DNA of 64,000 nucleotides, from contig NZ_CALSBP010000002.1 of NCBI RefSeq assembly GCF_943373825.1, forward strand, positions 3,089,501 to 3,153,500. Direction: 5' to 3'. Below the pieces are notes generated by a model that worked only from the letters and a program-made list of their open reading frames with translations, was not told the origin of the DNA and made no database searches. Position numbers and translations under genes: made by a program. Positions 1 through 64,000 of the stretch are shown piece after piece. This DNA comes from Aquimarina spinulae. GTDB lineage: Bacteria; Bacteroidota; Bacteroidia; Flavobacteriales; Flavobacteriaceae. Within the stretch, counting starts at the first letter, position 1. Each line of letters opens with the position of its first letter.

Positions 1-3000
1 GCAGATAGAGTTGCAGATCAAGTGGTGGCAAAAACGTCAGAATCGACTACTCCTTTCTTTAGTCCGGCTCCTTTTGTACAACGCCAAACAGATGAAAAAG
101 AAGGTGATGTTCAACAAAAACCGATTGCAGAAAGCATTACCCCAGTAGTTTTAAGACAACCTGAAGAAGAAACAGCACAAAAGAGCACAGAAGTCCAAAA
201 TAAGGCAGAAGTAAGTGATGGAGTATCTATGAAACCATCAGATCATTCGTCAACTAATTTTGATACCCAGAAACAGGAAGAAGAGGTTCAGGAAAAAGAA
301 GAAGAAGAGGTTTCAGAAGTACAACAAAAAAGTAAAACACTCCAAAGAAAAGAAATAGGTGTACCTACTGTAACGAATACAATTGAATCGAGGATTCAAA
401 GAGCTTCAGACAATGGTAAACCCATGAGCAAATCGGTTAAAGGTTCTATGGAATCTGGTTTTGGAACAGATTTTTCTGGAGTAAAAGTTCATACAGATAG
501 TGAATCTTCTAGCCTTAATAAGCAGATGAGTTCCAAAGCTTTCACCTATAAAAACAATGTCTTCTTTGGCGAGAATCAATATCAACCTGAGACTAAAGAA
601 GGTAAACATTTGATCGCTCATGAGCTTACTCATGTGGTACAACAAGGACATGCTCAGAAAGGGGAAAATGCAGTTGCTACAGAAACGGTTCAACCTAAGG
701 TACAACGATTAGGGATTAGTGATGCGCTTGATTATTTTGCAGATGCAGCACATAATATCCCTGGTTTTAGAATGTTCACTATTATTTTAGGGATCAACCC
801 TATTAATATGAGTAGTGTTGATCGAAGTGCCGCTAATATTATGCGAGCTATTGTCGAGTTCTTACCTGGAGGAAACCTGATCACCAGAGTATTGGATAAA
901 TACAATGTGTTTACCGATGCTGCAGAATTAATGAATCAAAAAATAGAAGCGTTAAATCTATCTGGAGCATCTATAAAGAAGGACATTGACGATTTTCTGG
1001 ATGGCCTTGGTTGGAGCGATATTTTTAATCTTGGCGGTGTCTGGCGTGACGCCATGGGGATCATCTCCAGACCTATAAATGCAGTAATTGAAATTGGTAA
1101 AAGTGCACTGTCATTTATATGGGATATTGTTAGAAAAGCTATCCTAACTCCATTAGCTGTCCTAGCACAAAATACTGACGGATATGACCTATTAAAAGCT
1201 TTGATAGGTGAAGATCCGATTACTAAAGAAGCTTATCCACCAACTGCCGAAAATCTAATAGGCGGATTTATGAAATTTATTGGTCAGGAAGAAATCTGGA
1301 CCAATATACAACAAGGAAATGCTGTTGGTCGAGCATGGGTTTGGTTTCAGCAAACAATGTCAGGAATCAAAGCAATTATGTCTGCAATTCCTGGTACCAT
1401 TATTACTACAATTAAGTCTCTTACCTGGGAAGACATCATTATACTTCCGAATGCCTTTATCAAAGTAGGAAAGGCCTTTGCCAGTATCGCCGGTAGTTTT
1501 TTAAGTTTTGGGCTTTCAACGGTTATAGAACTTCTAAAAATACTATTTAGTGTAGTAGCACCAGGAGTATTAGTATATATAGAAAAAGCACAAGGAGCGT
1601 TTAATCAAATACTAGAAAATCCAATTGGGTTTGTAGGTAATCTGATCAACGCAGCTAAACTTGGATTTAACAAATTTGCACGAAACATTGGTAAACATCT
1701 TAAGAATAGTCTATTGGATTGGTTGTTGGGATCTTTGGCTGGAGCCGGTATTTATATTCCTCAAGCCCTCAGCTTTCAGGAGATTATCAAGTTTGTATTA
1801 TCTGTATTAGGACTTACTTGGGAGAATCTGAGAGCCAAATTAGTGGAGCAATTAGGTGAACCTGCTGTGGTAGCTTTAGAAACCGGATTCGAATTAGTGA
1901 AAATTCTCGTTACAGAAGGACCTGCTGCTGCTTGGGAGAAGATCATGGAGCATCTTAGCAATTTACAAGAGATGATTATTTCGGAGATCAGTCAGTTTGT
2001 AATTGTAAAAGTTGTGCAAAAAGCAGTAACCAAGCTTGTCACTATGCTAAACCCAGCAGGAGCAGTCATTCAAGCAATTATAGCTATTTATGATACGGTT
2101 ACATTCCTGATCGAAAAACTGCAAAAGATCGCTCGTGTAGCAGCAGCTATTATAGACTCACTAGCAGCGATTGCCAATGGAGTTATTACTCAGGCAGCTG
2201 CCAAAGTAGAAAGTACATTGGCTGGAATGCTAACATTAGCGATCAACTTCTTAGCTAAGTTCACAGGATTAGATAAGGTCTCTGAAAAGATTATAGAAAT
2301 CGTAGAAAAAATCAGAGAACCGATCGATACTGCCATGACCAATGTCGTTACTTGGGTTGTGACTACAGCTAAAAACTTCCTTAAGAAAATATTAGGTGGA
2401 GGAGATGAAGGAGAAAACCCTGAGGATAATGACGGGGTTGTTGGTGATGGAGAAATAGGAGAGCAAGTAACATTTAGCGATGGTGAAGAAGGGCATAAAT
2501 TATGGGTAGAGGATTCTGGATCTCCTGTTTTAAAGGTTGCTAGCGCGAATCCTAAAGCGGTTGGTGATAAGCTTACTGAATGGCAGAATAACATTGATAA
2601 AATTTCTGAAGGCAAGAGAGGAGAAGTAAGCCAATCGATTAGCAGTGCTCAAGGTCTGGTTACGGCAATTAATCAGTTAATTACTACATACCAGCAACAA
2701 GAGGCAACGGCTACACCTGAGAATGATGCTCCAGTAGAAACAACCGATACTTCCATCGAAAATAAACAGAAAGAGCTAAAAGTATTGCTTCAGAAGTTAT
2801 TTAGTGATTTTAAGGAAAAAAATACCTTAACAGTAGAAGTTGCGGAGAATGATAAAATTAAAGCTCCTTATAAAGGAGATAAAAAGTTTAGAGCGGTTGT
2901 TAAAAAAGTTGATGATAGTAATGAAGATCCAGAAAAAAATAAGGTAGAACATCAATTTAATTGGGAACGTTTAAAACAAAGAAATCAAGAGAATACTTTT

Positions 3001-3753
3001 ACTGCCTTTAATGAAAAATGGGGCTCTGAAATTGAAACTGATTCTGGAGGTAGTAGCGAACATAGTGATTATAAACCTCAAAATATTGAGCGATCAGTAG
3101 AAGGCGATTCCTTTGTGCTGAAGTATGATTATGGACCTGAAGGTTTAGGCAAAGATGAATTGGAGACCATAGAAGTCAAAATGAAAATCGATGATATTTC
3201 AGGAAGAAAAGTAAACCATGCGGTAACTGGTATGAACTTAGGAATTAAAGCTTCAGGATCCAGAGGTAGAACAGATAGTGCAGGTAAATTAATGAGAGAA
3301 GGTGTAGATACAACCGATTTACCGCAAATGAATTCTGCACATATTATTGCAGACTGGTTTCAAGGAAGTGGTTATAAACAAGGGTTAAATTTAATTTTAA
3401 CTAGTGATACCTATAATCAGACCACAATGGCAGGAGCAGAAGGGAAACTTGTCGGGAAAATTCAAAAACTTCAGTCACAACATGAGCCATTATTAATTAC
3501 TTTTGATCTACAAGTAACAGCAATTTATGAAGTGACAAATGATGATAAAGTTGTGGAAACACTTAAGAATTTAAAATCTGATATAACACCGGAAGGATTG
3601 GCTAAGGTGCATCAAAAATTAGCAGGAGATCAAGATCCAAGAAGATGTGAAAAAGTTACCTATGATGTATTGGCCGTTAAAGCGGGAGGTGTTGGAGTAG
3701 AGCATTCTATTAGACAAATAGAAATAGGACCAGACGTAAATCTAAAAATATAA
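1..3753 (+). CDS. DUF4157 eCIS-type cargo protein with nuclease-like C-terminus (5' end outside window)
   Basis: The reading frame is open to base 1 and the residues before the first GTG read ADRVADQVV, the usual entry to a DUF4157 domain, so the gene starts left of the window. The DUF4157 core is at nt 380-660, with a zinc-peptidase-like HELTH motif (H at 619-621 and 631-633). A Glu/Gln-rich linker precedes it. A long helical, hydrophobic middle part (about nt 700-2400) follows, then an acidic linker. The C-terminus carries SAHIIADWF (His codon 3340-3342) and downstream NLI and YNQ, which resembles the active site of DNA/RNA non-specific (beta-beta-alpha metal) endonucleases. DUF4157 proteins are known eCIS-associated cargo. 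I infer a polymorphic toxin loaded into a contractile particle; the nuclease call is moderate, the DUF4157 call strong. Confidence 0.85.
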   Translation, partial: ADRVADQVVAKTSESTTPFFSPAPFVQRQTDEKEGDVQQKPIAESITPVVLRQPEEETAQKSTEVQNKAEVSDGVSMKPSDHSSTNFDTQKQEEEVQEKEEEEVSEVQQKSKTLQRKEIGVPTVTNTIESRIQRASDNGKPMSKSVKGSMESGFGTDFSGVKVHTDSESSSLNKQMSSKAFTYKNNVFFGENQYQPETKEGKHLIAHELTHVVQQGHAQKGENAVATETVQPKVQRLGISDALDYFADAAHNIPGFRMFTIILGINPINMSSVDRSAANIMRAIVEFLPGGNLITRVLDKYNVFTDAAELMNQKIEALNLSGASIKKDIDDFLDGLGWSDIFNLGGVWRDAMGIISRPINAVIEIGKSALSFIWDIVRKAILTPLAVLAQNTDGYDLLKALIGEDPITKEAYPPTAENLIGGFMKFIGQEEIWTNIQQGNAVGRAWVWFQQTMSGIKAIMSAIPGTIITTIKSLTWEDIIILPNAFIKVGKAFASIAGSFLSFGLSTVIELLKILFSVVAPGVLVYIEKAQGAFNQILENPIGFVGNLINAAKLGFNKFARNIGKHLKNSLLDWLLGSLAGAGIYIPQALSFQEIIKFVLSVLGLTWENLRAKLVEQLGEPAVVALETGFELVKILVTEGPAAAWEKIMEHLSNLQEMIISEISQFVIVKVVQKAVTKLVTMLNPAGAVIQAIIAIYDTVTFLIEKLQKIARVAAAIIDSLAAIANGVITQAAAKVESTLAGMLTLAINFLAKFTGLDKVSEKIIEIVEKIREPIDTAMTNVVTWVVTTAKNFLKKILGGGDEGENPEDNDGVVGDGEIGEQVTFSDGEEGHKLWVEDSGSPVLKVASANPKAVGDKLTEWQNNIDKISEGKRGEVSQSISSAQGLVTAINQLITTYQQQEATATPENDAPVETTDTSIENKQKELKVLLQKLFSDFKEKNTLTVEVAENDKIKAPYKGDKKFRAVVKKVDDSNEDPEKNKVEHQFNWERLKQRNQENTFTAFNEKWGSEIETDSGGSSEHSDYKPQNIERSVEGDSFVLKYDYGPEGLGKDELETIEVKMKIDDISGRKVNHAVTGMNLGIKASGSRGRTDSAGKLMREGVDTTDLPQMNSAHIIADWFQGSGYKQGLNLILTSDTYNQTTMAGAEGKLVGKIQKLQSQHEPLLITFDLQVTAIYEVTNDDKVVETLKNLKSDITPEGLAKVHQKLAGDQDPRRCEKVTYDVLAVKAGGVGVEHSIRQIEIGPDVNLKI

Positions 3754-3769
3754 CAATAAGAAATAATTT

Positions 3770-4339
3770 ATGGAAGAGGTGATTAATTTTTTAAATGATT
3801 TTTTTCAATCAGAGGTTAATGCTATTAAAGCTAGTGATCAAGCTGATCTAGATAATTTTAATGACAAACTTGAAATAATGAATCAATTTCTTGTGGATGA
3901 TTTAAAAAATAATCTAGGAATGATTCCTTTAAAGGAATTAAAAGATCCTAATTATTATGAAAGGGTAAAAAATTATCCACCACCAGATCCTAGGTTTCTT
4001 TTTAGGATTGATACTTACAAGAGTAATGATAAAGATTATTATAGATATCATTGTTTTGTTTCTGATAGTAATCCTGATGATTGGAGGAGTTATCTGAATT
4101 CTTTTGTTGTAGATAAGGAGGGTGGGGAATTTAAAATTTTTTCCATGTTTTTCTTTTCTGATAAAGGTATGGGTGGAGATAAAAAATGGCATTTCAATGC
4201 AGGAGAAGATAGATTTATGAATAAAGAGAATGGACAATATTTGTTGAATATAGAATCATTAGGTGATCGAATCGAAATCAATAGAATTACAGAACCTTCT
4301 GATGACGCAGATAGCATGAAAGAATATAATAAAGATTAA
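3770..4339 (+). CDS. Small acidic hypothetical protein, probable immunity partner
   Basis: A 189-residue cytosolic protein with no signal peptide or membrane segment, starting 16 nt after the stop of the DUF4157 gene. It begins with a helix rich in acidic residues and continues with aromatic, strand-rich sequence (for example FRIDTY, YRYHCFV, FKIFSMFFF), a pattern similar to NTF2-fold immunity proteins; I cannot prove that family. It is acidic and AT-rich compared with its neighbours. Position directly behind a gene ending in a nuclease-like domain suggests it neutralises that toxin. Function is inferred from context only. Confidence 0.7.
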   Translation: MEEVINFLNDFFQSEVNAIKASDQADLDNFNDKLEIMNQFLVDDLKNNLGMIPLKELKDPNYYERVKNYPPPDPRFLFRIDTYKSNDKDYYRYHCFVSDSNPDDWRSYLNSFVVDKEGGEFKIFSMFFFSDKGMGGDKKWHFNAGEDRFMNKENGQYLLNIESLGDRIEINRITEPSDDADSMKEYNKD

Positions 4340-4376
4340 GTATTCATCCAGAAAACACCCCATAAAAGAACCGTTG

Positions 4377-4403
4377 TATACCCCCGAAAAAAGTCGGGAT
4401 ATA
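4377..4403 (+). other. Short GC hairpin between immunity-like gene and CHAP gene
   Basis: CCCGA (4383-4387) can pair with TCGGG (4394-4398) over a 6-nt A-rich loop, with ATA/TAT pairs outside. There is no T tract, so it is a poor intrinsic terminator; it may be an mRNA processing or attenuation hairpin. Confidence 0.3.
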
Positions 4404-4434
4404 GCATTAGATTTATATACAAATCCATAGTAAG

Positions 4435-5253
4435 ATGAAAAAAACGGCATATAAAAAGGAGCTAGTAATTAGAAATACACAGCAAAGAAATGGCTCTTCA
4501 AACAGTAGAAAAGAGGTAAGGAAGATTCAATCCTGGCTAACCTTATTTAGTATTCAGCATCCTAGTAGTGGTACAGCAACCAGTATTGATGGCGATTTTG
4601 GTCCCGCAACCGAAAGAGCCGTTAAGAATTTTCAACGTATAAAAGGATTGTCAGAAAATGGCATAGTAGATCAAGGTTTGTTTAGTGAATTGTCTGCTAA
4701 CTTAAAAGATGCTTTTGAAAGACCATTACAGAGTACTGATGTTAGAAGTTTGATTGCTGAAGTGGCAGAGAATCACCTACAAAATCATCCTTTTGAATTG
4801 GTTATTAATAGACAATCTAATAGTGGTCCTTGGGTGCGAAGTTATATGGATGGAGGTGATGGAGAAGATTTTTTTTGGTGTATGGGATTTGCACAAACTA
4901 TTCTTGATCAGGCTGTAAGTCATGTGGGTAAAAGATTTACTTCGTTAATGCCTTCCACATTTAGTTGTGACTCGGTAGGTAATGCCGGAATTGCAAGAGG
5001 ATTACTTTCTAAAAATAAAAAAATTAGAAGGAATTCTGACTTAGTAAAACCTGGAGACTTGTTTTTGATTGAAAGTAGCCCGCTGGATTGGACACATACA
5101 GGAATTATAACATCGATCCAAGGTGATGTAATTGAAACCATTGAAGGGAATACTAATTTTCAGGGCTCTAGAAATGGTGTTACTGTGCGTAAACGAATGC
5201 GTAATTATATGAGATCCAGGATAGATGTATTCTCAATCGAACCTTTAACTTAA
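4435..5253 (+). CDS. Peptidoglycan-binding and CHAP-like hydrolase of the eCIS locus
   Basis: A 272-residue protein with no signal peptide. Residues about 25-90 form a PG_binding_1 repeat (DGDFGPATERAVKNFQ). Residues about 105-265 look like a CHAP/NlpC-P60 type cysteine hydrolase: Cys149 in FFWCMGF, His221 in WTHTGI, then Glu237/Asn239 in EGNTN, in the order Cys-His-polar. Lack of a signal peptide fits an enzyme delivered or released by a phage-like particle or lysis rather than by Sec. It lies 11 nt upstream of the AAA+ ATPase gene, so the two are probably co-transcribed. Similar wall-binding hydrolases accompany eCIS loci in Bacteroidetes (family knowledge); the target wall is unknown. Confidence 0.8.
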   Translation: MKKTAYKKELVIRNTQQRNGSSNSRKEVRKIQSWLTLFSIQHPSSGTATSIDGDFGPATERAVKNFQRIKGLSENGIVDQGLFSELSANLKDAFERPLQSTDVRSLIAEVAENHLQNHPFELVINRQSNSGPWVRSYMDGGDGEDFFWCMGFAQTILDQAVSHVGKRFTSLMPSTFSCDSVGNAGIARGLLSKNKKIRRNSDLVKPGDLFLIESSPLDWTHTGIITSIQGDVIETIEGNTNFQGSRNGVTVRKRMRNYMRSRIDVFSIEPLT

Positions 5254-5264
5254 AATACCTGTCG

Positions 5265-6609
5265 ATGGAACCTGTTTTTACAAAAAATACTACTCATTTT
5301 AATGGCAAATTTTCCTTCTTACAAGAGGTGATAGAATATCGTTTGCGATACGAGTACACCAGTGAAGAAGCTGTTTTTCCTGTTTTTGATACAATGGTGG
5401 CAGATGATTCATCGTTTTCTCAATTTGTCAACAAACTTGATTTGTCTCAAGAAGAGATCATTATTTTATTAACAGCATTAATTCCACATGTTTCGCCCTA
5501 TTTTTTTATAGATATTATTACTGATTTTTTTCCAAATGGAGGTGAACTTCCAGAATTTGGTGGTGTAAAAGGAAAAAATCATAGGGGTATTATCCCTACC
5601 GGAGAAACTATTCAATTTATGTTAGCTGGCAAGGATCTGCAAAAACGGATAGAGGTTACATCTTATTTTGAACCTACCCATCCATTCGTAAAAAAAGGCG
5701 TTCTAAGATTAGATGCTGTACCTACAGGAGAGCCTATTATGAGTGGGCGATTGATTCTGGATCAGGAATATGTAGAGCTGTTTACTACAGGGAGAATGGT
5801 AAAACCTACTCTTAGTAAAGATTTCCCTGCCGAAAGGATTGAAACGTTACTTTCCTGGGATGATCTTGTGCTTAATACAAAAACCCTTAACCAGATAAAA
5901 GAAATTGAAACCTGGCTTCAGTATAATCATGTGGTTTTGGATGATTGGAAGATGGGAACCAGAATTAAACCTGGATATCGTGTCTTGTTTTCTGGCCCTC
6001 CGGGAACCGGAAAAACCTTAACTGCTACATTATTAGGTAAATATACCGGTGAAGATGTATATCGTATTGATCTTTCTATGGTCGTTTCAAAATATATAGG
6101 AGAAACAGAAAAAAACCTTTCTAGACTTTTTGATAAAGCTAAAAATAAATCCTGGATACTGTTTTTTGATGAAGCAGATGCCATTTTTGGTAAAAGAACG
6201 AATGTAAGAGATGCACATGATAAGTATGCTAATCAAGAAGTATCGTACTTACTACAACGTATAGAATCCCATCCTGGATTAGTGATTCTGGCTTCAAATT
6301 TTAAAAACAACATAGATGTAGCCTTTACTCGTCGATTTCAAACAATTATAGAGTTTGAAAATCCATCTTATCAAGAACGACAGTTATTATGGCAAAAAAA
6401 ACCTTCCTGCCGCTATAGCTTTAGGAGAAACGGTTTCGTTAGAAGAGATTTCCAAAAAATATGCGCTTACTGGGGCGAATATCATCAATGTGATACAATA
6501 CACCTGTCTTAAGACCATAGCTCAAAATCATAAAGTTATCCAATTAGAAACTATTCTCGAAGGGATTAAAAAAGAATATTTGAAAGAAGGAAAAATGATT
6601 ACGATCTAA
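5265..6609 (+). CDS. eCIS-type AAA+ ATPase, +1 frameshift near the C-terminus
   Basis: Walker A GPPGTGKT starts at residue 244, Walker B FFDEAD is near 299-304, and an arginine-finger-like TRRF is near 355. An N-terminal winged-type region of about 200 residues precedes it. This layout is that of the ATPase found in eCIS loci (Afp15-like), thought to act in particle assembly or release. After LLWQK at about nt 6398 the first frame runs on to a stop at 6512, while frame +1 continues the expected lid helices (NLPAAIALGE..., ending GKMITI) to 6609. The change happens in eight As (6394-6401); seven As would restore one 447-residue protein. Either a sequencing error, a real mutation, or transcriptional slippage at the A run. 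Confidence 0.82.
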
Positions 6610-6612
6610 TAT

Positions 6613-6676
6613 CAAATGAATTTTAAAATGAGCTATTAATAATTTAAATTATATGGGTTGTTTTAAAATTCATTTG
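6613..6676. repeat. 16-bp perfect inverted repeat after the eCIS block
   Basis: CAAATGAATTTTAAAA at 6613-6628 is exactly repeated in inverse at 6661-6676, with a 32-bp spacer. It begins 3 nt after the ATPase stop. The stem is AT-rich and lacks a following T tract, so it is a weak terminator candidate; it could also be an mRNA 3' stabiliser or the scar of a mobile element. The rest of 6677-6832 shows no gene. Confidence 0.6.
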
Positions 6677-6832
6677 GCATAAGGTGCTGGTTTAAATTAA
6701 AACGAATACCTATCTCTTCATAAAGTATCATCATATTTCAAAACACTATAGCTACAGCTTTTTATCCTTTATTATCAGTGACTTCATAGTTTTAAACACA
6801 CCTCTTTTTACGGTTTAAAAGTAAAATTTTTG

Positions 6833-6868
6833 TTGGAATGTTTCCTATTAAAATTGGAAATATTCCAA
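6833..6868. promoter_or_regulatory. Operator-like inverted repeat upstream of TIR gene
   Basis: TTGGAATGTTTCC (6833-6845) and GGAAATATTCCAA (6856-6868) match as inverted copies at 12 of 13 positions, separated by 10 bp. The right arm overlaps the putative -33 TTG (6854-6856) of the TIR promoter, a typical place for repressor binding. No regulator gene is adjacent. Confidence 0.5.
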
Positions 6869-6886
6869 ATAAACAAAGTAATTTTG
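6854..6886 (+). promoter_or_regulatory. Bacteroidetes-type promoter of TIR operon
   Basis: TTG at 6854-6856 and TAATTTTG at 6879-6886 (consensus TAnnTTTG), 22 bp apart. Start codon lies about 60 nt further on. Confidence 0.45.
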
Positions 6887-6947
6887 TAGTAGCGGTTTTT
6901 TAGTAAGAATTAGTCAGTTTTAGGTTAAAAAGAAAAAGAAGTCAGTG

Positions 6948-7931
6948 ATGAAAAACAAGAATTATGAATATGATGTTGCGCTTTCTTTTGCTGGAGAGAA
7001 TAGAGCATATGTAGAAGAGGTTGCGAACAGCCTTAGGGTAAGAGGGATCAAGGTGTTTTATGACCTGTTTGAAGAAACAAACTTATGGGGTAAAAACTTA
7101 TATGAGTATTTATCCGAGATTTATCAAAACAGGGCAAGATATACAGTACTATTTATATCAGGGTTTTATAATCAAAAATTATGGACAAACCATGAGAGGG
7201 CCTCTATGCAAGCAAGAGCATTTCAGGAAAGTAGAGAATATATTTTGCCTGCTAGATTTGACGATACAGAGATTCCCGGGATATTGAAAACTGTAGGATA
7301 TATTAACTTGAAAGATAGAAGTCCAGACGAGTTTGCAGGGCTGATCGAAAAAAAATTAAAAAAAGATCAAACTTTTTTGAAAAGTAGATGGTCAAAAATT
7401 TCTACCCTGATCAATCCAAAGCCGTTCATTTTTACTATTAAAGTGGTAAATGAAAAAGAAGAATCAATTAAAAATGCCAAAGTAGTTTTGGTCGCTAATA
7501 ATTCTACATACCTTGAAGGGTTTTCTGATGAAAAAGGATTAGCACATTTTATTATTCGAACGCGTAAATTATATACTGTGCTTATTGCGCACCCAGAATA
7601 TCCGGCCGTATTATTTAAAGATATTAACCCAAAGGAGGATATAGAAGTAACTGTAGAAAAATTAAAAGGATCAGGTTCTGTGATCCTTAATAAATCTGGA
7701 GAAACACCAGGGATTATGGGGAGGATAAAACCTGTGTTGAAATCAAACAATAGGATATCATTATATGCTGATAATATAGCGATTGAAGGGGGACAACATC
7801 AACCTTATGATATTGAGTTAAATAAATCAATAATTTTAGAAGATAATGGAGGAAATAGTATACATTTAACCTTCAGATTCTTTCAAGGGAGAATCGCTTT
7901 AATCGATTATTGTAAACACAAATTATCTTAA
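6948..7931 (+). CDS. TIR-domain protein with C-terminal beta domains
   Basis: Residues about 5-130 form a TIR domain: YDVALSFAG opens strand A, an RGIKVFYD motif follows, and LWTNHERASMQ places a Glu (residue 83 from this start) where bacterial TIR NADases have their catalytic Glu. Residues about 165-235 resemble a carboxypeptidase-regulatory-like beta-sandwich (VVNEKEESIKNAKV ... YLEGFSDEKGLAHF). A third beta-rich segment ends the protein. No signal peptide or membrane helix. I chose ATG at 6948 over the GTG 3 nt upstream. The stop is 2 nt before the next gene's ATG, so the two form an operon. Bacterial TIR proteins often act in abortive anti-phage defence by degrading NAD; that role is inferred here. 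Confidence 0.8.
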   Translation: MKNKNYEYDVALSFAGENRAYVEEVANSLRVRGIKVFYDLFEETNLWGKNLYEYLSEIYQNRARYTVLFISGFYNQKLWTNHERASMQARAFQESREYILPARFDDTEIPGILKTVGYINLKDRSPDEFAGLIEKKLKKDQTFLKSRWSKISTLINPKPFIFTIKVVNEKEESIKNAKVVLVANNSTYLEGFSDEKGLAHFIIRTRKLYTVLIAHPEYPAVLFKDINPKEDIEVTVEKLKGSGSVILNKSGETPGIMGRIKPVLKSNNRISLYADNIAIEGGQHQPYDIELNKSIILEDNGGNSIHLTFRFFQGRIALIDYCKHKLS

Positions 7932-7933
7932 TT

Positions 7934-9004
7934 ATGAAAAGAGTAATCATCTTTTTTAGTTTTATTTTGTTTTTGGCTTGTAAAGAACAGCCAAAGGAAA
8001 CGGCAGAAACACCTATTATCGAAACTGCCAAGGAGGAAATTAAAAAGCCAGAGGATAGTTTTGGAATTGTAATTCATGGTGGAGCAGGAACTATCTTGAA
8101 AAAGAATATGACTCCAGAAAAAGAAGCGGCGTACAAAGCTAAACTTGAAGAAGCAATAAAAGTAGGACATACCATTCTTAAAAATGGAGGTACTAGCCTT
8201 GAAGCTGTCGAAAAAACGATAAATGTTCTTGAGAATTCTCCATTATTTAATGCAGGTAAAGGAGCAGTATTTACTAATGAAGGAACTAATGAATTAGATG
8301 CTTCTATTATGGATGGTAGTAACCTTAATGCCGGGGCAGTAGCAGGAGTTAAAACCGTTAAAAACCCGATCAATCTGGCTAGAGAAGTAATGCTTAATTC
8401 TCCTCACGTGTTATTATCAGGTAGTGGTGCCGAATTATTTGCTAAAGAAAGAGACCTTGAGATTGTTGATCCGGCTTATTTCTTTACAGAAGATCGTATG
8501 AAATCGCTAGAGAGAGTAAAAGAAAAACTAAAAAACAAGGAAGCAAATAAAACAACTGCTTTTTATGATCCGTTTATAAAAGACTCTAAGTTTGGAACGG
8601 TTGGCTGTGCAGCATTAGATAAAAATGGAAATTTGGCCGCAGGAACCTCTACAGGAGGGATGACCAATAAAAAATGGAATCGTATAGGAGATTCACCAAT
8701 TATTGGAGCAGGAACATATGCCAATAATGCAACTTGTGCAGTATCAAGTACAGGATGGGGTGAGTATTTTATACGAGCGATGGTGGCACATGATATTTCG
8801 GCATTAATGGAGTATAAAGGGCTTTCTCTTCAAGAAGCTGCCAAAGAAGTAATACAGAAAAAACTTACCGACCTCGGCGGTACAGGAGGAATTGTAGCGA
8901 TAGATAATAAGGGTAATGTAACGATGGAATTTAATACAGCGGGAATGTATCGTGCAACAATGAATGCTACTGGAGAACTTACTATAGGAATTTATAAAGA
9001 GTAA
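7934..9004 (+). CDS. iaaA: Isoaspartyl peptidase/L-asparaginase, lipoprotein
   Basis: Ntn-hydrolase of the glycosylasparaginase/isoaspartyl peptidase family (356 aa). After an SPII signal (LFLACKE) comes the IHGGAG motif. The nucleophile should be Thr222 in KFGTVGCAA, the usual autocleavage site (GTVG), followed by STGGMTNK and the second half with GWGEYFIR and GTGGIVAID. Cleaves beta-aspartyl peptides or asparagine. The lipobox means it acts in the periplasm or on the outer membrane. Directly coupled to the upstream TIR gene and ended by a strong terminator. Confidence 0.92.
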   Translation: MKRVIIFFSFILFLACKEQPKETAETPIIETAKEEIKKPEDSFGIVIHGGAGTILKKNMTPEKEAAYKAKLEEAIKVGHTILKNGGTSLEAVEKTINVLENSPLFNAGKGAVFTNEGTNELDASIMDGSNLNAGAVAGVKTVKNPINLAREVMLNSPHVLLSGSGAELFAKERDLEIVDPAYFFTEDRMKSLERVKEKLKNKEANKTTAFYDPFIKDSKFGTVGCAALDKNGNLAAGTSTGGMTNKKWNRIGDSPIIGAGTYANNATCAVSSTGWGEYFIRAMVAHDISALMEYKGLSLQEAAKEVIQKKLTDLGGTGGIVAIDNKGNVTMEFNTAGMYRATMNATGELTIGIYKE

Positions 9005-9027
9005 TATTCTTCTTAAAATTTTAATAC

Positions 9028-9055
9028 AACCCTCCTACTAAGGAGGGTTTTTTAT
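9028..9055 (+). terminator. Intrinsic terminator after iaaA
   Basis: AACCCTCCT (9028-9036), loop ACTA, AGGAGGGTT (9041-9049), then a T run. Nine-base-pair GC-rich stem with a tetraloop: a textbook rho-independent terminator. Confidence 0.9.
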
Positions 9056-9159
9056 TTTGAAGATATTGTAGGGCAAAAATTCACTATTTTCTGGGGGAAA
9101 TAGAACCAGAAATCTCATTACTTTTACCCAATAATTACAATAATATAAATGGTAGACTG

Positions 9160-10092
9160 ATGAAAAGAATATTGATTTTTGTAATAATCTGTATGATGAA
9201 TAAAAGTATGGCTCAGAATAAGGAAAATATAGTTGGTTTATACGCATTAGGCTCTCATTCTCCAGAAGGGGGAAGTCATCTATTCGTTTTAGAAAATGGC
9301 AAATTTGTGATTACTTACTTTGGAGGAGTACAGGTAGGTAGTTGGCGTATAGATAGAGATCATACTTTTTTGTTTACTCCAAATACAAAAAAAAATGAAT
9401 TCGAACTTTATGGGAGATATAATAAAAAGATAAAAGACAGTTTAAAAATCTCTTTTATGGGATTTGAAGAATCACGAAGTTTTGTGAGTTTAAAAAAATC
9501 AAAAGATGATCACTATATTATGAAACAGGTATTTAATGATGACGCTAACTGTTTTGGTTATCCTTATGTAGAAACTTTTAAAAAGAATTCAGATGTGATT
9601 TCTTTTATGGCCATAAATGAAGGAATGAATACAGCAGTAATTGATTTTAATATAAAAGGATCTAATGATTTTATAGCTTGTTTTTTTACTAGAGAAAATG
9701 AGGCATATCCTTTTTATGTTATGTTAAAAGACAACAAACTATATATAGATGAAAACGAATATTCAGAAAAACGCCCTTTGCCAACAGAAGGAGAAGATAT
9801 AGAATTTATTAGAGCAATAGCCAATAAGAATACTTCTGAAACTGTACTCCTTTATAACCCTTCATATAACCACTTTAAAGAGGATATTAATGCAAACCAT
9901 ATTTTTGATAAAGAAAAACAAGCATATATTGATCTAGAATTTTATAAAGAAGGAAATGAAAATAGAATAGATGATGAAGCATTTTTTGATATGTCCATCA
10001 TCTATAAATATGAATTGTGTACAGGTACCTTTGCCAGATCAGTTGATTATAAAATTGAAGATAAACCTATTTTTCAGGTTAATTGTAAATAA
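9160..10092 (+). CDS. Secreted protein of unknown function
   Basis: A 310-residue protein with a signal peptide ending near SMAQ. The mature N-terminus (IVGLYALGSH, FVLENGKFVITYFGG, GSWRIDRD) looks like a beta-barrel or lipocalin-like fold with repeated strand pairs. No catalytic motif and no sorting domain seen. It is alone between a terminator and the alpha-2-macroglobulin gene. I do not recognise the family. Confidence 0.8.
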   Translation: MKRILIFVIICMMNKSMAQNKENIVGLYALGSHSPEGGSHLFVLENGKFVITYFGGVQVGSWRIDRDHTFLFTPNTKKNEFELYGRYNKKIKDSLKISFMGFEESRSFVSLKKSKDDHYIMKQVFNDDANCFGYPYVETFKKNSDVISFMAINEGMNTAVIDFNIKGSNDFIACFFTRENEAYPFYVMLKDNKLYIDENEYSEKRPLPTEGEDIEFIRAIANKNTSETVLLYNPSYNHFKEDINANHIFDKEKQAYIDLEFYKEGNENRIDDEAFFDMSIIYKYELCTGTFARSVDYKIEDKPIFQVNCK

Positions 10093-10242
10093 ATGAATGT
10101 AGAAACGTTGGATGAGGATCAAAAAAATAGACTAAAAAACAGATTAAATAATAGAATTGAAATTTACAATACTAAGCAGGTTAAGATAGTGTAGAATACA
10201 GTTAAATAATTACTACCTTTAATCCGCTAAACATCGACTACT

Positions 10243-13200
10243 ATGAAATTATCGCGAATTCTCTATCTGTTACTTTTTGTAACACTTGTATTTTCTTGTA
10301 AGAAAAAAGATGATCAATCTATAGCTGAGGCAAATGCTTCAGAATTAAATAAGTATCAAGAATATATCTCAGATGTATCTTCAGGGGTAATTTCGGTTTT
10401 GGATAATGTATATGTTGTATTACAAACACCAGTAGAAGGTTGGGATGATAATCAAGAACTACCAAAAGATATACTTACTGTATCACCAAAAGTAAAAGGT
10501 AAAATTATTGCCGTAAATAATCGAACTATTTCTTTTCAACCAGAAGAAGGGTTTGATGAGGACACAGCTTACACTTTTACGCTAGATTTAGAAGAATTAG
10601 TTAAAGATTTTAAAGACGATCTTGATGAAGAATTTGTCTTTACAGTGAAAACGTTAAAACAACAGTTTTCTATTATTACAGATAACCTTCAGTCCTATAG
10701 TAAAGATTGGCAATATATAGATGGAACGATAACATCTAGTGATCAAATGAAATTTGATGTTGCCAAGCAACTTATTACTGCTTCGCAAAAAGGAAAGAAA
10801 GTAGCTGTAAAATTTAGTGAGTCAATCGATAAAAGCCGTCAGTTTAGTTTTAGAATAGATAGTATTCAACGGTTTGAAGAAGATTCAGAAGTTACTATTA
10901 AATGGTCTGGTAAATCTTTCGATATAGACACAGAAGGAGAAGACGTATTATCCATTCCCGGGAAGAATAATTTTTCTATAATTAGTGTTTCGGTTGCCAA
11001 TGTGGATAACCAATATGTCGAAATCAATTTCTCTGATCCACTTAGGAAAAATCAAAACTTTAATGGTCTGGTTACTATTTCTGGAGCCAAAAATTTAAAA
11101 TATACTGTACAGGGCAATGTCCTTAAGGTATATCCAAAACAAGAACTTAAAGGAACATTAGAGGTAACCGTTTTTGAAGGGATTAAAAGTACAGATAACT
11201 ATAAATTAAAGAATACATATACCGAAAAAGTATCTTTTCAACAACCAAATCCAGAGATTCGCTTACTGCAAAGCGGAGTGATTTTACCCACTTCAGATAA
11301 TCTGAAATTTAATTTTGAAGCGATCAACCTTCGTGCTGTCGAAGTACAGGTAGTTAAAGTCTTTGAAAATAACGTCCTTCAGTTTTTACAAAACAATAAC
11401 CTTAACGGCTCTGGTGATTTAAGAAGTGTAGCAAGACCAATTGCCAAAAAACTAATTAACCTTCAGGAAAATCCATCTTTAAATCTTAGTAAATGGAATG
11501 CTTTTGCAATTGATTTAAAAAAGCTGATTACACCTGATCCTGGAGCAATCTATAGAGTAGAACTAAATTATCGAAAAACCTATTCGCTGTACAAATGTGA
11601 TGGTGTGGCTGCAGATGATACTCCGATTAATGAATTAACAGATAATTATGACGAAGAAGAGGAATCTAGTTTTTGGGATAGCTCTCAATATTACTATGAT
11701 GATTATTACGATTACAATTGGGAAGAAAGAGAGAACCCATGTAGCACTTCTTACTTTAGAGATAAAAAGATCAGTGCAAATGTATTAGCTTCTAATCTGG
11801 GAGTAGTCGTTAAAAAAGGGCTTAACAATGCATATATGGTTACGGTTAATGATATTATTACCACCAGCCCTGTATCAAATGCAAAAGTAACTTTTTACAA
11901 TTATCAGCAGCAAGAGATGGGAGTGGCGACTACCGATGCAGAGGGAATAACTGGTTTTGATGCAGATCGCCCGGCATATTTTGCCATTGCCCAATCCGGA
12001 AAACAACAAACCTATGTGAAATTAAATGATGGGAACGCATTATCGGTAAGCAAATTTGATGTTTCTGGAGTGAGATTACAAAAAGGAATCAAAGGATATA
12101 TTTACGGAGAACGCGGTGTTTGGCGTCCTGGAGACACCTTATTTTTATCTTTTATACTTAATGATAATGCAAATAAATTACCCAAAGGACACCCGGTAAA
12201 ATTTGAATTACGTGACCCATATGGTAAAGTGACTTACCAGGAAACAAAGACTAACGGTACCAACAATTTCTACAAATTTGTTGTACATACTTCTGATGAA
12301 GCGCCTACCGGTAATTGGCAAGCCAAAGTTAATGTTGGGGGAGCTAATTTTAGCAAAACACTTAAAATTGAAACCATAAAACCTAATCGTCTTAAAATCA
12401 AAACGACTTTTGACGATGAAGTTTTGGGAGTTAATAAGAATATACAAGGTAATCTAGAAGTATTATGGTTACATGGTGCAATAGCAAAAAACCTGAAAAC
12501 AGATATCAATGTTCGATTCAATCCAAAAACAACCCGTTTTAAAACCTTCCCGGGATATGTTTTTGATGATCCAACCCGTAGGTTTGGAACCGAGGAACAA
12601 GAAGTATTTCAAGGGCAAATTTCTAACGAAGGAAAAGCGAGTTTTAACCTTAGACCAAAACTAGAAAATAAAGCTGCCGGAATGCTAAAAGCTTCTTTTA
12701 TTACGAAGGTATATGAAAATGGAGGAGATTTTAGCACCGATGTGATTAGTAAAGAATTTTCTCCATATAGTACCTATATTGGAGTAAATGTTCCTAAAGG
12801 TGATAAAGCACGAGGAATGTTGTTAACCGATACAAAACATAATTTTGAAGTTGTCTCTGTAGATGACAAAGGAAATCCTAAATCGGTCAAAGACCTTGAA
12901 GTCTTTATCTATAAAGTCGATTGGAGATGGTGGTGGGATACATCAGAAGATAATCTGTCTTCTTATAATAGAGGATCATATCATAACGAAGTATTTAAGA
13001 CCAAAGTAACAACGGGTAGTAATGGTAAAGCAAACTTCAATTTTGAATTAAAATACCCAGAGTGGGGAAGATACCTGGTAAGAGTAGTAGATCCAAATGG
13101 AGGGCATGCTACCGGAAAAATAATGTATATCGATTGGCCAGGTTGGGCTGGGAAATCACGTAAAAATGATCCTTCGGCGGCAACAATGTTGTTATTCTCT

Positions 13201-15768
13201 ACAGATAAAAACACCTATACTGTTGGAGAAAAAGCTATTGTAACCTTTCCGTCTAGTGAAGGAGGAAGAGCATTAGTAACAGTAGAAAACGGTACCGAAG
13301 TACTATCTTCACAATGGATAACTCCGCAAAAAGGAGAAACGAAGTTCGAATTACCCATCGAAGAATTATACACTCCCAATGTGTATATTCATATTACATT
13401 ATTACAACCACATGCAGATACAGCAAACGATTTACCGATACGTTTGTACGGGATCGTTCCAATTTCTGTTGAAGACCCAAATACTAAGGTGCAACCTAAG
13501 TTAACAATGCCAGATGTATTGCGACCAGAAGAAACAATCACACTGAAAGTTGGGGAAAATAATGGTAAACCTATGACCTATTCTATTGCTATTGTAGATG
13601 AAGGATTGTTAGATTTAACACGATTTAAAACACCAAATCCCTGGAATAGTTTTTACGCACGTGAAGCACTTGGAGTAAAGACCTGGGATGTATACGATGA
13701 TGTAATTGGAGCCTATGGCGGAAGCATTAATCAGGTATTTAGTATTGGTGGTGATGCAGAAGCAGGGGGTAGTAAATCAAAAAAAGCGAACCGATTTAAA
13801 CCTATGGTTGTCTTTGAAGGACCATTTGAACTTAAAAAAGGGGAGACACGTGCACATAAAATTAAAATTCCGAAATATGTAGGATCTGTACGTACAATGA
13901 TTGTGGCATCAGATGCAGAAAAGGCAGCCTATGGTAGTGCAGATAAGACAACGCCAGTACGTAAACCTTTAATGGTTCTTACTTCAATTCCTCGTAAAAT
14001 TACTCCGGGAGAAAAGGTAACCATACCAGTTACCGTTTTTGCGATGGAAAATAAAGTGAAAAACGTAACTGTTACTTTAAAACCTAACAAAGGATTTACA
14101 GTAATTGGTGAGGCACAACAAAAGCTATCGTTTCCTCAACCTGATGAGAAAATGGCCTATTTTGATATCGAAGTGTTAGAAGGAGCTTCTCTTACAGATA
14201 TCGAAGTAGTGGCCAGTGGTGGTGGAGAAAAAGCATCATACAAGGTTCCTATTAATATAGTGAACCCAAATCCAATGACAACAGAAGTTACTTCGATTGT
14301 TCTAGAACCCAATAGTGAACAGGAAGTAGACTTTGCAGCATTTGGAATTGATGGAAGTAATAGCGCAACGATTGAGTTTTCATCATTACCACCGATGAAT
14401 TTTGAAAGTAGATTGAGCTACCTGATTCGTTATCCACATGGTTGTGTTGAACAAACAACTTCGGCCGCATTCCCACAATTGTATCTTGGCGAAGTCTTCA
14501 ATTTATCATCTGATAAAAAGCAGAAAATACAGAAAAATATAGAAGCTGCAATGTATAGACTAAAACGTTTTATACAACCTAATGGAGGAATGTCATATTG
14601 GCCAGGATACAGTAACCCAAATGATTGGGGGACTACCTATGCGGGTCATTTCTTGCTTGAAGCAAACAAACAAGGGTATGTATTACCCATAGGTTTTAAA
14701 AGTAGCTGGATTAATTATCAACAACAACAGGCTAAACGATGGAGAAGTGGCAATAATGACCTGGCGCAAGCCTATCGATTATATACATTAGCACTTGCAG
14801 GTAGTCCTGATCTATCCTCGATGAACAGATTAAGAGAGACTTCGGGATTATCTAATGATGCCAAATTGAGATTAGCAGCAGCATATGGGTTAATTACTCA
14901 GACAAAAGCAGCAAACCAATTGCTTAATTCGGCAAATATTGATTTTCAACCAAGAAATAATAATCATTATACCTATGGATCTACTAGTCGAAATCGGGCA
15001 ATGGCACTAGAAACACTTGTAGCTTTAGACCAAAAAGCGAAAGCACAGAAAGTAGCAGTAGATCTGGCAAAAGAATTATCTTCCAAAAATTGGATGAGTA
15101 CGCAAACTACATCCTACGCATTAATGGCAATGGCAAAATACGCAGCCTATGTAGGTGGGAAAGGAGTAAACATAAACTATATTCTTAACGGAAAATCAAC
15201 AAATGCCAATACAGATAAAACATTGGCAACTTCTGGTGATGTATCTATTTTAAAAGACAATAAACTGGTGCTTAAAAACAATAAGGATAACACCATTTTT
15301 GTACAAATTGCAACAAGTGGAATTCTACCTGTTGGTCAGGAAAAAGTAATTCAAAACAAGTTTAAGGCAATTGTAGATTATAAGACCAAGGATGGTAATA
15401 TAATTAACCCGATTCTATTAACCCAAGGAACAGATTTTGTGGCAGAAGTAACGATTACTAATGCTACAGGTTCTAAAGTAAAAGATGTTGCATTGACCGA
15501 AATTTTCCCTTCAGGGTGGGAAGTAGTCAATACACGATTTACAGATTTTGGATCGTTTAAAGCTAATGCTGTTACTCATACTGATATTCGTGATGATAGA
15601 GTGAATTTCTATTTTGACCTAAAACCAAATGAAAGTAAAACGATGACCATTTTATTAAATGCATCCTATCTAGGTAAATACTATCTGCCAGGTATCCAAT
15701 GCGAAGCCATGTATGATAATGATTATTTAGTAAGAAGTAAAGGAAAATGGGTCGAAGTAGTGAAGTAG
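10243..15768 (+). CDS. Alpha-2-macroglobulin family lipoprotein with intact thioester
   Basis: 1841 residues with an SPII signal (LVFSCKKK). It has Ig-like macroglobulin domains, a bait region, the A2M domain (VFEGPFELKKGETRAHKI, DEGLLDLTRF) and a thioester motif HGCVEQ with Cys1401 and Gln1404, so it should trap attacking proteases covalently. The helical complement-like toroid follows, then a C-terminal conserved-repeat beta domain. Bacterial A2Ms (YfhM type) are periplasmic protease inhibitors and usually stand next to PBP1C; here pbpC follows 2.8 kb downstream on the same strand, with four genes between. Possible -7 box TACCTTTA at 10214-10221. Confidence 0.93.
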   Translation: MKLSRILYLLLFVTLVFSCKKKDDQSIAEANASELNKYQEYISDVSSGVISVLDNVYVVLQTPVEGWDDNQELPKDILTVSPKVKGKIIAVNNRTISFQPEEGFDEDTAYTFTLDLEELVKDFKDDLDEEFVFTVKTLKQQFSIITDNLQSYSKDWQYIDGTITSSDQMKFDVAKQLITASQKGKKVAVKFSESIDKSRQFSFRIDSIQRFEEDSEVTIKWSGKSFDIDTEGEDVLSIPGKNNFSIISVSVANVDNQYVEINFSDPLRKNQNFNGLVTISGAKNLKYTVQGNVLKVYPKQELKGTLEVTVFEGIKSTDNYKLKNTYTEKVSFQQPNPEIRLLQSGVILPTSDNLKFNFEAINLRAVEVQVVKVFENNVLQFLQNNNLNGSGDLRSVARPIAKKLINLQENPSLNLSKWNAFAIDLKKLITPDPGAIYRVELNYRKTYSLYKCDGVAADDTPINELTDNYDEEEESSFWDSSQYYYDDYYDYNWEERENPCSTSYFRDKKISANVLASNLGVVVKKGLNNAYMVTVNDIITTSPVSNAKVTFYNYQQQEMGVATTDAEGITGFDADRPAYFAIAQSGKQQTYVKLNDGNALSVSKFDVSGVRLQKGIKGYIYGERGVWRPGDTLFLSFILNDNANKLPKGHPVKFELRDPYGKVTYQETKTNGTNNFYKFVVHTSDEAPTGNWQAKVNVGGANFSKTLKIETIKPNRLKIKTTFDDEVLGVNKNIQGNLEVLWLHGAIAKNLKTDINVRFNPKTTRFKTFPGYVFDDPTRRFGTEEQEVFQGQISNEGKASFNLRPKLENKAAGMLKASFITKVYENGGDFSTDVISKEFSPYSTYIGVNVPKGDKARGMLLTDTKHNFEVVSVDDKGNPKSVKDLEVFIYKVDWRWWWDTSEDNLSSYNRGSYHNEVFKTKVTTGSNGKANFNFELKYPEWGRYLVRVVDPNGGHATGKIMYIDWPGWAGKSRKNDPSAATMLLFSTDKNTYTVGEKAIVTFPSSEGGRALVTVENGTEVLSSQWITPQKGETKFELPIEELYTPNVYIHITLLQPHADTANDLPIRLYGIVPISVEDPNTKVQPKLTMPDVLRPEETITLKVGENNGKPMTYSIAIVDEGLLDLTRFKTPNPWNSFYAREALGVKTWDVYDDVIGAYGGSINQVFSIGGDAEAGGSKSKKANRFKPMVVFEGPFELKKGETRAHKIKIPKYVGSVRTMIVASDAEKAAYGSADKTTPVRKPLMVLTSIPRKITPGEKVTIPVTVFAMENKVKNVTVTLKPNKGFTVIGEAQQKLSFPQPDEKMAYFDIEVLEGASLTDIEVVASGGGEKASYKVPINIVNPNPMTTEVTSIVLEPNSEQEVDFAAFGIDGSNSATIEFSSLPPMNFESRLSYLIRYPHGCVEQTTSAAFPQLYLGEVFNLSSDKKQKIQKNIEAAMYRLKRFIQPNGGMSYWPGYSNPNDWGTTYAGHFLLEANKQGYVLPIGFKSSWINYQQQQAKRWRSGNNDLAQAYRLYTLALAGSPDLSSMNRLRETSGLSNDAKLRLAAAYGLITQTKAANQLLNSANIDFQPRNNNHYTYGSTSRNRAMALETLVALDQKAKAQKVAVDLAKELSSKNWMSTQTTSYALMAMAKYAAYVGGKGVNINYILNGKSTNANTDKTLATSGDVSILKDNKLVLKNNKDNTIFVQIATSGILPVGQEKVIQNKFKAIVDYKTKDGNIINPILLTQGTDFVAEVTITNATGSKVKDVALTEIFPSGWEVVNTRFTDFGSFKANAVTHTDIRDDRVNFYFDLKPNESKTMTILLNASYLGKYYLPGIQCEAMYDNDYLVRSKGKWVEVVK

Positions 15769-15827
15769 ATTAATTGATTTGGTTACAGAATGATCTCTTT
15801 AATCCGAATTAAAATAGTACAAATATT

Positions 15828-16340
15828 ATGAAAAAACACCTGCTTAAATACATAGCTCTCTTTGTCATAGGATTATATTCTTCTCAAGTCATTGCATGTG
15901 ATTGCGATTGTGAAGGAGATTGCTCATTTTCCTCAGTTTCGACAGGAGGGTTTGTTGCTCTGGTAAAAGTAATTGAGTATTCTGAATTTTTGGAGTTTGA
16001 AGATGATGGAAAATTGAAGAAAATGCCTTTGGCGATGAAAGTAGAAGTTATTAAAAAATATAAAGGTGAAGATACCCGTAAAATCATACAAATTTGGGGA
16101 GATAACGGAATGCTATGTCGGCCATATACCGATTATTTTAAAATTGGAAACCATTATTTAATTGCCCCAAACAAAATCTGGAAGGATTCTGAAAATGGAA
16201 AAGTAGATGATTATGATTTCTTTGCATGTGAGACTGGTTTTTTGGATGTTGATCTTAAAAAAAAGATGGTCTATGGAGCATATTCCAAAAGCATAAATAA
16301 AATTTCATTAGATAAAATAGAAACCACTTTAAGTAAGTAA
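15828..16340 (+). CDS. Secreted TIMP/netrin-like (NTR) protein
   Basis: 170 residues, signal peptide ending at VIACDCDC. The mature chain begins with a Cys cluster, as in tissue-inhibitor-of-metalloprotease/NTR folds, and carries KKYKGEDTRKIIQIWGD...CRPYTDYFKIGNHYL, which resembles the beta-barrel of that family. Role unknown; it could be a second inhibitor next to the A2M protein. Family call from the pattern only. Confidence 0.7.
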   Translation: MKKHLLKYIALFVIGLYSSQVIACDCDCEGDCSFSSVSTGGFVALVKVIEYSEFLEFEDDGKLKKMPLAMKVEVIKKYKGEDTRKIIQIWGDNGMLCRPYTDYFKIGNHYLIAPNKIWKDSENGKVDDYDFFACETGFLDVDLKKKMVYGAYSKSINKISLDKIETTLSK

Positions 16341-16369
16341 AAATTGTTCCCGCAATAGTTGATAAAATA

Positions 16370-16663
16370 ATGATTTTAGAGCAAGCAATTTTATATATAA
16401 AACCTGGAGAATCAGAAGCTTTTGAGAAAGCTTTTAAAGAAGCTCAAAAAATCATTTCTACTATGAAAGGATATATTAGGCATGATGTATTGAAATGCAT
16501 AGAAGAAGATGATAAATATATATTGTTGGTAGAGTGGAAAACGATTGAGGATCATGAAACAGGTTTCAGAACATCTGAAGAGTACCAACAATGGAAAAAA
16601 TTATTACATCATTTTTATGACCCTTTTCCTGTAGTGCAACATTATGAATCTATATTGTCCTGA
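16370..16663 (+). CDS. Antibiotic biosynthesis monooxygenase (ABM) family protein
   Basis: 97 residues forming a single ferredoxin-like dimeric alpha/beta-barrel domain: AILYIKPGESEAFEKAFKEAQ, the GYIRHDVLKC strand, LLVEWKTIEDHETGFRTSEEYQQWKKLLHHFYDP. Typical of small cytosolic ABM proteins, whose substrates are often unknown (quinone or flavin chemistry, or reactive species). The start lies 30 nt after the preceding gene. Confidence 0.85.
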   Translation: MILEQAILYIKPGESEAFEKAFKEAQKIISTMKGYIRHDVLKCIEEDDKYILLVEWKTIEDHETGFRTSEEYQQWKKLLHHFYDPFPVVQHYESILS

Positions 16664-16744
16664 TATAGCAAAGCGGTTATTTTAACTTAACCATAAAACA
16701 ACATATTGTTTTTTTTATTACCATTGTCGAAAAGTCGAAAATAT

Positions 16745-17515
16745 ATGAATACTAAGTTTTATAAGCTCTTATTAGGCCTTTTTGGTTTGATAAGTATTTA
16801 TTCCTGTAAGCAACAATCGGTTTCTGTAAATAAGATCTCAGCAATTCAACAAAAAATTGATTCCACAATTGTCACAGATAAAGCTATAGATTCATTTATT
16901 GCACCTTTCCGAGATCATTTAAATAAAACTTTGGATGCTACACTGTGTATTGCTGCAGTAGATTTTACTAAACACGATAAAAAATTAGAAAGCAAATTAG
17001 GTAACCTTATAGCAGATATTTCTTTACATCAGGTAGAACCGATTTTTAAAAAGAGATATAATAAAGAAATTGATTTTGTATTATTAAATCATGGGGGTCT
17101 GCGGGCACCAATTCTTAAAGGGCCAGTAACTGCCAGAACAGCCTTTGAAGTGATGCCTTTTGAAAATGAATTGGTAGTAACAGAATTATCCTATAAAAAA
17201 GTACAGGAACTAGTTTCTTATTTGACCGAAAAACAACGAGCACACCCTGTTTCTAATTTACAACTCAGTATTGTAAAACAATCAAGAGAAGTACAAAAAT
17301 TAGTTATTAATGGAGAACCATTACAAAAAGGTAAAACCTATTTAGTACTTACTACAGATTATTTGCAACAAGGAGGAGATAGTATGAATTTCTTTAAAGA
17401 CCCTATACAATTATATAAAACAGATTATAAATTCAGAAATGCACTAATCGATTATTTTAAATCAATAGACACCTTAAAAGTACAACTCGATAAAAGAATG
17501 AGATATGCAGAATAG
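16745..17515 (+). CDS. 5'-nucleotidase C-terminal domain protein (lipoprotein)
   Basis: Corresponds to the substrate-binding C-terminal domain of UshA-type 5'-nucleotidases (NHGGLRAPILKGPVTARTAFEVMPFENELVV; LTTDYLQQGGDSMNFF). Start taken at 16745 because MNTKFYK leads straight into a lipoprotein signal (LISIYSCKQQ); the longer form to 16706 adds a non-signal tail. It overlaps the next gene, which supplies the catalytic half, by 11 nt. The usual single-chain enzyme is thus split into two co-translated exported proteins. Confidence 0.88.
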   Translation: MNTKFYKLLLGLFGLISIYSCKQQSVSVNKISAIQQKIDSTIVTDKAIDSFIAPFRDHLNKTLDATLCIAAVDFTKHDKKLESKLGNLIADISLHQVEPIFKKRYNKEIDFVLLNHGGLRAPILKGPVTARTAFEVMPFENELVVTELSYKKVQELVSYLTEKQRAHPVSNLQLSIVKQSREVQKLVINGEPLQKGKTYLVLTTDYLQQGGDSMNFFKDPIQLYKTDYKFRNALIDYFKSIDTLKVQLDKRMRYAE

Positions 17516-18422
17516 GAGAAGATTTATACAGCAAATAGCATCGGCAACAGCTTTAGCGAGTTTAGGAGGAGGAAGCTTAGTGTCCTGTGTTAAACCAAAA
17601 TCAAAAAAGATAACAGTGCTACATACCAACGATGTACATAGCCAGATTGACCCTCTACCAAATAATCATTATAAATACCCGGGATTAGGAGGATTTGCCA
17701 GAAGAGCATCGATTATAGAAAAAGTACGAAAAGAAAATCCGAATACTATTTTGTTAGATGCAGGGGATATCTTTCAGGGTACTCCATATTTTAATTATTA
17801 TGGTGGGGAAATTGAATTTAAACTAATGTCAAAACTAAACTATGACCTTGCTACTATTGGAAATCATGATTTTGATAACGGAATAAATGGATTATTGAAC
17901 CAATTGCCTAATGCAACTTTTGATTTTGTATCTGCCAACTATGATTTTAAAAATACGGTGCTAGATGGTTTAGTAAAACCATATAAAATATTAATTAGAG
18001 ATGGGATTAAAATTGGAGTCTTTGGTTTAGGAGTGGAACTGGAAGGTTTAGTGAATAAAAGTTTATATAAAGAAACGCAATATCTCGACCCTATTGAGAT
18101 TGCTCAAGATATCACCAGAATATTAAAAGAAGAGAAACAATGTGATCTTGTTATTTGTCTTTCTCATATTGGGTATGAGTATAAAAATGCTCAAGATAAA
18201 GTTTCTGATCTTCACCTAGCCAAAAAAACAAAAGATATCGACCTGGTTATAGGTGGTCATACACATACATTATTACCGAAACCAGTAATTGTAGATAATG
18301 TAATAGGAGAAAAAGTACTCATTAACCAATGTGGTAAAAGTGGGGTATATATGGGGCAAATTGATTTTTATTTTGACACCAACGGGAATAAAACAGCAGA
18401 AGGAAGATCAATAGAGGTTTAA
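17505..18422 (+). CDS. 5'-nucleotidase metallophosphoesterase half (Tat/lipoprotein signal)
   Basis: 305 residues with the dinuclear metallophosphoesterase motifs HTNDVHSQ, DAGDIFQG, GNHDFDNG, and a C-terminal GGHTHT. The N-terminus RRRFIQQ followed by a hydrophobic stretch and LVSC looks like a Tat signal with a lipobox, suggesting export in a folded, metal-loaded state. Pairs with the upstream C-terminal-domain protein. Probably releases phosphate and nucleosides from extracellular nucleotides. Confidence 0.9.
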   Translation: MQNRRRFIQQIASATALASLGGGSLVSCVKPKSKKITVLHTNDVHSQIDPLPNNHYKYPGLGGFARRASIIEKVRKENPNTILLDAGDIFQGTPYFNYYGGEIEFKLMSKLNYDLATIGNHDFDNGINGLLNQLPNATFDFVSANYDFKNTVLDGLVKPYKILIRDGIKIGVFGLGVELEGLVNKSLYKETQYLDPIEIAQDITRILKEEKQCDLVICLSHIGYEYKNAQDKVSDLHLAKKTKDIDLVIGGHTHTLLPKPVIVDNVIGEKVLINQCGKSGVYMGQIDFYFDTNGNKTAEGRSIEV

Positions 18423-18463
18423 AATACTTTTTTGAATAATATATATTCATCCATCATACACAT

Positions 18464-18626
18464 TGAACTCATCTTGACTTTTTGTTTTTAACCGAAAATG
18501 AAGTGAAATTTGACCAGATGAGATGCTTTTTGAAAGTCATAGCAGGGCCTACGGCTAAAAAAAATAACGAAATATGGGTGAAATTCAACCATTTTTTAGG
18601 AAATAGAAAAAGTCAAGATGAGTTCA
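18464..18626. mobile_element. MITE-like element with 20-bp perfect terminal inverted repeats
   Basis: The 20-bp sequence at 18464-18483 (begins TGAACTCATC) is exactly inverted at 18607-18626 (ends GATGAGTTCA), enclosing 123 bp without an ORF. The interior has a GC-richer hairpin-like part near 18539-18556 (AGCAGGGCCTACGGCT). The right arm contains the start codon and the first codons of pbpC. A TT on each flank is a possible 2-bp target duplication. No other copy is seen in this window, so the mobile origin is unproven; a structured leader RNA is the alternative. Confidence 0.5.
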
Positions 18627-20978
18627 TTGCTTAAAAACATAAAAAACTATATAAACACCCATCCAAAACGCTTCTTAATTCTTGGAGTAGCGTTGATTGT
18701 ATATTATTTTTTATTACCAAGACCATTATTTGATGATCCCACTGCAACAGTAATTGAGACCAGAAGCGGTGAATTATTAGGTGCTAAAATTGCATCTGAT
18801 GGACAATGGCGTTTTCCTGAGACCGATAGTGTACCCAAAAAATTTGAACGATGTATCATTGCATTTGAAGATCAGCAATTTTATAGACATTTTGGATTTA
18901 ACCCTGTTGCGATGGGAGAAGCAATTATCGAAAATAGTAATGCAGGTAAAGTGGTTAGAGGAGGAAGTACAATCACTCAACAGGTTATTCGTTTGGCGCG
19001 AAAAGGTAAAAAACGCACCTATTTTGAAAAACTAAAAGAATTAATACTGGCCACACGACTGGAGTTTGGAGCTTCTAAAAAAAAGATTTTGAAACTATAC
19101 GCATCTCATGCTCCTTTTGGTGGTAACGTAGTAGGGATCGATATGGCAGCCTGGCGTTATTTTGGATTACCAGCGCATCAATTATCCTGGGCAGAGACTG
19201 CAACACTTGCAGTACTACCTAATGCACCTTCTTTAATCTACCCCGGAAAAAATCAAATTAAATTATTAAAGAAAAGAAACCGATTGCTTCTTACGCTTTT
19301 AGAAGAAGAAACCATTGATTCATTGACATACGAACTATCAATAAGCGAAACACTACCTAAGAAGCCTTATTTTTTACCGCAAACAACTCCGCATTTATTA
19401 GAAAGATTAGCAAAAAAACACGAAGGTAAGAGAGTGCAAACTACAATCGATCCAATACTACAAAAACAGGTTAACCGAGTGGTTAAAAAGCATTATGAGG
19501 TATTAAAACAAAATGAAGTACACAATATGGCAGTTTTGGTTTTAGATGTTGATACCAGAGAAGTACTAAGTTATGTGGGGAATTCACCAACAGATAAAGC
19601 GCATCAAAAGGATGTAGATATTATCGAGGCAGGCCGCAGTACAGGAAGTACATTAAAACCATTATTATATGCCGCAATGATGGATAAAGGCGAATTGTTA
19701 CCAGAACAATTGGTTTCAGATATTCCTACAGTAATTTCGGGGTATAATCCCAAGAATTTTGATGAAAGCTATAGTGGTGCTGTTGCAGCAAATCGAGCTT
19801 TGGCACGTTCTTTAAATATACCAGCAGTTCGATTATTGCAAAAATATGGTTTACAGAGATTTAGAGATGAAATGAATGCATTTCAAATTAGAGATTTGAG
19901 ATATGGTGCTGACCATTATGGATTGTCATTGATTGTTGGAGGAGCAGAAGGAAACCTTTGGGATCTTAGTAAAACGTATGCAGGTTTTGCGAGTACGTTA
20001 AATCACTATCAAAGTACCTCTAGTGAATATTTTACCAAAGAATTTACCGAACCAATCGTTTTGGCTGAAAGGGAAGTAGATTTTGGTAAAAGAACACAAC
20101 AAAAACCAATATATGGCGCTGGGAGCATTTGGTTAACCTTTGAGGCTATGAAAAAAGTAAACCGACCAGAAGGTGATGAAGCCTGGGAATTCTATGATTC
20201 TTCTAGAGAGATTGCCTGGAAAACAGGAACCAGCTTTGGTAATAGGGATGCCTGGGCAATTGGCGCTAGCCAAAAGTATGTGGTAGGAATTTGGATTGGC
20301 AATGCCGATGGAGAAGGACGACCAGAACTCACAGGATTAAATTCGGCTGCACCTGTTTTATTTGATGTATATAACCTATTGCCAAAATCTAAGTGGTTCA
20401 CTGCTCCATATGATGATCTAATTACTGTTACGGTCTGTACTAAAAGTGGTTTTTTAGCAGGTAGTAATTGCCCAACCAAACTAATGGATGTTCCCGTTTC
20501 GGAAACCAGAACCAAACCTTGTCCATACCATCAATTAGTACACTTGGATAGGACAAGGCAATACAGAGTAAATTCTTCTTGTGAACCTGTTGGTAATATG
20601 ATTCATGAATCTTGGTTTGTTCTACCACCGTTACAAGAGTATTTTTTTAAAACAGGTAATTCTGATTATCGTTCCTTACCACCATATCGACCCAATTGTA
20701 TAAAAGAATCTCAGGAACGAATGGATTTTATTTTTCCAAAACCTAATAGTAGTGTATATTTACCCAAAGGATTTGATGGTAAAACTAATGAGGTAATTCT
20801 TAAAATTGCACATACAAATCCCGAAACTCGTGTATTTTGGTATATAGATCATCAATTTGTTGGCACAACTAAGCAGTTTCATGAAATGCCTGTTGCCCCT
20901 AAACCAGGGATGCATATTATTACCGTTTTAGACGAAAAAGGAAATGAATTAAAACGGAAAATAGAAATCAAAGATTGA
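18618..20978 (+). CDS. pbpC: Penicillin-binding protein 1C
   Basis: 786 residues, bifunctional murein synthase. One N-terminal membrane helix (residues 16-36). Glycosyltransferase motifs: FEDQQFYRHFG with catalytic Glu84, and RGGSTITQQ. Transpeptidase motifs: STLK (Ser344, Lys347), SLN in ALARSLNIPA, and KTGTS at 535-539. A C-terminal BiPBP_C domain ends the protein. It polymerises and cross-links glycan strands, and is linked functionally to the A2M protein upstream. Its ATG and codons 2-3 lie inside the right arm of the inverted-repeat element, so its translation start may be sequestered if the arms pair in the mRNA. Confidence 0.95.
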   Translation: MSSLLKNIKNYINTHPKRFLILGVALIVYYFLLPRPLFDDPTATVIETRSGELLGAKIASDGQWRFPETDSVPKKFERCIIAFEDQQFYRHFGFNPVAMGEAIIENSNAGKVVRGGSTITQQVIRLARKGKKRTYFEKLKELILATRLEFGASKKKILKLYASHAPFGGNVVGIDMAAWRYFGLPAHQLSWAETATLAVLPNAPSLIYPGKNQIKLLKKRNRLLLTLLEEETIDSLTYELSISETLPKKPYFLPQTTPHLLERLAKKHEGKRVQTTIDPILQKQVNRVVKKHYEVLKQNEVHNMAVLVLDVDTREVLSYVGNSPTDKAHQKDVDIIEAGRSTGSTLKPLLYAAMMDKGELLPEQLVSDIPTVISGYNPKNFDESYSGAVAANRALARSLNIPAVRLLQKYGLQRFRDEMNAFQIRDLRYGADHYGLSLIVGGAEGNLWDLSKTYAGFASTLNHYQSTSSEYFTKEFTEPIVLAEREVDFGKRTQQKPIYGAGSIWLTFEAMKKVNRPEGDEAWEFYDSSREIAWKTGTSFGNRDAWAIGASQKYVVGIWIGNADGEGRPELTGLNSAAPVLFDVYNLLPKSKWFTAPYDDLITVTVCTKSGFLAGSNCPTKLMDVPVSETRTKPCPYHQLVHLDRTRQYRVNSSCEPVGNMIHESWFVLPPLQEYFFKTGNSDYRSLPPYRPNCIKESQERMDFIFPKPNSSVYLPKGFDGKTNEVILKIAHTNPETRVFWYIDHQFVGTTKQFHEMPVAPKPGMHIITVLDEKGNELKRKIEIKD

Positions 20979-21031
20979 TTTTGATTTAATCCCGTAATTA
21001 CTCTGTTTTTTCCACGTAAGCAATCTAAAAC

Positions 21032-21081
21032 AAGTTGTTAACAAAATTGTAAAACATTGCAATTTTGTGTTAAAACAACTT
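21032..21081. promoter_or_regulatory. Long imperfect hairpin upstream of secreted protease
   Basis: AAGTTGTTAACAAAATTG (21032-21049) pairs with 21060-21081 (CAATTTTGT...ACAACTT) with two small 2-nt bulges over a 10-nt loop. It may end the pbpC message or bind a regulator upstream of the protease promoter (possible -7 box TATCTTAG at 21111-21118). Confidence 0.4.
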
Positions 21082-21131
21082 ATTTGTTAAATTTTGAACA
21101 ATTCTCTTGTTATCTTAGAATCAACATTTTA

Positions 21132-21158
21132 CAAACTAGCTAGCGTTAATTATTAACG
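21132..21158. promoter_or_regulatory. Direct-repeat copy and 15-bp palindrome in protease leader
   Basis: CAAACTAGCTAGC at 21132-21144 recurs after the gene at 23479-23491. It overlaps by one base the perfect palindrome CGTTAATTATTAACG (21144-21158). Both lie between the putative -7 box and the ATG, a possible operator position. Confidence 0.35.
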
Positions 21159-21186
21159 TATAACTCAAACTTAACTCTTAAAACCA

Positions 21187-23475
21187 ATGAAAAATGCAAT
21201 TTTATTGCTTGTCATATTGTTATGTTCAAGCATTACCGCCTATTCCCAAATAGGCCAAGGAGGAGAACCTTTGTTCTCGAATGAACGTGTTTCAAAATCA
21301 AGCCAAATTCCTAATGTCACATTACCTAAACTGGATGTAGCTAAACTACTAAAAGAAGATGCATTAGAATCAAGTAAAGACGTACCAATGCGTTTTGCGT
21401 ATGCTCATAAAACGAATCTTAATCCAAAAAATTCCGGAAAATGGTATACCAATTCGAAAGGTGACCGGTATTGGCTGATTGAGATTGAATCGAAAGGAGC
21501 ATTGTCACTTAACCTTACTTTTTCGAATTTCAAAATTCCTGAAGGAGGTAAATTATTTGTCTATAACAGAGACAAATCTGATGTTCGTGGCGCATTTACT
21601 TCTGCTAATAATAAAAACTCAAAACGATTGGGTTTAGCTCCTGTAAAAGGAGACAAAATCATAGTAGAATATTTTCAACCGGCTCAGGTAAAACAACAAC
21701 CAGGTTTAAATATTTCTGCAGTTGCCCATGATTACAGAGGTATAATGACAATGGCAAAAAACTTTGGAGATTCTGGATCTTGTAATAACAATGTAGTTTG
21801 TGCAGAAGGAGATCCATGGAGAGATCAAATTAGATCAGTAGCATTAGCAATTTTAGGAAATGGAACCAGATGGTGCTCTGGATCTTTAATGAATAATACT
21901 GCAAATAATGGAACACCATATTTTTTAACAGCAAATCACTGTACATCTGGTCGTGACGTGACCAACTGGGTATTTGTTTTTAACTATGAATCTCCTGGGT
22001 GTAGCAATAACTCTGACGGGTCAACTAGTCAGTCTATTTCTGGTTCTCAAATGATGGATAGCGGCTCAGGGTCAGATTATGCATTATTAAAGCTTTCTTC
22101 TACACCACCTTCTGCATATAATGTGTATTATTCTGGATGGGATGCCACGGGAAGTATTCCTACCAAAACTACAGGTATTCATCACCCTGCTGGTGATGTG
22201 AAAAAGATATCATTTGATAGTGATCCATCTTCAATCACATCGTATTATGGAGGATCAGGATCAGGAACTACCCACTGGAGAGTAAGTGATTGGGATGATG
22301 GAACAACAGAAGGAGGGTCTTCTGGATCTCCTCTCTATGATCAAAATAAAAGGGTTGTAGGTCAATTGCATGGTGGAGATGCTGCTTGTGGTAATAACTC
22401 ACCAGATTGGTATGGTCGCCTCTCGGTGACATATCCAAATATTTGCCAATGGCTGGCTCCTGGCTGTACTACCAAAATAGTGGACGGATATAACCCTGGG
22501 AGTGGCGGAGATACACAGGCACCTTCTGCTCCTGCTGGATTAAGTGCCTCTAATGTTGCAGCAACTTCGGTATCACTTTCATGGAATGCCGCTACCGATA
22601 ATGTTGGTGTGACTGGATATGATGTGTATCAAGGGAATTCAATTGCTACATCAGTAACAGGTACTTCAGCAAATATTACCGGACTAACCGCTAATACAGC
22701 ATACCAATTTAGAGTAAAAGCCAAAGATGCAGCTGGAAACATTTCTGGATTCAGTAATACAGTTAATGCAACTACTACAGGAGGAGGAGCTACCTATTGT
22801 TCTGCAAATGGAAATAATGCTTCTGAAGAATATATTAGCCGGGTTCAACTAGGGTCTATCGATAAAACTTCTACTGCAGGAAGCGGAGGATATAGTGATT
22901 TTACGTCAGAATCTACAAATTTATCCAAAGGAAGTTCAAATACGATTACGGTAACACCTACCTGGGCTGGCACAACATATAGTGAAGCATATAGAGTCTG
23001 GATAGATTATAATCAAGATGGTGATTTTACAGATGCCGGAGAACAAGTCTGGACACAATCTGCAACTCAAAACGCAACCGTAAGCGGAAGCTTTACAGTA
23101 CCTTCGTCTGCTACCAATGGAACGACTAGAATGCGAGTTACTATGAGATATAATACATCTCCTTCTCCTTGTGGATCATTTAATTATGGAGAGGTCGAAG
23201 ATTATACTGTTGTGATTGGTGGATCAGTAGTTGCTAAACAAAATAATAATGTAACACTTTATCCCAATCCGGCTAGAGATATACTAAATATATCTTTCAA
23301 GACGCAATCAAAAGAAATCTCATATTCGGTAATAGATATTTTAGGAAAAACAATTATCTCGGTATCAGGTAAAAATCAATCTACCATAGATGTTGGACAT
23401 CTGAAACAGGGAATTTACTTTCTGAAATTTACCGATGGGAAAAATCAATATACTAAACGTTTTGTGAAGCGATAA
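21187..23475 (+). CDS. Secreted trypsin-like (lysyl-endopeptidase type) protease, T9SS substrate
   Basis: 762 residues: signal peptide (ends AYSQ), propeptide, then a chymotrypsin-fold protease domain with His251 (TANHC), Asp297 (SDYALL) and Ser379 (GGSSGSP), plus paired cysteines as in lysyl endopeptidases. Next a fibronectin type III domain (about 440-530), a GEVED domain (YRVWIDYNQDGDFTDAGE ... YGEVEDYTV) and a C-terminal T9SS type A sorting domain (LYPNPARDILNI ... GIYFLKF). Exported by Sec, then released or anchored through type IX secretion. Lys or Arg specificity not determined. Confidence 0.93.
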   Translation: MKNAILLLVILLCSSITAYSQIGQGGEPLFSNERVSKSSQIPNVTLPKLDVAKLLKEDALESSKDVPMRFAYAHKTNLNPKNSGKWYTNSKGDRYWLIEIESKGALSLNLTFSNFKIPEGGKLFVYNRDKSDVRGAFTSANNKNSKRLGLAPVKGDKIIVEYFQPAQVKQQPGLNISAVAHDYRGIMTMAKNFGDSGSCNNNVVCAEGDPWRDQIRSVALAILGNGTRWCSGSLMNNTANNGTPYFLTANHCTSGRDVTNWVFVFNYESPGCSNNSDGSTSQSISGSQMMDSGSGSDYALLKLSSTPPSAYNVYYSGWDATGSIPTKTTGIHHPAGDVKKISFDSDPSSITSYYGGSGSGTTHWRVSDWDDGTTEGGSSGSPLYDQNKRVVGQLHGGDAACGNNSPDWYGRLSVTYPNICQWLAPGCTTKIVDGYNPGSGGDTQAPSAPAGLSASNVAATSVSLSWNAATDNVGVTGYDVYQGNSIATSVTGTSANITGLTANTAYQFRVKAKDAAGNISGFSNTVNATTTGGGATYCSANGNNASEEYISRVQLGSIDKTSTAGSGGYSDFTSESTNLSKGSSNTITVTPTWAGTTYSEAYRVWIDYNQDGDFTDAGEQVWTQSATQNATVSGSFTVPSSATNGTTRMRVTMRYNTSPSPCGSFNYGEVEDYTVVIGGSVVAKQNNNVTLYPNPARDILNISFKTQSKEISYSVIDILGKTIISVSGKNQSTIDVGHLKQGIYFLKFTDGKNQYTKRFVKR

Positions 23476-23512
23476 AGTCAAACTAGCTAGCTTAGTATGT
23501 AAAATATGAAAA

Positions 23513-23556
23513 AGAGAGTGGGATTCTTGAGTTTTATCAGGAACTCACTCTTTTTT
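23513..23556. terminator. Terminator between convergent protease and YCII genes
   Basis: GAGTGGGATTCTT (23516-23528) pairs imperfectly with AGGAACTCACTC (23539-23550), followed by six Ts on the plus strand and, read the other way, by an A-rich tract giving Ts for the minus-strand gene. Probably works in both directions. Confidence 0.65.
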
Positions 23557-23561
23557 ATTTA

Positions 23562-24068
23562 CTACCTCAATGGAAACCCTTTTGCTGCCCACCACGGATG
23601 TATTTCGATAATTAGACGGCCGGATTTTACCATGGGATCCATATTAGCCAAGCTATCTGCTATTTTTTGTGTAGGTGTATTATAAATTGTGATTCCGCGA
23701 ATATCACCATCATCCCCAAAAGGTCCCGAAATATCAGCGTATCCTTCTTTATACATTCTACCAAGATGTCCAAGATGTAATTTTTGTAAACTATCTGCTT
23801 CTTCCTTATTTTGAGAACGATTGGGTCCTTTTTTTAAGAAAGCAATAAAATACTGTTGCATAATCACGGTATCTCCGGTTTCTTCATCTATATAATCAAA
23901 GATCTTAAAGCCATTTTTTTGCAACTTTTCCTTGATTGATTTTACCGAAGGTTTTATTTCTTCAGTAACCTCTTTTGTAGTCTCCGATTGTGGGATGCTT
24001 TCTTCTTTAGGTTGTTGTTTACAAGAGAAAAGGAATAGTAATGCAAAAAATATGAGTAGTTTTTTCAT
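23562..24068 (-). CDS. YCII-related domain lipoprotein
   Basis: Start set at 24068, where MKKLLIFFALLFLFSCK gives a clean SPII signal; the longer frame to 24191 would overlap the kinase gene. The mature part has a Glu/Lys-rich spacer and then a YCII-like dimeric ferredoxin domain (FIAFLKKGPN ... HLGHLGRMYKEGYADISGPFGDDGDIRGITIY) with the conserved His and Asp residues. Enzymatic role of secreted YCII proteins is unknown. It follows the histidine kinase gene at 88 nt. Confidence 0.85.
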   Translation of the reverse strand: MKKLLIFFALLFLFSCKQQPKEESIPQSETTKEVTEEIKPSVKSIKEKLQKNGFKIFDYIDEETGDTVIMQQYFIAFLKKGPNRSQNKEEADSLQKLHLGHLGRMYKEGYADISGPFGDDGDIRGITIYNTPTQKIADSLANMDPMVKSGRLIIEIHPWWAAKGFPLR

Positions 24069-24156
24069 CTTAATGAAGCTTTTAGTCATTTCTGGTGTTA
24101 AAATAATGAATTTTACTCGAATAGGATAGTGTCTCAATTTTGTAATCAAAATATAA

Positions 24157-25878
24157 TCAGATAGTGATTTTAAATGTAGTCCCCTTACCAAGAGTACTTT
24201 CTACATGAACCTTAGCATTGTTCATGTCTAAAAAATCTTTAGTAATCAATAAACCTATACCTGTACTACTTTCTCCTCCTGTACCTTCTTTTTTATGAGT
24301 CTTATTGTATTCAAAAAGCCTATTTAATTCATCAGGGTTCATACCGATTCCTGTATCTTCGATTTCAATGAGGTGTTTGGTTTTGGATTGATGTAGTCGT
24401 ACTTGAATTTCTCCCTCTTTTTGAGTATATTTTATAGCATTAGAGATGATATTTCTTAAGCTGGCCAAAATCATATTCTTATCTGCATGAATATAGGTGT
24501 CATTGGTAAAATAATGTGTAGAAAACTTTAGGTTTTTTAGATTTATAATAGGCTGAAAATATTCAGTAATATTTTCAAATAACTCGATAATACTGAATAG
24601 AGATTTTTCTGGTTTTAACGATAACAAATCATTTTTAGACCAACTAATAAGGTTTTCTAAGGTAAAATGAATAGAGGTGGTATTTTGCTCAATAGATTTT
24701 ATAATTTCTTTTAATTGAGTTTTGTCATAGCTTTCAAAATCTTCTAATACTAGTTTCAGAAGTACATCCATAGTTCCTATTCCTCCTCTTACATCATGGG
24801 ATATTAGAGACAGAAATTTTGACTTCATGATATTAAGTTGTGTTAGTTGAGTGTTTCTTTTAGAGAAAGAATAAAAAAGTAATACAAGTAAAGAGGTGAA
24901 TACTACTCCAGCTATTAGAATGATTAAAGGATAAGATGTTCTTTCGTTTTTTATATATGTAATTGTAGGATCGGCGACTAACACCCATTTTTTCCCCCAT
25001 AAGATTGGTAAATCAAATTGATAAGTGAAATTTATCTGGGTATCGACTTGTTTAGATTGATAGGTAAATAAGGTATCTTTAGAAATTCCGTTTTTTTGAT
25101 TTAGTAACGACATCTGAATTTCTTTAGATATATTGGTGTTATTAGCAGCTTCAAAGATTTTCGAAAATTTGAAGACCCCAAGTACAAATCCTTTAAGGTT
25201 TTTTGGATCGTAGTTTTTTTGAGATTCATTTTCAATAAAAATAGGTAGAAAAGCTAAGCATCCTTCTGGATTTGTTTTTTCTTGTACTAATTTCACATTT
25301 CCGCTAATAAGGGGTTTACCCGATAATTGTGAGGATTTAAGAGTGTTATACCGCTGTTTTTCTGAAGCTAAGTCATATCCAAAAGCATTTTTGTTTTTTG
25401 TAAAAGGATCAACATAATAGACAGGAAAATATTCTTTTCTGATTTTTGCATTTACCAATTGATTAAAACTGTCTTTTTCTGAAAAGCTAAAATCAGAAAA
25501 TTCTTGTTGATGCTTTTTCTCATAGAAGGACCTCATTTCATGTTTTACCCGGGGAACCCATTCTAAAGCTAAAAAACTACTATTTCTTTTACGTATAGAT
25601 TGAGATTCTGTAATGAACATCTGATAACTAGGGATCTCGTTTGATTTGAATAATGTGGCTAGCGTATGTAAAGACTCTAGGTTTAACTCAAATTCTCTGT
25701 GCAGAGATGCTGCAAATTGATCAACTTCATTCTTGAATTTGATTTCAATTTTTTTTTGCTCGAGGATATAATAGGATCTTGCCAGAAGTATTGAGAGTGA
25801 TAACCCTATAGCCCAAATAACAGGAATACAATATTTAGAATCAATAAGGGATTTTAAATAATACCGTTTTCTTTTCAT
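24157..25878 (-). CDS. CHASE-domain sensor histidine kinase
   Basis: 573 residues. Membrane helices near residues 17-33 and 317-341 enclose a periplasmic CHASE sensor (FLALEWVPRVKHEMR, FPVYYVDPFTKN). The H-box is SLISHDVRG with His361, then an N-box (LRNIISNAIKYT) and G-boxes (DTGIGM, GIGLLI). It senses an external small molecule of unknown nature. No receiver domain; a response regulator partner is not adjacent on this strand, but a kinase/regulator pair stands divergently 400 bp away. Confidence 0.9.
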   Translation of the reverse strand: MKRKRYYLKSLIDSKYCIPVIWAIGLSLSILLARSYYILEQKKIEIKFKNEVDQFAASLHREFELNLESLHTLATLFKSNEIPSYQMFITESQSIRKRNSSFLALEWVPRVKHEMRSFYEKKHQQEFSDFSFSEKDSFNQLVNAKIRKEYFPVYYVDPFTKNKNAFGYDLASEKQRYNTLKSSQLSGKPLISGNVKLVQEKTNPEGCLAFLPIFIENESQKNYDPKNLKGFVLGVFKFSKIFEAANNTNISKEIQMSLLNQKNGISKDTLFTYQSKQVDTQINFTYQFDLPILWGKKWVLVADPTITYIKNERTSYPLIILIAGVVFTSLLVLLFYSFSKRNTQLTQLNIMKSKFLSLISHDVRGGIGTMDVLLKLVLEDFESYDKTQLKEIIKSIEQNTTSIHFTLENLISWSKNDLLSLKPEKSLFSIIELFENITEYFQPIINLKNLKFSTHYFTNDTYIHADKNMILASLRNIISNAIKYTQKEGEIQVRLHQSKTKHLIEIEDTGIGMNPDELNRLFEYNKTHKKEGTGGESSTGIGLLITKDFLDMNNAKVHVESTLGKGTTFKITI

Positions 25879-25977
25879 AATTTTTTAGAAGCTCAATAGA
25901 TCTTTTATATTAATGGGGTTGTAGTAGTAAAAAGAAGAACTCTTCAGATATTTTGAAAAGGGATATAAGCTTCAGAA

Positions 25978-26142
25978 TTCTTAATAGGGGTAACTTTCTT
26001 AATAGGGATAATTTAAAGATAGTAATTATTATGTTGATTATGATGAATAGAAGATGTAAATTTTATTTTTTTTATTATTGATTTACAGTTGTTTATGTTG
26101 TGTTATTGTAGTAACTTTAATACAAACATTATATCCCTATTA
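25978..26142. repeat. Repeated TAATAGGGAT boxes between divergent kinases
   Basis: In the 406-bp space between the two kinase genes, an 18-bp unit (TTCTTAATAGGGGTAACT) is repeated in tandem at 25978-25995 and 25996-26013 with 15 of 18 matches. The core TAATAGGGATA is present in inverse at 26132-26142. Candidate binding sites for a regulator. The remaining sequence (25879-25977, 26143-26284) is AT-rich without other features. Confidence 0.45.
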
Positions 26143-26284
26143 TTCTGATGTTTTACCTTACCCTGAGACCGGTTTTTTAATATCAAAGTATTAAAAACAA
26201 ATAACTACAATGATAGTTGTATTAGGCTACCTCATTAATAAATTTCAATGTCAAAATTTCATATAATGCTGTAATGACAATACG

Positions 26285-27730
26285 ATGAAAACAAGTTCTG
26301 TATATATAAAAAAAAATGTACTTAATAATGATCTTATCACAATAGTAAATGATAATGGATATTTTGTTGAGTCAAACCCTCAATGGTCTGTTTTATTGGG
26401 ATATAGTAAAAAGGAATTGTTAAGTATTCCTTATTTAACTTTGGTACACTATGAAGATAGGAGTAAGGTCAAACAAGCAATCGAGAACCAACTACAAACT
26501 CCTAACTCTAAACCATTCATAGTTAGACTTATCAGTAAAATGGGAGATATCATATGGTTAGAATCTATTATAACCAAGATAGGATATGAAGAAGGCTTTT
26601 TACTAATTGCAAAAGATATAACTCAAAAAAAAACAGAAAAATCTTCAATAGAAGCAGATTTAATTGCTCTAAAACTTAAAAATAGACAATTAGAAGATCT
26701 ATTCAATTTAAGCCAGGATTTAATAACCATTTCAAATCCTGAAGGGTATTTTACCAAATTAAACCCGCAATGGAGTAAAACTATGGGATATACCGAAACA
26801 GAATTAATGGATAAACCTTACTTAACATTTGTGCATCCAGAGGATCAACAAAATACTGTTGCAGAAGCAGCAAAACAATTTGATGGGACTACCATATTTA
26901 ACTTTAGGAATAGATACCTTACTAAAGCAGGAGAAATTGTTTGGTTAGATTGGAACGCCACTGCATTAGATCATACCGGAGAAGTATTTGGAATTGCCAG
27001 AAATATTACAAAAGCAATTAGACAAGAACAAAAAATAGAAGCAACATTACAAGAATTGATAGCAAAAAATAAGCAATTAGAGGACTATGCCTATATTACC
27101 TCTCATAACTTAAGATCACCTGTAGCTAATATCTTTATGCTTACCAAATTTTTGGAAGAAAGTACGCTTACCGAAGAGCAAATGAATTATACAGATATGA
27201 TCAAAAATTCTGCAGAGGTGCTTAATAAAACAATGAAAGATTTGATAAACGTGGTGCAGATTAACGAATCTACAGATATGTCTATTCAAAATATTTCTCT
27301 TCAAGAAACGTGCATAGAAGTAAAAAGGCAATTAAGTGCAAAAATCATGGAGACTCAGGCAAAAATCATTACTGATTTTAAAGTTGAAGAAATTTCCTAT
27401 TCGATTGCTTATTTAAGAAGCATATTTCTTAACCTTATTTCAAACTCGCTAAAATATTGCTCTTCCAAAAGAAAGCCTATCATTCATATTTCTTCTGAAA
27501 AAGTAAATAATAGAATTCAACTAATATTTAAAGATAATGGATTGGGAATTGACTTAGATAAATATGGAGATAAAGTATTCGGGTTTAGAAAAACGTTTCA
27601 TAAAAATGCTGGTGCCAAAGGATTAGGGCTTTTCATAATTAAATCTCAAATTGAAGCCTTAAAAGGTACAATAGCTATTGATAGCGAACTTAATAAAGGA
27701 ACTAAATTTACTATAAATATTGTGTTATGA
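26285..27730 (+). CDS. Cytosolic PAS-PAS sensor histidine kinase
   Basis: 481 residues without a membrane segment. Two PAS/PAC units (FVESNPQWSVLLGYSKKEL near residue 28; FTKLNPQWSKTMGYTETEL near 157), each ending in a PAC motif (AKDITQKK, ARNITKA). H-box SHNLRSP with His274, N-box NLISNSLKYC, G-box DNGLGIDLDKYGDKVFG and GLGLFII. It probably detects a soluble ligand or redox state and passes phosphate to the response regulator encoded next, whose ATG overlaps this gene's stop by 4 nt. Confidence 0.9.
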   Translation: MKTSSVYIKKNVLNNDLITIVNDNGYFVESNPQWSVLLGYSKKELLSIPYLTLVHYEDRSKVKQAIENQLQTPNSKPFIVRLISKMGDIIWLESIITKIGYEEGFLLIAKDITQKKTEKSSIEADLIALKLKNRQLEDLFNLSQDLITISNPEGYFTKLNPQWSKTMGYTETELMDKPYLTFVHPEDQQNTVAEAAKQFDGTTIFNFRNRYLTKAGEIVWLDWNATALDHTGEVFGIARNITKAIRQEQKIEATLQELIAKNKQLEDYAYITSHNLRSPVANIFMLTKFLEESTLTEEQMNYTDMIKNSAEVLNKTMKDLINVVQINESTDMSIQNISLQETCIEVKRQLSAKIMETQAKIITDFKVEEISYSIAYLRSIFLNLISNSLKYCSSKRKPIIHISSEKVNNRIQLIFKDNGLGIDLDKYGDKVFGFRKTFHKNAGAKGLGLFIIKSQIEALKGTIAIDSELNKGTKFTINIVL

Positions 27731-28128
27731 TTAAGGAGAACCATATTTTATGTCTTATAGATGATGATAATATTCACCAGTTTATCATAAAAAAAATCGT
27801 ACATAAGCTTAGCCCTAATCAAAAGCTACTTGTATTCTCTAATGGAGAAGAGGGTATTAATTTCATAAGATCAACAATTGGGAAAATAGAGAAGTTACCA
27901 GATTTAATTTTACTAGACATAAATATGCCTGTTATGGATGGCTGGGGATTTCTGGAAGAATTTGTTACAATCACTCCAGAAATTAAAAAAGATATTATTA
28001 TTTACATTTTATCATCGTCAGACAATCCAACAGATACAGAAAAAGCTAAAGAATTTGAATTGGTTTCTGGATATCTTATTAAACCTATTAATGAAGATCA
28101 ATTAGAGTCACTATTAGAAAGTGTCTGA
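27727..28128 (+). CDS. Single-domain response regulator (CheY-like)
   Basis: 133 residues, one receiver domain only. Acidic pocket LIDDDN, phosphoacceptor Asp64 in LLDINMPVMDGW, then the SSSDNP switch residue and Lys in LIKPINED. No output domain, so it works by protein contact or phosphorelay. Overlap ATGA with the kinase gene indicates translational coupling. Confidence 0.92.
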   Translation: MIKENHILCLIDDDNIHQFIIKKIVHKLSPNQKLLVFSNGEEGINFIRSTIGKIEKLPDLILLDINMPVMDGWGFLEEFVTITPEIKKDIIIYILSSSDNPTDTEKAKEFELVSGYLIKPINEDQLESLLESV

Positions 28129-28175
28129 CTTATACATTAAGTCTCTATTGTCATCAAACTCATATCTATGTTAGA

Positions 28176-28218
28176 TAACCCCACCAAGTATATTTGTATT
28201 TGATGGGAGTTATTCTTT
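28176..28218. terminator. Possible bidirectional terminator
   Basis: TAACCCCACCA (28176-28186) pairs with TGATGGGAGTTA (28201-28212) with one bulge and one mismatch over a 14-nt loop, between two convergent genes. The T tract is short. Confidence 0.4.
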
Positions 28219-28228
28219 ATCATGTATA

Positions 28229-29134
28229 CTATCTAGAGGTATATACCAATCCAAATGAAAAAACAGATTCTTTATTATAATTTCTACCATCTAGAGTAGT
28301 ACCGTAGCCAGCAGAAATACCTAAAGCGTTTTTGTAAACGGGAACATAAAAATCGAAAGAAAGATTAGTGAAATCTACTTCGGTTTCTGGTAAGATAGCA
28401 GGCCCTCCTGCATTACCAAATTCTGGGGTGCCAATATCATATCCCGACATAGAGTTTTGTATGTCGAGTTTAGCATGTACATAAAGAAATTTATTATAGT
28501 ACCCTATTTTGGCACTGTACAACATAGCATTAGGAATATCAAAATCATTACTGTTACGTATACTATATCCTAATTGTAGTTCACTAAATATTTTAAACGG
28601 AGTGGTATATTGAAATATAGCAGAGCCATTAACAGTGGTAGCTTCATTACCTAGAGAAAGTACGCCTCCTCCTTTATAATTCCCTACAGGAAATGTTACT
28701 CCAGAAGCACCTCCTAAGGTTATCTGGGAAGAGTTGTCAAATTTTTTCTCCAAAACTCTGGCTTTTAGAAAAATCCCTAAATCCTGAATACCATCTATCT
28801 GTGCTACATTTTGAACGGGATCAAGTGCTCCATCTTCACTTTCGACACTAATATATGGTAGAGTAACGGTTGTAGATAACCAATTTGTGATTGCATATTG
28901 GCTATAAAAGGAAATAATAGATGAAGAAATTTCTCCTAAACCAGCAGGGTTTCCTTCAGATAATGTAGACCCTCTATAGAACTGATCGTAACTCTTGTAT
29001 CCATAACTGGGTGCCAATGTAAAAGAATTCTTTTTAGGGTAAAATCCGTTTACAGGAACTTGTCCTATCACATTTAAAAATGGGAAAATACATAATGTGA
29101 TCCCTATTAGGGATCTTTTAGATTTGTGCAACAT
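28229..29134 (-). CDS. Outer-membrane beta-barrel protein (transporter-like)
   Basis: 301 residues with a signal peptide ending near VIGQ. The mature chain shows alternating amphipathic strands with aromatic ends and a C-terminal Phe-rich strand (VFSFGLVYTSR), as in outer-membrane channels of the MetA-pathway/phenol-degradation-like group. Opening repeat: FTLAPSYGYKSYDQFY. Ligand unknown. Its first codons contain a perfect 17-bp palindrome (29099-29115). Confidence 0.8.
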   Translation of the reverse strand: MLHKSKRSLIGITLCIFPFLNVIGQVPVNGFYPKKNSFTLAPSYGYKSYDQFYRGSTLSEGNPAGLGEISSSIISFYSQYAITNWLSTTVTLPYISVESEDGALDPVQNVAQIDGIQDLGIFLKARVLEKKFDNSSQITLGGASGVTFPVGNYKGGGVLSLGNEATTVNGSAIFQYTTPFKIFSELQLGYSIRNSNDFDIPNAMLYSAKIGYYNKFLYVHAKLDIQNSMSGYDIGTPEFGNAGGPAILPETEVDFTNLSFDFYVPVYKNALGISAGYGTTLDGRNYNKESVFSFGLVYTSR

Positions 29135-29351
29135 AACTGTAATTTTGGTTAATAAATTAGTTGGCTTAGCCGTGCTTATTCAGTTCACCTTACCAATATT
29201 ACATGTTACTCTTTTGTTAAGATTTATTAAAGCAATGTTAATAGAAGTCAAAAACTTATTGATCTTACTTTTTTACCATAATAAGTGTAGTTTTTACTTG
29301 ATTGAGAAAGAATATTAAGATGTATACTTGTTTAACAAAATGAGAATCAAT

Positions 29352-30401
29352 TTATAATACTTTTATTTTTATATATTGATAACAATGTTCTTTGAATCCT
29401 TCATTTTCGGCATGTTGTAATGACATTATTTTCATGCAAAACTCATCTTTGTTGATCCAAAAAATACTATTCTCTTCTTGTGAATGGAACCATCCTTGAA
29501 AATTAACCATCAATCTCAATATATAATTGTTTTTTTCTATATCAAATAACTGTAGATCTATCGGTTCTATAGTTTGCCCATCTATAGAAGCGGTGATCAT
29601 TTTTTTCCAATTTGGTGAAATAATTGGTTTTTCGGCAAGAGTATCTTTTCTGGTGGTAGCCTTATTAATTAATAAATGTTCACTATATCCTATATAATCT
29701 CCACGAATCACATAGGTATTTAAACTATCAATAGCTCCTAAATAATCATACGATACGTCACCCATATCTTTTTCTCTTATATCTAGCAGTGTAATAATTC
29801 CCTGATCCGTAGGTAAATCTATTTTCCCATTATCTTTTTTAATCTCTAAGGTATCTTCTCTTATTGTTATGAAGTTGTTTTGTCTTTGTTTTAACTCTTT
29901 ATACGTTTTTTTTGAGATTAACTCTAAAATAAGGTATTTATCTATATCACTATCCTTATTGTATGAACGAGTAGAGTTTAAATCAGTATTGGATAATCGA
30001 TATGGCATTGGGTTTTTTGTGGTTAAGAACCCATCAAAAACATAGCCTTTTATCCTAGTAGTTTCTTTTGAATCTATTAGTACCCATTTACCATCAATTG
30101 TTTTTGTGCCTTCTTTAACCTGAAAAGCTTGACGAGTCTCTTCGATAATTTGAACAGGAGTCCCGTAATCCAAAGTACTTATCTTTTCGGCATTAATATC
30201 AGGCTGTTTCCGTACACTAAGTCCGTTAATAGCTGTTACATAATGAAATATAGTATTGTCAATTTTTTCTGAAGTTGCTTCTATATTATTTTGACGATCA
30301 TTTTTATGCTCATCCTGTTTATTTTTTATACTACTATCTTTACAATTCAAGAAAAACATAACAATAAGTAGTAACATGATCAGATTTAAAAGCGTCCTCA
30401 T
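29352..30401 (-). CDS. Lipoprotein with bacterial SH3 domain
   Basis: 349 residues, SPII signal (FFLNCKDSS), then a low-complexity spacer and an SH3b domain at about residues 50-125 (TAINGLSVRKQPDINAEKISTLDYGTPVQIIEE ... WVLID). The C-terminal 200 residues are beta-rich with no recognised motif (YDYLGAIDSLNTYVIRGDY). SH3b domains usually bind cell wall peptides, so an envelope sensor or hydrolase helper is possible; not established. Confidence 0.8.
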   Translation of the reverse strand: MRTLLNLIMLLLIVMFFLNCKDSSIKNKQDEHKNDRQNNIEATSEKIDNTIFHYVTAINGLSVRKQPDINAEKISTLDYGTPVQIIEETRQAFQVKEGTKTIDGKWVLIDSKETTRIKGYVFDGFLTTKNPMPYRLSNTDLNSTRSYNKDSDIDKYLILELISKKTYKELKQRQNNFITIREDTLEIKKDNGKIDLPTDQGIITLLDIREKDMGDVSYDYLGAIDSLNTYVIRGDYIGYSEHLLINKATTRKDTLAEKPIISPNWKKMITASIDGQTIEPIDLQLFDIEKNNYILRLMVNFQGWFHSQEENSIFWINKDEFCMKIMSLQHAENEGFKEHCYQYIKIKVL

Positions 30402-30438
30402 TCTATTAGTTTTTAAAATATTTTAAAGTAAAAAAGAT

Positions 30439-30906
30439 TTACCAGGTTTTGTATGGCTTTTTACTTAATTGAGAATTATAATATCTTCTATCTCCTGTAA
30501 CTTCTTTTCCTAACCAATCTGGCTTTAGGAAGGTTTCATTTTCGTCATCTAACTCAATTTCGGCTATGATGAGATCTTTGTTCTCTCCATAGAATTCATC
30601 GACTTCGTAGATATGATTTCCCAAAGGGATTTCATATCGTATTTTTTCTATAATTCCTTTTTCGCATAAAGGCATCAATTGTTCTGCTTCTGATACATCA
30701 ATTTCTTTTTCCCATTCAAATCGTGAAGTCCCCGAAGTGTTACCAATTCCTTTTACAGTGATAAAGGCATATTCTCCTCTGATTCGTATACGAACTGTTC
30801 GTGCTGGGTCAGTATTTAGAAATCCCTGTATGATGCGAGTATTTTTTTGCGCCTCATTTTTAAACGTTTGAGAGGTTACCAGGAATTTACGTTCTATTTC
30901 AATCAT
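30439..30906 (-). CDS. CYTH domain protein (triphosphate tunnel phosphatase-like)
   Basis: 155 residues, a complete CYTH fold. Signature EIERKFLV at the start (ExExK metal and phosphate binding), RTVRIRIRGEYAFITVKG, FEWEKEID, YEVDEFYGENKDLIIAEIELDDE. Likely cleaves inorganic triphosphate or a related compound with a divalent metal. Lies 37 nt after the start of the SH3 lipoprotein region and probably shares its transcript. Confidence 0.92.
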   Translation of the reverse strand: MIEIERKFLVTSQTFKNEAQKNTRIIQGFLNTDPARTVRIRIRGEYAFITVKGIGNTSGTSRFEWEKEIDVSEAEQLMPLCEKGIIEKIRYEIPLGNHIYEVDEFYGENKDLIIAEIELDDENETFLKPDWLGKEVTGDRRYYNSQLSKKPYKTW

Positions 30907-30972
30907 GATTAATTATTGGGTTATTTCAGACGATGTAGAAATGTTTTATAATCAGAGATAAAGATATTATAA

Positions 30973-31000
30973 TTTGGATCATCAATATCTATTATTTTTG
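30973..31000 (+). promoter_or_regulatory. Probable dinB promoter
   Basis: TTTG at 30973-30976 and TATTTTTG at 30993-31000, 16 bp apart. The -7 box ends only 4 nt before the GTG at 31005, so the mRNA would be nearly leaderless or start at the TTG at 31014. Confidence 0.4.
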
Positions 31001-31004
31001 TAAA

Positions 31005-32111
31005 GTGGAAGAGTTGGATACATATAGAAAAATCATACATGTAGATATGGATGCATTCTATGCTTCGGTAGAACAATTGGATAATCCCGAACTTAGAGGA
31101 AAGCCGTTAGCCGTTGGCGGCGGTGGAAAACGAGGAGTGGTTAGTGCAGCCAGTTATGAGGCCCGTGTATTTGGTGTGCGATCTGCTATGCCTGGTTTTA
31201 AAGCAAGAAAACTTTGTCCTGAGCTGATTTTTGTTCGACCTCGATTTGATCGGTATCAAGAAATTTCTTCTAAAATCAGAAAAATATTTTTTGAGTATAC
31301 AGATCTGGTAGAACCTTTATCCTTGGATGAGGCTTATCTGGATGTTACCGAGAATAAAAAAGGCAACCCCAGTGCAACGCTTATTGCTCAGGAAATTAGA
31401 AAACAGATTTTTGATGAGCTTGGATTAACCGCTTCTGCGGGAATATCGATCAATAAATTTATTGCCAAAGTAGCAAGTGACTATAATAAACCTAATGGGC
31501 AAAAAACAGTAAACCCTGAAGAAGTAATCGAATTTCTGGAAGGTCTGGATGTTAAAAAATTCTATGGAGTTGGTAAAGTTACCCAGGCTAAAATGTATCA
31601 AATGGGGATTTATACAGGAAAAGATTTAAAATTAAAATCAGAAGAGTTTCTTACTCAGCATTTTGGTAAATCAGGAGGGCATTACTATCGCATTGTAAGA
31701 GGAATTCATTTAAGCGAGGTAAAACCCAACCGTGAGCGCAAATCCCTGGCAGCAGAACGAACTTTTAGCGAAAATATAGCTTCAGAAATCTATATGCTAG
31801 AGCGATTAGAAAGTATCGCAGAAGAACTTCAAAAACGTCTTAAACGAAGCAAAGTTTCGGGTAGAACAGTGACTTTAAAAATAAGGTATAGCGATTTTAC
31901 ACTACAGACCCGAAGTAAAACATTACCTTATTTTGTAAGTGATACCGATATCTTATTAGAAACCGCAAAAGAGTTATTGTACCAAGACAAAATGAAAAAC
32001 TCTGTGAGATTATTAGGGATTTCACTCTCTAATCTCAATACGGGGAAGGAGAAGAAAAAAGAAAAGGAAAAAGAAGAAGTAGAGATTATTCAGTTACGAT
32101 TTGATTTTTAG
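31005..32111 (+). CDS. dinB: DNA polymerase IV (Y-family)
   Basis: 368 residues. Palm residues in HVDMDAFYASVEQ and LSLDEAYLDVTE, SAGISINKFIAKVASDYNKPNGQ, helix-hairpin-helix region (FYGVGKVTQAKMYQMGI) and little finger (SLAAERTFSENI). Performs error-prone translesion synthesis. The C-terminus is a Lys/Glu run ending in IQLRFDF, which resembles a beta-clamp binding peptide. Start is ambiguous: GTG at 31005, or TTG at 31014 if the promoter above is correct. Confidence 0.95.
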   Translation: MEELDTYRKIIHVDMDAFYASVEQLDNPELRGKPLAVGGGGKRGVVSAASYEARVFGVRSAMPGFKARKLCPELIFVRPRFDRYQEISSKIRKIFFEYTDLVEPLSLDEAYLDVTENKKGNPSATLIAQEIRKQIFDELGLTASAGISINKFIAKVASDYNKPNGQKTVNPEEVIEFLEGLDVKKFYGVGKVTQAKMYQMGIYTGKDLKLKSEEFLTQHFGKSGGHYYRIVRGIHLSEVKPNRERKSLAAERTFSENIASEIYMLERLESIAEELQKRLKRSKVSGRTVTLKIRYSDFTLQTRSKTLPYFVSDTDILLETAKELLYQDKMKNSVRLLGISLSNLNTGKEKKKEKEKEEVEIIQLRFDF

Positions 32112-32228
32112 AACTATATTGAGAATAACTTTTTTAGCATAAAAATCACTATTCTCGTTAGTCCTACTGAGGTTGCGGAAGTACAATTCTTCTTTCAGTC
32201 GAATCATTCGAATGGATGTGATTTTAGA

Positions 32229-33374
32229 TCAAATCTCACACAAAATCTCTGCGGCTCGTTTTAACGTTTCTTCGGTTTTAGCAAAGCAAAAACGTAGTAC
32301 TTTATCGTCTTTCTGATTTAAGTTAAAAACGGATACCGGGATGGATGCAATTTTATATTCTTTGGTTAACCTTTCAGCGAAAGCTACATCATTTTCATCA
32401 GTAATAGCAGAATAATCTAATACCTGAAAATAAGTTCCGGATGCAGGAATAAACTTAAAACGAGAATCGGTAATCATAGATAGGAAAAAATCCCGTTTTT
32501 GCTGATAAAAATCCGGAAGGGAAAGATAATGCTCCGGAACTTTTAAATATTCGGCCAAGGCATATTGCATAGGATGACTACTAGAAAAGACATTAAATTG
32601 ATGTACTTTTCTAAATTCTGTCATTAATTCTTTTGGAGCCAGGCAATACCCCATTTTCCAACCGGTAGTATGAAATGTTTTCCCGAAAGAAGCAGTAATA
32701 AAAGCACGTTCGGCTAGTCCGGGAAATAATGCAGCACTTTGATGTTTCTGATCATCAAAAATGATGTGCTCATAAACTTCATCACTCAATAAAATGATAT
32801 CTGTGTTCTTAATTAGTTTTTCTAACTGAAGCATATCTTCTTTAGATAAAACACTACCACTTGGATTATGAGGTGTGTTTATAATAACCATTTTGGTTTT
32901 AGAAGTGATTTTAGATGCCACTTCTTGCCAATCAACGCTAAAATTAGGAGCTGTTAATTGAACTGGAACGATTGTTCCTCCATATAATTTGATTGATGGT
33001 TCATATGAATCATAGGCAGGTTTAAATATAATTACCTCATCCCCAGGATGTATAAAAGCCGAAATAATAGTAAAAATTGCCTGTGTAGCACCAGAGGTTA
33101 TAGTAATATCGGTTTCGGGATGATAATGACTGCCGTATAGCGTGTTGGTTTTTTTAGTGATAACTTCTCTTAAAGAAAGCGATCCAGGCATTGGTGCATA
33201 TTGATTATACCCATTTTGCATGGCCCGAGTTACCAAATTAATTAGTTCTGGGCTTGCTTCAAAATTAGGAAAACCCTGAGACAGGTTTAACGCTTCATGT
33301 TTATGAGCTAATTGACTCATTACGGTAAATATGGTAGTTGAAACCTCTGGAAGTTTGGAATTGATATTTTGCAT
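32229..33374 (-). CDS. Methionine aminotransferase (class I/II PLP enzyme)
   Basis: 381 residues, fold type I aminotransferase. NLSQGFPNF at the N-terminus, NTPHNPSG, DEVYEHIIFD, and the PLP lysine in SFGKTFHTTGWKMGY; Arg in RFCFAK binds the carboxylate. This combination matches the YbdL-type methionine (kynurenine-like) aminotransferases, which regenerate methionine from its keto acid. Convergent with dinB. Confidence 0.88.
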   Translation of the reverse strand: MQNINSKLPEVSTTIFTVMSQLAHKHEALNLSQGFPNFEASPELINLVTRAMQNGYNQYAPMPGSLSLREVITKKTNTLYGSHYHPETDITITSGATQAIFTIISAFIHPGDEVIIFKPAYDSYEPSIKLYGGTIVPVQLTAPNFSVDWQEVASKITSKTKMVIINTPHNPSGSVLSKEDMLQLEKLIKNTDIILLSDEVYEHIIFDDQKHQSAALFPGLAERAFITASFGKTFHTTGWKMGYCLAPKELMTEFRKVHQFNVFSSSHPMQYALAEYLKVPEHYLSLPDFYQQKRDFFLSMITDSRFKFIPASGTYFQVLDYSAITDENDVAFAERLTKEYKIASIPVSVFNLNQKDDKVLRFCFAKTEETLKRAAEILCEI

Positions 33375-33522
33375 AGGGTAAAATTAGCATAATTGTAAAA
33401 AAAAGCGTTGTTTTTTGTTTAAAGTTAATGCTGTATTTCAAACGTTTTAGTGCTTAGCGATAAACAAAGCCTCTTTCTTTTTTATATTCATTATAAATAG
33501 CGAAATAAACCCAAGGTAAAGC

Positions 33523-33553
33523 TTGGCTAAAAAAGCATTGAACCCTATTTTTG
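33523..33553 (+). promoter_or_regulatory. sdhCAB promoter
   Basis: TTG (33523-33525), 20 bp, TATTTTTG (33546-33553); start codon 28 nt later. Good match to the Bacteroidetes consensus. Confidence 0.6.
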
Positions 33554-33581
33554 CTTCACAACTAATTAAACATTTTAAATA

Positions 33582-34241
33582 ATGGGTGGATTGATAAAAT
33601 CTTCAATAGCTAGAAAAGTAGCCATGGCACTTTCGGGACTTTTCTTAGTTTTCTTCTTATTACAACACTTTACCATCAATTTTACTTCAATTTTCAGCGC
33701 AGATACATTTAATGAGTTATCTCATTTTATGGGTACAAATCCGCTAGTTCAATTCGCATTGCAGCCTGTACTTATTTTTGGAGTGGTTTTTCATTTTGTG
33801 ATGGGTTTTGTATTAGAAATCAAAAACAAGAATGCCAGAGCGGTTAAATATGCGAAATATAGTGGAGGAGCTAACGCTTCTTGGATGTCTAGAAATATGA
33901 TTTATTCTGGATTAGTGATTCTTGCATTTTTAGGGTTGCATTTCTATGACTTTTGGGTTCCAGAAATAGTGCATAAATATGTAGAATTTGCACCAGAAGA
34001 TCCAACACGATATTATACAGAATTACTACATAAATTTGAGAGCCCGATTCGCACTGGGTTATATGCACTTTCATTTGTGTTTTTAGCATTGCATTTGTGG
34101 CATGGGTTTGCATCTTCGTTTCAATCTGTAGGATTTAATAATAAATATTCTATAGCAGCAACCAAGTTTGCTAAAGCTTTTGCAATAGTAATTCCTGTAG
34201 GGTTTATTGTTATCGCCTTAGTGCTTCATTTTACTCATTAA
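33582..34241 (+). CDS. sdhC: Succinate dehydrogenase cytochrome b subunit
   Basis: 219 residues with five membrane helices and heme-ligand histidines ([42 protein letters not shown]). Single-subunit anchor with two b hemes, as in Bacteroidetes and epsilon-proteobacterial enzymes. Couples succinate oxidation (or fumarate reduction) to menaquinone at the membrane. First gene of the sdhCAB operon. Confidence 0.95.
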
Positions 34242-34254
34242 AAACACCACTAGT

Positions 34255-36270
34255 ATGTCAATTTTAGATTCTAAAATACCTGAAGGTCCACTGGCAGATA
34301 AGTGGACAAATTATAAAAATAAAATTAACCTGGTTAATCCGGCGAATAAACGAAACATAGATGTTATCGTTGTTGGTACAGGATTAGCAGGAGGAAGTGC
34401 GGCTGCTACATTGGCCGAGCTTGGATATAATGTGAAAACATTCTGCTATCAAGATTCTCCTCGTCGTGCCCATTCGATTGCAGCACAAGGTGGAATTAAT
34501 GCAGCAAAAAACTATCAGGGCGACGGTGATTCTGATTACCGACTGTTTTATGATACTGTAAAAGGAGGAGATTATCGTTCTCGTGAAGCTAATGTATATC
34601 GATTGGCAGAAGTTTCAGGAAATATTATCGATCAGTGCGTAGCACAAGGAGTTCCTTTTGCACGTGAATATGGTGGGTTATTAGATAATCGTTCCTTTGG
34701 AGGAGTATTAGTATCCAGAACATTTTATGCCAAAGGACAAACAGGGCAGCAATTGCTTCTTGGTGCATATTCTGCAATGAATCGTCAAATCAATAGAGGA
34801 AAAATACAAGCTTTTAACCGTCACGAAATGTTAGATTTAGTGAAGATTGATGGAAAAGCTCGTGGAATTATAGCTCGTGACTTGGTTACCGGAGAAATAG
34901 AACGCCATTCGGCTCATGCCGTAGTATTGGCGAGTGGAGGGTACGGAAATGTATTCTTCTTAAGTACCAATGCAATGGGAAGTAATGTTATGGCAGCATG
35001 GAGAGCACACCGTAGAGGAGCTTTCTTTGCAAACCCTTGTTATACTCAGATTCATCCAACTTGTATACCTGTATCGGGAGATCATCAATCTAAATTAACG
35101 TTGATGTCTGAGTCACTACGTAATGATGGACGTATATGGGTACCAAAAAGAAAGGAAGATGTAGAAGCAATACGTGAAGGTAAATTAAAACCAACACAGT
35201 TATCAGAAGAAGAAAGAGATTACTATCTCGAACGTCGTTATCCAGCTTTTGGTAACCTGGTGCCACGTGATGTAGCTTCGAGAGCAGCAAAAGAACGTTG
35301 TGATGCCGGTTTTGGAGTAAATAAAACAGGAGAAGCTGTATATCTGGATTTCGCATCAGCGATCCAACGATACGGAAAAGAAAAAGCAATGACTTCGGGT
35401 ATGCATAACCCTTCTAAGGAAGAAATTACGAAGATGGGAGAAGAGGTTATCGAAAGCAAATATGGGAATCTATTTCAGATGTATGAAAAGATTGTAGATG
35501 AGAACCCTTATAAGTCTCCAATGATGATCTATCCAGCTGTACATTATACAATGGGAGGTCTTTGGGTAGATTATAACTTGCAAACTACTATACCAGGATG
35601 TTACGCCGCAGGAGAAGCAAATTTCTCTGATCACGGTGCGAACCGTCTTGGAGCATCAGCATTGATGCAAGGACTGGCAGACGGGTATTTTGTATTGCCA
35701 TATACAATAGGAGATTATTTATCTAGCGATATTCGAACAGGAAAAATCCCAACAGATACGCCAGAGTTTGATCAAGCCGAAAAAGAAGTGAAAGATCGTA
35801 TCGAGAAGTTAATGGGTGGATCAGGAGAACATTCTGTAGATTATTACCATAAGAAATTAGGTAAAATCATGTGGAACAAATGTGGAATGTCTCGTAATGA
35901 GAAAGAGCTAAAAGAAGCTATCGAAGAAATCGCAGTACTACGTGAGGATTTTTGGAAAAATGTAAAAGTTCCGGGAACGGTTAATAGTATGAACCCAGAA
36001 TTAGAAAAAGCAGGAAGAGTAGCTGATTTCTTAGAATTGGGAGAGTTATTTGCCAAAGATGCATTAAATCGCAATGAATCTTGTGGAGGACATTTTAGAG
36101 AAGAATCTGTAGAACAGTCTGGGGAACAAAAAGGAGAAGCACTTAGAGATGATAAAAACTTTAAGTATGTAGCAGCGTGGGAGTACAAAGGAGAGCCTAA
36201 AGATGCCGAACTGCATAAAGAAGATCTGGTCTTCGAAAACATTGAATTAAAAACACGTTCTTATAAATAA
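34255..36270 (+). CDS. sdhA: Succinate dehydrogenase/fumarate reductase flavoprotein subunit
   Basis: 671 residues. Dinucleotide motif [17 protein letters not shown], covalent FAD histidine region ([19 protein letters not shown]), active-site segments HPTCIP and [15 protein letters not shown], then [18 protein letters not shown]. Oxidises succinate to fumarate in the TCA cycle. 13 nt behind sdhC. Confidence 0.97.
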
Positions 36271-36276
36271 AAAGCT

Positions 36277-37023
36277 ATGAATCTTACATTAAAAATATGG
36301 CGTCAAAGTGATGCTGATTCCAAAGGAAAGTTAGTAGACTATAAAATTTCTGGAATAGAAGGAGACATGTCTTTTTTAGAAATGTTAGACGTGTTAAATG
36401 AAGACTTGATCAATAAAGGAGAAGAACCTGTAGTTTTTGATCACGATTGTAGAGAAGGGATCTGCGGAGCCTGTTCGTTACAAATCAATGGAGAACCTCA
36501 TGGGCCAGATCGTTTAGTAACTACCTGTCAATTGCATATGCGTAAGTTTAACGATGGAGATACTATTTATATAGAGCCGTTTAGAGCAAAAGCATTTCCT
36601 GTAGTAAAGGATTTAATGGTAGACCGCTCTTCTTTTGAGCGTATACAGCATGCAGGAGGGTATATTTCTGTTAATACTTCGGGAAACACACAAGACGCAA
36701 ATGCTATCCCTATTCGTAAAGAAGATGCAGACGAGGCTATGGATGCAGCAACTTGTATTGGTTGTGGTGCTTGTGTGGCAGCTTGTAAAAATGCGTCGGC
36801 TATGTTATTTACTTCGGCTAAAGTTTCGCAATTTGCGTTGCTACCACAAGGTCAGGTAGAAGCTACAGAACGTGTACTGGCAATGGTAAACCAAATGGAT
36901 GAAGAAGGATTTGGGAACTGTACCAATACTGGTGCTTGTGAAATCGAATGTCCTAAAGGGATATCATTAGAAAATATAGCACGTATGAACCGTGAATATT
37001 TAAAAGCAAGCATGAAAGGATAG
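36277..37023 (+). CDS. sdhB: Succinate dehydrogenase iron-sulfur subunit
   Basis: 248 residues. The [2Fe-2S] site [11 protein letters not shown] plus Cys in TTCQLH, then [12 protein letters not shown] and [15 protein letters not shown] for the 4Fe-4S and 3Fe-4S clusters. Transfers electrons from SdhA to the cytochrome b anchor. 6 nt behind sdhA; a strong terminator follows. Confidence 0.97.
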
Positions 37024-37050
37024 TTATTTTCTTTACGATTATAAAATAGA

Positions 37051-37080
37051 AACCGAAGTATATACTACTTCGGTTTTTTT
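37051..37080 (+). terminator. sdh operon terminator
   Basis: AACCGAAGTA (37051-37060), 5-nt loop, TACTTCGGTT (37066-37075), then five more Ts. Ten perfect pairs. Confidence 0.9.
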
Positions 37081-37264
37081 ATTGCATAATTTTTTTAAAA
37101 TATTGATAATAAGCTGTTTCGTAGTGATTATTGATTTCAATTGGCTGTTTTTAAGCATTTAAAGTTAGATTTAAGCTAGTTTCTTCATGAAACAGGGGAG
37201 TAATCTTTTAAATCGTCAAAAAATAGACATATGCTCACAAGAATCATATTTTTGAGAATTGTGT

Positions 37265-39658
37265 TTATTCATTTATTTCTTGGGTTTGGATTGGTGTATT
37301 ATCGAATGCGAGTGTTGTATCAATTTTCTTCTCCTGATACTCTTCTATTGCAAACCCTTTTTTAATAACTACAGCATCATTTATTACAAATGGTTTAGGC
37401 ATCATATTTTTATTTCTCGACGGGATTGAGAAATGTTCATTGGTAAGCAAATCATATGAAGATTCATATAAAACAAATTTTGGTAGTGAATCCTTATGAA
37501 ACTGCATTTGTAATTCTAGAGGTTGGTTTTTACTTACATGATAAGTAAGCAGGTTTTGACTCCACCTTTTTGTAAACGCATTGTAGGTTTTGCCATTAGA
37601 GTAATCAAAATCTATTGCGGTTTCACCATTAACTCGTAAAGCGTTAAAATTAAACAAGGTTTCGGTATATAAATCAACCCTTTGGATATCTCGCTGAGGT
37701 GCAATACATAACTCCAGATGCCTCAGGTTTCCGATTATAGTATCTTTACTAATGTCTAATTTTGGTTGTCTTATATTTTTAATAGGAGCTTGATTGGCAT
37801 AAGCAAAAGATCTTCTGTATTTGCTTTGTAGTGTATTTGCATTATAAGTCTCGGCAATGTTTTCTTCTGGGTTGATGTAATTTTGCGTCCAGGCATCAAG
37901 AATATTATCATAAGAAGCCCAAACGGCCTTATTTTGATCGGTATCCAAGATATAGACAAGACTATTAGGTTTTTGTCGTTTTTCGGTAAAATCTGATTTT
38001 ATATGTGCAGCAATAAAGAAAACTAAACTTAGGAGAAGACATAAATTGCCAAATAGTTTTTTTCTTTTGTAGAATCCAAATACTGGGATTAATACACCAA
38101 ACAACAGTACTGATAATACGGCAGAGACAAAAAGAATCTTTAAGCCTAAAGCCACGGGAAAAGATGCAATAAAAGGAGATACGATAAAGATAGCTGGTAG
38201 TGCCAAAACAACCATTAATATTGGATTAGGTCTTTTTTGCCGAATAAGAACAACTAATGATATCAATCCAAATAATACAATGATTATAAAATAACTTGCA
38301 CCTTTAAGATATAAAGCTGCCAGGGTACAAATAATTAACCAAATAAACAATGGACCTATGAGTAAACTAGCTTGATTTTTACTTTTACTAAATCGGGCAT
38401 ATACCTTAAAACAAATGGCTATAGATAATAAAACAAAGACGGCAATGTACTGATACCCGTTATACGTAAATCCATGTTGAATTTCATTATAATGAGGATA
38501 GATAATCTTAATCAACTGCCACCCTCCAAAAGTTAAACCTCCTGCAATTATCAGGCATAAAAGGAAACCTCCTAATCCTACTAAAACTTCTCTGAAATCT
38601 ATTCGATATGCAAATTTTCCATAAAAAATTAATCCTATAAATAAGATAATCGCAATGATTAATAAAATATATATCCAACTAAAAGGATATTTAACAAGGT
38701 TAAAAATTGGAGCATTAAAATAAATATAATCCCGATCAGATTTAAGGATGTCTAGATCGACTTCAGAAAAGTAGGAGAGTAGAGGCATGAGGTAACTCCC
38801 TTGATGCTGTAATGTGTTTAGATCTAGGTTTTGCCATATGTCATTGGCTGTATGATAATCAAAATGATCATCGATAAAAGCAAAGTTGAATCCTTCGATA
38901 TTTCCTTGTTCTCTTAAAACTGTAAGATCGGTATCATTAGGTAGCATTTTGTAAATGCTATAAGCAAGAGAATTAGTAACAGGATATTTTACACCAGCTT
39001 TAGAGAATTCATCGATCATTTTTCCATTCTTACCATTGGTCTCTATAAGCATATAAGAATTACCGCCACTTCCTCTAGCTTCAAAATTAAGAGCAAGCCC
39101 AACATTTTTGGCCGACGGATATTTTTTTATAAAAAGATCTGCCCCATTAAGTCCAAGTTCCTCTCCGTCAGTAATACAAATGATAATATCATTTTTAGGA
39201 ACCTTATTTGTAGCCAAATATGCTCTGATTCCCTCAAGGATAGTTGCAACACCACTACCTGCATCACTAGCACCATATGAAGAATGTGGAGAACTGTCAT
39301 AATGAGACATGAGTACCAGAGACTTTGTAGAATTGCTCCCCTTAATCTTTGCAATGATATTTTCGGGTTTGCTTATTGTCCCTCCATCAGAAATAGAAAT
39401 ACCTTCTTGAATTTCGGGCTGCAGCCCCAGTTTTTTTAATTCATCCAGGATATATGTTTTCGTTTCTTCATGTGCAGAGCTACCCAGGTAATGGCATTCT
39501 TTAGAGATGTTTTTTACATGTTCTAAAGCACGAAGTGTAGAAAATTCCTGTTTAGAGGTCTTGAGATCTGTTATTTTTTGTGGTTTACTGCTGTAAAATG
39601 TGTAAGCTAATGAAATAAAAATGAGGAGTAACGTAAGTAAAGAGGGAAACTTTCGCAT
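37265..39658 (-). CDS. M28 family metallopeptidase with membrane domain
   Basis: 797 residues from ATG at 39658, which opens a signal anchor (FPSLLTLLLIFISLAYTF). Peptidase core near residues 40-310 with zinc ligands in SHYDS, GASDAGSG, ITDGEELGL, and a final His in DDHFDYHTANDI. Eight or so membrane helices follow (residues about 325-560), then a soluble C-terminal part. This resembles the endoplasmic-reticulum Fxna/ERMP1-like arrangement also common in Bacteroidetes. Probably an aminopeptidase acting in the periplasm. The longer start at 39748 would bury the signal. Confidence 0.9.
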   Translation of the reverse strand: MRKFPSLLTLLLIFISLAYTFYSSKPQKITDLKTSKQEFSTLRALEHVKNISKECHYLGSSAHEETKTYILDELKKLGLQPEIQEGISISDGGTISKPENIIAKIKGSNSTKSLVLMSHYDSSPHSSYGASDAGSGVATILEGIRAYLATNKVPKNDIIICITDGEELGLNGADLFIKKYPSAKNVGLALNFEARGSGGNSYMLIETNGKNGKMIDEFSKAGVKYPVTNSLAYSIYKMLPNDTDLTVLREQGNIEGFNFAFIDDHFDYHTANDIWQNLDLNTLQHQGSYLMPLLSYFSEVDLDILKSDRDYIYFNAPIFNLVKYPFSWIYILLIIAIILFIGLIFYGKFAYRIDFREVLVGLGGFLLCLIIAGGLTFGGWQLIKIIYPHYNEIQHGFTYNGYQYIAVFVLLSIAICFKVYARFSKSKNQASLLIGPLFIWLIICTLAALYLKGASYFIIIVLFGLISLVVLIRQKRPNPILMVVLALPAIFIVSPFIASFPVALGLKILFVSAVLSVLLFGVLIPVFGFYKRKKLFGNLCLLLSLVFFIAAHIKSDFTEKRQKPNSLVYILDTDQNKAVWASYDNILDAWTQNYINPEENIAETYNANTLQSKYRRSFAYANQAPIKNIRQPKLDISKDTIIGNLRHLELCIAPQRDIQRVDLYTETLFNFNALRVNGETAIDFDYSNGKTYNAFTKRWSQNLLTYHVSKNQPLELQMQFHKDSLPKFVLYESSYDLLTNEHFSIPSRNKNMMPKPFVINDAVVIKKGFAIEEYQEKKIDTTLAFDNTPIQTQEINE

Positions 39659-39816
39659 GTGTGAGTATTGATTTAGGCTAAAGGTAAGAAATAAGCTACA
39701 ATTATTAAAAATATACCTTCCGAAATGATAATTGATGATTTCATTCAATAGTTAAAAAATGTTACTGATAAAGGTATAAAAATTAGATTTTAATTACATT
39801 AAAATTAAAGTCTAAC

Positions 39817-39847
39817 TTGAATAAGTTGTTGTAAATCACTATATTTA
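39817..39847 (+). promoter_or_regulatory. Possible promoter of CBS gene
   Basis: TTG (39817-39819), 20 bp, TATATTTA (39840-39847), start codon 24 nt later. The last base of the -7 box departs from the consensus. Confidence 0.4.
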
Positions 39848-39871
39848 AGATTCACTAAATCATTAGATATT

Positions 39872-40342
39872 ATGGGAATAATCAGTTTTCAAGGAGCTCG
39901 CTCTAAGACGAAGAAGCAGGATGAGACACTTATAAAAGTCTCGGATTATATGACAAGAGATTTGATTACATTTAGTCCTGATCAACCAGTTATGGAAGTT
40001 ATCGAGGCATTAGTAAAGCATAAAATATCAGGAGGACCTGTGGTTGACGATAATAATCAATTATTAGGTGTCATTTCTGAAGGTGATTGTATTAAACAAT
40101 TAAATGAAAGCCGTTATTATAATATGCCTATTGAAGATGCTAGAGTAGAAAAGTTTATGGCTAAAAATGTAGAAACAATAGATGGTAATCTCAATATTTT
40201 TGATGCAGCAAATAAATTTTTACAAACCAAAAGAAGACGCTTTCCTATTCTGGAAGATGGTAAACTAGTTGGGCAAATTAGTCAAAAAGATGTAATGAAA
40301 GCAGCATTAAAAATGAATAGCCAAAATTGGAGAAACCGGTAA
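39872..40342 (+). CDS. Tandem CBS domain protein
   Basis: 156 residues consisting almost only of two CBS motifs (VSDYMTRDLITFSPDQPVMEV and VEKFMAKNVETIDGNLNIFDAA), each ending in a typical GVISEGD or GQISQKD strand. Such free-standing pairs bind adenine nucleotides and regulate partners; the partner is not evident here. Confidence 0.9.
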   Translation: MGIISFQGARSKTKKQDETLIKVSDYMTRDLITFSPDQPVMEVIEALVKHKISGGPVVDDNNQLLGVISEGDCIKQLNESRYYNMPIEDARVEKFMAKNVETIDGNLNIFDAANKFLQTKRRRFPILEDGKLVGQISQKDVMKAALKMNSQNWRNR

Positions 40343-40384
40343 CCAAACAACAATAGAAGCTAAGAATAGCGGATTTAATAATTC

Positions 40385-40939
40385 TTATTTTTTATCAGAA
40401 CCCGTTATTCTAGTTTCGAAACCATCAATACTAAGAGCATTCTTTTCTTTTCGATAATTTTCTAATCGCTCTTCTCCTTGTTTTTCAGACCAGGATTTTA
40501 ATTGTGTTCTTTCTTCTTTAAAATCCATAAACGGAACAGCATATCCGCAAGAGGTTTGTACCATATCTACATGCATTTCAATGATTTGACGGGAACCAAT
40601 AATCTCGGGAAATAAATGAATATAATTATGATATGTTTCATCTTGTTTATGAAATATGCTGGCAGTTCCGTATAGTCTCAAGATTAAAGGTTTTCCTTCA
40701 AAAGCACAGAATAGAATAGTCATTCTATTATTTTTTATGACATGAGCAGCAGTTTCATTTCCACTCCCTGTAAGATTAAGCCATACAATTTTGTTTGGTC
40801 CAATAACCCGAAATGTATCCATTCCTTTAGGAGAAATATTAACCCGCCCTTCATTGGCTGCGGTTCCTACAAAGAAAACTTTTTGTTTTGCTATAAAATC
40901 TTTTAATTCTGAACTTATCTCGGTTAGTATTTTTGCCAT
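40385..40939 (-). CDS. Pyridoxamine 5'-phosphate oxidase-like protein
   Basis: 184 residues with a split-barrel flavin-binding fold: FFVGTAANEGRVNISPKGMDTFRVIGPNKIVWLNLTGSGNETAAHV, LILRLYGTA, then MVQTSCGYAVPFMDF. The latter motif is typical of the general-stress/PNPOx-like subgroup rather than true PdxH. Probably an FMN or F420-type reductase of unknown substrate. Confidence 0.87.
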   Translation of the reverse strand: MAKILTEISSELKDFIAKQKVFFVGTAANEGRVNISPKGMDTFRVIGPNKIVWLNLTGSGNETAAHVIKNNRMTILFCAFEGKPLILRLYGTASIFHKQDETYHNYIHLFPEIIGSRQIIEMHVDMVQTSCGYAVPFMDFKEERTQLKSWSEKQGEERLENYRKEKNALSIDGFETRITGSDKK

Positions 40940-40997
40940 TTTCTTAAGGTTATAATCTATTTATCATGAGTAGGCGATTCCCAGAAATAGGATTATT

Positions 40998-41345
40998 TTA
41001 ATTTCTTTTTACAATTGCATAGAAATCATTCTCTAACGGGAGATATCCCTGATCATATACAAAATAATAGGTGTTTCCGGTTTTGGTAATATAAATACTG
41101 GTAAAATGCTGAAAATCAAATCCCTTGGTTATCAGTTTTGTCTTAGTAGTTTTAGTTTTATCCTTTGGATTTAATTCTTCAAGAATTCGGTAGTTTTTGC
41201 GTAATAAGTTATTGATATTGCGTATCAAGTTTTTGCTATCCTTGTTGAGCTGATTGTTATATGCATTACGACAGTAATCACTGCAGAATTTTTTATCTGC
41301 CCTACCAATAATTTTGTCGCCACATACCGGACATTCTTTTTGCAT
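40998..41345 (-). CDS. Zinc-ribbon protein (DUF2116-like N-terminus)
   Basis: 115 residues. Four cysteines in CPVCGDKIIGRADKKFCSDYCRNAYNN make a treble-clef/zinc-ribbon similar to those of DUF2116 proteins. The C-terminal 60 residues are strand-rich (FQHFTSIYITKTGNTYYFVYDQGYLPLEN). Conserved small protein of unknown role; nucleic acid or protein binding is possible. Confidence 0.85.
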   Translation of the reverse strand: MQKECPVCGDKIIGRADKKFCSDYCRNAYNNQLNKDSKNLIRNINNLLRKNYRILEELNPKDKTKTTKTKLITKGFDFQHFTSIYITKTGNTYYFVYDQGYLPLENDFYAIVKRN

Positions 41346-41409
41346 TTAAAAAAGTATTTGATGTTGAAGATACAATAAATATCCGTTTACAAATGATTAA
41401 TATAAGGTA

Positions 41410-42312
41410 TTAAAAGAAAATATCTTGTGCTAATCTGTAGGTATTGGCGTGTGCTTCTATAATGGTCTTGATATCTGGAGAATAGCCACCTCCCATAGAA
41501 CACATTACTGGGATGTCAAGATCTTTGCATGTCTGAAGTACAAATCTGTCACGTTCTGCACAACCAGACAGAGTACATCCTAATTTCCCTAATTTATCGG
41601 TAGATAAGATGTCTACACCACTTAAATAATACATGAAATCAGGTTTCTGGTCATTGATAAGTTGAGGAAGAGTTTCTTTTAGGATTCTTAAGTATTCGTG
41701 ATCTTCGGTTTGATTGGGAAGTTCGATATCCAGATCAGATTTTTCTTTTTTAAATGGATAATTGTTTGCTCCATGCATCGAGAACGTGAATACAGTATCA
41801 TCACTTTCGAATATTTCTACGGTTCCGTTACCTTGGTGTACATCAAGATCTACGATTAGTATTTTTTTTGCTAAACCATGTTGCAAAAGGTATCGTGCTC
41901 CAATAGCTTGATCATTTAGTAGACAAAATGCTTCACCACGATCTGTATACGCATGATGAGTACCACCAGCAATATTCATGGCGACACCATATTGTATGGC
42001 ATATTCAGAAGCCTGAATCGTGCCATCGGCGATAATCATTTCACGATCAATGAGTTCTTTTGATAGCGGAAAACCAATTTTTCTGGCTGCTTTTGGGTTT
42101 AATGATAATTCGATAAGACTTGTATAATAGTCTTTTGTATGAACCGCCAGAATAAGTTGTGGATCCGGAATTTTGGGTTCAAAGAAATTCTCTTCTTTGC
42201 AGGTTCCTTCATAAAGCAATTGTTTAGGCAATAGCTCATATTTAACCATCGGGAATCGATGCTTTTCTGGCAAAGGATGTGTATAGATCGGGTGATATGC
42301 TATTTTGAGCAT
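41410..42312 (-). CDS. Histone deacetylase-like zinc hydrolase
   Basis: 300 residues. Arginase/deacetylase fold with NIAGGTHHAY, zinc ligands in VDLDVHQGNGT, HGANNYP and GVDILSTDKLG. Close to class IV HDAC/acetoin utilisation-type bacterial deacetylases. Removes acetyl groups from proteins or polyamines; substrate not known. Starts 5 nt before the end of metG on the same strand and is probably co-transcribed with it. Confidence 0.9.
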   Translation of the reverse strand: MLKIAYHPIYTHPLPEKHRFPMVKYELLPKQLLYEGTCKEENFFEPKIPDPQLILAVHTKDYYTSLIELSLNPKAARKIGFPLSKELIDREMIIADGTIQASEYAIQYGVAMNIAGGTHHAYTDRGEAFCLLNDQAIGARYLLQHGLAKKILIVDLDVHQGNGTVEIFESDDTVFTFSMHGANNYPFKKEKSDLDIELPNQTEDHEYLRILKETLPQLINDQKPDFMYYLSGVDILSTDKLGKLGCTLSGCAERDRFVLQTCKDLDIPVMCSMGGGYSPDIKTIIEAHANTYRLAQDIFF

Positions 42313-42317
42313 ATAAC

Positions 42318-44384
42318 TTAACTAATAACCGCCCCGGGATTTACTCCATCCTCGTCAGGATTTAAGAATACAAGTTTTCCTTCAGGTGTTTCGGTCATTA
42401 AGATCATTCCTTCACTTTCTACCCCACGTAATTTTCTTGGAGCAAGATTAACCAATACAGTTACTTTTTTGCCTACGATTTCTTCTGGAGAAAAGTGTTC
42501 GGCAATACCTGAAACGATCGTTCTGGTATTAATTCCTGTGTCTACTTTAAGTACTAAAAGCTTTTTGGCTTTAGGCATCTTCTCGGCTTCGATGATAGTC
42601 CCAACACGGATATCCAATTTGGTGAAATCATCAAAAGTCGCTGTATCTTTTTGTGGTTCTACCACTTTATTTTCAGCTTCGTTAGCTTTTTTAGTTGCTT
42701 CCAATTTGTCTAGTTGTTTTTGGATTTCGGCATCTTCGATTTTAGAGAATAACAATTCTCCTTTCTCGATTTGATGTCCTGCCGGAAGAAGTACCTCTTT
42801 TGTTGCAACTTCATTCCATGTAGATTCTTGATCAAGTCTCGAAGAGCCAAGAATTGTTTTTAATTTTCTTGAAGTGAATGGTAGAAATGGCTCTGATAGT
42901 GTAGCTAATGCAGATGCAATTTGCAAGGCAACATACATAATAGTTTTGGTACGCTCTTCGTCTGTTTTAATCAATTTCCAAGGTTCTTCGTCTGCCAGAT
43001 ATTTGTTCCCTAATCGAGCAACATTTAGTAATTCCTGACTGGCTTCTCTAAATCGATATCGTTCTATAGAACTCGAGATAACCGCAGGATAGGCTTTAAG
43101 TTCTGCTAAGGTTTGCTCATCAACTTCAGAAAAAGCGCCCGGTAATGGTATTACACCATCATAATATTTATTAGTCAATACAACTACTCGATTGATAAAG
43201 TTTCCGAATATGGCAACCAATTCGTTGTTATTTCGAGCCTGAAAATCTTTCCAGGTAAAGTCATTGTCTTTAGTTTCAGGAGCATTGGCAGTTAATGCAT
43301 ATCGTAATACATCCTGTTGATCAGGAAACTCTTCTAGATATTCATGTAGCCATACCGCCCAGTTCTTTGAAGTAGACAGTTTATTACCTTCGAGATTTAA
43401 AAACTCATTAGCAGGTACGTTTTCGGGGAGTATATAACTTCCTTCCGCTTTGAGCATACTCGGAAAAATAATACAGTGAAAAACTATATTATCTTTTCCT
43501 ATAAAATGAACTAATTTTGTGCTTTTATCTTTCCAATAAGGTTCCCAGTCTTTTCCTTCTCGTGCTGCCCATTCTTTGGTAGAAGAGATATATCCTATAG
43601 GAGCATCAAACCATACATATAATACTTTTCCCTCTGCACCAGCTACCGGAACCGGAATTCCCCAATCCAAATCACGTGTTACTGCACGAGGGCGTAATCC
43701 ATCATCTACCCAGGATTTGATTTGGCCATATACATTGGTTTTCCAATCTTTTTTATGCCCGTCTAGAACCCATTCTCTTAGAAAATTCTCATACTGATCT
43801 AATGGTAAAAACCAGTGTTTGGTTTGTTTTAGGATAGGCTCTGCACCAGAAATTGTTGATTTTGGATTGATAAGATCTGTTGCATTAAGAGAGCTACCAC
43901 AATTTTCGCATTGATCACCATATGCTTCTTCATGACCACACTTAGGGCAAGTACCTACTACAAATCGATCTGCCAGAAATTGATCGGCCTCTGGATCGTA
44001 TAGTTGTTCTGATGTTTCTTCTATAAATTTACCATCATCGTATAGTTTCTTAAAAAATTCTGAAGCGGTTTCGTGATGAATAGGAGCAGAGGTTCTTGAG
44101 TAATTATCAAATGAAATTCCAAAATCATTAAAAGACTTTTTAATGATTGTATGGTACTTATCTATAATTACTTGTGGTGAAACTCCTTCTTTTCTTGCTC
44201 GCATAGGAATAGCAGCGCCATGCTCATCACTACCACAAATAAAAGCAACATCATTGCCGGTCATTCTAAGGAAACGTGAGTAAATATCTGCTGGGATATA
44301 AACCCCTGCCAGATGGCCTATGTGAATAGGGCCATTGGTATATGGTAAAGCTGCTGTAATTGTATATCTTCCCGTCGTGCTCAT
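42318..44384 (-). CDS. metG: Methionyl-tRNA synthetase
   Basis: 688 residues from ATG at 44384 ([15 protein letters not shown]); the longer frame adds an unrelated tail. Signatures: [10 protein letters not shown] (HIGH), zinc knuckle [24 protein letters not shown] (KMSKS loop), and a C-terminal EMAP/Trbp111 tRNA-binding domain ([21 protein letters not shown]). Charges tRNA-Met and supplies initiator tRNA for formylation. Confidence 0.97.
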
Positions 44385-44429
44385 AATGCTAAAAAATAAG
44401 GCACAAAGGTAATAAAAACACTTGCAAAA

Positions 44430-44474
44430 TATAACCCCTGCATCATCCAATTATTTTGAATGAATGCAAGGGGT
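44430..44474 (-). terminator. Terminator of DUF1800/DUF1501 operon
   Basis: CCCCTGCAT (44435-44443) pairs with ATGCAAGGGG (44464-44473) with one bulged base, over a 20-nt loop. On the minus strand it is followed by TTATATTTT. Confidence 0.55.
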
Positions 44475-44487
44475 ACAGTAATCTATT

Positions 44488-46098
44488 TTATGAAATCAAA
44501 ATTGATTTACTATAATTACCATTATTGGTCTGAATCTGATATACATAAGGACCAGTACTTAGCCTTGTATTTGCAGATAGTTTTACATCGATAACATGTT
44601 CTCCTTCTGTTAATACCTCATTTCTTAAGGTAGCTACTTTTTGTCCTATCACGTTATAAAGTGCAATATCTACATGAGTGGTTTCGGGATTTGCAATATT
44701 TATATAGGTTTGACTGTCACTATAGGTAACGATGTGAGTAATTCCTTCTCCATCGATAGGGATATTAGGATTAATACCAGAGCAATTGAATCCTAAATCT
44801 AAGGATTCAAAAGAACTACCTAAAAGGACTCTTCCTACAGTATTTTCATCAATACATAACCAATCTTTCATTACCGTGGCATACACTTGTCTAAAATCGG
44901 TAGTATTAAATACATTACCTCCACGAGTTAAGTTCGATAAATCAGGATGTTCTCCTGCAAAACCATTTCCGTTAAGGGCAGAACCAAAAAACATGGTTGG
45001 TGCTGCAGTACCATGATCTGTTCCCAGAGATCCATTTTCTCTAAATCGTCTACCAAACTCAGACATAGTCATGGTAAGTACTTTGTCGTCCCATCCTGCT
45101 GCGGTAAGATCTTTATAGAAGTTACTTACGGCTTCAGAAAATGAATTAAGAAGCTCCTGGTGTCTTTGTATTTGATTGTTATGAGTGTCGAACCCGCCTA
45201 AAGTCACTAAGTATACTTTGGTTCCCAGATTTCCTTTGATTAACCTGGAAATAATACTTAATTGTCTACCCAGGCTATCATCAAGGTATCCTCCAAAATC
45301 GGTAGATCGTTCGTATGCTGAACTAATTACATCGGCATAGGTAAATGTAGTGTTTGTAACTTCTCTAAGATGCCTTACTCTGTCATCATAAGTACATTCT
45401 CCAAGACCATCTGTACTATACGAAGTCCCGTTCTCTGCAATCTGTAGTAATCTTCTGGGATCAGAAACGGCAAAAGAGAAATCATTCTCTGGTCCTTTAA
45501 AAATTAAGTTCCCAATACTTCCTATTTGTATAGAAGGAGGGCTGGCTGGTGGGTTAAAAATATAATCGGGATAAATTTCCTGAAAATATCTTCCCATAAA
45601 ACCGGTTCTGTCTTCTTCTTCTAAGTTAGTATTGGCATAGATATCAGAACCTCTAAAATGAGATAAAGATGAATCTTCGTATCCTACACCATGAACGACT
45701 CTCATTTGACCATCACCCCAAACACTTTCTAATTTGTTCATTGGTTTTGGCATGGCATAATCATCATCAAGCGTAATAAATTCACTTGGAGGGATTTTTA
45801 TAAGAGGCCTGGCATTGGCATAAATATCATAATCATAAACAGGTATAATGGTATTAAATCCATCATTACCTCCTTGTAATCTAACAAGAATTAAAATATT
45901 GTCATTTGGTGCCTGGCTAAGGGCTATTGATAAAGGGGAAGGTCGAGAAACCGAAAGAGGTGTATTACCCAACATCATTGATCCACCACCAACAAGGCCT
46001 AATGCCTGAAGGAAAGATCTTCTGTTCCATTTTATATGGTCTTCTGTATTACAAGACCCGTCTTTTTTTATATTTTGGGAGTGATTAGTTTCGCACAT
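44488..46098 (-). CDS. DUF1501 protein with Tat signal and T9SS sorting domain
   Basis: 536 residues. N-terminus NRRSFLQALGLVGGGSM is a Tat signal. The body is an alkaline-phosphatase-superfamily DUF1501 domain (LVRLQGGNDGFNTIIP, GGFDTHNNQ, MTMSEFGRRFRENGSLGTDHGTAAP). A C-terminal type IX sorting domain (TYINIANPETTHVDIALYNVIGQKVATL...). A Tat signal with a T9SS domain is notable because the latter usually follows Sec. Paired with DUF1800 just upstream; the pair is widespread but its reaction is unknown. Confidence 0.92.
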   Translation of the reverse strand: MCETNHSQNIKKDGSCNTEDHIKWNRRSFLQALGLVGGGSMMLGNTPLSVSRPSPLSIALSQAPNDNILILVRLQGGNDGFNTIIPVYDYDIYANARPLIKIPPSEFITLDDDYAMPKPMNKLESVWGDGQMRVVHGVGYEDSSLSHFRGSDIYANTNLEEEDRTGFMGRYFQEIYPDYIFNPPASPPSIQIGSIGNLIFKGPENDFSFAVSDPRRLLQIAENGTSYSTDGLGECTYDDRVRHLREVTNTTFTYADVISSAYERSTDFGGYLDDSLGRQLSIISRLIKGNLGTKVYLVTLGGFDTHNNQIQRHQELLNSFSEAVSNFYKDLTAAGWDDKVLTMTMSEFGRRFRENGSLGTDHGTAAPTMFFGSALNGNGFAGEHPDLSNLTRGGNVFNTTDFRQVYATVMKDWLCIDENTVGRVLLGSSFESLDLGFNCSGINPNIPIDGEGITHIVTYSDSQTYINIANPETTHVDIALYNVIGQKVATLRNEVLTEGEHVIDVKLSANTRLSTGPYVYQIQTNNGNYSKSILIS

Positions 46099-46104
46099 AA
46101 GATT

Positions 46105-47613
46105 TTATTTAAGTTGGAATTCTGGGATTTCTGCAATGTAATCTAGTAAAGCAGCAAATTGCTGGGGTACTTGAGGAAAACCTAAAGTCCACGTGCCATC
46201 TTCATAGTAATTGTCTGGGATACCATCAATTTTGAAAGCTCCTAAGGCTTCAGCAAAAGTAATGAGATCATTAATCCCTCTTGGAAAGAAATAATTTAGA
46301 ATAGTTCTTACCACAAGATCTACATCTGCGGTAGATACTAGCAGATTTCCATCGCTTTGTTCACCGATTGGCATTCCTACTAAAAAATCTCTAAATTGTT
46401 CCTGATTTTGGCTCCATGTGCGACTTACAATATATCGAATACTTTCCCAGCGACCGATCAATAAATCGGGGCTAATCCAGTCGTCATCGCCTTGCCAGCC
46501 TTCAACATCTATTGGGTTTAATACGTCTTGTCCCAATGTGCGTACTGTATTTCGGTAAAAATCGATATGATCTACATCTGCAGGTAGCGCAAATCCTAAT
46601 TCATTAAAAAAACTTATGTTTAAATCACAAGGGCTTTTGATAATTGCCCCTATAGCTTCTATATTAAAAAAATGTTCACTTTTAAATAATTGGCGAAGTA
46701 CTGCTGCTATTTGATAACCGCTTGTAATAAAAGTTTGCACCATTTGGGCAACAATAGCATCATTACAAGTAGGGCTTACAAAATAGGTGTACAGTTTTGC
46801 GCAAATAAAGGTTGCAACTTGATTACTTCTTTGTTGAAATAAAATATTAACAACATCGTCATAGGTCCAGTTTCCGGTTTGACCGAAAATAGTTTTGGAG
46901 TCATTGCTAAACTGTGCTGGATCAAAAAGAACATCTCCCCATGGGATATCATTTGTATTGACATACCCGGTTAGTGCTTTTGCTGTTTCCTGAATATCAT
47001 CTTCTGTATATGCATTGTCTACACCAAGGGTAAAAAGCTCATATAGCTCTCGGGCATAATTTTCATTAGGCCTATCCCTTATATTTTCATCACCATTAAG
47101 ATATACCAACATGGCATTCGATATACCTATATCGTATACAAAATCTCTAAAATTCCCCAAAGCGTGTATTTGAAGAAGATTGTAATACTGAGATTGATAT
47201 GCGGGGCTACGATAGGTATCATCTTCGGTGACAAAATGATTACTCCAAAATAAGGTAAGACGCTCTCTTACTTTGTTTTGAATCAAATCATTTATCATTT
47301 GATTTTTTCCTTGGGTTCGATAAAAACCTATATCATTATTGGGGTTAGCTGTCTCTGCAGCTTCAAATTGATCTCTATTCCATAAGCCCCATGCTGGAGG
47401 GGGAGTGGCATTTAGAGCAATAGCATCATCAATAAGCTGATCAACCAATGCAGAAGGATTGTTTTGAGCCAAAGCAGCAAGAACCTCTGCTTTTGATGCT
47501 CCAAAAGCAATTCTACGATACAAATGATTTATTTTGCTTACGTTCCAGGGGTTTCCTGGAGAAGGCACATATTCTGCTAGGGAAGCAAGATTACATGAAG
47601 TATCCGACATCAT
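46105..47613 (-). CDS. DUF1800 protein
   Basis: 502 residues from ATG at 47613; the TTG two codons earlier is less likely. HLYRRIAFGASKAEV is the family's opening motif, and NENYARELYELFTLGVDNAYTEDDIQETAKALTGY is its most conserved segment. No clear signal peptide, although its partner is exported. The stop is 6 nt before the DUF1501 ATG, so the two are one operon. Biochemical role unknown. Confidence 0.92.
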   Translation of the reverse strand: MMSDTSCNLASLAEYVPSPGNPWNVSKINHLYRRIAFGASKAEVLAALAQNNPSALVDQLIDDAIALNATPPPAWGLWNRDQFEAAETANPNNDIGFYRTQGKNQMINDLIQNKVRERLTLFWSNHFVTEDDTYRSPAYQSQYYNLLQIHALGNFRDFVYDIGISNAMLVYLNGDENIRDRPNENYARELYELFTLGVDNAYTEDDIQETAKALTGYVNTNDIPWGDVLFDPAQFSNDSKTIFGQTGNWTYDDVVNILFQQRSNQVATFICAKLYTYFVSPTCNDAIVAQMVQTFITSGYQIAAVLRQLFKSEHFFNIEAIGAIIKSPCDLNISFFNELGFALPADVDHIDFYRNTVRTLGQDVLNPIDVEGWQGDDDWISPDLLIGRWESIRYIVSRTWSQNQEQFRDFLVGMPIGEQSDGNLLVSTADVDLVVRTILNYFFPRGINDLITFAEALGAFKIDGIPDNYYEDGTWTLGFPQVPQQFAALLDYIAEIPEFQLK

Positions 47614-47817
47614 AGGCAATAGGGTTTAAAAGTAGAGTAACGGGGACAAAATTCCTTACAATATAATAGATTATAACGAAAGTATTTGTTAATTAGTATC
47701 TCAAAATTGAAAAAAAACAAGAAATGAACCTTATAAGAAGTCGTTGCTGTCTATAAGATGAATGTTTTTTTATCATAATAAATCTATTGCACTACTATTA
47801 AAAAAATAAACTCAAGA

Positions 47818-48720
47818 GTGAAAATACTAGAACCAGATTTTGTTAAAAAAGGAGATAAAATTGCTATTGTTTCTACAGCAAGGAAGATTAATTTAAAGGA
47901 AATAAGAGAAGCAGTAGCACTATTAGAAAAATGGGGATTAGTCCCTGTGATTGGTTCAACGATTGGAAAGGAACAAAATCAATTTGCGGGATCAGATCAG
48001 GAACGAGCATCTGATTTTCAAAAGATGTTAGATGATAAGGAAATCAAAGGGATTTGGTGCGCAAGAGGAGGGTATGGAACTGTAAGAATCATCGATAAAA
48101 TTGATTTTTCAAATATGTTGAAATACCCAAAATGGATTATAGGGTATTCTGATGTTACTGTACTTCACTCTCATCTACATAAACTAGGTATATGCTCGTT
48201 ACATGCGCCTATGCCAATAGATATCCATAAAGGAACAGAAGCGTCGATAGCCTCGTTAAAAGATACTGTTTTTGGTAAAAAAGTTAAGTATAACATTCTT
48301 TCTTCTAAAAAAAATATTGTAGGAAGCTGTAGAGGTCGGTTAGTGGGAGGTAACTTATCTATTTTATATTCTCTATGTGGTTCTGCTTCTTCTTTGGACA
48401 CTTCGGGTAAAATTTTATGTATAGAGGATCTTGATGAGTATCTTTATCATATCGATCGTATGTTGCAAAACCTTAAACGTAATGGGTATTTCGACAATTT
48501 ATCTGGATTGATTGTCGGAGGAATGACCAAAATGCATGATAATAATGTTTCCTTTGGTAAAAAAGCTAAAAGGATTATTCTCGATATTGTGCAGGAGTAT
48601 GATTTTACAGTAGTGTTTAATTTTCCAATGGGGCATGTTGAGGATAATAGAACTTTGATTATGGGAGCAGAAGCTTTTTTACGAGTCGATAAGGATCAAG
48701 TAACATTAGAATATATATAA
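47818..48720 (+). CDS. LD-carboxypeptidase (S66 family)
   Basis: 300 residues from a GTG start. The nucleophile is Ser111 in IIGYSDVTVLH, with Glu in CIEDLDEYLYHIDRML and His in PMGHVEDNRTLIMG completing the Ser-Glu-His triad. It removes the terminal D-Ala from murein tetrapeptides during recycling. No signal peptide, so cytosolic. The next gene starts 2 nt after its stop. Confidence 0.93.
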   Translation: MKILEPDFVKKGDKIAIVSTARKINLKEIREAVALLEKWGLVPVIGSTIGKEQNQFAGSDQERASDFQKMLDDKEIKGIWCARGGYGTVRIIDKIDFSNMLKYPKWIIGYSDVTVLHSHLHKLGICSLHAPMPIDIHKGTEASIASLKDTVFGKKVKYNILSSKKNIVGSCRGRLVGGNLSILYSLCGSASSLDTSGKILCIEDLDEYLYHIDRMLQNLKRNGYFDNLSGLIVGGMTKMHDNNVSFGKKAKRIILDIVQEYDFTVVFNFPMGHVEDNRTLIMGAEAFLRVDKDQVTLEYI

Positions 48721-48722
48721 GT

Positions 48723-49082
48723 ATGGCAGAACATAATACTCTTGGTAAAAAAGGAGAAAAGATGGCAACTGATTTTCTTATCGAGAAAGGATATGAAATT
48801 CTAGAACGAAATTATAGGTATCTGAAACATGAGGTTGATATCATTGCCAGAAAAGAAAATATTGTCGTAGCAGTAGAGGTAAAAACCCGAAGTACTCCCG
48901 AATTTGGGAATCCTCAGGATTTTGTAAAACCTAAACAAATACAATCTCTGGTCAAGGTCATTGATCATTATGTTACTGACCAAGATTTGGATGTAGAAGT
49001 ACGTTTTGATATCATCGCTATTATAAAAAATAAATTGGGCACCAGAATAGAGCATCTGGAGGATGCATTTTATCATTTTTGA
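48723..49082 (+). CDS. yraN: UPF0102 family nuclease-like protein YraN
   Basis: 119 residues. GKKGEKMATDFLIEKGYEILERNYRYLKHEVDIIARKENIVVAVEVKTRS shows the restriction-endonuclease-like core with the Glu, Asp, ExK arrangement (EVDII ... VEVK). Holliday-junction-resolvase-like fold; role in the cell uncertain. Coupled with the LD-carboxypeptidase gene. Confidence 0.93.
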   Translation: MAEHNTLGKKGEKMATDFLIEKGYEILERNYRYLKHEVDIIARKENIVVAVEVKTRSTPEFGNPQDFVKPKQIQSLVKVIDHYVTDQDLDVEVRFDIIAIIKNKLGTRIEHLEDAFYHF

Positions 49083-49156
49083 GAATGTTATGTCTTTATA
49101 AAATTTGTAATCCTTGAATATGAAATAAAGAGGAAAAACTCAGTAATTTAAAAAAA

Positions 49157-49182
49157 TAAGGGGCTTATAAAGTGGCCCCTTA
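49157..49182. terminator. Bidirectional terminator between yraN and the lectin gene
   Basis: TAAGGGGC (49157-49164) and GCCCCTTA (49175-49182) pair perfectly over a 10-nt loop. An A run lies before and an AT-rich run after the stem, suiting both convergent genes. Confidence 0.75.
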
Positions 49183-49213
49183 AATTATTTTATAATTTTG
49201 GATTGGGGTTTGT

Positions 49214-50932
49214 CTATTTAACAACAAACTTTTTTATTAAACTTCTTCCTGACTTAATAATATATATGCCTTTTGCTAAATTGGAAATGTTAATTTCAGA
49301 AATACTTTGTGTAGAGATTTCTTTATGAATAACTCTTGTTCCCTGAATGGTATACACATCTATATCGGTTTTTTCTTGTATGGGATCATTTATCCGAATA
49401 TTTAAAATACCTAACTCATGATTTGTATACAGAGATAAATTTGTCCGAATATCGTTTTTATTTTTTACTGTTGAAATAGAAGTAAATTTAAGCCTTTGGT
49501 TATTACCACCATGATACTCATAAATGCCAACATTTGCGTTATTGTTTACTCCAAAGGCATCTATGGACTTCTGACTTCTAGAATCTATAACCTTATAAAT
49601 ATTTGAGCCAAGCGAATTTATTTTCCATTTTTGATTTGGCCCTCCGTGATATGTATATAACCCTATATTGTCACCATTGTTTTGTCCAAAAACATCCAAA
49701 GATTTCCCGCTATTTACATTTATAATTTTGTATGTATTATTACCTAAATTGGTTATTTTCCATTTTTGTAAACCGCCTCCATTATAGTTGTTGATTTGAA
49801 CATTAGAACCATTAGAATCTCCTTGAGCAGTCAAAGCTTCTCCATTGTGCTCAAAAGTGATTTTGTAAGTGCCACTTGTAAGAGTACTATTATCGACAGT
49901 TATAGAGTGTTTACTTATTCTTCCTAGGATGTCTTCTAGTATAATTTCTACAACACTTCCTGAAGAAGCCGATATCGACGAAGATCTAGTTTCTGGGGCA
50001 ATTACGGATTTTACGATGCTACCATCTACTTTGATTGTATACTTAAATTGAGGAGTTGAAGATACAGGTACATTCCATGAAATATTTGTGGAAGATGCGG
50101 ATTGTATTGAAAATGAAATAGCAGGATTTGAAGGTGTAGAATTTGTGTCGGTATTAAAGGTAATAGGAGGATTACCAGAAAAACTTGGAGATGTATTTCC
50201 TCCACTTTGCATAAAATAGATTCCATCATCGACTCCTGCATCTACGGCGTTGGTGTAATTGGATGATCTAGGTTCTACATTTCGATTATAAGTACCTTGG
50301 TTCATAGGCACCCAGGTTCCATCTGTTTTTCTTTTAAAACCATCTTTCATTTCAAATCGTCTTTTATGCATTCCGGTACTAAGCCAGTCTTCCAAAAAGG
50401 CATTTGTAGTGCCATTAAATGTCACATCGCTAACTGGATAATTCATTGTGATCATATGATACCATTTGTTTTGAGAATCTCTACGAATCCAAAAACCAAA
50501 ATATGTGTGAGAACCTACATTCCAACGACGAGTTACTACGGTATTCCATTCATTAAGATTCCATCCAATAGTAGGATTCATAGATTTTAATCCCGTTCCT
50601 TCACCTCCAAAATTTTCAACAATTGTACCGGGGCCAACATAGTCGGCAGTAATAGTCTGTCCATTACTAGGATCCCAAATCGAATAAATAAAGACATGTC
50701 CTTTATCTGGGGAATCCTGAAAACCACAGTATGCCCCTCCTTCACTACCGGCATTCCATTGCATTGTACAATAATAAGTAGCGTTGGTAGTGATGGTAGA
50801 CCTTACGGTTTTCATAAGGATATCACCTGAGCCATTATCGTTGGCTCTAAAATGAGAAGACGGAGCAGAGTTTTGCGCAGAAGAAAAATTAATTATCGAA
50901 ATTAAAACTAAAAAGAATATTGTGTTTTTCAT
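49214..50932 (-). CDS. Secreted DUF3472 and ricin-type lectin protein, T9SS substrate
   Basis: 572 residues, signal peptide ending SSAQ. Residues about 25-235 are a DUF3472 domain (YYCTMQWNAGSEGGAYCGFQDSPDKG, IRRDSQNKWYHMITMNYPV). A beta-sandwich linker follows. Residues about 355-480 form a ricin-type beta-trefoil lectin with three QKW-type repeats (NNYNGGGLQKWKI, LYTYHGGPNQKWKI, IYEYHGGNNQRLKF). A T9SS sorting domain ends the protein (LNIRINDP ... GIYIIKSGRS). Likely binds or helps degrade a polysaccharide. Confidence 0.9.
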   Translation of the reverse strand: MKNTIFFLVLISIINFSSAQNSAPSSHFRANDNGSGDILMKTVRSTITTNATYYCTMQWNAGSEGGAYCGFQDSPDKGHVFIYSIWDPSNGQTITADYVGPGTIVENFGGEGTGLKSMNPTIGWNLNEWNTVVTRRWNVGSHTYFGFWIRRDSQNKWYHMITMNYPVSDVTFNGTTNAFLEDWLSTGMHKRRFEMKDGFKRKTDGTWVPMNQGTYNRNVEPRSSNYTNAVDAGVDDGIYFMQSGGNTSPSFSGNPPITFNTDTNSTPSNPAISFSIQSASSTNISWNVPVSSTPQFKYTIKVDGSIVKSVIAPETRSSSISASSGSVVEIILEDILGRISKHSITVDNSTLTSGTYKITFEHNGEALTAQGDSNGSNVQINNYNGGGLQKWKITNLGNNTYKIINVNSGKSLDVFGQNNGDNIGLYTYHGGPNQKWKINSLGSNIYKVIDSRSQKSIDAFGVNNNANVGIYEYHGGNNQRLKFTSISTVKNKNDIRTNLSLYTNHELGILNIRINDPIQEKTDIDVYTIQGTRVIHKEISTQSISEINISNLAKGIYIIKSGRSLIKKFVVK

Positions 50933-51270
50933 AATATAAAGATTGTTAAGTGTTAGTTGGTTTTATGAAGACATTTTTCATGTTCTGATGTTGTTCAAAT
51001 ATCCTTATAATGATTTAGTAACATGTGGATATTTTGGTCATATACCTCTAGATTTTCGGAATTTTGTGATTAGAATCTTAATACTATGGTTTGAAAAAAG
51101 ACATATACTAGCTTAAGTAGATTGTATTAAGCGCTTGTCTTGATTGAATATATCATTGTAGAGTAGAAGGAGATAGGTTTCTATGAGTTAGAATAGAGTA
51201 CAGCAAAAATCTTTACTAAATTAGTGTCCTAATATATTTATAAAATGATTTTTTGAGGTGCGAATATGTA
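50933..51270. other. Intergenic region between divergent lectin and AraC genes
   Basis: About 340 bp of AT-rich sequence without an ORF. It holds the upstream region of the minus-strand lectin gene. I see no clear consensus promoter for that gene and no RNA gene. Confidence 0.5.
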
Positions 51271-51308
51271 CATTCGGTCGAAAAACATTTGATAATACGA
51301 TAGTTTTG
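51271..51308 (+). promoter_or_regulatory. GTCGA-type promoter A (first AraC gene)
   Basis: CATTCGGTCGAAAA starts at 51271; GGTCGA is at 51276-51281, then 19 bp, then TAGTTTTG (51301-51308). The box TTCGGTCGAA is itself palindromic. Nearly identical to the promoter at 55269, and related to those at 56471 and 57504. Confidence 0.65.
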
Positions 51309-51330
51309 TGTGAAACTAAATTACTTCTGT

Positions 51331-52455
51331 ATGCAGTCTTTTGAATTAATCGACCTAATTGTATTTTTAGGTATTAGTCAGGGAATATTTTTGGCGATAG
51401 TGATTCAGGTGATACAGAATAAGAATAGATACGCTAATAGAACATTATCTCTGATTTTAATCATAGCTTCGATAATGTTAACAGGTCGATTTTTCTTTAC
51501 TATAGAGACCAATATCGAAATCTTTTTTAGACTGGCACTTTTCGTAGATATACTAGTGTTTGTATTTGGTCCCTTGTTATATCTTTATCATCGAAGATTA
51601 ATATTTAATGAAAAATCAAAATACATATTACACTATACATATTTTATTCCTGCAGCAGGAATGTTAGTATATCATTTGTGGACATATCAATTTTCTTATG
51701 ATGAATTTGTTTTACTGTTTCAGAATGGTAGTCTTACATTATCTTTTTTAATTATAGAAGCTGTTGGAATTCTCTTCAATCTATATTTTGGAGGTCGATG
51801 TTTTCAATTATTAAGAATATACCAAAAAGAAGAAAAAAACAATTTATCGTATTCTCAACATCTGGTAAGATATCTTAATGTGATTCTGATTACAGGGAGC
51901 TTGTTTTTATTGTCATGGATAATAAGCTTTATACTGGGTTATGGCTTTAACATATATTCCTCGTTTTTAAGCTACAACTCTATATGGATAGTGGTTTCTA
52001 TTTTTGTATATATCATAGGTTTTTATAGTTTAAAACAACCTGATATTTTTAGAATGCCTTTATCTATAAAAAAGCATTTTAAAAACAAAGAACGACTTGA
52101 TGATGAAATGATTAAAAAATTAGAGGCTAGACTAGAAAAACTTATGATAAATGAGAAAATTTATTTGAATCATAAACTTACTCTGGTTGATCTGGCAAAA
52201 GGATTAAATACATCAACTAATAATGTCTCCTGGTTACTCAATAACATTCATAAATGTACTTTTTATGATTATATCAATACATATAGAGTGAAAGCATTTG
52301 TAGAAAAGATTGAGAATGGTGAACATCATCATCATACACTCCTCGCATTATCAATGGACTCTGGATTTAACTCTAAGTCAACTTTCAATAAAGCATTTAA
52401 AACAGCTATAAAGGATACACCAAGTAATTATATCAAGAAACTAAATACAATCTAA
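51331..52455 (+). CDS. Membrane AraC-type regulator (paralogue A)
   Basis: Start at ATG 51331 (MQSFELIDLIVF), matching the start of its paralogue and leaving a short leader behind the -7 box; the GTG at 51310 would sit on the promoter. About seven membrane helices in residues 5-230, then a cytosolic AraC/XylS HTH (LTLVDLAKGLNTSTNNVSWLLNN ... MDSGFNSKSTFNKAFKTAIKDTPSNYIKKL). The membrane part probably senses a signal and the HTH acts from the membrane. Strongly similar along its whole length to the gene at 55330. Confidence 0.88.
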   Translation: MQSFELIDLIVFLGISQGIFLAIVIQVIQNKNRYANRTLSLILIIASIMLTGRFFFTIETNIEIFFRLALFVDILVFVFGPLLYLYHRRLIFNEKSKYILHYTYFIPAAGMLVYHLWTYQFSYDEFVLLFQNGSLTLSFLIIEAVGILFNLYFGGRCFQLLRIYQKEEKNNLSYSQHLVRYLNVILITGSLFLLSWIISFILGYGFNIYSSFLSYNSIWIVVSIFVYIIGFYSLKQPDIFRMPLSIKKHFKNKERLDDEMIKKLEARLEKLMINEKIYLNHKLTLVDLAKGLNTSTNNVSWLLNNIHKCTFYDYINTYRVKAFVEKIENGEHHHHTLLALSMDSGFNSKSTFNKAFKTAIKDTPSNYIKKLNTI

Positions 52456-52611
52456 TGTTACTAGATTGGGTAGGTTGTGCCCAAAAGATCGATCAACATT
52501 AATCTATATCAAAGAACTAGTAAATCTCTTATATTTATCCTAAAACAAAAACGAGGGTTGTAGATAAGCTAACGTTAACAGCAATTTAAGTATAATTAAT
52601 CTCTATAAAGA

Positions 52612-53691
52612 TTGAATAAAACAATATTAGATTTTGCAATTGTTGCCAGTGGTATTATAGGATATTTTATAAGTATCTCATTAATCACTACTTCTTTTTA
52701 TAAGAGTCGTGCAAATAACTATCTCTCCCTCTCTTTATTCTTGCTAACAAGTTTGACCTTATTAGGTAGATATGGTGCAGGAAATGCCGTTTTGGCATTC
52801 TTAAACTATATCATGTTGGATTTTCTAGTTGCTGTTACTTTATTTACCTATTTTCTAATTCAAATTGAACATAGGTACCTTAAAAAGAAATGGTATAAAT
52901 GGCTATACTTTCCTTTCTTTAGCTCTTTGATTATTGAAATTATTCTTCATTTGGATTCTATTTTCAATCTTTATAATTCAGATTTTGCTGTTCTTGTATT
53001 TTATATTAAGGATAATACATCGTTTGCCTACAATCTATTTTTAATATTTTGGGGGAGAAATTTAATAAAGAATTCCAATACTATTTCAGAAGAGAAAAGA
53101 CGGTGGTTGTTAAGATTAAACTTTTTGATTGTATGCATTATTGCAAGTTGGCTTTTGTTTATACTATTCAATTCAGAATATGTTGCAAATTTTCTATGGA
53201 TAATCATTTCTTTTTTCTCGTGGTGGATATTGTATTATGGAGTGTTCAAACTCCAGATAGTAGCACAAAAAGACGAAATACATGAATACTTAGCTTCAAA
53301 AAGGACAAATGGCACTCAAACAAAAAAGAAAATAAACAAAACGACTGTTTCTAAAATTATTACCCAGTTACATATATTAATGGATGAGGAAGAGTTATAC
53401 AAAAATCCACTTTTAAGTAGATTAGATCTAGCCACTCGATTAGGAACAAACGAAGGGTATTTGTCACAGATTATAAATCAGGAACTCAATAAAAGTGTCA
53501 TTCAGTTTGTAAATGAATATCGAATTGAAGCTGCTAAAAATCTATTGCAGGATCCTGTATTTAATAAATACTCTGTTGAAGCTATTGGTATGGAAGCTGG
53601 TTTCAAATCTAACAGTGCTTTCTATAATACTTTCAAAACCAGTCTGGCGATGTCTCCGGGAGCCTTTAGAAAGCTTCAAAAAACCTCCTAA
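52612..53691 (+). CDS. Membrane AraC-type regulator (more distant)
   Basis: 359 residues with a TTG start (no in-frame ATG before residue 60). Multiple membrane helices in residues 8-215, then an AraC HTH (LSRLDLATRLGTNEGYLSQIINQELNKSVIQFVNEYRIEAAKNLL ... MEAGFKSNSAFYNTFKTSLAMSPGAFRKL). Same architecture as the two paralogues but clearly diverged. Its upstream region has AGATCGATC at 52486-52494 but no TAnnTTTG at the proper distance, so it may be regulated differently. Confidence 0.83.
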   Translation: MNKTILDFAIVASGIIGYFISISLITTSFYKSRANNYLSLSLFLLTSLTLLGRYGAGNAVLAFLNYIMLDFLVAVTLFTYFLIQIEHRYLKKKWYKWLYFPFFSSLIIEIILHLDSIFNLYNSDFAVLVFYIKDNTSFAYNLFLIFWGRNLIKNSNTISEEKRRWLLRLNFLIVCIIASWLLFILFNSEYVANFLWIIISFFSWWILYYGVFKLQIVAQKDEIHEYLASKRTNGTQTKKKINKTTVSKIITQLHILMDEEELYKNPLLSRLDLATRLGTNEGYLSQIINQELNKSVIQFVNEYRIEAAKNLLQDPVFNKYSVEAIGMEAGFKSNSAFYNTFKTSLAMSPGAFRKLQKTS

Positions 53692-53794
53692 TTCGTGTAA
53701 TTCCATTGTTTTAGGAATTCTTCAATCCCAAAATTACTTTTTTATTTTTTTGAAAAACATACTTTCACATCAGAAAATCAAAAACATAATTTTA

Positions 53795-55201
53795 ATGAAA
53801 AACACAATCAACATATCATTTATTATTCTTTTTATTTTATCTGCGACGATAACAATTCATAGCCAAACTAATAATGGCTGGACGATCATGTATTATGGTG
53901 CTGGATCCAATTCTTCGGAACTAGATCTTTTTAATGATATCAAAGGGATGATTAAAGGAAAGCAATCCAGAGGTTATGAAGTAATTACGTTAATCGATAG
54001 AATTGAAGGGTTTTCTGAAGATGCAAAGACATTAGGCGAAAATTTTACAGATACTAAACTTTACAAATTTGATGCTAATAACTACCATGAGTTATCAGGA
54101 AAAGAAATACTTCCAGAATTAAAAAAAGAAACATCCTATGAAGCTAATATGGGGGATGCTGATCTATTAAAGCGGTTTATTAAATATTGTAAGAAATATT
54201 ACCCTGCCAAACATTATATGCTGGTTCTGCGGTCACATGGAAATGGCTGGCGTATGTGTCCAGACAAAGAAGCAGGAGTTGATGATGCTCTACATTCTAC
54301 TGAACTCGGTGAAGTCTTGTCTAATGATGAATCGGTAGATGTATTAGGATTAGATGTATGCTCGATGGCAGGATTGGAAAATTTTTATGAATGGAGGCCC
54401 AACGAGACTTCATTTTCTGCAGATTACATCCTAGCATCAGCCACTGTATCACAAGCTTTGGATTACAATAGTATATTTAATCGCTTAAGCACAGATACTA
54501 AAAACAGTTTTAGTAGGCAGAATAATTATTTTGAATCGGGAAAAGAAAAAATCCTTAATCCTTTTACAATGACCCCTAAAGAATTCTCAAAACTCCTTAT
54601 AGAAGAGGCTTATGATAGCCAAAAATGGTCCTCTTGGGGGTTGTTTGATAATTCTGAGATTGCTAATGTTAAATTAAAAATAGACGAATTAGCAAAACTA
54701 CTTTCTGTAGAAAAGAAGGCTATTATATACTCCATTATAGAACAAGCCTCTGGATATTACCATGAAAAAGGGATTGAAAAAATAAAACAAGAAATAATCT
54801 TTCCATATGTAGATATTTATGATTTTGCACAGAAGATTAGTAATACTCAAGAGTTACATCAAAATATCAGAACAAAAGCAAAAGAAGTTTGTAACATCGT
54901 AGATCGATTGATCATGTATTCATATTTTGGAGGTAAAGACCCTTTGCCAAAAAAAGATAATTTTGAAGAAGGGAGAAATGGAGTTTACATAATTGTTCCC
55001 CTGGGTAAGAAGACAGATTCCTTAATCGAAGGGACTTTTTGGGAATATGCAAAACAGTGGTATAGCCCATATGATCAAAAACATATAAAAGAATTGAATA
55101 CTGCTTACGGTTTATATGACTGGTGTAGTGATGGTATGAAACCAGAAAATGAAAAAGTAGATAACTTTTATGAGTATTTAGATTTTCTTTTTACAAAATA
55201 A
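53795..55201 (+). CDS. Secreted clostripain-family (C11) cysteine peptidase
   Basis: 468 residues from ATG 53795, giving a signal peptide (ITIHSQ); the longer frame starting at 53513 overlaps the preceding gene and should be ignored. WTIMYYGAGSNSSELDLFNDI opens the caspase-like fold. Catalytic His148 in LRSHGNGW and Cys189 in GLDVCSMAG. C11 enzymes cut after Arg or Lys and in Bacteroides fragipain activates the toxin fragilysin. No T9SS domain. It follows the regulator at 52612 by 103 nt and may process the nearby secreted peptide; this is inference. Confidence 0.9.
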   Translation: MKNTINISFIILFILSATITIHSQTNNGWTIMYYGAGSNSSELDLFNDIKGMIKGKQSRGYEVITLIDRIEGFSEDAKTLGENFTDTKLYKFDANNYHELSGKEILPELKKETSYEANMGDADLLKRFIKYCKKYYPAKHYMLVLRSHGNGWRMCPDKEAGVDDALHSTELGEVLSNDESVDVLGLDVCSMAGLENFYEWRPNETSFSADYILASATVSQALDYNSIFNRLSTDTKNSFSRQNNYFESGKEKILNPFTMTPKEFSKLLIEEAYDSQKWSSWGLFDNSEIANVKLKIDELAKLLSVEKKAIIYSIIEQASGYYHEKGIEKIKQEIIFPYVDIYDFAQKISNTQELHQNIRTKAKEVCNIVDRLIMYSYFGGKDPLPKKDNFEEGRNGVYIIVPLGKKTDSLIEGTFWEYAKQWYSPYDQKHIKELNTAYGLYDWCSDGMKPENEKVDNFYEYLDFLFTK

Positions 55202-55268
55202 GGATGACTTTATTTTTATGGATAGTAAGTTTAAGCTATACTTTCCTTTTTAAAAGTACGATATGATC

Positions 55269-55306
55269 CATTCGGTCGAAAAGTATAAGATAATATGATA
55301 GTTTTG
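55269..55306 (+). promoter_or_regulatory. GTCGA-type promoter B (second AraC gene)
   Basis: CATTCGGTCGAAAA (55269-55282), GGTCGA at 55274-55279, 19 bp, TAGTTTTG (55299-55306). Same spacing as promoter A. Confidence 0.65.
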
Positions 55307-55329
55307 TAGTAACCAGTAATCATTTGTTA

Positions 55330-56448
55330 ATGCAATCTTTCGAATTCATTGATCTTATACTTTTTTTTGGAATAAGCCAGGGTGTTTTTTTAGCAGTTAC
55401 TCTTCAGATTATTAAAAACAAAAACAAAGCAGCAAACAGAGTTCTTTCGATTATGTTAATGCTTTCTGTTTTTATGCTTTTGGGCAGAATGATTTTTTTT
55501 AAATTTTTGACTGCAAGATTATTTCAATGGGCAATTCTTATTGATTCGGTGATTTTCTTATTTGGACCACTATGTTATATATACAGTAGACGATTAATAT
55601 TTTCTAAAAATGAAACATATAGACTTTCCTGGTCTCATTATATACCTGTAAGTTTTCATCTTTTATTTTCGTTTTATATTTTTTCCTTTAATGGAGATGA
55701 GTTTTTGGATCATTTATCGGCTGGATTCTTCAAAATACCTTTTTTAATTATTGAGGGAGCAGGAATTGTTTCTAATATATACTATTGGATTCTTAATGTG
55801 AAAATTTTAAAGACATATATTCAGAATGAGAAAAATCATGTTTCTTATACTCAAAGTTTGGTGTCGTTTTTGAAATTTTTTCAAATCTCAATCTTTATTG
55901 TCATAACGGTTTGGATGATCAGTTTTATCTCGATGAACTTTTTTAATTATTCTATAAAATTTATTAGTTATAACTCGGTTTGGGGCACAATCTCAATATT
56001 TATATTTGTAATCGGATACTATAGTCTTAAAGAACCAGAGTTGTTTAGGATATCGTTTCAAAAAGAAAAAACAAAATCACAGCAACGTTTACCGCAAGAT
56101 CAGATTATTTCTATAGGAAAAGAACTAAATGCCCTAATCGAGAAAGAAAAGATTTTTCTAAAATCTGATTTAACGCTTCGCGACCTCTCTCTAAGATTAC
56201 ATACGTCTACTCATAATGTTTCATGGTATCTTAATCATGTGTCAAAAAGTAATTTTTATGATTACATTAATCATTTTAGGATACAGGAATTTTTATCAAA
56301 GATAGATAATAACGAACATCTTCATCATACCATACTTGCCATTGCTATGGAAGTTGGTTTTAATTCGAAATCTACTTTTAATAAGGCCTTTAAATTAGAG
56401 GTTAAGGATACACCAAGAAATTACATTAAAGGATTAAAGGCAGCTTAA
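55330..56448 (+). CDS. Membrane AraC-type regulator (paralogue B)
   Basis: 372 residues from ATG 55330 (MQSFEFIDLILFFGISQGVF). Membrane helices in residues 5-230 and a C-terminal AraC HTH (LTLRDLSLRLHTSTHNVSWYLNHVSKSNFYDYINHFRIQEFL ... MEVGFNSKSTFNKAFKLEVKDTPRNYIKGL). Clearly a duplicate of the gene at 51331, including the promoter, with the third regulator and the C11 peptidase inserted between the copies. Confidence 0.88.
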   Translation: MQSFEFIDLILFFGISQGVFLAVTLQIIKNKNKAANRVLSIMLMLSVFMLLGRMIFFKFLTARLFQWAILIDSVIFLFGPLCYIYSRRLIFSKNETYRLSWSHYIPVSFHLLFSFYIFSFNGDEFLDHLSAGFFKIPFLIIEGAGIVSNIYYWILNVKILKTYIQNEKNHVSYTQSLVSFLKFFQISIFIVITVWMISFISMNFFNYSIKFISYNSVWGTISIFIFVIGYYSLKEPELFRISFQKEKTKSQQRLPQDQIISIGKELNALIEKEKIFLKSDLTLRDLSLRLHTSTHNVSWYLNHVSKSNFYDYINHFRIQEFLSKIDNNEHLHHTILAIAMEVGFNSKSTFNKAFKLEVKDTPRNYIKGLKAA

Positions 56449-56470
56449 ATAAGTGTGAATTGATCCAAAC

Positions 56471-56503
56471 CGTCGATTTTTGTGAAGTGCCTAAATACTT
56501 TAG
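56471..56503 (+). promoter_or_regulatory. GTCGA-type promoter C (beta-propeller lipoprotein)
   Basis: CGTCGA (56471-56476), 19 bp, TACTTTAG (56496-56503). The preceding TGATCCA is shared with promoter B. Confidence 0.5.
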
Positions 56504-56526
56504 AGCAAACTTAAAAATCATTCAAC

Positions 56527-57459
56527 ATGAAAACATGTATTAAACACGTTAGTATAAAAGCATTAATGCTTTTTGTTTTATCCTCGATATCAATCACACT
56601 AATTTCTTGTTATGGAGATGGGATCGATCCAGACCTCGAGGTAGAAACTGTAGTTTCTCCTTTTTTTGGTAATGATGCTGTTAGTGTAGATAAATACGGC
56701 AATATTTATGTTTCTGAGTTTGGTCAGTTTGCAGGAGCAAATGGCAATGGAACGAGAGTTTTTAAAATATCCAAAAGTGGTGATGTTACAGAATTTGCAT
56801 CGAACTTAACAGGTCCATTAGGGAATGCAATTGACCTACAAGGTAATCTGTATGTTGTTAACAGTAGTGGTGGTGGATCAGGAGATATTCTTAAAATTAC
56901 ACCAGAGGGAACACAAACAGTATTGGCGGCCATTAGTGGTTTCCCATCTGGGCTAACTTTGGATCATGATAATAATCTATATGTGTCAAATTTTGGAACC
57001 CCGACGGTTCATAAAATCACTACAGAAGGAGAAGTAACCGTGTATGCATCAGACCCTAAATTAACAGGTGGTGTAGGGATTGATTTTGATCGTAAAGGAA
57101 ATTTAATTGTTGGCAATTTTGGTACGGCAGATATTTTATCTATAGATCCAGAAGGAAATGTATCTCTTATTACGACTATTACCGATGCCGTGGTTAATGG
57201 TTTTGGAATTGGGTATATAACTGTTATTAGAAATACGATTTTTGCTACTGGTATTGGAGTTAATAAAATATTTAAAATTTCTATGGATGGTACAGTAGAG
57301 GAGTTTGCGGGTACCGGAGATGCTGCTCAAACCGATGGATTGCTTAAAGAAGCATCGTTTAATGGTCCTAACGGGATTACTTCTGACCCATTGGGTACGG
57401 CAATTTATATATCAGAATTTGGAGGAACAGGAGGAGTGAGGAAAATTAAATTTTATTAA
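56527..57459 (+). CDS. NHL/SMP-30-like beta-propeller lipoprotein
   Basis: 310 residues, SPII signal (ITLISCYG). Six or so repeats of the form DKYGNIYVSEFG, DLQGNLYVVNSSG, DHDNNLYVSNFGTP, DRKGNLIVGNFGT, with GPLGNAIDL and GPNGITSDP typical of NHL/gluconolactonase-like propellers. No catalytic metal set was confirmed. Likely an outer surface or periplasmic binding protein, perhaps a partner of the secreted peptide expressed from the next promoter. Confidence 0.87.
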   Translation: MKTCIKHVSIKALMLFVLSSISITLISCYGDGIDPDLEVETVVSPFFGNDAVSVDKYGNIYVSEFGQFAGANGNGTRVFKISKSGDVTEFASNLTGPLGNAIDLQGNLYVVNSSGGGSGDILKITPEGTQTVLAAISGFPSGLTLDHDNNLYVSNFGTPTVHKITTEGEVTVYASDPKLTGGVGIDFDRKGNLIVGNFGTADILSIDPEGNVSLITTITDAVVNGFGIGYITVIRNTIFATGIGVNKIFKISMDGTVEEFAGTGDAAQTDGLLKEASFNGPNGITSDPLGTAIYISEFGGTGGVRKIKFY

Positions 57460-57503
57460 AATTATTACAAAATAGATGTCAATAGGTTTGATTGTATACA
57501 AAA

Positions 57504-57537
57504 GGTCGATTCATAATATAGATAGATCTTAAATTTG
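57504..57537 (+). promoter_or_regulatory. GTCGA-type promoter D (Cys-rich peptide)
   Basis: GGTCGA (57504-57509), 20 bp, TAAATTTG (57530-57537). Start codon about 90 nt downstream. The leader has CTATATCATTA twice (57593-57603 and 57620-57630), the second ending on the first base of the ATG. Confidence 0.5.
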
Positions 57538-57629
57538 GGATAAACCAAAAATACTACTTAAAAATAGGTTATGTAGTTCATATTAGGTTGATCTATATCA
57601 TTAATTATTCATCTTAAAACTATATCATT

Positions 57630-57800
57630 ATGTTACAATCAATTTTAAATCAAGAAGGTGTACACGCACTAAACAAGTATCAGCAAAAATCAGTTAACGG
57701 AAAAGGAGGAAGAAATTCTCCCTGTCATTCTGGTAATGATTGTGATTTTGGTTTGGAGTGTGCGGGGTGCTATTGCAGGCCAATTGGTGGTACAATTTGA
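57630..57800 (+). CDS. 56-residue Cys-rich peptide with double-glycine leader
   Basis: Reads MLQSILNQEGVHALNKYQ then QKSVNGKGG, a leader like those of Bacteroidetes bacteriocin-type/natural-product precursors (MLKxILxLxGVxxLxKxEQKxINGG). After Gly26-Gly27 the core RNSPCHSGNDCDFGLECAG continues with CYCRPIGG; cysteines are at 32, 38, 44, 47 and 49. Preceded by promoter D and followed by a clear terminator, so it is a monocistronic unit. Probably cleaved after the double glycine by a PCAT or other exporter, not found in this window. Role (bacteriocin, signal or modified peptide) unknown. Confidence 0.72.
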   Translation: MLQSILNQEGVHALNKYQQKSVNGKGGRNSPCHSGNDCDFGLECAGCYCRPIGGTI

Positions 57801-57858
57801 TAGAAAAAAGCAGTGAGATTAATTCAATTTTAAGTAATAGTGAGTATTTAAAATTAGT

Positions 57859-57890
57859 AAGGCGGGAATCAATGGATTCTCGCCTTTTTC
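57859..57890 (+). terminator. Terminator after Cys-rich peptide gene
   Basis: AAGGCGGGAATC (57859-57870), loop AATG, GATTCTCGCCTT (57875-57886), then Ts. Twelve pairs including one G-U. Confidence 0.85.
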
Positions 57891-57916
57891 ACTTTATTAT
57901 ACATTGTAATTAGTGC

Positions 57917-57979
57917 TTACATCATTGCTTTTATGATGCTTAAGATGAGTAATAAAGCTAATAAGATTAGACTTTTCAT
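57917..57979 (-). CDS. Possible 20-residue hydrophobic micro-ORF
   Basis: ATG 4 nt after the stop of the serine hydrolase, reading MKSLILLALLLILSIIKA and two more Met. It would be a single membrane helix. No ribosome site or homologue can be judged; it may be chance. Confidence 0.2.
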   Translation of the reverse strand: MKSLILLALLLILSIIKAMM

Positions 57980-57983
57980 GATA

Positions 57984-59175
57984 TTAAGGTTTATGGATAA
58001 AAAGATGTATTAAATCGTATGCGTATTTAAAAAGGTTAGATGGTGATTCGGTTTTGTTTATTAATAGAGAGATTGATGCATTATATTCTGGAAATAATAC
58101 AAAGATTGATGTTGCTCCTGTTGCCATACCGGCATGATGAAAAACCTGAACGGGATAATTGTTCTTAAAAACTGATTTTGATATATGACTTCGCCAACCA
58201 ATAGCATAACTCTGCTCATTTATTTGCCCATTGGTTAAGGTTACAGGTTGTGTAAGAGATTGTACAGTTCTTTTGTTTAGGAGTTTATGATTTAGAAATG
58301 CATTTCCTAAGGTTACAAGATCTGTTGGAGTTGCAATAAAACCACCACCAGCCCATTTATTACTATTGTTTACCTTGTATACTTCTTTGTATTGATTGTT
58401 TTCGACTTCATAAAATTTAGATAAGTTCTCTATTACAGCGGTTTGTTGTTCAGTAGGGATATCTATGTCTAGAGGTTCGAATATTGAAGTTTTCATAAAA
58501 TGAGGAAAATCCATTTCTGAAGCCCCTTCAATCATTGCACTAAGTAGCGTATAGTTGTAAGTGCTATAGCTAAAATCTGTACCCGGAGAAAATAATAAGT
58601 CATCATCGTTAAATACAGAAACACCTTTCTTTGGTAGTAGCATACTCATCATTGTTGTAATATTCCCAAATAGGAAAACAAAAACAGATTCCGTAATTAC
58701 GTATTCCCGAGGTATGAGAAGCAAGTTGTTTTAATGTTATTTCTGAAAGCGTTTTACTGGCATACGGGACAAATTCTTTGACTTTAGAATCAAGACTAAG
58801 TTTCTTGTTTTGAAGAAGAACTCCTAATCCAATTGAAGTCACCGCTTTTGATGTGCTTCCAATCCTGAATTTTGTTTTTAAGCTCACTTTTTTGTTTTTT
58901 TCTATATCCTCATAGCCAATGGCATTAGCCCAAACTATTTTGCCGTTTTTACCAACTGCAACAGAAATTGCAGGTGTTTTTATTCGAGAAAATATATCTC
59001 TTAGAAGACTGTCTGCTTTTTTTGAAATCGAATCTTGATGCTGTACAACTGGTTGTGATTTGGTGATTTTAGGAAAGACAGACCACCCAGAAGTTTGAAC
59101 AAAAATAGGCTCTAATAGATAAAATAATAATGGGATAACGATTACCAAAATAGATATAACGCAGATTTTTTTCAT
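57984..59175 (-). pseudogene. Serine hydrolase (beta-lactamase family) broken by a frameshift
   Basis: The first part (59175 to about 58630) has a signal anchor, the nucleophile motif GSTSK and LASHTSGIRNYG. The second part (about 58630 to 57984) has DDDLLFSPGTDFSYSTYNY and HHAGMATG. In one frame they would join as ...EYATTKEGVSVFNDDD. A single extra base in the stretch 58625-58634 (CTTTCTTTGG on the plus strand) separates them, giving a truncated first product ending KERCFCI. This run is short, so the change is more likely a true mutation than a sequencing error. The intact protein would be about 396 aa, a class C-type penicillin-binding or esterase-like enzyme. Confidence 0.82.
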
Positions 59176-59267
59176 GATGATATTTATTTAAAATAAGATA
59201 TAAGAGATACTATCAAAGAATAACAATTCAATGATTTTATAAAATGTTTAGAACATATTTTTAATGG

Positions 59268-60110
59268 TTAACCAAGAGCAATTTCCTTTTGCTTTGCTTT
59301 TAGGATTTGAGAAACTTTATATAGTAGGATGATTTCCAGAATTATTGTAGGGGTAAGTAAAACCAATCCAATAAGAGATAAAATGATGGTCACCATAAAA
59401 CCATAAGTAATGATTTCAAAAATGCCCGTTACAGTGGCAAGTGTTCCTAGGCCATTTTTCAGACGTAATACCGATATTCCAAATAGTATTCCAACAACGC
59501 CATAGGTTACTGCTTCGGCTCCAAGAACGAACTGATAATCAAAATCAACAATGTATAGTGATAGAATATCATAGATATAAAATAATACTCCAATAAAAAT
59601 AAAAATGAATGCAGTAATCCGTAATAGGTAATTTTTAAAAATTTTCCCGGTGAGGATGAATCCTCTTGTAAATAGAATAACCGAAGCCAGCATGCCTATT
59701 TTTAATATGATATAGGCAATGTTATTTGTAACCATTAGATCTTCAGTGTATCTGTAATAGTCTACAATAATTTCTGCAAATCCAAGAATAAAATATACAA
59801 TCCCACTGATCCACGAGATAGAAAGTTGTTTGATTAGAAAACCAACTTCTTTACTATCATCTATATCGAGAAGAAATAATTTTTTAAACTCTTTAGCTAC
59901 TCGAGATTCTTCTGTTTGTATTCTTTCGAGGTCATAATCCAGTGCTGATAAAATAGTTTTTATAGTATAACTTCTTGGAGTTACTTCTCCTGCTTCAATA
60001 CGCTGGATCGTACGAACACTAATATTACATTGTTCTACCAGCTCTTCTTGGGTAAATCCTTTAGATTTTCTGAGTTCAGAAATTTTTTGACCTAATTCTG
60101 GCTGTTTCAT
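59268..60110 (-). CDS. XRE-family regulator with membrane domain
   Basis: About 280 residues from ATG 60110 (MKQPELGQKISELRKSKGFTQEELVEQ); in-frame starts at 60128 and TTG 60140 are also possible. The HTH covers residues 5-60 (NISVRTIQRIEAGEVTPRSYT). Five or six membrane helices in residues 100-275 make it a membrane-bound regulator. A decayed partial copy of its 5' end lies about 1 kb upstream (60968-61096). Near the frameshifted serine hydrolase, perhaps its former target. Confidence 0.87.
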   Translation of the reverse strand: MKQPELGQKISELRKSKGFTQEELVEQCNISVRTIQRIEAGEVTPRSYTIKTILSALDYDLERIQTEESRVAKEFKKLFLLDIDDSKEVGFLIKQLSISWISGIVYFILGFAEIIVDYYRYTEDLMVTNNIAYIILKIGMLASVILFTRGFILTGKIFKNYLLRITAFIFIFIGVLFYIYDILSLYIVDFDYQFVLGAEAVTYGVVGILFGISVLRLKNGLGTLATVTGIFEIITYGFMVTIILSLIGLVLLTPTIILEIILLYKVSQILKAKQKEIALG

Positions 60111-60140
60111 GATTTGATTAATTTTCATTTTGTTCAGCAA

Positions 60141-60499
60141 TATTAGTTCTCAGAAATAGGTTCTCAAATTTTTTAGCTTGTATTTCACCCGACATTCACC
60201 CGACAATCCAGGTATAGTAATACTTCTCAAGGATTTGTAAAAGAATCTCTAGAATCCGAAATATAGGAATTATTCTATTGAATGTGTTATGATTTTTTTT
60301 AGAAATTACTTTTTATGAATAACATACTTGTATTTTTAGGCACTTTTGAGGTTGGAGATAGTGGCTAGGTATTGATAGTAATTCCTGTATGTTTTGGGAA
60401 AGTGAATTTAGATGTATTGATTATTGGTGATGTAAGGCATTGGCGGTTATGCAAATTATGGATTGATTTTGAATACAGATTAAGAACATTTAAGAAGTA
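60141..60499. other. Intergenic region without visible gene
   Basis: AT-rich sequence upstream of the XRE gene and downstream of the 106-residue gene. It should contain the XRE promoter; I see no ORF, RNA or convincing repeat. Confidence 0.5.
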
Positions 60500-60820
60500 C
60501 TATGCTGTTCTAATTTTTAGTGCCCTTAGATAACTTTTAACTTCAATGTACATTGCTTCTTTACTGTATACATCATCAATATTATTATAGCAATGATATC
60601 CAAAAGAATAATTCATAGAAAATTCTTCTATATCGATTAATTCTGGATTGTTTTTATAGTTTTCTATTTCTTCTGTAAATCTCTTCTTTAGGTTTGAATA
60701 ATTTATTGCATATAGTTTATTAGCATTAAGACCATCTATCAATTGACTAACTCGATTATTTATCTTTTGTAATTGTTTCCAGGAATCTTTTAAAAAACTA
60801 AATTCTTCTCTTGTGTTCAT
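60500..60820 (-). CDS. Small hypothetical protein
   Basis: 106 residues from ATG 60820. Predicted mostly helical and charged (FLKDSWKQLQKINNRVSQLIDGL, LKKRFTEEIENYKNNPEL), with a Tyr-rich centre. No signal or membrane segment, and no family recognised. It is isolated between two regulatory-gene remnants. Confidence 0.6.
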   Translation of the reverse strand: MNTREEFSFLKDSWKQLQKINNRVSQLIDGLNANKLYAINYSNLKKRFTEEIENYKNNPELIDIEEFSMNYSFGYHCYNNIDDVYSKEAMYIEVKSYLRALKIRTA

Positions 60821-60967
60821 AACCAATGTTGGATTATTATTATAACTATGATAAAATTAAAAAATATATACCTCGTTTAAAGGTGTTTGTCGGTAAAACA
60901 CATTAAAACTATCGTTAAAGTGTTATTTTTTATCGACGGATGGTTTTTGTGATATGACTTTTGAGAA

Positions 60968-61096
60968 TTACTCCCTCGGCTTCAATATACTGTATGGTAC
61001 AAACACTAATATTACATTGTTCTACCAGTTCTTCTTGGGTAAGTCCTTTGATTTTATGACCTAGGTTTTAACTGTTTCATGATTTGATCTATTTCC
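60968..61096 (-). pseudogene. Decayed 5' fragment of the XRE regulator
   Basis: Aligns with 59982-60123, the HTH-coding start of the XRE gene. A 27-nt stretch is identical (61002-61028 against 60015-60041) and similarity continues to the start-codon region (CTGTTTCATGATTTGAT), with an internal deletion and point changes that destroy the frame. Remnant of a duplication or recombination. Confidence 0.75.
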
Positions 61097-61239
61097 TTTA
61101 TCCCCAGTTCCCTAAGATTCATATCATATAAAAAGTATTGAGTGAATTTGGATAGTAGAATCTTTTAACAATAGCAAATACAAGGAGTTTGGTAGTTCAC
61201 TAATACAATATAATGATTACAGAAATCCTATTTTTCAAT

Positions 61240-61338
61240 AAAAACTTAATATAAGTTTTTTTAAAACAGGTTTTCTTTATTTTTACACTTTAAAGTGGTT
61301 TATGCTTTTTTGGTTCTAGCAAAAAAGTATAAACCACT
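61240..61338. promoter_or_regulatory. Two hairpins in the leader of the 61398 gene
   Basis: AAAAACTTA/TAAGTTTTT at 61240-61260 (3-nt loop) and a stronger 18-bp stem: AGTGGTTTATGCTTTTTT (61294-61311) with 61321-61338, one G-U pair, 9-nt loop. The second ends 59 nt before the start codon. There is no clear T tract after it, so a leader structure or insulating terminator is possible. The rest of 60821-61397 is AT-rich and empty apart from the XRE fragment. Confidence 0.5.
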
Positions 61339-61397
61339 CCTTTTAATAATTGTGTTTTCAGGACTTTAATTTTTTAAAATTAAAATAGTATCATAAA

Positions 61398-62363
61398 ATG
61401 AACTACAAATCAAAAACCTTAATTATTGTCATAATTATTTTTACCTCAGCACTTGGGGTTTCTCAGGTAAGAGTTGGGAATTTTTCACATTCTAAAAATA
61501 AATTTAAGAAATTAAACAATAAGGAGCTAAAAAGGTTTACGAATACCCAAACAACATTTGTTTTTCCTAATGTTTTTCCTAAATCATCTTATGAAAATAT
61601 CCTTAATCAGGTTTGGGATATAACTCCTTATAAAGTAGTCTATGAAGATGATTTTACAGGGGATGACTTAGAAATTGACAATGCTTTGGCTAGATTTGAA
61701 ACTATGGAGCTTGAAGTGACTACGCAATCAGGGATGATGAAATCATATAGTTTTACCTGTATAGATTTTGGTGTTATTGACAAAATAAAAAAGAAAAAAA
61801 ACAACAATGCTTGGAGCATATCACGAGTAGGTGCAATTTATTTTACACCAGATATCAAAATAAGGCAGCAAATAGCAGCACCATTTAGCGCAGAAGAAGT
61901 TGTTGGTGATTTTATCAATTTTAGATTAGGATATTTAAAAAATTATCTACAATTAGTAAATAAAAATTTAAAAAATGAAAGGCCTGTTGATATTTATGAT
62001 GACTATGTCCTCCCCGAGTTAAAAGATCTTAAAAATCATACTTTGTATATAGATTCTAATCTATTATACGGGTATGATGGCTTTTTTGGATTAGAAAAAA
62101 AGAACCCAGAAATAGAAAAGTTAATGCAAGATTATCCTTTTAAATATGAAGTAGTTAAATACGGTACACTAGAAGAAAAAATCTTTAACGAAAAGAAAGA
62201 TTTCTATTACTTAATGTATAATCAGATAAATTATAATAAAATAATAAACATTGTAAATGGAAAAACCGGAAATGCAATTTATCAAGAACACACTAAAATG
62301 TCTTTTAATATAAAACCTAAAGATTTTAAAAAAATTAGTTCTAAAATAAGTAAACTGAACTAA
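61398..62363 (+). CDS. Secreted protein of unknown function
   Basis: 321 residues, signal peptide ending near LGVSQ. Lys- and Asn-rich, with aromatic-rich beta segments (TTFVFPNVFP, YKVVYEDDFTGDD, ISRVGAIYFTPDIK) and a long helical middle. No sorting domain or catalytic motif seen. Followed by a strong bidirectional terminator. Confidence 0.75.
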   Translation: MNYKSKTLIIVIIIFTSALGVSQVRVGNFSHSKNKFKKLNNKELKRFTNTQTTFVFPNVFPKSSYENILNQVWDITPYKVVYEDDFTGDDLEIDNALARFETMELEVTTQSGMMKSYSFTCIDFGVIDKIKKKKNNNAWSISRVGAIYFTPDIKIRQQIAAPFSAEEVVGDFINFRLGYLKNYLQLVNKNLKNERPVDIYDDYVLPELKDLKNHTLYIDSNLLYGYDGFFGLEKKNPEIEKLMQDYPFKYEVVKYGTLEEKIFNEKKDFYYLMYNQINYNKIINIVNGKTGNAIYQEHTKMSFNIKPKDFKKISSKISKLN

Positions 62364-62368
62364 TCCTT

Positions 62369-62410
62369 ATAACATGAGTTCGATGTAATTTTCTATCGAA
62401 CTCATGTTAT
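62369..62410. terminator. Bidirectional terminator between convergent genes
   Basis: ATAACATGAGTTCGAT (62369-62384) and its perfect inverse (62395-62410) over a 10-nt loop, between the stop codons of two convergent genes. Confidence 0.8.
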
Positions 62411-62419
62411 TTATTATCA

Positions 62420-64000
62420 TTACGCTTCAATATCAACCTTAGGTTGTAACGGTTGCAATACTTGCAGTGCCTTATCAACAGAATTAACATTTTCAAAAGT
62501 TAATAATAAGCGTAACCCGTTCCTGGTGTTCTTTTCTTTCATCTTACAAACTCCAGGATTCTGTTGTACAAATTGCAATACATGTGTAAATGCCGGACTT
62601 TGATAAAAACCAGATTGTTGATCACTAATGAAATAGCCAATCAATTTACCTTGTTTCATAATAATTTTTTCTAACCCAATAGATGTGGCTATCCATTTTA
62701 TTCTAACCGAATTTAATAAATCTATCGCCTGATCCGGTAATTCACCAAAACGGTCAATCAATCGTTTTTCGTACTCCTGCAAGTCAGATTCTTCTTTGAT
62801 AGCATTAAGCTCGGTATACAAGCTAAGACGTTCGGTAATATTATTGATGTAATCATCTGGGAATAACAATTCGAAATCGGTATCGATCTGTGTGTCTTTT
62901 AAATATACCTTATCTGTTGCCTCTTCTTTATATAATTCTGCAAACTCATTTTCTTTGAGTTCTTCGATGGCTTCATTTAGGATTTTTTGGTACGTTTCGA
63001 AACCAATTTCATTAATAAATCCACTCTGCTCTCCTCCTAATAGGTCTCCTGCTCCTCGAATTTCGAGATCTTTCATCGCAATATTAAAACCACTTCCCAG
63101 TTCAGAGAATTGTTCTAGTGCTGTGATACGTTTACGGGCATCTTCGGTCATAGCAGAATAGGGGGGAGTGATAAAGTAACAAAATGCTTTTTTATTACTT
63201 CGACCTACACGACCTCGCATCTGATGTAGATCAGAAAGGCCAAAATTATTGGCATTATTGATAAAAATGGTATTTGCATTCGGGACATCTAACCCGCTTT
63301 CTACAATAGTGGTAGAAATCAATACATCAAACTCTCCATTCATAAAAGAAAGCATGAGGCTTTCTAGTTTTTTTCCTTCCATTTGCCCATGACCAACACC
63401 TACTTTGGCATCGGGAACTAAGCGTTGTACCATCCCCGCAACTTCTTTAATGTTTTCGATTCTGTTATGAATAAAAAACACCTGACCACCACGTTGGATT
63501 TCATAACTTACAGCATCTCGTATTGTTTCTTCGCTAAATCGTATTACATTGGTCTCAATGGGATAACGATTGGGAGGCGGAGTAGTAATGGTAGATAAAT
63601 CCCGTGCTGCCATAAGGCTAAACTGTAATGTTCTTGGGATTGGTGTAGCGGTTAAAGTTAGCGTATCTACATTTTCTTTTATGGTCTTGAGTTTATCTTT
63701 TACCGATACTCCAAATTTTTGTTCTTCGTCAATAACCAATAATCCGAGATCTTTAAACTTCACATTTTTGTTAACTAGTTGGTGAGTCCCGATAATGATA
63801 TCTACTTTACCTACGGCTAGATCTTCGAGAGTCTCTCTTTTTTGTTTTGCTGTGCGAAAACGATTTATATATTCTACGGTTACCGGAAAATCTTTAAGAC
63901 GTTCTCTAAACGTTTTTGCATGCTGAAAGGCAAGAATTGTAGTGGGTACCAAAATAGCTACTTGTTTCCCATTATCAACAGCTTTAAATGCTGCCCGAAT
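62420..64000 (-). CDS. mfd: Transcription-repair coupling factor (5' part outside window)
   Basis: The frame is open to the window edge; residues before the first in-frame Met read IRAAFKAVDNGKQVAILVP, so the start lies to the right. Present are the RecG-like helicase motifs: DEEQKFGV (motif II), TLTATPIPRTL, RGGQVFFIHNRI, VGVGHGQM, ISTTIVESGLDVPNANT, and QMRGRVGRS, then the C-terminal TRCF domain with NEIGFETYQKIL. Removes stalled RNA polymerase from DNA lesions and recruits UvrA. Confidence 0.97.
   Translation of the reverse strand: MRAAFKAVDNGKQVAILVPTTILAFQHAKTFRERLKDFPVTVEYINRFRTAKQKRETLEDLAVGKVDIIIGTHQLVNKNVKFKDLGLLVIDEEQKFGVSVKDKLKTIKENVDTLTLTATPIPRTLQFSLMAARDLSTITTPPPNRYPIETNVIRFSEETIRDAVSYEIQRGGQVFFIHNRIENIKEVAGMVQRLVPDAKVGVGHGQMEGKKLESLMLSFMNGEFDVLISTTIVESGLDVPNANTIFINNANNFGLSDLHQMRGRVGRSNKKAFCYFITPPYSAMTEDARKRITALEQFSELGSGFNIAMKDLEIRGAGDLLGGEQSGFINEIGFETYQKILNEAIEELKENEFAELYKEEATDKVYLKDTQIDTDFELLFPDDYINNITERLSLYTELNAIKEESDLQEYEKRLIDRFGELPDQAIDLLNSVRIKWIATSIGLEKIIMKQGKLIGYFISDQQSGFYQSPAFTHVLQFVQQNPGVCKMKEKNTRNGLRLLLTFENVNSVDKALQVLQPLQPKVDIEA

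Follow-up and report, generated by a model that had tools for sequence, protein, structure and literature searches.

A predicted nuclease cargo at the end of an eCIS gene cluster in Aquimarina spinulae and its candidate immunity gene

Geller et al. 2021 (PMC8213781) described the absence of immunity genes for antibacterial eCIS toxins as an ‘intriguing mystery’, and a 2023 review (PMC10598620) states that no immunity genes of such toxins had been identified. The left end of a 64,000-nucleotide stretch of Aquimarina spinulae (contig NZ_CALSBP010000002.1, positions 3,089,501 to 3,153,500; the whole stretch is referred to as the window) raises the question of whether an eCIS cargo protein is encoded there together with its antidote. 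An earlier note had read the locus as a contractile-particle effector with an antidote, which was largely supported by the eCIS genes and by the homology of the cargo tip. In our assessment, the cargo and its partner quite probably form a toxin-immunity pair of an eCIS, in which the tip would be a nuclease, the partner its immunity protein, and bacteria among the targets.

The cargo gene (1..3753, + strand) is an open frame that runs off the left window edge. The window encodes residues 47–1296 of 1296 and lacks the first 46 codons, the start codon being 137 nt beyond its left edge. This gene closes an eCIS cluster situated just left of the window, and the structural genes that the earlier note proposed to look for beside the block (sheath, tube, and baseplate) are present within ~23 kb of the window, comprising Pvc16_N, sheath, two tube proteins, CIS_tube, hub/spike, gp25, Baseplate_J, and CIS_TMP. 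In the cargo, PF13699 (eCIS_core, DUF4157) was located at residues 187–263 (421..651, + strand; E 8e-29, 100.1 bits against a cut-off of 22), and HELTH, an HExxH motif, at residue 253 (619–633). The C-terminal motifs described previously were also located: SAHIIADWF and YNQ at residues 1158 and 1184, respectively, and NLI at residue 1176 and three other places. Neither the cargo nor the partner, nor either of the two profiles, had a significant hit in sequence searches of the PDB. The two proteins were likewise without matches in PADLOC at E-values up to 0.001 and in NCBIfam at E-values up to 0.1.

The C-terminal tip (residues 1061–1296; 3043..3750, + strand) is predicted to be a divergent nuclease of the Endonuclea_NS_2 / Tox-NucA type, where we take Tox-NucA to be Pfam's Endonuclea_NS_2. 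This prediction is largely supported: the nuclease-like character proposed earlier stood with respect to sequence homology and the AH, N, N, E residues, but not with respect to the protein's own Pfam score, since PF13930 (Endonuclea_NS_2) gave 16.5 bits on the whole protein and 17.2 bits on the tip alone, below the cut-off of 27. Among nine further tips, seven passed this cut-off (28.0–37.3 bits) and two failed (24.1 and 15.0 bits), and in another comparison none of six relatives passed (best 26.5 bits; no match for P0010). P0011 bears a precomputed PF13930 label. Alignment of the tip with six cut-off-passing tips using hhalign gave 99.6% and an E-value of 4.8e-24 over 146 columns. A1159, H1160 (3340–3342), N1176 (3388–3390), N1185 (3415–3417), and E1193 (3439–3441; all + strand) were unchanged in all eight compared tips and correspond to the signature [GA]H, N, N, E in the form AH, N, N, E; H1160, N1176, N1185, and E1193 are presumably catalytic, by analogy with other beta-beta-alpha-metal nucleases. 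An AlphaFold model of the tip (10 alignment rows) had a pLDDT of 76 overall and <50 across the H motif region, and Foldseek and VIA searches with this model listed no nuclease among 50 matches each. Because of the low pLDDT of the motif region, the predicted structure neither confirms nor excludes a nuclease.

The partner gene (3770..4339, + strand) starts 16 nt past the cargo stop and encodes 189 aa with a pI of 4.57 and a charge of −14, which bears out the compact acidic gene of the earlier note in spacing, length, and acidity. Its product is probably NTF2-like and a probable immunity protein of the tip. The window partner had no match in Pfam or NCBIfam at E-values up to 0.1, unlike Imm-NTF2, for which Pfam has models; the P0003, P0004, and AU474 partners had no Pfam match at E-values up to 1, and some other relatives gave weak, unrelated Pfam matches only. 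One tryptophan was invariant among 17 partner-family sequences. Marginal matches in genomes G278 (E 7e-4) and G470 (E 8e-4) were treated as chance, and no partner relative was found in the phage collection.

A partner relative adjoins the tip at all six distinct loci of the window's tip clade with known context, Streptomyces included (a count that leaves out P0003, P0004, P0007, and P0009–P0013), and in all five genomes of the genus that carry a tip of this clade; the two plasmid matches show the same adjacency. In the sister tip clade, a partner relative was found at none of six loci, in a search of uneven depth: profile A7 was applied genome-wide in G448 and G421, the narrower A3 genome-wide in G279, G396, G129, and G209, and A7 also to all six sister-clade stretches, of which those of L036 and L037 span ~3.5 kb. 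In the tip tree, the split of the two clades was supported (99/96) and no other split was: of the inner branches, one is starred and 10 are open, and the tree carries a caution that long branches join (L027 with L028, among others). It omits G458 (another A. spinulae genome), the tips found on plasmids, and the partial P0013, and P0008 is locus L055 in it. As this split is one change, six of six against none of six does not amount to six independent events. Outside this setting, an array of 11 partner-family genes was present in one genome without an eCIS_core match, a partner lies behind a tip whose protein lacks eCIS_core, and, on a plasmid, an orphan tip and partner come after an Ntox15/Tdi1 toxin-immunity pair. 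The tip-partner block is considered to be beyond chance because the tip residues are invariant in all compared tips and partner relatives stand beside the tip in several lineages. A purely immunity role of the family is weakened by members that are single-copy, in a conserved neighbourhood, and without a recognised toxin in four species of one genus.

Comparison with Aquimarina macrocephali revealed a divergence block (2501..4150, unstranded) that extends over the tip and the initial two thirds of the partner, with a DNA identity of 55–87% per 150-nt step. Identity was 97–99% rightward (4151–6400), and the left edge was gradual (86–94% over 2051–2500), with dS climbing from about residue 601. 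The dS was ~1 or more in the tip and partner, against 0.11 and 0.06 in the flanks. Joint exchange was seen in this one allele pair only, and a second comparison (G407 vs AU474) was uninformative because synonymous sites were saturated or nearly so. Judged from sequence comparison, the behaviour of the tip and partner is that of a polymorphic toxin-immunity pair in its adjacency, varying chassis, joint exchange, orphan cassette, and array. From co-inheritance, block exchange, the array, and the orphan cassette, we infer that the partner is an immunity protein.

Under the toxin-immunity explanation, the cargo N-terminus with eCIS_core would serve in loading or processing, the long middle would be the chassis, and the last ~235 residues would act as a metal-dependent DNA/RNA nuclease, degrading nucleic acid in the injected cell. 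The partner would bind and block the tip, protecting the producer and its kin, and, in the manner of polymorphic toxins, the two would be swapped together between strains within an otherwise retained operon. A nuclease needing a bacterial immunity protein would place bacteria among the particle's targets, and the locus thus suggests a particle aimed at other bacteria.

That the tip acts mainly against eukaryotes, with the partner only guarding the producer from leaked toxin, seems rather unlikely to us; this alternative overlaps the toxin-immunity explanation in all but the target, and the respective likelihoods do not add up to one. The precedent is Pne1 of MACs, likewise an eCIS-delivered nuclease; according to PMC10598620, Rocchi et al. 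2019 reported that it kills cell lines of eukaryotes. Pne1 is likened here by description, not sequence. Producer protection alone would likewise require the partner, but the sister-clade tips have no partner relative, so that such protection does not seem to demand one, and the allele exchange and the array in a non-producer resemble conflict among bacteria. A role of the partner as a chaperone specific to the tip, or as a loading adaptor of the eCIS, seems improbable to us. Being encoded beside the tip and co-varying with it would be expected of a tip chaperone, and no neighbouring immunity gene was found for most verified toxins in the reported results of Geller et al. 2021 (PMC8213781), so that such a gene is not obligatory for an eCIS toxin; however, the array without an eCIS_core match, the orphan tip beside Ntox15/Tdi1, the tip on a protein without eCIS_core, and the six partner-less sister-clade tips speak against such a role. 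An ordinary NTF2-like gene unrelated to the tip and here by chance would fit the toxin-less family members of the four species, but is very hard to reconcile with the adjacency at every tip locus of known context, in all five genomes of the genus with this tip clade, and at both plasmid matches.

Returning to the toxin-immunity explanation, its kind is already known, because Zhang et al. 2012 (PMC3482391, Tables 2 and 3) listed Tox-NucA toxins on a PVC-metallopeptidase (DUF4157) chassis with Imm-NTF2, Imm36, or Imm-SUKH, Imm-NTF2 being given for NucA. The chassis domain, the nuclease motif (GH, N, N, E in Table 2, with A for G here), and the proposed NTF2 immunity fold are shared, whereas that description of Imm-NTF2 has three conserved tryptophans and the present family a single invariant one. 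EAT5, a RES-like toxin associated with eCIS, also has a neighbouring antitoxin, and rescue in E. coli was reported (Geller et al. 2021, PMC8213781, in part); the toxin and antitoxin families differ, and the present pair is predicted from sequence. The toxicity of Halogeometricum DUF4157 toxins was relieved by tandem expression with the downstream gene, according to a portion of PMC11566945; this system resembles ours by description rather than by family comparison, and is archaeal and contact-dependent. In AlgoCIS (PMC8894135), the portions concerned describe two DUF4157 cargo proteins of one cluster, Cgo1 and Cgo2, in the tube lumen, where Cgo1 inhibits E. coli growth and has a possible metalloprotease C-terminus; unlike here, the C-termini are described differently, and the main text does not use the word ‘immunity’.

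The candidate immunity family of the partner and the split of tip clades with and without an antidote look new. Tentatively, and with somewhat less than an even chance of being correct, this eCIS nuclease cargo may comprise two sister clades whose NTF2-like immunity gene, by its presence or absence, reports the target: bacteria (kin included) in one, and something else in the other, or else a particle produced solely by cells that are already committed to lysis. If true, this would partly answer why most eCIS toxins are without immunity genes. At this locus, an eCIS cargo is accompanied by a candidate immunity gene whose family has no model in the searched libraries, and both a natural allele pair and a partner-less sister clade of the same nuclease are at hand. 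With two small genes, the target range of an eCIS and whether self-protection is required could be tested directly in E. coli.

The CHAP-like hydrolase and the eCIS-type ATPase noted downstream were both found. The former is a peptidoglycan-binding gene of the eCIS cluster with a CHAP-like part (4435..5253, + strand; CHAP 24.7 bits, just below the cut-off of 26), whose product we infer to be a release lysin. The AAA ATPase (5265..6512, + strand) has a frame broken near its 3′ end, whereas the A. macrocephali copy of 447 aa is intact.

The left cargo gene occupied positions 1–3753 of the window, which encode the 1250 C-terminal residues; the whole protein has 1296 aa and starts 137 nt left of the window (contig 2, 3089501–3153500, of the 6.24-Mb genome). 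The DUF4157 region with a HELTH motif described in the earlier note was recovered as the eCIS_core domain (PF13699; residues 187–263, 100 bits against a cut-off of 22, HELTH at 253), and the compact acidic gene 16 nt downstream (3770–4339, forward strand; hereafter the partner) encoded 189 aa with a pI of 4.57. The partner was followed by the gene of a PG-binding protein that includes a CHAP-like part, and then by an AAA ATPase of the type found in extracellular contractile injection systems (eCISs), in agreement with the hydrolase and ATPase that had been named. The genes directly left of the window, all in one orientation, encoded Pvc16_N, a sheath protein (tail sheath in PHROGs; the truncated frame that was scanned in Pfam fell below the cut-off), two tube proteins (tail tube in PHROGs for each; the one scanned in Pfam matched gp19), CIS_tube, a hub/spike protein, gp25, Baseplate_J, a PKD-domain protein, a CIS tape measure protein, and, as the first eCIS_core cargo, a 560-aa protein (17502–19184 of the fetched locus L003). 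A 900-aa gene among them had no match in PHROGs. The genome contained two eCIS_core matches, both at this cluster. Since the structural genes sought to the left are present, an objection from their absence falls away, and the eCIS beside the cargo gene is real. Ahead of its eCIS_core domain, the 560-aa cargo carried EEEEPVQ-type units repeated in a long tandem array, and its C-terminus had no Pfam match.

The C-terminal tip of the cargo protein (residues 1061–1296) matched Endonuclea_NS_2 (PF13930) weakly in Pfam (16.5 bits for the whole protein and 17.2 for the tip alone; cut-off 27). One relative, labelled PF13930, reached 26.5 bits (P0011), and seven of nine other tips exceeded the cut-off with 28.0–37.3 bits (loci L027–L031, L036, and L037), while those of L009 (24.1) and L034 (15.0) fell below it. 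A profile of window-like tips matched a profile of six of the seven passing tips (L027 left out) at a probability of 99.6%, and the 146 matched columns included the motif. H1160, N1176, N1185, and E1193 were invariant across eight tips and fit the Tox-NucA signature of Zhang et al. 2012 (PMC3482391), GH, N, N, E, except that A stands in place of G. In the predicted structure, N1185 and E1193 lay on a long, fairly confident helix (residues 121–145 of the tip model), the loop carrying H1160 had a pLDDT below 50, and neither of the two fold searches with this model gave a nuclease among the matches listed. The nuclease-like C-terminus proposed earlier is therefore well supported at the sequence level as a nuclease by homology and unconfirmed by structure. 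The same tip occurred in G458, a second genome of the window's species, and was 100% identical in a record of Aquimarina sp. AU58.

The partner had no match in Pfam (E ≤ 0.1), NCBIfam (E ≤ 0.1), or PADLOC (E ≤ 0.001), and thus represents a candidate immunity family without a model in these libraries; its fold is likely, but not securely, NTF2-like. Among 66 genomes of the genus, the tip was found in seven and the partner in six, with both present and adjoining in five. The partner lay directly 3′ of the tip at 16 nt in the window species and A. macrocephali, 8 nt in Aquimarina AU474, and 28 and 8 nt in genomes G407 and G026, respectively. The G026 partner is a distant cousin that the narrow profile A3, which represents the close partners, did not list; once it was aligned with three array genes, the resulting profile matched A5, the array group, at 98.0% and A3 at 82.5%. 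Outside the genus, a partner-profile match followed just behind the tip of Streptomyces philanthi (8914–9240 of L009; 35.9 bits, E 5.9e-10, 1437 frames); what appears by eye to be its first part is read in a different frame, which points to a broken gene or a mis-assembly. Overall, the partner adjoined the tip in six of six distinct loci of known context, a count for which the profile had been built with four of the six (G407 and Streptomyces being outside it) and which does not take in P0007 and P0009–P0012, five more tips that group on the partner side of the tree. The cargo proteins of AU474 (1550 aa), G407 (1547 aa), and G026 (1675 aa) differed from the window cargo in length and middle, which indicates that the pair is carried on different chassis. 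In G026, four eCIS_core matches lay within 13 kb with small genes between them (contig 1, 667401–680514; three in L027), which likely make up an eCIS arsenal of several toxins, with additional candidate immunity genes.

The tips on the other side of a supported tree split (99/96; L028–L031, L036, and L037) had no partner relative in any of the six fetched stretches, nor genome-wide (profile A7 for two genomes and A3 for four). These tips also sit in eCIS-like clusters, with a peptidoglycan lysin-like gene (by eye) following in five of the six and a window-like ATPase nearby in all five loci whose stretch extends that far; the L036 and L037 tips (G448 and G421) were not among the eCIS_core matches of their own genomes. 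The difference in partner presence between the clades (6/6 vs 0/6; Fisher p 0.002) corresponds to one change on the tree rather than to independent events.

Comparison with A. macrocephali indicated an exchanged block. DNA identity per 150-nt step was 94–100% to window position 2050, 86–94% over 2051–2500, 55–87% over 2501–4150, 97–99% over 4151–6400, and 86–100% further right. Synonymous divergence climbed in parallel: cargo dS was 0.112 over residues 1–730 (0 to 0.29 per 100-codon step to 700), 0.479 over 731–880, 1.23 over 881–1060, and 1.56 over the tip. In the partner, dS was saturated over residues 1–125 (dN 0.37) and 0.065 over 126–189, and it was 0.060 in the following gene. The block is thus a product of recombination with a diverged donor and not of selection alone; its left edge is gradual and its right edge is sharp and falls within the partner. 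The tip was exchanged as one unit with the first two thirds of the partner. In a second allele pair, synonymous sites were at or near saturation over the full length, which made it uninformative.

These results support the reading of the long gene as eCIS cargo ending in a NucA-type nuclease and of its neighbour as a probable immunity gene. The kind is already known; what is new is the immunity family, the exchange as a block, and the division into clades that have or lack the antidote. Zhang et al. 2012 (PMC3482391) describe Tox-NucA with delivery by a PVC-metallopeptidase (DUF4157), list Imm-NTF2 among their immunity types, and state that adjacent immunity genes are missing in a notable proportion of PVC systems. 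A statement in a 2023 review (PMC10598620) that no eCIS immunity genes had been identified is at odds with Geller et al. (PMC8213781), and in 2024 the toxicity of Halogeometricum DUF4157 toxins was reported to be relieved by downstream genes (PMC11566945). Danov et al. 2024 report one Aquimarina AU58 DUF4157 protein, not equated with the window cargo, as non-toxic in yeast. No paper on the tip and partner pair was found among the open-access matches listed.

Members of the partner family occurred in 7 of 395 genomes of the class sample, one of them marginal, and a large protein set contained 35. Since some relatives occur without a tip, the family does not serve everywhere as immunity to this tip. 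Four species of one genus (L043–L046) carried a single family gene in a conserved chromosomal neighbourhood, between muramidase-like and amidohydrolase-like genes (names by eye) and with no recognised toxin; it is possibly a domesticated immunity protein or has a different role. Other relatives without a tip lay beside an LRR-like protein (G404) and near a SUKH-like gene (by eye; G712), and none of these genomes had an eCIS_core match.

Genome G033, also without an eCIS_core match, contained 11 family genes in 7.1 kb, eight found by profile A3 and three of the A6 group. A weak SUKH-1 match (24.7 bits, cut-off 25.4) lay 3.3 kb ahead, a similar-looking gene (by eye) just behind, and a short frame before the first copy matched the tip profile at its C-terminal end (20.1 bits). 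The partner also occurred on two plasmids of Aureibacter tunicatorum. On pAT5 it overlapped by 8 nt the gene of a 1720-aa protein that had no Pfam match and ends in the tip (108 bits overall to the tip profile, best stretch 96), and pAT4 (L057) carried, in order, an Ntox15 toxin, a GAD-like/Tdi1-type immunity gene, an orphan 161-aa tip (88 bits), and the partner. The array and the plasmid cassettes bear the hallmarks of polymorphic toxin systems and of the polyimmunity loci that PMC3482391 describes. The G033 array lay in a 13-kb immunity-like locus (L026:1920–15534) that included a TPR-like protein (by eye), the weak SUKH-1 match, and the similar-looking long protein. Two copies (7377–7943 and 10735–11301) were nearly identical, suggesting recent duplication.

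On the right side of the window operon, the frame of the eCIS ATPase (5265–6512; 6355–6609) was interrupted close to the 3′ end by a run of A, either a sequencing error or a real loss; the A. macrocephali copy (L007) was intact at 447 aa. A TIR-domain protein (328 aa, PF13676; 6945–7931) followed, syntenic in A. macrocephali. It may be a further eCIS effector, likened by description rather than by sequence to EAT15, a TIR toxin of Aquimarina atlantica reported to be toxic to E. coli and yeast (Danov et al. 2024).
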